This document shows, in pieces, positions 1-27,244 of a stretch of 27,244 bases of DNA; position 1 is the stretch's first letter; the number at the start of each line of letters is the position of its first letter. The position numbers were made by a program, and so were the translations under genes. Location of the stretch: positions 1-27,244 of the IMG/VR virus record IMGVR_UViG_3300025645_000370, one strand, 5' to 3'. Below the pieces are notes generated by a model. It worked only from the letters and a program-made list of their open reading frames with translations. It ran no database searches and was not told where the DNA came from. This DNA is from a virus.

Positions 1-10
1 TTTCATGCTA

Positions 11-778
11 TTATATTTTAGTTGTTAAATTGAAATTCTTGTTTACTACGAAGCCCGAAGTGTCATTTTTTGCCTCACCTTTGGCAATTAAACCTAAACA
101 AATGTTTTTTTGTCCAATCATAACTAAATCACTTTTATCACCATCTAGTACTACTTGACCTGAAAATAAGACGGGCAACTTTCCGTTAAAAACCACTGCA
201 GTATTAATCCCTTCTTTTATAGCTATTTTATAATCATTGTAGTTATCTTCCTTTCTACTAAAAGTTAGCGTATAATTAGGAGTATTTTTATATTTTAGGC
301 ACTTTCCGATTATAGCTGTATAATCATAAAAATGAACGTTTTTAGGTAATGTTTCTAAATTTAGCAAATCTCTATTAATTAGTTGACCAATCAGGTCTAT
401 ATCAGTTGTGCCGTTTAATCTAAAAAACACTTTTGCACCTTTAGCATTTTTTATAGCTTTATTAATTTCAAATGATAATTGTATTAAAAAATTACTCCTA
501 TCACCTACGTAATAATCTGCTTTATTCGTTCGGGCTTGTTGGACATTTGAGAATTTACCACGACCTGCCGTATAAAGACACGCTAGTAAACATCCTGCCG
601 AAGCTTTGGGGCAAAGATTTATACTTTTGAAATTCTGACGAGCTGGAGACATGTATAAAATGTATGAAATTTCTTTATTTTTAGCTGTTTTCGAATTGGT
701 AGTTCCTTTGCTCAAAAGTGCATTAACCCCGTAATTTTTTTTCGCTAGTTCCTTAATTGTTTTGATGTTTGCTTTCAT
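11..778 (-). CDS. gp88-family phage protein (function unknown)
   Basis: A 255-residue protein that I recognise as the phage 'gene product 88' family. Visible hallmarks are a three-cysteine cluster (C56, C63, C67) followed by AGRG, an R-x-x-K-A region near residue 83, and the segment RLNGTTDID near residue 119. The family has no established biochemical role as far as I know. Conserved clustered cysteines suggest a bound metal or iron-sulfur cluster, which is inference. It is the last gene of the left block and its start lies just past a strong terminator at 791-816, so expression depends on read-through or an unseen promoter. The start at 778 is preceded by the leader AACACACAAAGTT, like the leaders of the genes starting at 4405 and 10185. 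Confidence 0.75.
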   Translation of the reverse strand: MKANIKTIKELAKKNYGVNALLSKGTTNSKTAKNKEISYILYMSPARQNFKSINLCPKASAGCLLACLYTAGRGKFSNVQQARTNKADYYVGDRSNFLIQLSFEINKAIKNAKGAKVFFRLNGTTDIDLIGQLINRDLLNLETLPKNVHFYDYTAIIGKCLKYKNTPNYTLTFSRKEDNYNDYKIAIKEGINTAVVFNGKLPVLFSGQVVLDGDKSDLVMIGQKNICLGLIAKGEAKNDTSGFVVNKNFNLTTKI

Positions 779-790
779 AACTTTGTGTGT

Positions 791-816
791 TAAAAAGGGG
801 CTCTTGTCGAGCCCCT
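791..816 (-). terminator. Rho-independent terminator
   Basis: On the minus strand AGGGGCTC-GACAA-GAGCCCCT forms a perfect 8-bp stem with a 5-base loop, followed by TTTTT. It closes the transcript of the genes at 833-1262 and stands before the gp88-family gene. Confidence 0.85.
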
Positions 817-832
817 ATTATTAATATTATTT

Positions 833-1132
833 TTATCTTGTTTGTAGGGCTAAATTATAATTTTGCTTAAAATATTGTTTAACTTCCGTTAAGTTTCTTT
901 CCGATACTATTTTCGAAATTTCAGGTTTAACTTTGCCATCTAAAAATAGATAAATATTTATGTGAAAATATCGACCTTTGAGCCATCCCGATAAACAAAA
1001 ATAAGTATAATTATCATAGCTAGTGAAAGGTTCACTTTTGAAGTGCTCGATATTTTTATCGGCATTAATTTTGAACGCTATGTTTGCCAATTTTGTATAT
1101 TCCGTTGCGAAATTGTTTATTTTTGTAGTCAT
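833..1132 (-). CDS. Hypothetical protein, 99 aa
   Basis: I do not recognise this protein. It is rich in aromatic residues and Lys/Asn, has a central hydrophobic beta-type stretch (FHINIYLFLDG) and no signal peptide or clear motif. It lies between a mini membrane ORF (1164-1262) and a strong terminator (791-816), so it is probably the last gene of a short transcript starting near 1305. The ORF is clean, uses the region's typical codons, and no better start is visible. Confidence 0.6.
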   Translation of the reverse strand: MTTKINNFATEYTKLANIAFKINADKNIEHFKSEPFTSYDNYTYFCLSGWLKGRYFHINIYLFLDGKVKPEISKIVSERNLTEVKQYFKQNYNLALQTR

Positions 1133-1163
1133 AATATTTGCTTTTTAAGTTGTGATTAAATGA

Positions 1164-1262
1164 TTAGCGGTTAATTGCATTGTTTGCACCTTGTGTTTTT
1201 TTAAGTTTAACTATCAAGATAGTTGCGATTGTAACGATTGATAAAGAGATTAAAATTTCCAT
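1164..1262 (-). CDS. Mini membrane protein, 32 aa
   Basis: A 32-codon ORF. Residues 3-18 form one hydrophobic segment (ILISLSIVTIATILIV), followed by a basic stretch KLKK and a polar Asn-rich tail, the layout of a single-pass membrane peptide with a cytoplasmic basic flank. It is the first ORF after a candidate promoter with its -7 box at 1313-1320. Function unknown; phage mini membrane proteins of this kind can be inhibitors or holin-like, but nothing here shows that. The ORF could be chance, although a clean hydrophobic segment and its position directly behind a promoter argue for a real gene. Confidence 0.45.
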   Translation of the reverse strand: MEILISLSIVTIATILIVKLKKTQGANNAINR

Positions 1263-1294
1263 GTTTTAAAGGTTTTAATGATTATTATTATTTT

Positions 1295-1309
1295 TGTTCC
1301 TTTTGAACA
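1295..1309. promoter_or_regulatory. Operator-like palindrome TGTTC-N5-GAACA
   Basis: TGTTCCTTTTGAACA is a perfect 5-bp inverted repeat with a 5-base spacer. It lies where transcription from the adjacent candidate promoter (1313-1345) would begin, a typical place for repressor binding. The half-site also occurs in the iteron-like repeats and in the palindrome at 14323-14341. The binding protein is unknown. Confidence 0.35.
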
Positions 1310-1312
1310 GTA

Positions 1313-1345
1313 CAAACATATAACAAATAAGACTATAAACTACAA
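1313..1345 (-). promoter_or_regulatory. Candidate Bacteroidota-type promoter
   Basis: On the minus strand TATGTTTG (1320 to 1313) matches the -7 consensus TAnnTTTG; a TTG lies 22 bases upstream (1345-1343), slightly longer than the usual spacing. It would drive the genes at 1164-1262 and 833-1132. Weaker than the promoters at 2499, 4446, 6592 and 10608. Confidence 0.4.
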
Positions 1346-1478
1346 AAAAGTAATATTTTCGTTTAAGTGTATGATTTTACCGATGAACTACACAAAAAAG
1401 GGCAATAATCAAAAAGAAAATCAATAAACGGTAAAAATTCCTCAATGTACCTTAATTATGCGCACCTGTGAAAAAAAC

Positions 1479-1500
1479 ATCTTAATTATCCTAGTAAAAA
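1479..1500. repeat. 22-bp direct repeat, copy A
   Basis: This copy carries CTTAATTATCCTAGTAAAA in its core and matches the copy at 1723-1744 at 21 of 22 positions. A partial third copy (CTTAATTAT) sits at 1451-1459. The repeat is not in a conserved reading frame, so it acts as DNA or RNA, not as peptide. Confidence 0.75.
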
Positions 1501-1722
1501 GTGTTAAAGTTTATGCAACTTATCAACAATAAGAATTTTCTTACGTCTTAAAACCTTACTATCACTGCAATCTCGCTTCTAAGCGATTATTAACAATTAT
1601 TTAATATTAGGTCTCATTGGATGGCTGAAAGTGCCTAAAAAGCACCTTAAAATGCGAAATTGAGGTTATAAGATAGTTTAATTAAGCTATGAAACAAGGT
1701 AAAAGTATCACATACAAAAATA

Positions 1723-1744
1723 ATCTTAATTATCCTAGCAAAAA
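1723..1744. repeat. 22-bp direct repeat, copy B
   Basis: Same orientation as copy A at 1479-1500, with one difference (T to C after CCTAG). The two copies start 244 bp apart and bracket a hairpin-containing stretch in the gene-free region. Confidence 0.75.
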
Positions 1745-1899
1745 TATATTTTTTTTCGCTCGAAATTAGACGAGTAATAAATTACATTTGTAAATGTTAA
1801 AATATAGTGATATTGAAATAATTTAACACAAAAAGTTTGGAATTGACACTTTGTCATAAGTCGTAAGAAATTTCGGACAAACTGCCATATTGACACCGA

Positions 1900-2004
1900 C
1901 CCCCTTATATTGAACATACCCCCTTCTATTGAACATACGGGCAAATCACATACCCCCTTCTATTGAACGCTCGGAATATTTTCAACCCCCTTCTATTGAA
2001 CATA
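1900..2004. repeat. Four iteron-like repeats CCCCCTTCTATTGAACATA
   Basis: Four copies in the same orientation start at 1900, 1919, 1953 and 1986. The first two are directly abutting (19 bp); the later spacings are 34 and 33 bp. Copy 1 reads CCCCCTTATATTGAACATA and copy 3 ends in GAACGCT; copies 2 and 4 are identical. Repeats of this size, orientation and clustering are typical of iterons bound by a replication or partition protein, or of multiple operators. More divergent copies lie at 14287-14360. Confidence 0.8.
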
Positions 2005-2010
2005 CTAAAT

Positions 2011-2052
2011 AAAAAAAAGGATTAGCCAATTTATTTTTTTGTCTAATCCTTT
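2011..2052 (-). terminator. Rho-independent terminator
   Basis: On the minus strand AAAGGATTAG and CTAATCCTTT form a 10-bp stem around a 17-base AT-rich loop, followed by a run of eight T. It ends the transcript that carries the genes at 2086-2471 and shields the repeat array from it. Confidence 0.8.
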
Positions 2053-2085
2053 CAGAAGGCGATGATATACGGAAGTTAACTACAA

Positions 2086-2217
2086 TTATTTTTTTGCCTT
2101 CAAAACTTGCTCACTCAATACGTCTTGTATGTAGTTTTTTAAGTCCTTATTTGCAAGTACAGCCATCATTTTTAACGGCTGTACATCTTCTTCTTTAATG
2201 TCGATTAACTTTCTCAT
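2086..2217 (-). CDS. Ribbon-helix-helix-like mini-protein, 43 aa
   Basis: A 43-residue ORF whose pattern fits a minimal ribbon-helix-helix (Arc/MetJ-type) DNA-binding protein: an N-terminal strand-like RKLIDI, a helix with PLKMMAVLANK, and a second helix LKNYIQDVLSEQVLK ending in basic residues. Such proteins act as dimers binding short palindromes or direct repeats. The start codon overlaps the stop of the gene at 2217-2471 in a TAATG junction, so translation is coupled. It sits beside the iteron array and is a candidate for the protein that binds it. The fold is inferred from pattern only. Confidence 0.6.
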   Translation of the reverse strand: MRKLIDIKEEDVQPLKMMAVLANKDLKNYIQDVLSEQVLKAKK

Positions 2218-2471
2218 TATAGTACAGATTTAGAGTTAGGTAATCTATCAATATCTGTGTTATATGTCATCATAAAACCATCTGCTGTCATTCCTTTTCT
2301 TGCTCTTGAAATTAACACGTGTAGTTTTTTTAGTTCTTGAAATCTATTTGAATTTGCTTTACCTTCTTTAATCATCATTTGAAGATGTCTACCTAATCCT
2401 TTAAAAGATTTATTAATATCTTGTAAACTGCATTTGTAAAGGTCTAAATTTTGTAAGTCTTGAATTGTCAT
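2217..2471 (-). CDS. Hypothetical protein, 84 aa
   Basis: A small, basic, probably all-helical protein that I do not recognise. The start is placed at 2471 (MTIQDL) rather than at the in-frame ATG at 2501, because the -7 box of a strong promoter candidate lies at 2499-2506 and the upstream ATG would fall before the transcription start. It is the first gene of a two-gene transcript with the RHH-like mini-protein, ending at the terminator 2011-2052. Confidence 0.6.
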   Translation of the reverse strand: MTIQDLQNLDLYKCSLQDINKSFKGLGRHLQMMIKEGKANSNRFQELKKLHVLISRARKGMTADGFMMTYNTDIDRLPNSKSVL

Positions 2472-2498
2472 GATATTATAGTTTAAATTAATAATATT

Positions 2499-2531
2499 CA
2501 AATATATATTATATATATGATATACACAAGT
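2499..2531 (-). promoter_or_regulatory. Promoter, TTG-N20-TATATTTG
   Basis: On the minus strand ACTTGTG (2531 to 2525) is followed, 20 bases after its TTG, by TATATTTG (2506 to 2499), an exact match to the Bacteroidota -7 consensus TAnnTTTG. The implied transcript starts near 2493, about 20 bases before the ATG at 2471. ACTTGTG is shared with the promoters at 4446-4478 and 10608-10640. Confidence 0.7.
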
Positions 2532-2616
2532 ATTATTTAATAATAATTCAAAAAAGTTTTGCTACGCAATATGCCAACCCTCAAAATAACAGTAGTTAAC
2601 AATGTATAAAACCCAT

Positions 2617-2645
2617 AAAAAAAAACGGGTCTTATACTAACCGTT
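2617..2645 (-). terminator. Probable rho-independent terminator
   Basis: On the minus strand AACGG pairs with CCGTT around a 12-base loop, followed by nine T. The stem is short, but the T tract is long and the position just after the 59-aa gene (stop at 2659) fits. Confidence 0.6.
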
Positions 2646-2658
2646 GTATGCAATAAAA

Positions 2659-2838
2659 TTATGTGCAATCACATCTTTTATTACATCCTTTCCAATACCA
2701 AGTCCCACAATTTTTACATTCAACAGCATCTTCTTCCATAAATTTTTTAAATGCTTTAAAGCTTCGCCAATGAAACCAAGGTTTTTCTTTTTGTAAAAAT
2801 TGCTCTTTATCTTTTGTTATTACTGTTTCTAATTCCAT
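2659..2838 (-). CDS. Cys-rich zinc-ribbon-like mini-protein, 59 aa
   Basis: A 59-residue ORF. The N-terminal two thirds are charged and aromatic (KPWFHWRSFKAFKKF), and the C-terminus carries ECKNCGTWYWKGCNKRCDC, that is CxxC followed by C-x3-C-x-C. The five clustered cysteines look like a small zinc-binding site. The ATG is preceded by the same leader (AAACTTAAATTAAAAC) that precedes the genes starting at 3396 and 7622, and a terminator follows at 2617-2645, both of which support a real gene. Function unknown; binding of nucleic acid or protein is plausible. Confidence 0.6.
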   Translation of the reverse strand: MELETVITKDKEQFLQKEKPWFHWRSFKAFKKFMEEDAVECKNCGTWYWKGCNKRCDCT

Positions 2839-2865
2839 AATGTTTTAATTTAAGTTTCTTAATGA

Positions 2866-3396
2866 CTAATACCTTCCAGTATCAGCCATACGTTCAGCAT
2901 CCATTTTAAGCATCTTTAAGATAGGTTCAACCCTCTCGTTATACTTTGCCCTCAATTCCATCGGTAAAGTTCTGTAGACCTTCTCATTATCCGTTAAAAG
3001 CTCATCCTGCAACATTTCTACTTGTAAGTCCTTAGTAATATCCTTTGTGATGGTTCTAACGCTAGGCATTGAATTAGAGTTAAGAACACTCATAGCCCTG
3101 ATTAGTTTCTCCGCCAATTGATTTCTTAATGGATGGCGTTCATACGATGGATATATATTATTAGAGTTGTGTATAACCGTAGCATGGTCTCTATTGATTG
3201 GAATTCCAATTACCTCATAAGGAACTTTCTTGTCGAAGAACTTACGAGCCACCGCACAATAAACACTTCTAGCAATACAGTAATCTCTCTTTCTGGATTT
3301 GGTACTGATATCCATACCAGTCTCAATTAAAATGAATTCTACCATAGCATCTAAGGTAGTAAGGTCGTGCATTGTATTTTCTCTTGTGATTTTCAT
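2866..3396 (-). CDS. DnaA domain-IV-like DNA-binding protein
   Basis: A 176-residue protein whose first half matches the C-terminal DNA-binding domain of DnaA. Residues 39-80 contain a helical run with ARSVYCAVARKFF, and residues 67-81 read INRDHATVIHNSNNI, close to the DnaA signature GGRDHxTVxHA, with Arg, Asp, His and Thr kept. There is no AAA+ ATPase domain. Proteins of this kind in phages probably bind DnaA-box-like DNA and help recruit or block the initiator. The C-terminal half is helical and unknown. It follows the DUF932 gene after a terminator (3425-3449) and precedes the candidate origin region, which fits an origin-binding role (inference). Confidence 0.7.
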   Translation of the reverse strand: MKITRENTMHDLTTLDAMVEFILIETGMDISTKSRKRDYCIARSVYCAVARKFFDKKVPYEVIGIPINRDHATVIHNSNNIYPSYERHPLRNQLAEKLIRAMSVLNSNSMPSVRTITKDITKDLQVEMLQDELLTDNEKVYRTLPMELRAKYNERVEPILKMLKMDAERMADTGRY

Positions 3397-3424
3397 GATG
3401 TTTAATTTAAGTTTATTTTAAATA

Positions 3425-3449
3425 GGAAAAGGGAGTCTTTATGACTCCC
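3425..3449 (-). terminator. Rho-independent terminator
   Basis: On the minus strand GGGAGTC-ATAAA-GACTCCC is a perfect 7-bp stem followed by TTTT. It lies directly after the DUF932 gene, so the DnaA-like gene at 2866-3396 probably receives only read-through transcription, as no promoter match is visible in the gap. Confidence 0.8.
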
Positions 3450-3469
3450 GTTCCCAATGATTATTATTA

Positions 3470-4405
3470 TTAGACCATTTGAAGGGCATAGTTGAACGAT
3501 TTCTGGTTCTTGGTATACTTAGCACCAGTAAGCATTTGCTCCATATTCTTTGTATCGTCAGACGTATTACCTTCGTGAGTAGTGAAGGATGTAACTCCAG
3601 AGTGCAATCCCCACACATTCATTCCTTTGTCAGCAATCTCTTTTCTGATGTGATTACCTAACGCCTCAACTTGGTTTCGAGTTCTAGTTGAAGTCTCCTC
3701 GTTCAACATTTCAGGGCTAGTACCTAACACTCGCTCAATCATTAACGCTACATCCTTAGCATCTACTGGCACATCAGCCATCTTGTTATAAGTCTCGATT
3801 TGCTTTTCAGACTTAAATAAAGCCTCTTCGATAAGTGATGGAATAGCACTGATTTTCTCAGTTAAAGAATTCGTGTGACGGAATTTAGTTTGAGCCGACT
3901 TGTAGAAGGTGAAGAATTGGTTCATACAAGATGCAGTTCTATCTCCAATACCAACACTAAGACCCGTACTACCATCATTAGAATCGATGATAGTCACATA
4001 CTGAGTGATTTTATCACCTTTAACATTCGCTCCGTTATTCACTTCTAACTGAATAAAGACTCTTCTACCACCTTTCAAAGCACCAGCTTTCACGACTCTT
4101 AATGAGTCTCCGAAAGCCTCCATACCTTCAAGTACCAGAGCAATAATCTCAGCGTTCTGAGTAACTGTGTACCCTCCTTTTACAGTGTGAATAATCTCAC
4201 CTGACTTAGAGTTAAAAAGACCAAAATATTCAGACTCTATAGCAACTTTTTGCTCGTCAATAATTCCTGCTATTTCTGGAATAACTCTGTACCCGAAGAG
4301 AGGTAACTTTTCAATTGTGAAATCTAAATCGTAATCTAATAAGATACGTGCAGTTTCAGTGTTAATCCAATTTTGTTTTGCTGATTCATTTGAGTTGTAA
4401 GACAT
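3470..4405 (-). CDS. DUF932 phage/plasmid-like protein
   Basis: A 311-residue protein that I assign to the DUF932 (phage/plasmid-like, TIGR03299-type) family. Landmarks are SEYFGLFNSKSGEII near residue 78, a GGRRVFIQLEV strand near 110, and an SNDGSTGLSVG/RTASCMNQ segment near 142-162. The family occurs in phages and plasmids next to replication genes; its function is not established. It has its own promoter (4446-4478) and a terminator directly downstream (3425-3449), so it is a single-gene transcript, which suggests it is made in quantity or at a specific time. Confidence 0.8.
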   Translation of the reverse strand: MSYNSNESAKQNWINTETARILLDYDLDFTIEKLPLFGYRVIPEIAGIIDEQKVAIESEYFGLFNSKSGEIIHTVKGGYTVTQNAEIIALVLEGMEAFGDSLRVVKAGALKGGRRVFIQLEVNNGANVKGDKITQYVTIIDSNDGSTGLSVGIGDRTASCMNQFFTFYKSAQTKFRHTNSLTEKISAIPSLIEEALFKSEKQIETYNKMADVPVDAKDVALMIERVLGTSPEMLNEETSTRTRNQVEALGNHIRKEIADKGMNVWGLHSGVTSFTTHEGNTSDDTKNMEQMLTGAKYTKNQKSFNYALQMV

Positions 4406-4445
4406 AATTTGTGTGTTTTAATGTTATTGCTTCATTGCAACAGGA

Positions 4446-4478
4446 CAATATTACAACATCTTTTTTAATCTCACAAGT
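4446..4478 (-). promoter_or_regulatory. Promoter with ACTTGTGAGA element
   Basis: On the minus strand ACTTGTGAGA (4478 to 4469), 12 bases, then TTGTAATATTG ending at 4446. Its TTG lies 20 bases upstream of TAATATTG, one mismatch from the TAnnTTTG consensus. The same arrangement with identical spacing occurs at 10608-10640. It drives the DUF932 gene. Confidence 0.7.
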
Positions 4479-4507
4479 AAAATCAAGTTTATTTTTAATA
4501 TTTATGT

Positions 4508-4550
4508 AAAAAAATAGAGTCTGAAAGGTTAACAACTCCCCTCAGACCCT
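4508..4550 (-). terminator. Rho-independent terminator
   Basis: On the minus strand AGGGTCTGA pairs with TCAGACTCT (one G-T wobble) around a 17-base loop, followed by ATTTTTTT. It ends the transcript of the genes at 4764-6575. Confidence 0.8.
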
Positions 4551-4763
4551 ATAAACACAACAAACAAACAAATATAATAAAATAATAAAAAAAATACTCT
4601 TTGTCCAAATTTCAGTGGAATAGATGGTAGGAACCTTTACAATATCCTTTTATGGATTAGACCTACTTTATTTAACTTTTAACCTACATCTACAATAAAC
4701 ACAACTGCTGATACAGTTTATAAGCACCTAGGTTCTTAGGACTCACTTATCGTTTATCTTCAA

Positions 4764-4997
4764 TCAAAGAGCATCTTTCCCATATACTTCTTTTAATAAA
4801 GGATTCTCATCCATAAATCTATCAATTGCCCTCTTTATTCCTGCACAACCTTCGTACTCCTCACTCTCGATTAACTCCTCAATGTATTCTAATAGCATTG
4901 GGATTGACAATTCGAAACTCTGTAACTTATAGTAGTAAATAGCCTCATAAGTAGTTATAATTTCTTCTCTGCTTAAATCTGAAATGTCTATCTGCAT
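4764..4997 (-). CDS. Hypothetical protein, 77 aa
   Basis: A small, strongly acidic, probably all-helical protein (IEELIESEEYEG region) with no motif I recognise. Its start is two bases from the end of the 5'-3' exonuclease gene, so it is the last gene of that operon and is probably translated together with it. The A/T-rich leader CTAAAATTAAACTTATTTT precedes the ATG. The acidic character might suit a partner of a DNA enzyme, but nothing shows this directly. Confidence 0.6.
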   Translation of the reverse strand: MQIDISDLSREEIITTYEAIYYYKLQSFELSIPMLLEYIEELIESEEYEGCAGIKRAIDRFMDENPLLKEVYGKDAL

Positions 4998-4998
4998 T

Positions 4999-5661
4999 TT
5001 AAAATAAGTTTAATTTTAGTAGGCAATAGCATTGTATAAATCTTTCTCTAGCTTTATTTCTATAGATGTGACTGAATAAAGCAAACACCTCACGTACCAT
5101 ACCATACTCACTCTTGCCTGCCAGATTAGCCTCACACCACCTCTTACCATATCCCTTACAGTAGTTCACATTGTCTGCAGTATCACCAATAACCATCTGA
5201 CACCAGAAGTTGTACTGAGCCTCTTCTATTGAAGTCTCTATCCATTCTCTTTTGCGATAATTAAATATTTCACACGGAAATTGGAGGTAGTCTTTATCTA
5301 TTGATACACACACCATCTTATCCCCGTAGTGTTGAATATATTTCGCAACTAAATCATCAGTCTCTACTCCCCTTATGGAAAGAATGTCGTAGCTTAATAG
5401 TAATTCCTTCTTAACATCATCATACATTTTAGGTTTCTCTCCCCGTTGAGCCTTATACATAGGGTCTATGACCTTTCTGTAATTAGTTGGAGAAAATCCA
5501 CACAATATTATTTTCTTTACATAATATTTCCTCTTTACATGGTATATGATGTCTGCGAGGCGATGACCGAATCCGTCAACCGCCTCTTGAACATCCATTG
5601 CCCTAGATATGCTTTCGTAGACTAAAGAGTCAATATCAACTACAACAATCTTACTCTCCAT
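4999..5661 (-). CDS. 5'-3' exonuclease (FEN/T7 gp6-like)
   Basis: A 220-residue PIN-like/FEN-family nuclease. Metal-binding acidic residues sit where expected: D9 and D11 in VVVDID, E100, D102 and D103 in GVETDDL, D122 and D124 in SIDKDYLQF, and D160 and D163 in MVIGDTADNV, which opens the helix-3-turn-helix (to about residue 180). The YKAQRG segment near residue 69 fits the basic clamp. Such enzymes degrade DNA from 5' ends or remove flaps and RNA primers, consistent with its place among replication genes. The start overlaps the preceding dATP/dGTP diphosphohydrolase gene by 11 bases. Length is typical of phage members. Confidence 0.85.
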   Translation of the reverse strand: MESKIVVVDIDSLVYESISRAMDVQEAVDGFGHRLADIIYHVKRKYYVKKIILCGFSPTNYRKVIDPMYKAQRGEKPKMYDDVKKELLLSYDILSIRGVETDDLVAKYIQHYGDKMVCVSIDKDYLQFPCEIFNYRKREWIETSIEEAQYNFWCQMVIGDTADNVNYCKGYGKRWCEANLAGKSEYGMVREVFALFSHIYRNKARERFIQCYCLLKLNLF

Positions 5662-6313
5662 CTCTTCTCTCTAATATGTCTAATGCTATAAAATGAGCCT
5701 CCCTCCAAAATTCATACCCCTCGTCACTATTCATCCAATCGAAACAATGAATTATTCCACGACCTCGATACCAGTCTTCATCAAGATTAGGGGATTTTAA
5801 GTAGTTTTCAAAATAGTTTTTCATAAACGCCAGTCTAATATAGTCATCCTCGTCGCTCATAGCATATAACCACTCGTCAAACCAATCATCAAGGCTTGGC
5901 TTGGGCGTTGTTTCTTGCCCACAATCAATAGGGCAATTTACATCCATATTTCTAACGTCCATCTCACGCTCAATTTCCTTCTGGAGATTAGCTAATGCCC
6001 TCCAAGCTACCTTAGTTGAATGTCGTATTCCGTCCGTATCAAATGTTCCTGCATCAATTAAATGCCTAGCCAATGCATCCAATTCATCACCACTCTTGTC
6101 TCTATTCCAAAACAATGGTTGGTCTGGATTATGTTGGTCATTACCTACCTTTGAACATCTTGCAACATCCATTAATGCATCAGGAAAGTATTTAAGTACT
6201 CCTGAGTGAAGCGGAGTACTTTTTCTATAGGCGTGTTCACACCAAGGCTCTGCACCAGTTTCACACTCTTCTGTTCTTTTTTGGAAGTAATCTTCCACTA
6301 ATCTATTTGCCAT
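5651..6313 (-). CDS. dATP/dGTP diphosphohydrolase (MazZ-type domain)
   Basis: A 220-residue protein whose residues 36-118 match the all-alpha MazG-like domain described as dATP/dGTP diphosphohydrolase N-terminal (formerly DUF5664): GVLKYFPDALMDVA, then GNDQHNPDQPLFW, then KSGDELDALARHL, then HSTKVAWRALANLQKEIE. The acidic residues in GDELDA are the likely metal ligands. The MazZ enzyme of cyanophage S-2L cuts dGTP/dATP to the monophosphates and feeds 2-aminoadenine DNA synthesis; no PurZ or DatZ gene is visible here. The C-terminal half (131-220) is Trp- and acid-rich and unknown. It overlaps both neighbours by 11 bases, so expression is tightly coupled to the 5'-3' exonuclease. Confidence 0.75.
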   Translation of the reverse strand: MANRLVEDYFQKRTEECETGAEPWCEHAYRKSTPLHSGVLKYFPDALMDVARCSKVGNDQHNPDQPLFWNRDKSGDELDALARHLIDAGTFDTDGIRHSTKVAWRALANLQKEIEREMDVRNMDVNCPIDCGQETTPKPSLDDWFDEWLYAMSDEDDYIRLAFMKNYFENYLKSPNLDEDWYRGRGIIHCFDWMNSDEGYEFWREAHFIALDILERRDGE

Positions 6314-6575
6314 ATCGTTCTCTTATTTTAATTATTTGATTATTCTTTTCTTCCCGTATCTTAGAGTTCATAAACTGTAAATCATCAATCTCAAGTTCAA
6401 GGGAGTTGTTGTGAAGAAGGATTGCCATAAGCAATTCCTTCATTCGAATTACATCAGGATTGTTAGGTGATTTCTCATCCCACTTCTCTAGTATGGCAAC
6501 TGCCTCAAGATGGTCGGCATATGCCAGCACTCTTTTCTCGATTTGTGATTTTGTTTGTTTAATCTCGCTCATCAT
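6303..6575 (-). CDS. Hypothetical helical protein, 90 aa
   Basis: A charged, probably coiled-coil or helical protein that I do not recognise. An in-frame ATG exists at 6644, but a good promoter lies at 6592-6621, inside that extension, so I place the start at the double ATG at 6575/6572 (MMSEIKQ), about ten bases after the predicted transcription start. The leader is therefore very short. First gene of the operon running to 4764. Confidence 0.6.
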   Translation of the reverse strand: MMSEIKQTKSQIEKRVLAYADHLEAVAILEKWDEKSPNNPDVIRMKELLMAILLHNNSLELEIDDLQFMNSKIREEKNNQIIKIRERYGK

Positions 6576-6591
6576 TCGGATTGTATAAGAG

Positions 6592-6621
6592 CAAATATAG
6601 TAAAACAATTGCTCCCCACAA
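6592..6621 (-). promoter_or_regulatory. Promoter, TTG-N19-TATATTTG
   Basis: On the minus strand TTG (6621-6619, within ATTGTGG), 19 bases, then TATATTTG (6599-6592), a full match to the Bacteroidota consensus. It drives the operon 6575 to 4764 and decides the start codon of its first gene. Confidence 0.75.
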
Positions 6622-6650
6622 TGGAAAAGAACGAATAATTTCAATAAAAA

Positions 6651-7622
6651 TCATAACTCACTCTGTGTCTGTATCTTATAGTCTAAGAAATGATGGTAGT
6701 CTCTAAGAGAAATATTATATTGAATTAAATCCGTATTACTAATCATTATTGCTTGAATAGTTCCTCTGGCTGTGCTAGTAAACTTAAACAACTCAACATC
6801 GCAAGTTCCATCGGAAGGAGAGGCAAATCTAGGTTGACCACCCATTGCTCCAAAATGCATCTTATGCCCTAAGTAAGGACGTAGCCTTAAATACAAAGCC
6901 TCTGTTGAAACAATATCACCAATATTATAATCCACCATTTTCTTTACATATTCCTCCTTTTGCTGAGGTGTGCCTTCCTGAATCATCTTCCACATAACTA
7001 TCCCCTCGTGTGAAAGTTTATGAGCAACACCAAAATACTTGGTCATATAATCTAAGGAGTAAGAAGGTAGTTTAGCAATTCGTCTAACTTGCTTGTAGAT
7101 ATCAAAACTCTTCTGGTGCATATTGACATATAATCCGTACTTCATTGCTCGTGCAACTACTATCTTATTGTCAAAGTTGTCATTATTTTGACCAATCACC
7201 ATATCAACTTTATTGTATACCTCCAAGAACTTAATTATAAGTCTCTTGTCGCACTGCTGACCTTCGTCATTATCCCATACAATTGTATAAACAGTGTCAT
7301 CACCAAGATATTTGTAACATATAGATATAATCTTAGTTTCATCTATTAATGATTTGTGACCGACATAGGTTTTTCCAGTACCCCAAACCCACGCTTTATT
7401 CAGGGTTGTTTCGATATCATATGTCATTATTATTGAATCACTCAGACATCCATTGGGCTTTATATTAAAATCCTTAGTCCATCTTCTTATAGTCCTCCTA
7501 GAGACTCCATAATGAGTAGCGAGTAATATCTGTTTTTCTTTCTGAGACATATCAGGATTGCTATAAGTACTCTTTATAAATGCAATATCTGAAACTGTCA
7601 AATCGACCAAATTCTTAGGCAT
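6651..7622 (-). CDS. HTH-DEDDy 3'-5' exonuclease (RNase H-like)
   Basis: A 323-residue fusion. Residues 25-52 form a helix-turn-helix (KQILLATHYGVSRRTIRRW), followed by a PolB/DnaQ-type exonuclease domain: motif I YDIET (D69, E71), motif II GQNNDNFDNK (D151), motif III Y232-NIG-D236, the Y-x3-D pattern of DEDDy enzymes. No polymerase domain is present. In relatives I recall, the C-terminus is a four-cysteine zinc ribbon ending in a FLDYK-like helix; here that region (263-316) keeps the FLDYK end but lacks the cysteine pairs. It probably trims 3' ends during replication or recombination, with the HTH directing it to DNA. Confidence 0.75.
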   Translation of the reverse strand: MPKNLVDLTVSDIAFIKSTYSNPDMSQKEKQILLATHYGVSRRTIRRWTKDFNIKPNGCLSDSIIMTYDIETTLNKAWVWGTGKTYVGHKSLIDETKIISICYKYLGDDTVYTIVWDNDEGQQCDKRLIIKFLEVYNKVDMVIGQNNDNFDNKIVVARAMKYGLYVNMHQKSFDIYKQVRRIAKLPSYSLDYMTKYFGVAHKLSHEGIVMWKMIQEGTPQQKEEYVKKMVDYNIGDIVSTEALYLRLRPYLGHKMHFGAMGGQPRFASPSDGTCDVELFKFTSTARGTIQAIMISNTDLIQYNISLRDYHHFLDYKIQTQSEL

Positions 7623-7643
7623 AAGTTTAATTTAGGTTTATTT

Positions 7644-8132
7644 TTACTCTTCTTCTTCTTGTGTTGCTACTTCAACACCAATCTTGTAATACTGTTCTAG
7701 CTTACGAACCATCTTTACAAATCCCTTTTGAGAACAATTAACACACGCACTAGGAACCACCTCTCGTTTATCAAATACATAATTGTAAATGTCCACAAGT
7801 CTCTTTTGCATAGTAGCATCTAATCTTGTTCGTACCCTGCTAAAAAAGGATTGTAAGTACTCATAATCCTCTTGCTCAATACATTTAACCGCCTTTTGTC
7901 TAAAGGGGAACTTCTCATTCATAAGGTCTTTTCTAGCACCACATCCACAATCACCAAATAATGTATCCACAACAGTTTTAATACCAGTTGCCGTCGTAAT
8001 CGCTTCAACGACATCGCCTGCACCTTTGGGTGCATTCTCTATCTGTTTTAGCTTAAACTCCTTCCAAAGTTTATACTCCTTTGTACGCTTATCTAACTCC
8101 TTGTAGTAAGCATCATCTTTAAATTTTGTCAT
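7644..8132 (-). CDS. Hypothetical protein with CGC and CVNC cysteines, 162 aa
   Basis: A charged protein with a central segment VTTATGIKTVVDTLFGDCGCGARKD (in parts: DCGCGARK near residue 61) and a later CVNC pair near residue 130. I associate this type with flavobacterial phages but know no function. The two cysteine pairs could bind one zinc ion. The C-terminus is an acidic EEEE tail. The start overlaps the end of the sigma-like gene by 14 bases, so the two are co-translated. Confidence 0.6.
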   Translation of the reverse strand: MTKFKDDAYYKELDKRTKEYKLWKEFKLKQIENAPKGAGDVVEAITTATGIKTVVDTLFGDCGCGARKDLMNEKFPFRQKAVKCIEQEDYEYLQSFFSRVRTRLDATMQKRLVDIYNYVFDKREVVPSACVNCSQKGFVKMVRKLEQYYKIGVEVATQEEEE

Positions 8133-8649
8133 AATCTCCGTTTTTTAAATCCTCGAAATCCTCTTCGAACTTATCCAAGATAATCTCTTTGTATTTATTA
8201 ATATTTTGATGGATATGAGTAACACCTATTCCAGTACCACTTGATATATCCCTCATGCTAAAATCTGTTTTAAAATAGACGTTAAATAACTTAGAATGAT
8301 AAGAACCCCAAGAATCGCTTTCTATCTGAATCTTGTCCATTATCTTCTGATAAGCCTCCTCATATTCAAAATCACTTTCCTCATCAGCCCAATTATAAAA
8401 GTCCTCCCAGTTACTATAAAAACTCTCATGCTTCGCTAGTGTTCGGAATGTATTTCTTACTACAGAGAACATATAGAAAGTATTTACTTCATTGTCTGGT
8501 AAGATAATCTTATGATAAACTGTTGGTGAATACTTGTGTAATCGGATGTAAGCCTCCTGAACTACATCCTCTGCTAAATGAGCAGGGCAACCATTAGCAA
8601 TTGCCATGGCTACCCATTCATCATGTCTTTGAACAAGTATTTCTAACAT
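8119..8649 (-). CDS. Sigma-70-like (ECF-type) transcription factor
   Basis: A 176-residue protein with features of a minimal sigma factor. Residues 26-40 (AEDVVQEAYIRLHKY) match region 2.2, the core-RNA-polymerase contact; residues 56-73 (NTFYMFSVVRNTFRTLAK) resemble the region 2.3/2.4 helix; a long acidic linker follows; residues 129-156 (DFSMRDISSGTGIGVTHIHQNINKY) resemble the region 4 helix-turn-helix that binds the -35 element. It could redirect host polymerase to phage promoters. Ambiguity remains because some phage HTH proteins mimic this layout. It lies in the middle of the replication transcript, overlapping the next gene. Confidence 0.65.
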   Translation of the reverse strand: MLEILVQRHDEWVAMAIANGCPAHLAEDVVQEAYIRLHKYSPTVYHKIILPDNEVNTFYMFSVVRNTFRTLAKHESFYSNWEDFYNWADEESDFEYEEAYQKIMDKIQIESDSWGSYHSKLFNVYFKTDFSMRDISSGTGIGVTHIHQNINKYKEIILDKFEEDFEDLKNGDYDKI

Positions 8650-8650
8650 A

Positions 8651-8902
8651 TTAAACCTTCTTTAACCCTTCATTAGTCTCCTTTTTAATCTTTACCTTTC
8701 CAGTATCAGGGTCAATTTCAAGGTTCTCCCCATACTTTTCCATAAGCCTATGTTGAAGGCTGTTATACTGAGCCTCATTCGCTAAACTTTGAGCCACTAA
8801 TCTTCCTTTCTCCATTTCCAGCAAACCAATGGTCTGAGTATTTTCTCTTCTGATTGCTAAGATACTTCTTAACTCGTCTAATTCTTCTCGTCTTAATTTC
8901 AT
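8651..8902 (-). CDS. Coiled-coil hypothetical protein, 83 aa
   Basis: A highly charged helical protein; residues 1-50 have heptad-like Leu spacing (LRREELDELRSILAIRREN), and the C-terminus has a short DPDTGKVKIKKE strand-like segment. I do not recognise it. Its stop lies one base before the start of the sigma-like gene, so it may be produced with it. Size and charge recall small adaptor or anti-sigma-like proteins, but this is only a suggestion from context. Confidence 0.55.
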   Translation of the reverse strand: MKLRREELDELRSILAIRRENTQTIGLLEMEKGRLVAQSLANEAQYNSLQHRLMEKYGENLEIDPDTGKVKIKKETNEGLKKV

Positions 8903-8906
8903 TTAA

Positions 8907-9326
8907 TTATAGTTTTAATTTTAGTTCTTCTCCTGTTAATGCGTGGTATAGGTTTTGTAAGGTGTGGACGTGTTCTACCTCCGTTCCTGTTTCTTCTAAA
9001 ACAACCAAGTTATAATCCTCACTACCCCATAATGACCTAAGAAAGATTCTATCTTTATGTGTTATATAATAATATGAATCAATAATACCCACTTCGTCAC
9101 ATTCATCATGGCAACTAAACCCAAACTTCAATAACCATTCCTTGGTCAGTGGTATTGGTTTTAGCCTTTTAATATCTCCCCATACTTCTAATTTAACACT
9201 AGAAACCTCACTGTAATAATCACCACTAAAATTACTTTTAATTCCATTTATTTGTATCGGCTTTCCTCTTTGTTTTGAGAATGTAGTCTTTACATAATTC
9301 CCTATCCTAAGTTCTGTGATTTTCAT
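8907..9326 (-). CDS. Hypothetical protein of a Bacteroidota phage family, 139 aa
   Basis: Matches a widespread but uncharacterised small-protein type I recall from Bacteroidota phages and mobile elements: it opens with ELRIGNYV, contains LKPIPLTKEWLLKFGF near the middle and ends with HTLQNLYHALTGEEL. Function unknown. The start is placed at MKITELRIGN (9326), one base after the stop of the ATPase gene, rather than at the in-frame ATG 30 bases upstream, because the family start is MK-x-ELRIGN and the longer version would overlap the ATPase gene. Confidence 0.65.
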   Translation of the reverse strand: MKITELRIGNYVKTTFSKQRGKPIQINGIKSNFSGDYYSEVSSVKLEVWGDIKRLKPIPLTKEWLLKFGFSCHDECDEVGIIDSYYYITHKDRIFLRSLWGSEDYNLVVLEETGTEVEHVHTLQNLYHALTGEELKLKL

Positions 9327-9327
9327 C

Positions 9328-10185
9328 TTAAAATGGTGTATCAGGTAGGGTTGCATCGATTACCTCTGGGAAACCATACCTATTAATAAAAAATTGAATA
9401 TCCTCGAATCCCATATTACGAGACCTCTTACACTTAGCAGTTGTTACATTACTATCCTCGTCTCTCTCCAATGAGATTTGCGTTTCCGTTTTCTTCTCAC
9501 AAAATGAACCCAAGTGACCCGTAGGCTTCTCTGAACCCCAATTGGAGTGTATAACGGTTATTATGTGTAAGTTATAATTTGCAGACCATTCCATCAACCT
9601 CTGAATACAACTATTAGCTTCTTCGATATTATTCACATCGCTTACTAAATCAGCAATACCATCAATAATGACTAGCCCTAAATTAGTATTAGTTTTAAGT
9701 TTATGGTCAATAAACCTCATTCTGTCTTTATATCCTATCGTTCTTAGTGAGTACGTATGATAACCTTCTGTCTCCTCAGCCATTTCCGAAACCCTTCTAA
9801 AAGCCCTCTGACAATGCCACTTGCCCTGCTCCGTATCGAAATGCATAACCTCTCTACCTTCTCTATGACTCTTGCCTTTATCACCAACCCATCTATTCTG
9901 ACTTTTAAGATAAGTACTAGCCAACAACGCAACAAAGTACGATTTAAACGTCTTAGGAGGGGCTTGGATGAACGAAAAATTCCCATAGGTACAAATAGGT
10001 GTCTCAGCCTCAAAAACGCCCTTAGAAGTCGTATATGTGTGTTTTCCATAGGACAATGCGACTGGAGGAGGAGGAATAATTTCATCTAGTGGAATGTTGA
10101 GGTCTGTCTCAAGCATTTCGCAATACATTCTTTCAATTTCCTCTTCTTCTGCCCGACTTATTTTTCTTTTATTGTTTTGATTCAT
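9328..10185 (-). CDS. RepA-like AAA/RecA-fold ATPase (helicase-like)
   Basis: A 285-residue RecA-fold ATPase of the RepA/AAA_25 type. The Walker A site is atypical: QAPPKTFKS (residues 74-82) keeps the catalytic K81-S82 but lacks the usual glycines. Walker B is LGLVIIDGIADL (D175). A THxxG-like segment VIHSNWGSEKPTGHLGS (211-227) and an ILxKKTETQ-type strand follow, as in hexameric replicative helicases/RepA. It probably acts as the replicative helicase or as a helicase loader/annealing motor. It follows the SSB-like gene after a terminator, has the leader ACACACACAAATG and is followed by co-translated genes. Confidence 0.75.
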   Translation of the reverse strand: MNQNNKRKISRAEEEEIERMYCEMLETDLNIPLDEIIPPPPVALSYGKHTYTTSKGVFEAETPICTYGNFSFIQAPPKTFKSYFVALLASTYLKSQNRWVGDKGKSHREGREVMHFDTEQGKWHCQRAFRRVSEMAEETEGYHTYSLRTIGYKDRMRFIDHKLKTNTNLGLVIIDGIADLVSDVNNIEEANSCIQRLMEWSANYNLHIITVIHSNWGSEKPTGHLGSFCEKKTETQISLERDEDSNVTTAKCKRSRNMGFEDIQFFINRYGFPEVIDATLPDTPF

Positions 10186-10208
10186 TTGTGTGTGTATTAA
10201 GTGTGTAA

Positions 10209-10240
10209 TAAAAAATGGGGAGTCTTTTACAGCTCCCCAT
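10209..10240 (-). terminator. Rho-independent terminator
   Basis: On the minus strand ATGGGGAG-CTGTAAAAGA-CTCCCCAT forms an 8-bp stem followed by TTTTTT. It sits between the SSB-like gene and the ATPase gene, so SSB-like mRNA is largely separate and the downstream genes receive read-through. Confidence 0.8.
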
Positions 10241-10256
10241 TATCAATCTGCATCAT

Positions 10257-10544
10257 CTAAAATGGAAGGTCATCTTCAGTGTCCTCTGCAACATTTACTT
10301 CTGCCATACCATCATCCTCACGCTCCGCCAGAACAACACTTCCATCAGTCCACACGACTGAACCATTACCAATATACGTTTTGGCAGTCTTTGCCTCACG
10401 CTCTTCTTTTGTTTGGTCAACCGCAATCGAGCAGTTATTTCCAAATCGACTCTCGTCATTAACACTTAGGATGAGATTTGCGTAAGTTCCTTTCTTACCT
10501 TTGATAAGTTTAGACTTATCGATTGCATCTAAATTGATGCTCAT
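10257..10544 (-). CDS. Single-stranded DNA-binding-like protein
   Basis: A 95-residue protein ending in EDTEDDLPF, the acidic tail plus terminal DLPF typical of bacterial SSB, where it docks replication and repair enzymes. The body (SKLIKGKKGTYANLILSVN, then SRFGNNCSIAVDQTKEERE, then YIGNGSVVW) is a small beta-rich fold seen in Bacteroidota phages. I expect it to coat single-stranded DNA during replication and recombination. The start is set at MSINLDAID; an in-frame ATG at 10562 is possible. It has its own promoter (10608-10640) and terminator (10209-10240), as suits a protein needed in large amounts. Confidence 0.75.
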   Translation of the reverse strand: MSINLDAIDKSKLIKGKKGTYANLILSVNDESRFGNNCSIAVDQTKEEREAKTAKTYIGNGSVVWTDGSVVLAEREDDGMAEVNVAEDTEDDLPF

Positions 10545-10607
10545 TTTAATTAATGCTCCCATAATTTCTTTTGTTTAGGATATTGGATTAATAAATAATT
10601 TACTTTG

Positions 10608-10640
10608 CAATACTACAAAAAGTTTCCGACTCTCACAAGT
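10608..10640 (-). promoter_or_regulatory. Promoter with ACTTGTGAGA element
   Basis: On the minus strand ACTTGTGAGA (10640 to 10631), 12 bases, then TTGTAGTATTG ending at 10608; TTG to TAGTATTG spacing is 20. Nearly identical to the DUF932 promoter at 4446-4478. It drives the SSB-like gene. Confidence 0.7.
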
Positions 10641-10844
10641 TTAATCGCAAATATTTTCATATAATGTGTCACCTACCTGATAACTAGAGTATGATGTAGG
10701 GCAATCTACATCCGCAGACCCCTCAAATTCAAAGTAACCTACTTCAACTCCGTTCTCGTAGTCTCTACAACTACAGTTGTCAATTTCACACGAGGTGAAC
10801 AATAATGCGATGGCTATTAAGCCTGAATAAAAATACTTCTTCAT
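10641..10844 (-). CDS. Small lipoprotein, 67 aa
   Basis: Residues 1-18 form a lipoprotein signal peptide: basic KK, a hydrophobic run, then the lipobox LFTSC with C19 as the lipidated residue. The mature part is 49 residues, acidic, with four further cysteines (C24, C26, C48, C66) that could form two disulfides. Acidic residues directly after C19 (CEID) recall surface-export signals of Bacteroidota lipoproteins. A phage lipoprotein among replication genes suggests an early envelope function such as blocking superinfection, as T5 Llp does, but this is inference. The A/T leader AACTTAAATTAAACTT precedes the start. Confidence 0.7.
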   Translation of the reverse strand: MKKYFYSGLIAIALLFTSCEIDNCSCRDYENGVEVGYFEFEGSADVDCPTSYSSYQVGDTLYENICD

Positions 10845-10860
10845 GATATTTAAGTTTAAT

Positions 10861-11433
10861 TTAAGTTAATTTTGGTTGGGTGTAAGTTCCGTATTGGAAT
10901 CTTACTTTTCCCTTCTCGTCTTTTGCACCTAGGTACATTAACTTTCCATCTTGGAATTGGCTAAACCAAACCCATGCTTTAAGTTTTAATTCATAAGTCT
11001 GTTTAACCTTATTGCCTTCAACTTTGAATTCATTAGGATTAAGTTTAATTTGAATAACTGGATAGTCATATAATTCTCTTCCGAGACCCCAATTGAAACA
11101 CGCTCGCTTGAATGCATCGCTCGCCTCTCCTTTGTCACCATCAGCCATAGACTTAACTCCTGCATCCCACTTAATAACCCATTGCTGAGTTTCATGGTTG
11201 TAGATACTAACGCCACAGAAGGTTACTCCGTTAACAGAGGTATATTCTCGTTGCCACCCAAAGACACCGCACACCTCATCTAGTCGCTTCATGTCGACTC
11301 TCGCATCCTTATAAGCAAGGATTGTTGCATACCCTCCTTTATTAATCGATTGTACTCTGAAATCAATATCTGAGATTGGCAGTGGCACAGATAGTGCCTC
11401 TTGAATATTCATTACTTTTTCTGGTTTTTCCAT
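10861..11433 (-). CDS. Rad52/Rad22-like single-strand annealing protein
   Basis: A 190-residue protein with the Rad52/Rad22-family signature: an N-terminal beta region (FRVQSINKGGYATILAYKDARV, in parts from residue 25), the DEVCGVFGWQREY segment at 52-64, and the diagnostic KGEASDAFKRACFNWGLGRELYDYP at 101-125. Such proteins form rings that anneal complementary single strands and drive phage recombination. The neighbouring 5'-3' exonuclease and SSB-like protein would complete a recombination set. The C-terminus (150-190) carries the GTYTQPKLT tail. The stop codon lies 17 bases before the lipoprotein start. Confidence 0.8.
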   Translation of the reverse strand: MEKPEKVMNIQEALSVPLPISDIDFRVQSINKGGYATILAYKDARVDMKRLDEVCGVFGWQREYTSVNGVTFCGVSIYNHETQQWVIKWDAGVKSMADGDKGEASDAFKRACFNWGLGRELYDYPVIQIKLNPNEFKVEGNKVKQTYELKLKAWVWFSQFQDGKLMYLGAKDEKGKVRFQYGTYTQPKLT

Positions 11434-11435
11434 AA

Positions 11436-11558
11436 TTACATTTGTTCTATAAGGTTATCTAATCTTTCTATCTCGATGTTTTTACGCTCAAGCTCGCATT
11501 CTAAGGCTACTATTCTGTTCCTAAGATATTCTACTAATTCTTTATCTGTGTTGCTCAT
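11436..11558 (-). CDS. Coiled-coil mini-protein, 40 aa
   Basis: A 40-residue ORF, almost wholly one amphipathic helix with Leu/Ile at heptad positions (ELVEYLRNRIVALE, then IEIERLDNLIEQM). Its ATG overlaps the stop of the 47-aa ORF upstream (ATGA), and its own stop is two bases from the Rad52-like gene. This close packing supports a real gene. Possible role: dimerisation or binding a partner; unknown. Confidence 0.55.
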   Translation of the reverse strand: MSNTDKELVEYLRNRIVALECELERKNIEIERLDNLIEQM

Positions 11559-11698
11559 AACTTCTCGTTTTGCTGTTTAATTTTATGGTTTCGGTATAAG
11601 ATATCTTCCTGAGATAGATTTAAAGCATGTATCTCTTCGTTCTTGGTCATTGTAATAGGATTCAAATCCTTCTTCCAAAATGCTACACACTTGCTCAT
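11555..11698 (-). CDS. Mini-protein, 47 aa
   Basis: A 47-residue basic ORF, starting MSKCVAFWKKDL. It is tied to both neighbours by four-base ATGA overlaps (with the 92-aa gene upstream and the 40-aa gene downstream), the usual sign of translational coupling. No recognised motif. Confidence 0.5.
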   Translation of the reverse strand: MSKCVAFWKKDLNPITMTKNEEIHALNLSQEDILYRNHKIKQQNEKL

Positions 11699-11973
11699 AC
11701 CGATTCGATTACGTAGTTAATAGCTCTTTTCATAACTGGCTCTTCGGTTAGCTTGAATAAATATTCTCCTAAAACCCAACATTCCCATTCGTTACCTGAC
11801 ATAAATGGCTCATTAGGCACATTAGACAATACCAATTTCGATGCATAATATTCAATAATAGATTCTAAGGATTTTCTTGCTTTCCTTTTGCTGGAAAAAA
11901 CTCTATGCTCTATGGTATACTCACCGTTAGTACCAATACTTTTTTTCGTGACTCTTAAGATGTAAACTCTCAT
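11695..11973 (-). CDS. Hypothetical protein, 92 aa
   Basis: A basic protein with a short beta-type start (MRVYILRV), a KRKARKSLESIIEYY helix and a Trp-containing middle. I do not recognise it. It heads a chain of overlapping small genes leading to the Rad52-like gene. The ATG is preceded, at 12003-12010, by TAAGTTTG on the minus strand, a match to the -7 consensus, but without a good TTG upstream. Confidence 0.55.
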   Translation of the reverse strand: MRVYILRVTKKSIGTNGEYTIEHRVFSSKRKARKSLESIIEYYASKLVLSNVPNEPFMSGNEWECWVLGEYLFKLTEEPVMKRAINYVIESV

Positions 11974-12052
11974 AATGAAAATGTTTAATGATTAATATGA
12001 GACAAACTTAAATAAAAAAAACTTACCATCCTAATAAAAAGTAAAAAATAAT

Positions 12053-12397
12053 TTAAAATAATTCCATAATGGGAATAAGAAAACCTTCGGAAGTATTGTT
12101 ATCACCGCCTTTAAAGATTCTTCCTTTTTTATAATGCCTCCTGCATATTTTCTTCAATATTGACGTTTCTATTAAAATAAAGCTAGAATTAATTGCAAAG
12201 CAATACCAATCTGCTTCCGTAGTAGAAATACCACTTAGCTTTCCTCTAGAACGAAACTCTACATAGACATTGCCAGTTCTCGGAGTCATTAAATCCCTTT
12301 TAACCTCTATTTTTTTACCAGCTAAGACTTCCCCAAGTTCCTGCTCTTTAATTTGCCCTACCAGTAGGTCGTATTTGAAGTCTGAATTATAATTCAA
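12053..12397 (-). CDS. PD-(D/E)XK nuclease-like protein, 114 aa
   Basis: A small protein with the PD-(D/E)XK core: D10 in FKYDLLVG, then E31-V-K33 in KKIEVKRD, then a beta strand with GNVYVEFRSRGKLSGISTT and the EADWYCF segment. This layout resembles phage Holliday-junction resolvase-like or 'restriction-like' single-domain nucleases that preserve ExK plus GN-x(3)-E. It would cut branched or specific DNA during replication or packaging. Its start overlaps the next nuclease gene by four bases, so the two nucleases are co-translated. Confidence 0.65.
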   Translation of the reverse strand: MNYNSDFKYDLLVGQIKEQELGEVLAGKKIEVKRDLMTPRTGNVYVEFRSRGKLSGISTTEADWYCFAINSSFILIETSILKKICRRHYKKGRIFKGGDNNTSEGFLIPIMELF

Positions 12398-12840
12398 AAC
12401 TTATATGATTTGATTAATTTTATTACATCTAAACAGTCAGCCTGATTTTTAGGCATAAACAGAACTACATTAGGTCTATTTTCCATCAACCATTTTTTAA
12501 ACAACTTGTATCGCAAAGGAAAAGTCTCATTTGCTCTGCCTTTGCATTCAATGATAAAGGCAGGATGAACGAAGTCTGGAGTATATTTCATTCCCCTAAC
12601 AACCCTTCTACCTTTATTAGTCATTTGCTTTGACTTAGGTGAAGTCTCCCAAGAGTCCGAGGTAAATTTAAAAGAGTCCATTATATTAAATGATTCTCCT
12701 TCATATATTGCAGGGATTCCTTCCTGCTTTAAAAGCGTATACATAAAAGCCTCTAGTGATGAATCGAATTGAATTCCATCAACTATCTTCTTATTACTTT
12801 GAACTACCTTTCTTCCAGTTCTCCTCCTTTTGTATTTCAT
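12394..12840 (-). CDS. DUF1064-like endonuclease (PD-(D/E)XK)
   Basis: A 148-residue nuclease. Conserved positions are E30 in SSLEAFMY, P88-D89 in KYTPDFV, and E98-C-K100 in FIIECKGR, followed by FPLRYKLFKKWL, a pattern I associate with the phage DUF1064 endonucleases. The N-terminus is very basic (KYKRRRTGRK) and could bind DNA. Candidate roles are junction resolution or degradation of host DNA. Overlaps its neighbours on both sides (4 bases and 1 base), with TAATG coupling to the M15-like gene. Confidence 0.7.
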   Translation of the reverse strand: MKYKRRRTGRKVVQSNKKIVDGIQFDSSLEAFMYTLLKQEGIPAIYEGESFNIMDSFKFTSDSWETSPKSKQMTNKGRRVVRGMKYTPDFVHPAFIIECKGRANETFPLRYKLFKKWLMENRPNVVLFMPKNQADCLDVIKLIKSYKF

Positions 12841-13259
12841 TAGTGTACGTATAACGAGTCTTTGTATAGATAGTTATCAGTATCAAATTCTACATACTTC
12901 ATAGATACCGCTATTCTAGTAACCCCCCTTAATATTAAATTTTTAACTATGAACATTCTCTTTTCTGGAGATGGAGCGGACAAACGAACCGCCTTACCTA
13001 CTCTAAACGCAGATTTAGTTGGTAGACCCAACAAATCAGCTACTGACTTACTAGTGTATGCTAATTCAACCACTGGTCTCCAATTATAATGTTCGACTAT
13101 GATATCATCTAAAACCAATACTGGCTCTCGCTCCATAAACCTAAAAGCACTACCTTCTGCATCAGGTGAGTCAAACATCTCCCAATACAAATTACGCAAT
13201 CCCTCTGTATTAAAGGAGTCACGCTCTTGTCTTTTAAATCGTCTAGGCTTAAATATCAT
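12840..13259 (-). CDS. M15-peptidase-like protein lacking zinc ligands
   Basis: A 139-residue protein whose residues 64-128 follow the phage peptidase M15A (D-Ala-D-Ala carboxypeptidase-like) pattern: SAFRVGKAVRL aligns with SAHxxGxAVDI, SPEKRMFIVKNLILRGVTRI aligns with the following helix, and KYVEFDTD aligns with KTFIHVDTD. All three zinc ligands are replaced: His by F85, Asp by R92, His by E124. The fold therefore seems kept while catalysis should be lost. It is not in the lysis cassette but at the head of the replication module, coupled to a nuclease. Alignment is by eye; remote similarity could mislead. Confidence 0.5.
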   Translation of the reverse strand: MIFKPRRFKRQERDSFNTEGLRNLYWEMFDSPDAEGSAFRFMEREPVLVLDDIIVEHYNWRPVVELAYTSKSVADLLGLPTKSAFRVGKAVRLSAPSPEKRMFIVKNLILRGVTRIAVSMKYVEFDTDNYLYKDSLYVH

Positions 13260-13445
13260 TTAGTTCATCCAACTCTCAACAATAACCCCAATTAACCAAT
13301 AACAACTAATAATACCTAAGAATGCTAATCCCGAAATAGTAACCTTTAGCGATTGAGGCTGATTTTCATCTTTCAATAGTTGAGGCAAAGTGTGTACATT
13401 AGATAGTGTAAAAATTAAACATACAATTAAAACAACATAATTCAT
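13260..13445 (-). CDS. Small two-TM membrane protein, 61 aa
   Basis: Two hydrophobic segments, residues 3-18 and 36-56, separated by a charged loop (LLKDENQPQSLK). The size and topology fit a small phage membrane protein such as a holin or antiholin, but also many others. It is the first gene of the replication module, after the gene-free boundary, and its stop directly abuts the next start. No motif allows a firmer call. Confidence 0.5.
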   Translation of the reverse strand: MNYVVLIVCLIFTLSNVHTLPQLLKDENQPQSLKVTISGLAFLGIISCYWLIGVIVESWMN

Positions 13446-13481
13446 ATTTCTATATTTTTAGTTAAGTATTTGTGAGAAGAT

Positions 13482-13511
13482 AAAAAAAGGGAAACCGATT
13501 AAAGCCTCCCT
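13482..13511 (-). terminator. Rho-independent terminator
   Basis: On the minus strand GGGAGGC pairs with GGTTTCCC (two G-T wobbles) around a short loop, followed by seven T. It would stop late transcripts before they enter the replication module. Confidence 0.65.
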
Positions 13512-13674
13512 CCATCTATTAAACACCAAACATCACAAACACAATTCAAATATAAGGGTAAATGATAGTATTATTTGTTGATAATGTAGTCTGTTATCAA
13601 CTATTTCAATCAGTATACAAAAAGCATAGGTATCCCGTATTGAACATTACTTTGAATAAATTTAAACCGAGGTT

Positions 13675-13725
13675 AAAAGCCGAAGAGCCACCAAAGGCTC
13701 GTAGGCTAATTAAGTATGGCTTTTT
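13675..13725. other. Nested inverted repeat (structured RNA or two-way terminator)
   Basis: On the plus strand AAAAGCC (13675-13681) pairs with GGCTTTT (13718-13724); inside it GAGCC-ACCAAA-GGCTC (13685-13700) forms a second hairpin. The plus strand continues with TTTTTATTTC, giving a terminator-like end for plus-strand RNA; the minus strand has TTTT after its outer arm. Either a two-way terminator or the end of a small RNA. Confidence 0.45.
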
Positions 13726-13792
13726 ATTTCTTAGCATAAGGCAAAGTTAGAACATTCTACCCCAAAAACCTTGTTTATAACCCTATAAGTTA

Positions 13793-14284
13793 TTAACGTT
13801 TTCCTATTAAAGGTGTTTTATCCTTTGAACCTTGGCTTGAACCAAAGAAAAAGTTGAATATAGAACCTAGTCCATTACCAACCACAATACCTAATATAAA
13901 ATTTATAACATCCCTATTCTCAGTGGGTATGTCTATGAAAAATAATAAAAGAACTATTACACACGCAAAAGCAAATGTACCTATTGATAAATAATAAAGG
14001 AATCGCTTCGAGAATATATCGTCCTGCTTTAGGGCAGTCCTCTGTAATTCTCTCGCATCCTTCAAGTCGGCTAAGTCTAACTCGGCTTGTTTTAATATAT
14101 CTTCTTTGGTTTCTTTTGTGATAGTAGGGTCTGTTGCTACCAATGCCTTAACCGCTCCAAACCAATCACCAGTACCTATCTCTCCAGCTACGTTAACCGC
14201 CTTCTCTAAGATATTACTCTTTCCAATTGAACGCAATAAATCTCCTACTCTTGTAGTTCCGTTCCTTTCTTTATAATCTCCCAT
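13793..14284 (-). CDS. Holin, GTA-holin/3TM-like
   Basis: A 163-residue protein: an N-terminal soluble part, an amphipathic segment LADLKDARELQRTALKQDDIFSKRFLYYL (in parts from residue 71), two membrane segments (about 96-118 and 125-147) and a tail SSQGSKDKT. This matches the GTA_holin_3TM-type phage proteins, with the QDD-x-SKR-F and GNGLGSIFNFFFGSSQGSK features. It would permeabilise the inner membrane so that the endolysin, encoded directly upstream, can reach the cell wall. It is the last gene of the late module, and an iteron-like copy lies immediately before its start. Confidence 0.7.
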   Translation of the reverse strand: MGDYKERNGTTRVGDLLRSIGKSNILEKAVNVAGEIGTGDWFGAVKALVATDPTITKETKEDILKQAELDLADLKDARELQRTALKQDDIFSKRFLYYLSIGTFAFACVIVLLLFFIDIPTENRDVINFILGIVVGNGLGSIFNFFFGSSQGSKDKTPLIGKR

Positions 14285-14286
14285 AA

Positions 14287-14360
14287 CCCTCTTCTATTAA
14301 ACATCCGTTCATTATATTGCTATGTTCATTGTCACTGAACACCCTATTCTATTGAACGTC
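14287..14360. repeat. Two divergent iteron-like repeats with a palindrome between
   Basis: CCCTCTTCTATTAAACATC (14287-14305) and CCCTATTCTATTGAACGTC (14342-14360) match the 1900-2004 repeats at most positions. Between them lies the palindrome TGTTCATTGTCACTGAACA (14323-14341) and another GTTCA half-site near 14307. The cluster fills the only gap in the lysis cassette, between endolysin and holin genes. Confidence 0.65.
14323..14341. promoter_or_regulatory. Operator-like palindrome TGTTCA-N7-TGAACA
   Basis: Perfect 6-bp inverted repeat with a 7-base spacer, upstream of the holin gene. Shares the GAACA half-site with the iteron-like repeats and with the palindrome at 1295-1309, which suggests one protein could bind all of them. 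The regulator is not identified. Confidence 0.4.
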
Positions 14361-14831
14361 TTATTCCCAATTTTTATACTTAGTTCTTCCTTTGTCATCG
14401 GTATAAGCTACCAATACTTGACCTCTATTATTTCCTTCTGAATACGATACATGAACCCAAGCAGGATTTTTATGTGTTCCGAATTCCCATATTAATTGGT
14501 CGAACTCTACGTTCTCCCTTAACCAATCAAATAATTCAGCATTGGTTATTTCACCAAATACATCACAATCGATATCAATCGCTTCACCTCTCATATGAGA
14601 AGAAGAACTAGAACCTCCTGCCTTACGATTAACAGCTAGACTCCGATAAAAAGAGGATATGAATAACGGAACATTAAAATGTTCCCTTGCAGGCTGAAAT
14701 ACGTTTTCAGCAGTTATCTTCATCTGTTTTAAGATGTCTATGTTTGGTCTATTATTAAGACCATACCTTTGTGCTACACTAGACCTTACAGCCTCGTTAT
14801 AGCTAATGTTTTTACTTATATTATTACCCAT
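14361..14831 (-). CDS. Endolysin, peptidase M15 (D,D-/L,D-carboxypeptidase-like)
   Basis: A 156-residue M15 zinc peptidase. The site is complete: S78-H79-M-R-G-E-A-I-D86 matches SxHxxGxAxD, and W126-V-H127 near the C-terminus supplies the last ligand. The middle segment LFISSFYRSLAVNRKAGG is the family's SGYRSxxxNxxVGG. It cleaves peptide cross-links in peptidoglycan at the end of infection. There is no signal peptide, so release depends on a holin, in line with the membrane proteins encoded around it. The C-terminal part RGQVLVAYTDDKGRTKYKNW is usual for this group. Overlaps the gene upstream by 8 bases. Confidence 0.85.
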   Translation of the reverse strand: MGNNISKNISYNEAVRSSVAQRYGLNNRPNIDILKQMKITAENVFQPAREHFNVPLFISSFYRSLAVNRKAGGSSSSSHMRGEAIDIDCDVFGEITNAELFDWLRENVEFDQLIWEFGTHKNPAWVHVSYSEGNNRGQVLVAYTDDKGRTKYKNWE

Positions 14832-15075
14832 TTCTAAATGATTTAAAAAACTTCCACCACGACTGTTTTAGCCATTGCCATCCGAATACCTTTAGGTCTC
14901 TCCATAAGGTTAATACTCCATAACTAACAAATATTGATATTGTTGCTATTATCATTCCATTTACAAAGTGAGTATGTCGCTCAAATTGTCCTCCAGTAAC
15001 GTATAGCCAAGCACAGACAAGTGCTATGTACAGTATGAAAACTGCATTTAAAAGGCTACTCTTTTGTTTTCCCAT
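14824..15075 (-). CDS. Small two-TM membrane protein of the lysis cassette
   Basis: An 83-residue protein with hydrophobic segments at about 9-27 and 40-58 and a basic, Trp-rich C-terminus (WQWLKQSWWKFFKSF). The position directly before the endolysin suggests a holin, antiholin or related membrane helper. No family assignment. The aromatic/basic tail looks membrane-interacting. Confidence 0.6.
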   Translation of the reverse strand: MGKQKSSLLNAVFILYIALVCAWLYVTGGQFERHTHFVNGMIIATISIFVSYGVLTLWRDLKVFGWQWLKQSWWKFFKSFRNG

Positions 15076-15082
15076 AATTTAA

Positions 15083-15346
15083 TTATTTCGCTCCTTGTTC
15101 CCATTCTAGTATTTCCATTTTTAACCTTGTATTCTCTTCCGAAAGTTCGGTTACTTTCCTATCTAATTCTTCTACTCGTCCTTTTAAGTCTTGGTATAAA
15201 CCTCGATATTCCTCTACAATTATGTTAAAGTCATTTGTGTCTTGGGCTCTATTTCCAAGTTTATTGGTTAGGATTGAACCTATAAAACCTCCACCAAGTA
15301 TCGATACCGCAATACCTGCTATTTCTAACATAGTAATTCCTTCCAT
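15083..15346 (-). CDS. TM-coiled-coil protein, possible spanin/holin helper
   Basis: An 87-residue protein with one N-terminal membrane segment (about residues 7-27, rich in Gly) followed by a long coiled coil (DLKGRVEELDRKVTELSEEN, residues 52-71, and on to 84). The layout resembles the inner-membrane member of a spanin pair or a holin-associated protein; no outer-membrane partner is evident next to it. Two starts are possible: the ATG at 15346, or MLEIAG at 15331, which has an AAGGAA sequence six bases upstream. Confidence 0.6.
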   Translation of the reverse strand: MEGITMLEIAGIAVSILGGGFIGSILTNKLGNRAQDTNDFNIIVEEYRGLYQDLKGRVEELDRKVTELSEENTRLKMEILEWEQGAK

Positions 15347-15349
15347 AGC

Positions 15350-16033
15350 CTATACGGATACTGGGATTAATACATACCAACATCTTACTTTCCCTTCACC
15401 AGTACCACTAGCAAGTGAATCAGTACCTTGCAGTTCTAATCCAGTATTAACTGGAGTCATATTAATATTAACTCCAATATCTTGACTACCCCATGCAATT
15501 GAATCTGAGACTGAGTTCAAAAATCCCTTTCCAAAGGTGATATGAGGATTTTGACCGATATTAGCAACCTCTAAGGTATTATTATCAAAACTGGTTGGAA
15601 GTCCGCTATAAGTGTATTCAAACATGGCTAATACACATCTAGCATGGTATCCAGTTGGAACATCAGCACTTGCAAGTATCTCGTGAGGAGTACTACCAAT
15701 AGCTTTTATTTCTGCGCTAGTTAAATCAGCCTCTACATATTGCCAAGGAAGTTTATTCACTCCGCCTGCCCAATACATTGCTCCTGCCCCATCTGAAACT
15801 AAAGCCTGCCCATCATCCCCGACATCGCCAGCCGAATCACGCATACCTCCACTAATTTTTAGATATTTAGTAGCAGGAATCTCTAGTTCGGTATTAGAAA
15901 GTTTAATTGCTGTAGCATTTCCTGCACCATCACTAACCTCCCTTGTTGTACCATCAACTATTGCATTGTCTCCTAGCTTTAATATACCAAGATATGTGGT
16001 GCTTATACTCTTTCCAGTTAAAGTAACTCCCAT
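15350..16033 (-). CDS. Tail/fibre-like structural protein
   Basis: A 227-residue protein, rich in Gly, Thr and Ser, with a beta-type repeat pattern. The segment GDDGQALVSDGAGAMYW (near residue 73) is the type seen at the ends of phage tail-fibre and surface proteins, and the C-terminal 130 residues look like a beta-sandwich domain. It is probably an appendage or head-fibre protein rather than core tail. It follows the connector gene and a 38-aa ORF. Function in detail unknown. Confidence 0.55.
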   Translation of the reverse strand: MGVTLTGKSISTTYLGILKLGDNAIVDGTTREVSDGAGNATAIKLSNTELEIPATKYLKISGGMRDSAGDVGDDGQALVSDGAGAMYWAGGVNKLPWQYVEADLTSAEIKAIGSTPHEILASADVPTGYHARCVLAMFEYTYSGLPTSFDNNTLEVANIGQNPHITFGKGFLNSVSDSIAWGSQDIGVNINMTPVNTGLELQGTDSLASGTGEGKVRCWYVLIPVSV

Positions 16034-16150
16034 CTATATTTTCTTTTTAAGTGTTAACTCCTTCGACAATCTATTCTCCTTGATGAATCTTTCTAAGGAA
16101 GATATGTAGTTAGAATTAAGTTTATATTTATTTAGCTTTTCTTTTCCCAT
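16034..16150 (-). CDS. Mini-protein, 38 aa
   Basis: A 38-residue, very Lys-rich ORF (starts MGKEKLNKYKLN, ends ELTLKKKI). Its ATG shares a base with the stop of the DUF6712 connector gene (TAATG), and its stop directly abuts the start of the fibre-like gene, so it fills the gap exactly. That packing is the main support. Function unknown. Confidence 0.5.
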   Translation of the reverse strand: MGKEKLNKYKLNSNYISSLERFIKENRLSKELTLKKKI

Positions 16151-16662
16151 TATCCTAAGTACCAACTTGAACTATCAATCGTTTTATCTGGAGACATATC
16201 TTCACTTGTACTATTGTATTCAGGATAATCATTGCTGTTATCACACATGAACTCCAAAAACCTCTGAGTATAAAAAGTTGCTTTCTCATTGGCTAAATTA
16301 GCCAGTCTAGCAATCTCCTCTTGTGATGCTGAATCTGAATTCTCAGAACGATGCCGAAACACACCGCCATTTGTAATGCTGTAAGGTGCGTAAGGAATAA
16401 AGTCTGCCTGAGTAAACCAAGCCAACATAGGCTTGATATGAGTATCTAGTAAAGTTCTATAAACTGCATTTTCCACATCATCAATTGTATCCGCAACAAT
16501 AAGACTCATCACTTTATTATAAAGTTCTGTTCCTAAGTAGTTTTGAATATGAAAATCCTGAGCAGTCTCAATAAACTGAATTAGCTTATCCGCATCTAAG
16601 TCTCCACTAATTATACTTTTCTGTTTAACGTATTTTGGTGATACGAATATCGCTTTACTCAT
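16150..16662 (-). CDS. DUF6712-type head-tail connector protein
   Basis: A 170-residue, mostly helical protein that I recognise as the DUF6712-type adaptor of Bacteroidota phages: FVSPKYVKQKSIISGDLDADKL at the N-terminus, then QDFHIQNYLGTELYNKV, then YRTLLDTHIKPMLAWFT, and the NGGVFRHRSENSDSASQEE loop. Its place next to the portal gene fits a gp6-like ring that joins the portal to the tail. Overlaps the portal gene by 8 bases. Confidence 0.75.
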   Translation of the reverse strand: MSKAIFVSPKYVKQKSIISGDLDADKLIQFIETAQDFHIQNYLGTELYNKVMSLIVADTIDDVENAVYRTLLDTHIKPMLAWFTQADFIPYAPYSITNGGVFRHRSENSDSASQEEIARLANLANEKATFYTQRFLEFMCDNSNDYPEYNSTSEDMSPDKTIDSSSWYLG

Positions 16663-18436
16663 CTTTTTTTCCTATTAATTTGTTCCACATACTTCTAAAA
16701 CTATATGCTCCTCCATTAGGCATATCAATTGGTCGAATTGGCATTTCTTCTGGATTGTTAGGTAAAATCAAACCTTCTTGTACTGCCTTGTCAATATTAA
16801 CTGCTCCAGTTCCTTTTTTCTTATAAACTAGCAATTCCCAAAAATGATGACAGTTTCTTCCTCCCTTATATTTTAGCAAACTATAATTCTGTTGCTTATG
16901 ACCATGTTGTTTGTTTACACCTCGGAATGACATTTGATTAATGTCCTCCTTGCGATAAACGATACCATCCTCAGTTAAAGCCTCCATGCCTCTGCAGAAC
17001 TTCCTAGAGCCAGTGGAATTTCTTACTGGAGCATAGCGATATCTTACTTTATAAATTCCTTGGTCTTCTATACTTTTACCTTCTGCTCCTTTTAATTTTA
17101 CTCCAGTTTCAGCATCGCCATTCCATATCAATTCCCAAGAATCATCTACCTTTTCTCCTACTTCAATTAGCTGAGCAAATAACTCATCAAATTCATCATC
17201 TGTGAGTTCATTAGGGTCGTTTTCAGACAGTTTTTCTCCAGTCTCTATCTCACGAGTTACCTTAGTAGATATATTGTCTAATTCAACGAATTCTATTGGT
17301 TGTAAGGTAGTGAAATATAAACTTAAAAATATCTTATTAAATGCCAAGATATCATCCAATGCATTAGTAATGTTTAATTGGAATGGTTTAATTACCATAT
17401 TATCCATTAATACACTTGCAGTTCTTAATTCCTCAGCATTATTTCCGAACCCAGTATTATCTTTAATCCCTAATAATATAGGTGATGTTACACCATGACC
17501 GAGCATTATCTTCTCCCTTGCTTCATCAGCTAAAAATTGATATTGAGCATGAGCATCAGGCAAGTGAATTGCCTCAACACTAGCCTGCGAATCTTTGTCT
17601 TGGTTGAATGCAAGTATGAATTTACCTGAATTGTCAGTTCCTCCAAACTTCTTACTAATCTTCTTTTCGATATCACTCTGAATAGACTCAGTTGGAACTC
17701 CATTATTAAAGTTAATCAATAAACTAGGTTGCAATCCATTTTGGATATTCGATATGTGATAGTTAGAAACCTCTTCTTCTAAAAGAGAATATTGTAAGGA
17801 TGATTGATAATCACAAGGAGAGTAGTAATAGAATCCTGACGTATAAGGTCGAACTATGTAAAGTTCAGTAGTATCGTTTTTATTACCATTACCAAAAGTA
17901 GGTACTCGTTTAGGCTTGTCACCTGACTTTAGTTCCTTCCAATTAGGATGATAGTAATATGCTCTAATTACACCTTCGGTAGTTTTCTCTGCTCGCAAAG
18001 TTTCCATCGGGTGATGTTTGATGGCAATTATCTCAGTTTTCTTCTTATTGTAGACTACTTTAAAGCATCCTTGCCCAAGTAGTTTTCTATCTCCAACAAC
18101 CTTGCGAAGTTCTCCTTCATCGATTAGCTTTTTCATTTCGATATAAGCATCTCGATTGATGTTTCTATCAACCGCCTCTAAGCCTTTACCAAAAATCATA
18201 TCACTAATACCGTTTATACATCTAGCATTAGTTGGCGAGCCTAAATAAGAATCTATAAGTCGACCAAAATAGTTGTTGTCTGAACCATATTCTACCCAAT
18301 CCTTGTAAACGTGTTCTTTTACTTCGGGTGCAGTATGGGATTCTAATTGAACTACAGATAATCCTCCATTGTATAATTTGGATTTAGCAGTTACATTAGA
18401 TTTAATTTTATCCATTCTTCTTTTTGGATTCGCCAT
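16655..18436 (-). CDS. Portal protein with extra C-terminal domain
   Basis: A 593-residue protein with a portal-like core: the N-terminus has the VEYGSDNNYFGRLIDSYLGSP segment, and residues 300-380 include AQYQFLADEAREKIMLGHGVTSPILLGI and NNAEELRTASVLMDNMVIKP, typical of the helical portal stem and wing. It would form the dodecameric ring at the capsid vertex through which DNA is packaged. Residues about 453-542 form an additional domain (YKVRYRYAP, then SRKFCRGMEAL, then VYRKEDI, then KGGRNCHHFWEL). I recall this module attached to other structural proteins (e.g. XkdF-like) of related phages. It overlaps the connector gene by 8 bases. Confidence 0.75.
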   Translation of the reverse strand: MANPKRRMDKIKSNVTAKSKLYNGGLSVVQLESHTAPEVKEHVYKDWVEYGSDNNYFGRLIDSYLGSPTNARCINGISDMIFGKGLEAVDRNINRDAYIEMKKLIDEGELRKVVGDRKLLGQGCFKVVYNKKKTEIIAIKHHPMETLRAEKTTEGVIRAYYYHPNWKELKSGDKPKRVPTFGNGNKNDTTELYIVRPYTSGFYYYSPCDYQSSLQYSLLEEEVSNYHISNIQNGLQPSLLINFNNGVPTESIQSDIEKKISKKFGGTDNSGKFILAFNQDKDSQASVEAIHLPDAHAQYQFLADEAREKIMLGHGVTSPILLGIKDNTGFGNNAEELRTASVLMDNMVIKPFQLNITNALDDILAFNKIFLSLYFTTLQPIEFVELDNISTKVTREIETGEKLSENDPNELTDDEFDELFAQLIEVGEKVDDSWELIWNGDAETGVKLKGAEGKSIEDQGIYKVRYRYAPVRNSTGSRKFCRGMEALTEDGIVYRKEDINQMSFRGVNKQHGHKQQNYSLLKYKGGRNCHHFWELLVYKKKGTGAVNIDKAVQEGLILPNNPEEMPIRPIDMPNGGAYSFRSMWNKLIGKKDE

Positions 18437-18786
18437 TAATCATCTATTTTATATGTAGAGTCCTCTTGAGCAGTATCAATATTAAACTCTCCACTATTAA
18501 TTGTTTCGTTATAATCTGCAACATCTGTACAATAAACTTTATCTCTATAAAGCAATGTACCTTCATCGTCTAAAATCTCCATAAAGTAAGATTCATTCAT
18601 AATAAGAGCAGAACAATCTAATTCAAAAGAATTTACATTTGAACCGATATTAGGGAATGCAGTGTCGCTCACTACCGACCTTTCTCCGTCTCTTCGAAGA
18701 GTTATAGTGTAAGCCCTAGAATAATTTTTATCCCTAGGAAGTACATAAATAACATTAACTCCTGCTGTTGGATTTACTATTGTCAT
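18436..18786 (-). CDS. Small structural protein, 116 aa
   Basis: A beta-rich, acidic protein with an AYTITLRRDGERS segment and a FELDCSALIMNESYFMEILDDEG stretch, ending in an acidic tail. I do not recognise the family; the position between tail tube and portal genes suggests a minor capsid or tail component. The start shares one base with the portal gene's 5' neighbour stop. It lies after a terminator (18827-18858), so it receives less transcript than the tail tube gene. Confidence 0.55.
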   Translation of the reverse strand: MTIVNPTAGVNVIYVLPRDKNYSRAYTITLRRDGERSVVSDTAFPNIGSNVNSFELDCSALIMNESYFMEILDDEGTLLYRDKVYCTDVADYNETINSGEFNIDTAQEDSTYKIDD

Positions 18787-18826
18787 ACTATAATACTAGA
18801 AAGTAGTGTTTTTGTTTTTATTATAC

Positions 18827-18858
18827 AAAAAAAGGGTCTCGCACTAAGCAAAGACCCC
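18827..18858 (-). terminator. Rho-independent terminator inside the late operon
   Basis: On the minus strand GGGTCT pairs with AGACCC around a 12-base loop (with possible GC closing inside), followed by seven T. It lies after the tail tube gene and would lower transcription of the portal and lysis genes relative to capsid and tube genes. Confidence 0.75.
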
Positions 18859-18885
18859 TCCTTTCTGTTAAATATTAAAGCGTTA

Positions 18886-19416
18886 TTACACTCCGACTAC
18901 TATTGTACCTCCAGAAGTTGTTAAGTCAACATCAAGGAAGTTAGCAGGAGTTCTTTCCATTCCAGTTAGCGTTAAGGTATATCCACTCAAGTCTCCCATT
19001 GCTTGACCCGTTACGATAGTACCTCCAGTTACTTCCATACCGTTTAGTAATCCTGCAACATAGAATTGACCATTTTGGTCTTCAATTACAACGTGAGGGT
19101 GACCCCAAGCTAGTAATTTAATTTCCTTATGGTCTTCTTTTGTAAGTCTTGGTAATGTCAACTCCAATGATTGCTCAAAGGCAGTTGTACCGTTCTCAGA
19201 AGAACTTTGAATATTTTGAGTAAAGCTAGAAGAGAAATGAACTTCGTATTTGTAAGCAGAAACCCCAACACCTAAAGTATCGATAACATCCGTATCGGTT
19301 ACATTGTAAACAAGACCATCTATGTCACCATAATTGATGAAGTAGATATTCTTGATACCACCAACAGAATCTTTACAAGGTTTTAATCTACCTAATGATA
19401 AATTTTCGCAAGCCAT
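18886..19416 (-). CDS. Major tail tube protein (likely)
   Basis: A 176-residue protein. It opens with MACENLSLGRLKPCKDSVGGIKN, spread over residues 1-23, and contains ENGTTAFEQSLELTLPRLTKED, then IKLLAWGHPHVVIEDQNGQFYVAG, then VTGGTIVTGQAMGDLSGYTLTLTG. I associate this pattern with the tail tube subunits of Bacteroidota siphophages. Tube subunits stack as hexamers around the tape measure. High expression is suggested by its place after the major capsid gene and before a terminator (18827-18858). Confidence 0.65.
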   Translation of the reverse strand: MACENLSLGRLKPCKDSVGGIKNIYFINYGDIDGLVYNVTDTDVIDTLGVGVSAYKYEVHFSSSFTQNIQSSSENGTTAFEQSLELTLPRLTKEDHKEIKLLAWGHPHVVIEDQNGQFYVAGLLNGMEVTGGTIVTGQAMGDLSGYTLTLTGMERTPANFLDVDLTTSGGTIVVGV

Positions 19417-19451
19417 ATCTTATAGTTATTATTTTATTATTAATGATTTTG

Positions 19452-19484
19452 GTTGGAAGGGGAGTCGAAACTCCCCGTCAACCT
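19452..19484. other. Strong hairpin after the capsid gene; terminator-like on plus
   Basis: GGTTG-GAA-GGGGAG-TCGAAA-CTCCCC-GT-CAACC forms a two-part stem of 11 bp. On the plus strand it is followed by TATTTTTTT, a normal intrinsic terminator for antisense RNA; on the minus strand no T run follows, so there it may protect the 3' end of capsid mRNA. Confidence 0.65.
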
Positions 19485-19501
19485 ATTTTTTTACTCAGTT
19501 A

Positions 19502-20419
19502 TTACACTGGAGTATAGAGTACGATTTCAGAACCGTAAGCGTATTGTACGCCAGCAGTATATCGCATCACGAATCGAACATTCTTTGAACCGTCAAGGTC
19601 AGCCATATCCAATACTTTTACCTCGTTCATGTCACTTAAAAGTGATGTTCCGAAGAATAAGTTAGAAGATTGGGCACATACCATCCATCCAGAAGTCATT
19701 CCTTCCGCTAAGAAGATTTTTATACCTTCGAACTCAAGACCAGTGAACCCTTGGTTAGAGGATTTGTTCAAGAAACCTGCTCCGTTGTTAGCCAAAGCTA
19801 AACTTGAAACATAGGCTCTCCATACTGAACTTGATACGTATAAGTATAAGTCCTCTTTTCCATAAACAGTTGAAGGAACAGCGTTAATCACTTTTCTCAT
19901 TTCTGCTTGGATAGTTGCACTATCAGGAGCAATTCCAACTACATCGATAACAGTCGCATCGGCAGTCATTAGGGTTTCGAACCCATCATACTCACCTGCT
20001 GTACCAGTAGCACCAGACCAGATTATTACTTCATTAGCACTTGCTATCTCACCTACTGTTTTAGCGATGATAAAAGATGCTAAGTTAGGAGGAAGGTTAT
20101 CGTGAGCCGAAAGACCCATAGAGATTGCTTCCCAGTCATCTTTAAAATCTGACTTACAAAGCGTAAAGTTAACTTGGAACTCTTCTGGTTGAAGGATATT
20201 CTCAGTTAAATCGATTGTAGCAGTTGGTGTGAAATCACAAGTTCCATCTTTGATTAAGTCACTCATGGCAACTTTCTTCAAGACTTGTTTGTATTTAATG
20301 TTAGGCTTTACCGTAACACCTCCATTACGAATAGTGGATGCGTTTAGTAAACTTGCCTGAATATACGGAAGAGCGTGTTCTCCTGCATAAGTAGTAGTTA
20401 CATTAGTTGTAGTAGGCAT
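19502..20419 (-). CDS. Major capsid protein
   Basis: A 305-residue protein consistent with an HK97-fold-type phage capsid subunit as found in Bacteroidota phages: an N-terminal VKPNIKYKQVLKKV segment, a central SDFKDDWEAISMGLSAHDN helix, an ANEVIIWSG/FETLMTAD region, the VYGKEDLYLYVSSSVWRAYVSSLA segment, and a C-terminal KNVRFVMRYTAGVQYAYGSEIV strand. It is preceded by a scaffold-like gene and XkdF protease gene and followed by a strong hairpin and the tail tube gene, which is what is expected around a major capsid gene. Assigned by context plus sequence type. Confidence 0.75.
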   Translation of the reverse strand: MPTTTNVTTTYAGEHALPYIQASLLNASTIRNGGVTVKPNIKYKQVLKKVAMSDLIKDGTCDFTPTATIDLTENILQPEEFQVNFTLCKSDFKDDWEAISMGLSAHDNLPPNLASFIIAKTVGEIASANEVIIWSGATGTAGEYDGFETLMTADATVIDVVGIAPDSATIQAEMRKVINAVPSTVYGKEDLYLYVSSSVWRAYVSSLALANNGAGFLNKSSNQGFTGLEFEGIKIFLAEGMTSGWMVCAQSSNLFFGTSLLSDMNEVKVLDMADLDGSKNVRFVMRYTAGVQYAYGSEIVLYTPV

Positions 20420-20452
20420 ATCTTACTTTTAGTTATTAATTAATATTTTCTT

Positions 20453-21109
20453 TTATTTTCCTCCAAATAGTGAATCCCAAACGTGGTCACTAGTTGTTTT
20501 TCTTCGTCCTTGCTGATATAAAATCGGTTTCTTTTTTTCGACTCCTTGCTCAGGGTCATGCACCAATGTATCAGTATTGACAACATTAGACTCAGGAGCA
20601 GGTTCAGTGTTCGCATTTGGAGTATTAACTAACTCTGGCTCAGGAGTTTGAATTGTCTCAGGAGTGACCTCAGCAACTGGTTCTGTACTAGGAGCAGTAG
20701 GTTCTGTACTAGGAGCATTAGGCTCTCCAGTAGTATCCACAACGGGAGCATTAGCAACATCCACCGTCTCAGCAGGAGCATCTACCTCAGCTAAGGCAGT
20801 AGGAACTTGATGTGGTTCAGCAGGAGAAAGAGACTCAAGTACTTTTGCGTACATTTCTTTAATCTCGTTAATAGCTGAATCAAACTCGTCTCTTGTTATT
20901 CCTCCACTAGGAGCTGGAGCAGGAGTTGGAGCTTGCATATCATCTTGTGCATCATCTTGTGCATCATCTTGTGCTACGTCTTGTGCTACAACCTCATCTT
21001 TTTCTTCACCTTCTGCAGGGTCAACTTCTTCCTCTTTCATCGTAGGTTTCCCACTAACGCTTTTGGCTAGTTTTACGATATCCTCAAATAGTTCTTTTGG
21101 ATTTCTCAT
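20453..21109 (-). CDS. Scaffold-like capsid assembly protein
   Basis: A 218-residue, acidic, Pro/Ala/Thr/Glu-rich low-complexity protein just before the major capsid gene, as scaffold proteins usually are. Residues 45-57 are built from AQDD repeats (a 12-bp DNA repeat); a short helical segment ITRDEFDSAINEIKEMYAKV follows, then long stretches of PTEPTAPSTEP-type sequence. The C-terminus is basic (KKKPILYQQGRRKTTS), a likely capsid-binding end. Scaffolds guide procapsid assembly and are removed by the protease. Function is inferred from composition and position. Confidence 0.6.
   Translation of the reverse strand: MRNPKELFEDIVKLAKSVSGKPTMKEEEVDPAEGEEKDEVVAQDVAQDDAQDDAQDDMQAPTPAPAPSGGITRDEFDSAINEIKEMYAKVLESLSPAEPHQVPTALAEVDAPAETVDVANAPVVDTTGEPNAPSTEPTAPSTEPVAEVTPETIQTPEPELVNTPNANTEPAPESNVVNTDTLVHDPEQGVEKKKPILYQQGRRKTTSDHVWDSLFGGK
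20939..20986. repeat. 12-bp tandem repeat in the scaffold gene
   Basis: ATCATCTTGTGC occurs three times in a row (20939-20974), followed by a variant TACGTCTTGTGC (20975-20986). It encodes AQDD units; copy number may vary by slippage. Confidence 0.8.
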
Positions 21110-21164
21110 TAAATTAATTTTAAATTATATTATTAATACTTATTTTACTTAATTCTGTTCGTTT

Positions 21165-21701
21165 TTATGCTGATTGAACTACACAGCTCTCCAATGTTCC
21201 ATTCCAATATCCTCTACTATCAATAGTAGTAAAAAACACCTTCTCGGATGATGCTACAAAAGTTCTTTCGTAAGTTCCATCATAAAGTAGCTCTGCTTCA
21301 TCATCTAGGGTTATCCAACCTTTTGTTGCACCAGATAATACAAAAGTAATTGTATACGTTTCCCCTATTGTTAAAGGACTAGTTGTACTTAGTAAGATGG
21401 GAGCAGTTCCAAAACCAGAAGAAGTCATTCCAACTCCTTCCGAATACGTCCAATCAAAAGTTTCAAGGAAATCAGGAGAATCACCAGTAAAGTTAAACAC
21501 CTCACCCCTTACCCTTGTCTGGATATTAATAGTAATATTATGCACATTATTATCATCTGGCGATGTAGTATTATGTACCGTACTATCAGTACCTCCAGTT
21601 GCAATAAAAGTAGTGTTCGAAATGCCATTGTCTCCATTTAAAGAGCCAATGCCAAATTTACCTTTAAAGGCTGTTTCCCAAGCGTTCTTAGTTCGCCTCA
21701 T
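21165..21701 (-). CDS. Structural protein with lectin-like beta-sandwich
   Basis: A 178-residue protein. The first 60 residues (KFGIGSLNGDNGISN, then HNTTSPDDNNVHNITI) are Asn/Thr rich; residues 65-178 resemble the carbohydrate-binding-like modules of phage surface proteins: DFLETFDWTYSEGVGM, then PLTIGETYTITFVLSGATKGWITL, then FVASSEKVFFTTIDSRGYW. A similar module ends the protein at 26050-27244. Lying between the protease and scaffold genes, it may decorate the capsid and bind surface sugars. Overlaps the protease gene by 14 bases. Confidence 0.55.
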   Translation of the reverse strand: MRRTKNAWETAFKGKFGIGSLNGDNGISNTTFIATGGTDSTVHNTTSPDDNNVHNITINIQTRVRGEVFNFTGDSPDFLETFDWTYSEGVGMTSSGFGTAPILLSTTSPLTIGETYTITFVLSGATKGWITLDDEAELLYDGTYERTFVASSEKVFFTTIDSRGYWNGTLESCVVQSA

Positions 21702-22308
21702 CTAGCATTCTGTTTATTGCTATGTAGGCATTCATTTCTTCTTGAGTGAATTCCATTTCCTCAGCAAATTGTATTCGATTGTGTTTGAACTGACCTTCAA
21801 TTGAAAATCCTCTATAAGTACCATCTTTAATTTTAGACCATACCACTGGATTCTCCACACGAAATGATACTGCCCAAGCACCTACTGGAGCATTTAATCC
21901 GTAGATTGCAGTCTTATCTTTTTCACTATCTTCAACTATCCAACTTTCTGCCAAATACACTCCATCAACTAACATAGTCTGATGTTCTTCCGTTACGTTA
22001 TGCAGTTTAAGTTGTTTAAGGTACTTTTCAGAGCATTTGCGGATAGTTTCCGCCCCTACACGTATAAAGTATTCAAAAGCACCTTTCCTTCGGTAAATCG
22101 GCTTCTTTGGAACGAGAGCGAGTCCTACAACGAGCCTCTTTTCTTCGTCCATTGTTTTTAGCTCTACAGAATCCAAATCTTCATCCTCCTCACCAAGTGC
22201 TACGAATAATTCTTTAGTCGCAGGTCTATCTACAAAAGAGAATGCAGATATCCCACTTTCATCAAAATCATCAATAGTTAAGTCTAATATTTCTAATTGT
22301 TTTCTCAT
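21688..22308 (-). CDS. XkdF-like prohead protease
   Basis: A 206-residue protein of the XkdF/Peptidase S78-like type: N-terminal AFSFVDRPATKELFVAL, then KRLVVGLALVPKKPIYRR, then VTEEHQTMLVDGVYLAESWIVEDSEKDK and finally VPVGAW-like APVGAWAVSFRVENPVVWSKIKDGTYRGFSIEGQF. It is expected to cut scaffold and capsid N-termini during head maturation; His in EEH and Ser in ESW are candidate catalytic residues. It lies upstream of scaffold and capsid genes in the same transcript, in line with that role. Confidence 0.8.
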   Translation of the reverse strand: MRKQLEILDLTIDDFDESGISAFSFVDRPATKELFVALGEEDEDLDSVELKTMDEEKRLVVGLALVPKKPIYRRKGAFEYFIRVGAETIRKCSEKYLKQLKLHNVTEEHQTMLVDGVYLAESWIVEDSEKDKTAIYGLNAPVGAWAVSFRVENPVVWSKIKDGTYRGFSIEGQFKHNRIQFAEEMEFTQEEMNAYIAINRMLDEAN

Positions 22309-22310
22309 AA

Positions 22311-22949
22311 TTATCTTCCTGAATGTATTTTAGCAAGTGTAATGCTTCTTGCACCAATTGTAACTGTTCCCGTATCCACCTTTAAAAAGAACCTTCCTCC
22401 GTTTGCATTGAAGGTGGTTCCAGTATAAACTGGATATGAAATAGATATGTTAAAAGGCGTTGTCTTTGTAGTTGTAATATCTCTCACTACAATTGGAATT
22501 AAAGGAGTAACCTCACTCGCTCCAATATCTAAAGTTGTGGTTATTGCCGTTGGACTTCCCGTTTTCGAATCTACCGTTAAATCCAAACGAAGTATGTACA
22601 TATCAAAGTTGTTATTAGGGATTATAAGGAAATCCTCATCATCCCATAATTCTGCACTACCACTTGGCAACTGTGTAGCAAGACTGGCACTACCTTCTCC
22701 ATCAATAGTTAACTTAACTTCTGACGTTCCAACCACAATTGTAGGCGTGGTAATAAGCCCATCGTGATAAGTTGCCCATCCAGTTCCTGATTCATTTGAA
22801 ACCCAAGAAGTTCCGTTATATACCTCTTCTTGATTTGTATCTGTATTAAAGACTATATGACCTACTTCAGCACCTAACAAATCTCTCTGTATAGTTGTTA
22901 CTGAATTTAATTTATCACTAATACTTGAATTTGTTCTTGTTCTTTCCAT
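22311..22949 (-). CDS. Fibre-like structural protein
   Basis: A 212-residue, Thr/Ser-rich beta protein. Residues 28-52 (GHIVFNTDTNQEEVYNGTSWV) are the 'fibre neck' type sequence often seen near the start of phage fibre and virion surface proteins, and the rest looks like a beta-sandwich receptor-type domain. Likely a virion appendage. It directly follows the tape-measure gene, which suits a tail location, but head decoration is also possible. Confidence 0.6.
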   Translation of the reverse strand: MERTRTNSSISDKLNSVTTIQRDLLGAEVGHIVFNTDTNQEEVYNGTSWVSNESGTGWATYHDGLITTPTIVVGTSEVKLTIDGEGSASLATQLPSGSAELWDDEDFLIIPNNNFDMYILRLDLTVDSKTGSPTAITTTLDIGASEVTPLIPIVVRDITTTKTTPFNISISYPVYTGTTFNANGGRFFLKVDTGTVTIGARSITLAKIHSGR

Positions 22950-22992
22950 TTCTATATTGTTTAATATAATACTAAATTAACTTGTTTCTGTT

Positions 22993-25164
22993 CTATAATC
23001 CTGCATCACCAACTGAGTTTTTCTGTATATCATCCGCTTTAGCGATATCGTCATATACTACATAAGCCTTAGTTGCATCATTCTTATTGTTTATTGTATC
23101 GGTAATCTGACTTGTAGCAGAATTACCTACCACATTAAAATTAGGAGTAAATGTAGCCGAAGATGCACCACCTCCTGCCGACTGACCTCCCTTTTCTACG
23201 GGCGACTTAGTTTGTAGGATTTTAGCTACTTGGCTTGCTCCCATAATACCAACGGCTACCGCCTGAACATAGTTGTAAGGAGTGAATGGTTGCATATTAA
23301 TTGCAGACATCACACCACTATAAGTGCTCCATAATGTTTGAGCAATTGCCACACCTTTTGCTACAGCAGAGCCTTCTCCTGCGATTGCAATAATAGCATC
23401 ACCTAATTGACCGATAATTGCCTCCTTCGCTTTTGCCTTCTTCTTCTCTAATGCCAAGTCGTGCTTTGCAAATGCTTGTGCCCTGCCTTGTTGTTTCTGC
23501 TCCATCTGTTGCTTCTGCTCGTCAGTATATTGGTTAGACTTCATCCTTCTATCATGCTCTTTCGTATCTAATTCGAACATCTTCTCATTAAGAGCCATTT
23601 GTTGCATTATCTTTCCAAGATTACCTTCTTCATTTAGAATGCTCATTTCACCCTTGTGCTGAACTTCACTATTAAGCATTTCGTTTCTAGTTGATAGCCA
23701 AGTTTCAAACCCTGCTAATGCACCCTGAGTTTGCTCTTGCATCAACTCTCTTACTTGAGCATAGTATAAAGTATCGGACTGTAATAACGCTCTGTTTTTC
23801 TCATCGTTAGCTGATACTATTGCATTATTATGCAAATTATTTGCCTCTTCAATCAATAGGCTTTTTTCTGCCTCAGACTTAGTACTATCTTCAATTTCCT
23901 TTATTCTCTTCTCTAATCTTATTTGCTCCTTACCAAGCCAAGCATCATATTCAGCCTGAATTTTCGCATCCCGAATATCTGAGGCTAATTGCAATTCCTC
24001 CTCTTTAGTTGTAGCCCTAGTCTGTCTCTCTTTATCTGCCCAACTAACAGTTAGTTTAGATAAGTCTAATAATGTTGCTTCCCAATCTCTAAGTGCCTTT
24101 TCCCTTTTCTTTTTAGTATTCGGCTCTTCTGGGTTGCCAAATAACAGTTCAGCTAGGATTCCTCCTTCAGGAAGTTTTTCCTTCATGAACTCCATGTACT
24201 TACCTATCTTCTCCTCCGAATCTTTTAGAGCCTCATTCTGATTCTTGACTGCCATCCCCACTCCCTGCTCCACAGCAAATCCAAACCCAACAACTGCCCG
24301 TTCCACAGTTAACAAAGCTAAATCCCAATTATCTAATGATTCTACAGCACTTTCTGATTGTAATTTAAACTGTTCTGCATACTCTTCTTCTATTAATTTA
24401 GCTAATGCATTTGCCTTAGCCTCGTCTAATAATGCCTGAGTTTTCTTCTTGAGTGCCTCAGTACTTTCATCGGTTAGCTTCCCAAATTCATCAACAGATA
24501 TGTTTAAATCATCGTAAGTTTCATTAACCCTATCTAATAAAGAGACTTTATCATCTAATGCAACATTATTGTCCTCTAGTGCATCCAATGCAACCATCAA
24601 CTTAACAGCACTCGAATCAAGGGTATTTCTCCAATCGGTAGTTGCTTCCTCCGCTTTCTTAGTGCTACCTGCAAAATGGTCTAATAATGCAATTCCACCT
24701 TGTATAAGTAACAATACACCCATCGGACCCATTAAGGATGCCCACATGGCTTTTAATGCACCACTAAAGCCATAAGCAGAGCCAGTAGCTACATTTGTAC
24801 TCCCCGATAATTGGAATAACATAGATGATAGCTGAGACACGTTATTCGCCATACCTCTAATGCCGTAAGGAGCATCCGAAACTACACGACCAAGTTCTAG
24901 TGCCGAAGATGTTGCAAGACCAGTATGATTGGTCATTGTAGACATACTCTTACCTAGCTTCTGTAAACCATCAGCCCTCCTCATTTCTGCGTTAGCCAAT
25001 TGCTCGGTAGCCAACTTAGTTTCAATCATTTTCTGTCTATACTCAGCAGAAAAATTACCAACTTGCTTGACCGTTTGCCCTAACCTATCAATCTTGACCT
25101 TGGCTCTTTCAACGTCTAAATCTAATTCTAATTTTATCCTTTCCGAATCGGTTAATCTTGCCAT
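22993..25164 (-). CDS. Tape-measure protein
   Basis: A 723-residue protein, the longest in the window. The N-terminal 110 residues are helical with VERAKVKIDRLGQTVKQVG and ALELGRVVSDAPYGIRGMANNVSQLSS, a common opening of Bacteroidota tape measures. Hydrophobic segments lie near 140-165 and 595-665, and between them is a long charged coiled-coil region with many Gln/Glu/Lys. Tape measures set tail length and help eject DNA through the host membrane; by the usual 0.15 nm per residue this suggests a tail of roughly 110 nm. Supports siphovirus morphology. Confidence 0.85.
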   Translation of the reverse strand: MARLTDSERIKLELDLDVERAKVKIDRLGQTVKQVGNFSAEYRQKMIETKLATEQLANAEMRRADGLQKLGKSMSTMTNHTGLATSSALELGRVVSDAPYGIRGMANNVSQLSSMLFQLSGSTNVATGSAYGFSGALKAMWASLMGPMGVLLLIQGGIALLDHFAGSTKKAEEATTDWRNTLDSSAVKLMVALDALEDNNVALDDKVSLLDRVNETYDDLNISVDEFGKLTDESTEALKKKTQALLDEAKANALAKLIEEEYAEQFKLQSESAVESLDNWDLALLTVERAVVGFGFAVEQGVGMAVKNQNEALKDSEEKIGKYMEFMKEKLPEGGILAELLFGNPEEPNTKKKREKALRDWEATLLDLSKLTVSWADKERQTRATTKEEELQLASDIRDAKIQAEYDAWLGKEQIRLEKRIKEIEDSTKSEAEKSLLIEEANNLHNNAIVSANDEKNRALLQSDTLYYAQVRELMQEQTQGALAGFETWLSTRNEMLNSEVQHKGEMSILNEEGNLGKIMQQMALNEKMFELDTKEHDRRMKSNQYTDEQKQQMEQKQQGRAQAFAKHDLALEKKKAKAKEAIIGQLGDAIIAIAGEGSAVAKGVAIAQTLWSTYSGVMSAINMQPFTPYNYVQAVAVGIMGASQVAKILQTKSPVEKGGQSAGGGASSATFTPNFNVVGNSATSQITDTINNKNDATKAYVVYDDIAKADDIQKNSVGDAGL

Positions 25165-25167
25165 TGT

Positions 25168-25329
25168 TTATTGTTTTTTAAGATAAGGTATAACTTCGCT
25201 CCACGATGTAGGAGCTTCGTACTTCCCTCGTGCTATCAAGATGTCCTCATCATCGGACTTAAAGTCGTGTTGTAGTGCAAGGATTAATTCCCTCATTCCA
25301 CTACGTATTTTCTTATTCTCTTTTGCCAT
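25168..25329 (-). CDS. Small protein before the tape measure, 53 aa
   Basis: A 53-residue ORF (MAKENKKIRSGMRELILA at the start, SWSEVIPYLKKQ at the end). Its ATG overlaps the stop of the 187-aa membrane protein (TAATG), and its stop lies three bases before the tape-measure start. The position just before the tape measure is where tail-assembly chaperones lie, and small size and charge do not contradict that, but no frameshift site is evident. Function unknown. Confidence 0.55.
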   Translation of the reverse strand: MAKENKKIRSGMRELILALQHDFKSDDEDILIARGKYEAPTSWSEVIPYLKKQ

Positions 25330-25892
25330 TATCTGTCAGACCATTTATTTTTGTAGATGTACCTATTTTGGGCATAACCCATTTGTACAATCCATTGTTT
25401 TTCCCATATCCAAAGGAGTTTAACTGGGATGGATACAGACAGTCTAAACTGTCTTTGACCATCCTTCGTAAAGAAAGCACATTGGCTACCAAATAGCGTA
25501 TGATTTCTAAACTGTGTCGCACCTCCATCGCCATTATTCCACCAAATTGTTAAATCTTCTAGCTTACCTTTTTTAGGCACTAATACCATCTTTGCGTTCC
25601 AATGCGGATTACGTAATGCAATCCATCTAAAGGCAATGTACCATCTTTGAACATAGTTTAACTCAGAAATTACGATATTGTTCGCTCTACGCCATCCCTC
25701 GTCTCCATAAAGATTAGATATTTTATCCTTCTCATCTCGATTGACGAAATACCATCCCCAACTTCCTTCCGACCATCCGTAATGTAATTCGTAAGGATAT
25801 ATTACTGGGAATAGACTTATCCCTAATAAATATAAAACTAAAAATAGCAATCCCATTCCTAGCCATCTTAAAATTGATATTATATCTCTCAT
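25329..25892 (-). CDS. Membrane-anchored phage protein (DUF7338-like), 187 aa
   Basis: An N-terminal hydrophobic segment (residues 9-31) is followed by a Trp-rich soluble part: GWSEGSWGWYFVNRDEKDK, then YIAFRWIALRNPHWNAKMVLVP, then GSQCAFFTKDGQRQFRLSVSIP. I associate the RW-x(3)-RNP-x-WN motif with an uncharacterised phage membrane-protein family (DUF7338, from memory). The role is unknown. It lies between tail genes and is coupled to both neighbours by overlapping codons. Confidence 0.6.
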   Translation of the reverse strand: MRDIISILRWLGMGLLFLVLYLLGISLFPVIYPYELHYGWSEGSWGWYFVNRDEKDKISNLYGDEGWRRANNIVISELNYVQRWYIAFRWIALRNPHWNAKMVLVPKKGKLEDLTIWWNNGDGGATQFRNHTLFGSQCAFFTKDGQRQFRLSVSIPVKLLWIWEKQWIVQMGYAQNRYIYKNKWSDR

Positions 25893-26050
25893 CCGTTTTG
25901 GTTTTTGTACGCATTAAATTTACTCATTATCCATTCGATACATTTGATATCAGAAGGTTCTCTGTATATTTTTTGTTCCAACGCCTCTTCATTTGCGTGT
26001 GCGTGTAATTCATCGTGAAATCTTTGGTAAAATTCTCTAGGGTATTCCAT
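25889..26050 (-). CDS. Small acidic protein, 53 aa
   Basis: A 53-residue ORF (MEYPREFYQRFHDELHAHA at the start), with an amphipathic helix and several His residues. It overlaps the 187-aa gene by four bases (ATGA) and begins one base into the end of the tail gene at 26050, so it fills the gap exactly. No known family. Confidence 0.5.
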   Translation of the reverse strand: MEYPREFYQRFHDELHAHANEEALEQKIYREPSDIKCIEWIMSKFNAYKNQNG

Positions 26051-27244
26051 TAGTTAATTGGGTATATTTTTAAGTTATCGACTGCACCAACAAATGGGTC
26101 TGTTCCTTCGGTCTCAAATGTGAAATCACCATCTGTGGTACACGTTATTAAGAACACCTTCATTCCAGTTTCGGATGTATCAACATTCTCAAAAGTATCA
26201 CCTGCATAAACACGCAAACCGCCTGCGTTTGTTTCCTTTAAATCAAGAACAACTAAATACTCTACACCAACCGTTAAAAGTGATGCAAGATAAACGGATT
26301 CCCAACCAGAACCGTTGCAATTAAGTAATCCACCTGAAATAGAAAATGACGTGCCTGAATAAATCCAATCTGTATCTGCATCAAATCCTCCGTTAATCGC
26401 AATATCTGCATCGTTATATTTTACAACTTGACTTCCAGACCATGTTCTGAAATCAACTATATCCGCATCTTCACCGCCTGCATTAGAGGTTTGGTGAACA
26501 AGAGGAACTACTAAAGTTGCTCCTAAACCACCGTTGTTAACTGACCTAAAATTTTGCCCATTTGTTGCAGATGATGTACCAATTGGTGATGTCAATTCGG
26601 GTAGAGCAATCATTGGAACGGAATCCATTAAATAAAACGCAGAACTTTCTGGTATGTATTTTATAGAAGGCGGAACTGGGTTGACTATGTACGATTGTTG
26701 TAATCCACCAGTTCGAATAGTTTCCAATTTTGGTGCATATAGAACCTCTAATAAATAATTTTCTTTTATACCATAATCATCTATTGTTACCAATTCTGGT
26801 GCATCAATTCTTCTAATTACTTCGGCATTTCTCATAAAAGCATAAGGCATAGATATCATTGAATCAATATTCACCCTCTCTAATGCATAATTATATGCAA
26901 TCGTTGACGTATTTCCGCCAGTTATACCATCCCATGACCGCAAATCAACTTCAATATTTTTGAAACAATTAGCCATTGTTGTGTGGGTTGTTATCGATGT
27001 TACCGCAGGATAAATCCCCTCAGTCATTTCACCACATTGGTAAAAAGTACGATAATTTAGATTCTGCAATTTAGGGGCACGACACCAAATCAAATCCGAA
27101 CAAGCATTGAACTGTTGTTGTGAATTAAATTCCGTACATTCAGGGAATTCTGCATAAACGATTGTAGAGGCTTTAAAAGCATCTCTATTAATTCTTAAAA
27201 CCATTCCTTCAAAGTCATAAAATGCAAGAATGTCAGTTGCATTG
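26050..27244 (-). CDS. Receptor-binding/tail protein with leucine-rich and lectin-like regions (partial)
   Basis: The first in-frame ATG is at 27204, but the frame stays open to the window edge (13 more codons, reading ...LAFYDFEGM), so the true start is probably beyond it. Residues about 40-235 (from the ATG) have spaced hydrophobic repeats such as APELVTI and APKLETI, as in BspA-like leucine-rich surface proteins; residues 270-384 form a beta-sandwich with NGGFDADTDWIYSG, SISGGLLNCNGSG, LTVGVEYLVVLDL and a VGAVDNLKIYP end, as in carbohydrate-binding modules on phage tails. This is a good candidate for host recognition. It opens the tail block in this window. Confidence 0.65.
   Translation of the reverse strand, partial: NATDILAFYDFEGMVLRINRDAFKASTIVYAEFPECTEFNSQQQFNACSDLIWCRAPKLQNLNYRTFYQCGEMTEGIYPAVTSITTHTTMANCFKNIEVDLRSWDGITGGNTSTIAYNYALERVNIDSMISMPYAFMRNAEVIRRIDAPELVTIDDYGIKENYLLEVLYAPKLETIRTGGLQQSYIVNPVPPSIKYIPESSAFYLMDSVPMIALPELTSPIGTSSATNGQNFRSVNNGGLGATLVVPLVHQTSNAGGEDADIVDFRTWSGSQVVKYNDADIAINGGFDADTDWIYSGTSFSISGGLLNCNGSGWESVYLASLLTVGVEYLVVLDLKETNAGGLRVYAGDTFENVDTSETGMKVFLITCTTDGDFTFETEGTDPFVGAVDNLKIYPIN

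Follow-up and report, generated by a model that had tools for sequence, protein, structure and literature searches.

At the replication origin of phage lambda, the O protein acts at four iterons, binding these repeats and recruiting the helicase to the adjoining AT-rich DNA. A different kind of directional repeat is represented by the stoperators of the cluster A mycobacteriophages, such as L5 and Bxb1 (PMC6550527, PMC9283540), and the bacterial initiator DnaA recognizes the DnaA box, TTATCCACA (PMC8203912). Here, we describe an array of direct repeats in a virus fragment of 27,244 bp (hereafter “the window,” meaning the whole stretch of DNA that was analyzed; the terminase genes are not in it), along with similar arrays in related phages, and compare it with these systems. 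The best explanation, which we put forward tentatively, is that the array binds a protein at operon boundaries.

Repeat Array and Its Setting

The window contains, at positions 1900 to 2004, four direct copies of CCCCCTTCTATTGAACATA on the plus strand, with start-to-start spacing of 19, 34, and 33 bp (Table 1). The initial annotation had described four same-direction copies with one abutting pair, and this description holds: a search with the 16-mer CCCCCTTCTATTGAAC, allowing up to 3 mismatches, finds 8 matches in the window, all on the same strand, whereas 100 dinucleotide shuffles yielded 0.33 on average and never more than 3. Beyond the four array copies, three of the four other matches are intergenic (13509-13524, 14287-14302, and 14342-14357), and the remaining one (5219-5234) falls inside a gene. 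The three dispersed intergenic copies are weaker and more degenerate than those in the array; together, they bring the total to seven sites, 7/7 on one strand and 7/7 intergenic. Because every gene in the window is encoded on the minus strand, the printed form of the repeat is antisense to all of them. A degenerate fifth copy, CCATATTGACACC, possibly adjoins array copy 1 (approximately 1880-1897, plus strand).

The array is located in a gene-free stretch (1133-2085), as claimed in the same annotation, although its size is ~950 bp rather than ~820 bp. Two 29-bp direct repeats that are 90% identical (1472-1500 and 1716-1744) are also found there. The intrinsic terminator just outside the array serves the gene to its right, 2086-2217. 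The host-type promoter listed in Table 1, which was identified using the Bacteroidetes -33/-7 consensus (PMC6847099), is a weak candidate, with a G at a disfavored position of the -7 box. Rfam and tRNA searches produced no match.

Table 1. Positions of the repeats, genes, and other features discussed in this work
Feature	Position	Strand	Remarks
Array copy 1, CCCCCTTATATTGAACATA	1900..1918	+	core TTGAACAT; A in place of C at position 8
Array copy 2, CCCCCTTCTATTGAACATA	1919..1937	+	abutting copy 1
Array copy 3, CCCCCTTCTATTGAACGCT	1953..1971	+	core TTGAACGC; GAACGCT at the end, versus GAACATA
Array copy 4, CCCCCTTCTATTGAACATA	1986..2004	+	
Dispersed copy, CCTCCATCTATTAAACACC	13509..13527	+	intergenic, 64 bp upstream of minus-strand gene 13260-13445
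Dispersed copy, CCCTCTTCTATTAAACATC	14287..14305	+	2 bp upstream of the start codon of minus-strand gene 13793-14284
Dispersed copy, CCCTATTCTATTGAACGTC	14342..14360	+	ends exactly at the stop codon of endolysin gene 14361-14831
AT-rich gene-free stretch past the array	1133..1899	.	GC 0.27 versus 0.36 genome-wide
Intrinsic terminator	~2013..2052	-	hairpin AAAGGATTAG.../...CTAATCCTTT, then T run; between gene 2086-2217 and the array
Possible host-type promoter (Bacteroidetes -33/-7)	1313..1346	-	TTTG...TATGTTTG; ahead of genes 833-1132 and 11-778
GP88-family gene	11..778	-	synteny anchor with the arrays of G001, G003, G025, and G029
Ribbon-helix-helix-like ORF, 43 aa	2086..2217	-	adjoins the array; ParD-like, E 0.0036, below cutoff
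DnaA domain IV-like protein, 176 aa	2866..3396	-	candidate binder; Bac_DnaA_C 1.5e-8
Second motif, GTTATNTTATTATG / CGTTAATATAGTATG	window 18770-18890; c9 start in relatives; P12024L 167, 3019, 24759	- (window)	
Segatella copri repeat	L200 3700-4075		22-bp period
Flavobacterium silvisoli repeat	L202 2514-2700		42-bp period

Arrays in the Phage Family

The window phage belongs to a family of ~35-kb phages that are related to the Nonlabens phages P12024L/S and have Bacteroidetes-type hosts. A search of IMG/VR with the window portal protein retrieved 39 loci, comprising 38 relatives (26 to 62% identity) and L013, a fragment of the same phage as the window. The only named phages matched by this protein were Nonlabens P12024L/S, at 35% identity. 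The analysis revealed no close relative of the window phage. The capsid, portal, and tape genes are common to the window, the 27 relatives available as whole records, and P12024L, with few gaps. A sigma-factor-like gene (8119-8649 in the window, minus strand) is kept in most of the family.

The recurrence of the repeat in related phages, proposed as a check in the initial annotation, turned out to be partial: no other viral contig has the 19-mer itself as an array, and what is found in the relatives, in matching places, is a motif with the same core. IMG/VR loci L001 to L006 were rejected as members, as each has a single 16-mer match, no more than expected by chance; in L001 and L003, this match is inside a gene. 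The relatives' motif, TTAAAC(GC/AT)A(G/A)TAGG (TTAAACRYARTAGG), surfaced in a de novo repeat search and is carried by most relatives in arrays of 2 to 6; a literature search found no description of it. A database scan for two copies detected at least 307 strict sites in at least 80 loci. Among the matches listed, 307/307 are on the majority coding strand, in every locus, and 258 of the 307 are intergenic.

In every one of the 21 relatives that have both the motif and the large-terminase gene, the main array comes after this gene, and in 16 of them it is no more than 30 nt from the stop codon. Arrays are also found before the GP88 gene (in G001, G003, G025, and G029) and between head genes c3 and c9, and the motif is found between the endolysin gene and the next gene in G006, G024, and G026. 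In the majority of relatives, a single genome has two to four of these places, and many sites begin no more than 3 nt from a stop codon. Arrays are absent in six more distant relatives (G007, G008, G011, G014, G016, and P12024L).

Neighboring copies of TTAAACRYARTAGG are spaced by 17, 19, 21, 23 ... 33 bp, almost always an odd number: among independent spacers (loci L079 to L158, records G023 to G039), 64 are odd and 13 are even (P = 3e-9). Helical phasing and hairpins both fail to explain this strict pattern; the window spacings (19, 33, and 34) are too few to judge the rule.

Several side observations concern the relatives. The two ends of G028 (1262-1317 and 35187-35263) carry the same terminase-end array in 3 and 4 copies, respectively, a difference that suggests copy-number variation within a population. 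In locus L063 (G003), the region that separates the TTAAAC array from GP88 has an additional direct repeat, around CCCGATCCGATAACGTCACC, at 5037-5187. A second short motif type, GTTATNTTATTATG / CGTTAATATAGTATG, overlaps the start codons of some genes and may serve as a late promoter or as a start signal. The relatives' 14-mer is also seen inside bacterial tandem repeats between convergent genes, in Segatella copri and Flavobacterium silvisoli. These arrays were not counted as members because they are single tandem repeats, with no gene of the phage family nearby, and because of the chance expectation estimated for a database of that size.

A Common Core in the Window and in the Relatives

The two motifs have in common an 8-bp core, TTRAACRY, detected by a local comparison with the plus strand of the window repeat (P ~ 0.005, 8 columns); the full-length comparison is not significant (P ~ 0.2). 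Aligned on the same strand, the two motifs match no better than chance (P = 0.85), and the opposite-strand core match is therefore preferred. At all seven window sites, TTRAAC is followed by a purine-pyrimidine step, with a chance probability of 4e-5. The last two core bases vary among copies but remain purine-pyrimidine in the window as well as in the relatives: core TTGAACGC of array copy 3 represents the GC form of this step, and in the relatives the GC-to-AT swap is tolerated even inside one array. Relative to the genes, the core is oriented oppositely in the window and in the relatives, with the window core facing against transcription.

Clusters of at least three TTRAACRY cores in 160 bp are found only in element-bearing genomes. 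Within the window, they occur in two places, both of them the expected ones, on the opposite strand relative to the genes. With the array ahead of GP88 and the dispersed pair after the endolysin gene, the window positions match those of the relatives' arrays. We consider the two elements, with moderate confidence, to be counterparts, and infer that this correspondence would extend to their function.

Candidate Binding Proteins

The initial annotation also placed a DnaA-domain-IV-like gene near the array, and this assignment was borne out: the protein encoded at 2866-3396, 0.9 kb from the window array, scores 35 bits with Bac_DnaA_C, versus the curated cutoff of 31.5, matching domain IV only. 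In the relatives, its gene is upstream of the terminase genes. Such a protein is encoded by nearly all phages of the family, including relatives without any array. Its best solved structure is 1j1v (4e-10), and the fold of this DnaA-like family can be regarded as settled from sequence. The residues aligned to R399 and R407 of Escherichia coli DnaA are invariant in 22/22 homologues, and H434 is kept in at least 90%; from the DnaA-DNA structure, we take these three to be the DNA-contact residues.

The core TTRAACRY departs from the DnaA box chiefly at position 4; for a resemblance of this kind, at one mismatch, we estimate a chance of a few per cent. Clusters of the exact 9-mer TTATCCACA (TTWTNCACA) were not found in any genome examined. 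Few genes of the family evolve as fast as that of the DnaA-like protein (median identity, 27%), whereas the relatives' motif is nearly fixed, a combination that a conserved host factor as the binder would explain at least equally well. The argument that such divergence excludes the DnaA-like protein as the binder is weakened by the conservation of the contact residues. As the sole conserved protein with a plausible target, the DnaA-domain-IV-like protein is the most likely candidate binder.

Proposed Role and Alternative Explanations

The reading that we favor is that of a cluster of asymmetric DNA-binding sites, which would act as a multicopy operator or boundary element between transcription units. 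The family keeps these sites at a few fixed junctions, following the large terminase, preceding the accessory/GP88 genes, and following the endolysin. The core TTRAACRY would be recognized by the DnaA-domain-IV-like protein that the phage itself encodes, with added specificity from the flanking half (CCCYCTTCTA in the window, AGTAGG in the relatives), and the binding may affect transcription. The relatives' arrays show no RNA structure (mean z, +0.5), which favors a DNA-level role. A promoter role for the array was rejected, as host-type promoters are found downstream of the terminase-end arrays in nine relatives, placing these arrays between the end of one operon and the promoter, and so was a promoter for the phage sigma-like factor, which is also present in relatives without arrays.

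A broader proposal, rather improbable as a whole, is that the family relies on a directional site system not described before (TTRAACRY core, exchangeable half-site, and odd spacing), read by a stand-alone DnaA-domain-IV protein and controlling operon boundaries or replication, in which the window phage has switched both half-site and direction. Should the favored reading be right, it would define the regulatory or replication sites of a phage group with Bacteroidetes-type hosts that is common but has hardly been studied, and the phage DnaA-domain-IV-like protein, which is widespread, would gain a target that can be tested.

Possible, though not probable, is an iteron-cluster origin, where the DnaA-domain-IV-like protein would bind and bring in a helicase, from the phage or the host, to act on the AT-rich DNA without genes next to it. 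Direct repeats of iteron length, four to six in number, adjoin a gene-free stretch, the gene for this protein is close to the array in the window and precedes the terminase genes in the relatives, and the core is DnaA-box-like. However, instead of being confined to an origin region, the sites occupy, in most genomes, between two and four junctions that are separate from each other; some relatives have a gap that is not AT-rich (GC 0.36 to 0.37 in G001, G025, and G038); and cumulative GC skew runs monotonically, without a turning point at the array, where the initial annotation had proposed to look for a minimum. Of its iteron origin reading, the directional, putatively protein-binding repeats fit, and the DnaA-like link (core and contact residues) is supported by the relatives; the sites in other gaps and the monotone skew speak against a simple iteron origin.

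Unlikely on balance is a stoperator-like roadblock, with a repressor-type protein on directional sites halting RNA polymerase at gene ends. The sites are asymmetric, mostly intergenic, often next to a stop codon, and in one orientation per genome (307/307 listed sites sense in the relatives, 7/7 on one strand in the window). Furthermore, no intrinsic terminator is found within 1 kb downstream of the terminase in most relatives with arrays, whereas G007, G008, and G014, which have no arrays, have one. Yet the sites at the c3-c9 junction are just before an intrinsic terminator, the array is behind one in the window, G001, and G003, the window core faces against transcription, and no repressor or integrase was recognized among the 20 G028 proteins scanned against Pfam.

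Packaging sites for the small terminase (pac/cosB-like) are quite unlikely. In the relatives, the terminase genes directly adjoin the main array, and only genomes with arrays have the small-terminase-like cluster c21, but this co-occurrence is confounded by kinship, additional arrays are 1 to 20 kb away, including at lysis and head gene junctions, and the window array does not adjoin terminase genes. An RNA-level element in 3' or 5' untranslated regions would account for the relatives' motif strand always matching the transcript, but it is highly improbable, given neither a folding nor a pairing signal across the motif (RNA hairpins were rejected on the same grounds), a GC-to-AT swap within one array, unlike an antisense target, and a window array behind a terminator. 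The partition operator of the initial annotation, or a toxin-antitoxin operator, for the adjacent ribbon-helix-helix gene with its weak ParD-like match has very little probability: this gene is found only in the window phage and in none of the array-bearing relatives, no ParA or toxin partner was recognized among the genes scanned, and the dispersed sites are near unrelated genes.

Comparison with Known Systems

Like DnaA boxes, the core is accompanied by a cognate-type protein encoded nearby, with its contact residues kept, and departs from the box mainly at one position; in contrast to DnaA boxes, there is an extra conserved half-site outside the 9-mer, and the match of the 176-aa protein is to domain IV only. 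The window array resembles lambda ori and iteron plasmids in that direct copies of ~19 bp, about four of them, are located next to AT-rich DNA, but differs from them in that copies are also found at other junctions, the skew gives no signal, and the initiator is only a candidate. The differences from the cluster A stoperators include the tandem arrays with odd spacing, an unrelated sequence, a window core that faces against transcription, and no repressor recognized among the G028 proteins scanned. In both systems, asymmetric 13- to 14-bp sites are found in many copies per genome, in one orientation, in short intergenic gaps and at gene ends, and the motif varies across the clade. Stoperators are the closest described arrangement, and iterons are the next.

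Follow-up and report, generated by a model that had tools for sequence, protein, structure and literature searches.

A zinc-free M15-fold protein encoded between the lysis and recombination genes of a phage is probably a former endolysin kept for a non-catalytic role

The open reading frame at 12840-13259 (minus strand) of the window, a 27,244-base virus record that carries nearly all of its genes on the minus strand, encodes a 139-aa protein that sequence comparison and a predicted structure place, by descent and fold, among the M15_3 peptidases, and that has none of their zinc ligands. We consider it probable that this is a pseudo-endolysin: an ancestral endolysin that lost catalysis once another lysin took over and that was kept for a non-catalytic role. 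The zinc-less fold is kept in dozens of viruses, nearly always alongside another lysin, so a second, non-cutting job is very probable. The sequence-only reading had also taken the retention of a dead peptidase fold to imply a new role, and this agrees with our analysis; it missed the graded series of relatives, the probable ancestral endolysin slot and the association with another lysin.

The gene lies between a lysis cassette and a replication module, with all of the genes listed in this paragraph on the minus strand. Upstream, at 14361-14831, is an intact M15_3 endolysin (PF08291, E 7.5e-17; phrog_894 endolysin, E 8e-31) in the position before the holin, which we call slot A. A putative holin (13793-14284), assigned from its hydrophobic segments, its position and a layout shared with relatives, lies between the two M15 genes, and a short membrane protein of 61 aa (13260-13445) is encoded directly upstream of the pseudo-M15 gene, which occupies slot B. 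On the other side, a DUF1064 / Holliday-junction-resolvase-like nuclease gene (12394-12840), conserved as the next gene within the window's own clade, has one base in common with the pseudo-M15 gene. Further along are a Rad52/Erf-like single-strand annealing protein (10861-11433), an SSB-like small protein (10257-10562; recognized by position and likeness to relatives, with no Pfam match) and a RecA-like AAA_25 ATPase of the replication module (9328-10185). The sequence-only reading had placed the gene in a DNA module beside two nucleases, with an intact M15 endolysin elsewhere. The module position and the endolysin stand, as does the nuclease at 12394-12840; the supposed second nuclease (12053-12397) matches only phrog_13596, a family of unknown function. 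The latter protein has an E-V-K stretch resembling PD-(D/E)XK enzymes and gave no match to a nuclease profile. By portal protein, the nearest isolated phages are Nonlabens (Persicivirga) phages P12024L/S (35% identity), which makes a flavobacterial host likely, and we regard the virus as probably a marine phage of flavobacteria.

The reading frame runs from an ATG to a stop codon that shares one base with the ATG of the next gene. The protein has no Pfam match (PF08291 included), no significant PHROG match and no match to the Hedgehog signal family HH_signal (PF01085); repeat matches to a fucose-binding lectin in a PDB sequence search were judged to reflect a chance motif. Among ORFs of related phages, the single window sequence matches intact M15 endolysins (phmmer E 1.4e-4), and compared with 20 aligned intact M15 proteins of slot A it reaches an hhalign probability of 97.3% (E 2.5e-11), rising to 99.7% (E 1.1e-25 over 117 columns) with a 12-sequence family profile. 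AlphaFold2, run with a 110-row alignment of the window and locus proteins, predicts the fold with confidence (pLDDT 91.7, pTM 0.84). Because intact M15 rows were part of that alignment, the fold call is not independent of them, and the single-sequence profile comparison serves as the independent check; an AlphaFold2 model from the single sequence (pLDDT 35) was set aside. The solved structure ranked first by Foldseek for the predicted fold is 1lbu, a family M15 zinc DD-carboxypeptidase (Z 12.7 by VIA-align over 119 residues, rmsd 3.0; rank 2 has Z 7.9). M15C endolysins and Hedgehog domains follow at Z 7-8, and 30 viral models, many of them named peptidase M15, match at E 0.001 or better. The profile search and the structure prediction that had been proposed as checks of the M15 assignment both point to this fold.

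In the M15 DD-carboxypeptidase the zinc ligands are H154, D161 and H197, and R138 is the substrate arginine (PMC11266112). Profile alignment to 1lbu places R138, H154 and D161 on window columns 69, 85 and 92. The first ligand position, His in intact enzymes, is F85 (minus-strand codon 13005-13007), and the second, Asp in intact enzymes, is R92 (12984-12986); the third, the second His, is E124 (12888-12890), as placed by alignment to the FIHxD motif of intact relatives. The replaced triad F85, R92 and E124 within an M15 fold, as originally read from the sequence, is borne out by the hhalign matches, by the AlphaFold2 model with its likeness to 1lbu and by the column alignment. In principle E124 could contact a metal; F85 and R92 could not. 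Loss of the ligands predicts that the protein does not hydrolyze peptidoglycan. The substrate arginine position is also changed: the window has T69 (13053-13055), the far slot-B group has T, V or L, and all slot-A rows have R. Because this arginine is lost too, peptidoglycan binding by the slot-B protein, which had been suggested earlier, is less likely.

The relatives of the protein come from uncultivated viral contigs, mostly marine. The single sequence retrieved no relative from phages, viral contigs or genome contigs, and the family was recovered only once distant intact M15 genes were put into the query alignment; alignment scans of IMG/VR then gave overlapping sets of 58, 79 and 80 family loci. 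A second scan of genome contigs with the family profile found no match, and so no prophage host, and the altered slot-B form was not found in the collection of isolated phages that was searched.

Among 355 M15 rows, the slot-B triads are HDH, HHH, HEY, HIY, HVY, HKY, HRY, HQY, YRE, FRY and FRE, while slot-A endolysins keep the H and D. The closest relatives of the window protein (L181-L188, 63-73% identity) have FRE, YRE or FRY; a wider group has HRY, HQY or HKY, without the Asp and the second His, further groups have HHH, HEY, HIY or HVY, and a few members have intact HDH. A loss local to the window, which would have counted against the sequence-only reading, is rejected on these grounds, and the nearest clade shows no return to the His/Asp/His ligands. 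Taken together, the triads form a graded series with the window substitutions as its end point, in which HHH members could still bind zinc. In total, 202 rows carry the slot-B residue R44, including a few slot-A endolysins by position and many near-copies, and 85 are left at <93% identity. Four HDH rows (L235, L236, L268 and L312) that are slot B by residue 44 alone and slot A by position were removed by hand; L175, of the same kind, stayed in the tree and was uncounted, having no lysin state.

Scores against PF08291 fall along the series from 61 bits (HDH) to 27 (HHH) and 23 (HKY), and then to none. HHH and HIY types match both PF08291 and phrog_894; for the HRY members and L181, neither Pfam nor PHROGs gives a match. 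The window protein's family is a new one, covered by neither Pfam nor PHROGs. Proteins of slot B that are scored as M15 peptidase or endolysin, the HHH and HIY types for example, may not be lysins, and their annotation should be read with this in mind.

Slot B is a recognizable place in these genomes. Across tens of contigs the order is lysin, holin, in some cases a small gene, slot-B M15, Erf, SSB and AAA ATPase. In the tree, a single supported clade unites the slot-A rows and excludes those of slot B. At least 13 changes at the second-ligand position are needed on the slot-B tree, a pattern consistent with a site freed from binding metal. Slot-B proteins share an extra residue at position 39, R44, mostly E45, and K100, irrespective of the state of the zinc site; R44, E45 and K100 are near-invariant in slot B and lacking or variable in slot A. 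This signature is independent of the zinc site and is the best sign of a non-catalytic function. Conserved blocks, among them FMEREPV and FDTD, lie away from the old metal site.

The slot-B family is under purifying selection, like the intact enzymes, with pooled dN/dS of 0.30 for the HRY/HQY/HKY/YRE/FRE/FRY rows, 0.15 for HHH, 0.12 for HEY/HIY/HVY and 0.30 for HDH rows. In the window's clade, the L185-L187 pair has dS 0.18 and dN 0.007. Between the window gene and its nearest relatives dS is saturated, so purifying selection is shown for the family rather than for the window gene by itself. With catalytic residues lost, and with fold and gene conserved under selection at the family level, the protein qualifies as a pseudopeptidase.

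Some related phages that have a lysin lack slot B altogether (L118, L166 and L062), indicating that its function is not universal. Phages without slot B often have, at that place, NinG preceded by a gene of 80-96 aa (‘EDLT’ here; L118:14105-14344 and homologues), which in other phages precedes the slot-B gene and is common to phages with and without slot B. Replacement of NinG by the slot-B gene was considered and rejected: several slot-B phages carry NinG or DUF1064 at another place, which points to rearrangement more than to functional replacement. Several relatives (L158:4536-4721, L147:1009-1212 and L333:6079-6315) have, between the slot-B gene and Erf, a short ORF of coiled-coil character whose motif resembles LFEVTDPECP..YKDVVR.EI and which has no Pfam match.

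Zinc-site loss is found where another lysin is present, a correlation that is strong by counts and comprises few independent events. Where at least 2.6 kb of upstream sequence is in hand, a further lysin lies upstream in 111 of 112 cases of altered slot-B genes, and in 70 of 70 once near-copies are removed. The exception is the second of two gene copies in L202, at 11625; the first, at 5992, has upstream of it an M15 at 4769. In this contig the slot-B gene with its SSB and AAA neighbours occurs twice (5992-6372 and 11625-12005), reflecting a terminal duplication or an assembly artefact. The upstream lysins are of four kinds: short M15 HDH, long M15, Amidase_2 and GH24 lysozyme. Lysin types swap freely at the one pre-holin position (L083:20342-20752, L181:1419-1859, L186:2076-2528). 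Intact slot-B genes are the sole lysin found in six of eight non-redundant cases, and another lysin is present in the other two; L294 and L296 have an intact slot B together with a second M15. Each of five 33-38 kb records with an intact slot-B gene has exactly one M15, and no match to Amidase_2, Phage_lysozyme, M23 or SLT was found in these possibly incomplete records. By parsimony the intact or lost state changes only twice, and only two independent pairs exist; the sign test, for which six pairs would be needed, is not significant, and with two pairs a phylogenetic test of the association has no power. Separately, two phages in which the intact slot-B M15 is the only lysin have a small ORF with a signal-peptide-like start at the place of the slot-A lysin (L281:4217-4549 and L291:4733-5056); that of L281 has no Pfam match.

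How might such a series have come about? We propose that the endolysin of the phage was once encoded in slot B and already had a second, non-catalytic function. Once another lysin had taken over lysis, the zinc site would have decayed, leaving only the second function. With lower certainty, that function may lie in binding, during infection, a protein of the phage or of the host, or DNA, and the binding might regulate expression, replication or the timing of lysis, in the way that T7 lysozyme acts on T7 RNA polymerase. The binding face would comprise R44, E45, K100/R101 and R/K89, and an R92-E124 contact may fill the former zinc site.

As to what the second function is, the candidate that survives best, still a doubtful one, is a regulator in the manner of T7 lysozyme. 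It would bind a polymerase of the phage or of the host (RNA polymerase, a phage sigma-like factor or the replisome) and adjust the middle-to-late switch in expression. T7 gene 3.5, which encodes a lysin fold, sits in a block of DNA-metabolism genes, and the slot-B gene follows the same genomic logic. T7 lysozyme has two functions (PMC5445346), the second of them regulatory, and a helix-turn-helix gene at 8119-8649 in the same module of the window, possibly sigma-like, adds a weak hint. Unlike the slot-B protein, T7 lysozyme (gp3.5) has an amidase fold unrelated to M15 and is still catalytic; no polymerase gene adjoins slot B, and no counterpart of T7 RNA polymerase as a partner was found here.

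Nucleic-acid binding, in which the fold would now serve the Erf recombination module as a small, basic accessory that binds DNA or RNA, is a less likely role. Erf, SSB and a nuclease are neighbours, the window protein has a charge of +3 and a pI of 9.2, and mean net charge is +2.9 in slot B vs 0.0 in slot A (Mann-Whitney p 8e-7, with rows that are not independent). Basic residues K100 and R/K89 were gained, as were R86, R94 and K99 in the far group. However, basic charge is weak evidence, and intact and HIY slot-B members have a net charge of about -1 despite R44 and K100.

Equally unlikely is a dead paralogue that delays or tunes lysis by binding the active endolysin, the holin or cell-wall precursors. 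The slot-B gene does lie one or two genes past the endolysin and holin, and active cousins are sometimes regulated by pseudoenzymes (PMC11266112). Yet the accompanying lysin may be an M15, an amidase or a lysozyme, and this variation makes a direct, M15-specific endolysin partner unlikely; the substrate arginine is lost, and hydropathy shows no signal peptide or membrane segment in the slot-B protein.

Two further readings are very improbable. A functionless, redundant gene decaying toward loss would suit the high divergence and the coincidence of ligand loss with another lysin, but frames are open throughout, dN/dS, at about 0.3, matches that of the intact enzymes, conserved residues lie outside the zinc site and the slot is kept across many contigs. 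A pocket rebuilt for a different reaction using H85, R92 and Y124 would account for the near-constancy of H85 and Y124 in the HRY/HQY/HKY groups, but position 92 varies freely in slot B (R, Q, K, I, V, E, H), and in the window clade H85, and in most cases Y124, has given way to another residue.

The pseudo-endolysin reading has parallels in known systems. The M15 endolysins of PF08291 (Peptidase_M15_3) and phrog_894 have the same fold and lysis-cassette neighbourhood, and the slot-B family shares the M15_3 motif frame (FD.P...SG...M, SxxxxGxA, R101, RIxV, FxxD); unlike them, the window protein lacks the zinc ligands and the substrate arginine and occupies a replication-side slot. In Hedgehog, a pseudopeptidase with the M15 fold, partners bind at the pseudo-active site (PMC11266112), and the N-terminal domain of Sonic hedgehog, which uses an M15-related fold for protein binding rather than catalysis, aligns with the window model at Z about 7. 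In contrast to the window protein, whose ligands are gone, Hedgehog is an animal signal that keeps its zinc site, and we found no evidence of close kinship. In the open-access literature we found no description of an inactive M15 endolysin relative in phages.

What this locus offers is a natural series in steps: at one end stands an intact endolysin that is the only lysin, at the other a zinc-free protein with a replacement lysin next door. The series makes testable whether a second function, such as T7 lysozyme has, was present before catalysis was lost. It is conceivable, at somewhat less than even chances, that the endolysins of this phage group were bifunctional, with a regulatory or scaffolding role in the replication phase as important as lysis, and that lysin replacement exposed it. 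If so, the zinc-free M15 proteins would be natural separation-of-function forms of an endolysin.

P12024L/S share the order portal, endolysin, holin, Erf and SSB with the window, and a slot-B M15 gene was looked for in them and not found. The helix-turn-helix protein at 8119-8649 has a weak UPF0122 match and is perhaps like the annotated sigma-70 region 2 gene of P12024L. Elsewhere in the window, 2866-3396 encodes a phage protein with the DnaA C-terminal DNA-binding helix-turn-helix domain (Bac_DnaA_C). A 5,135-base contig from another record (L082) has a portal 100% identical to that of the window, so this phage or a near twin is present in more than one assembly.
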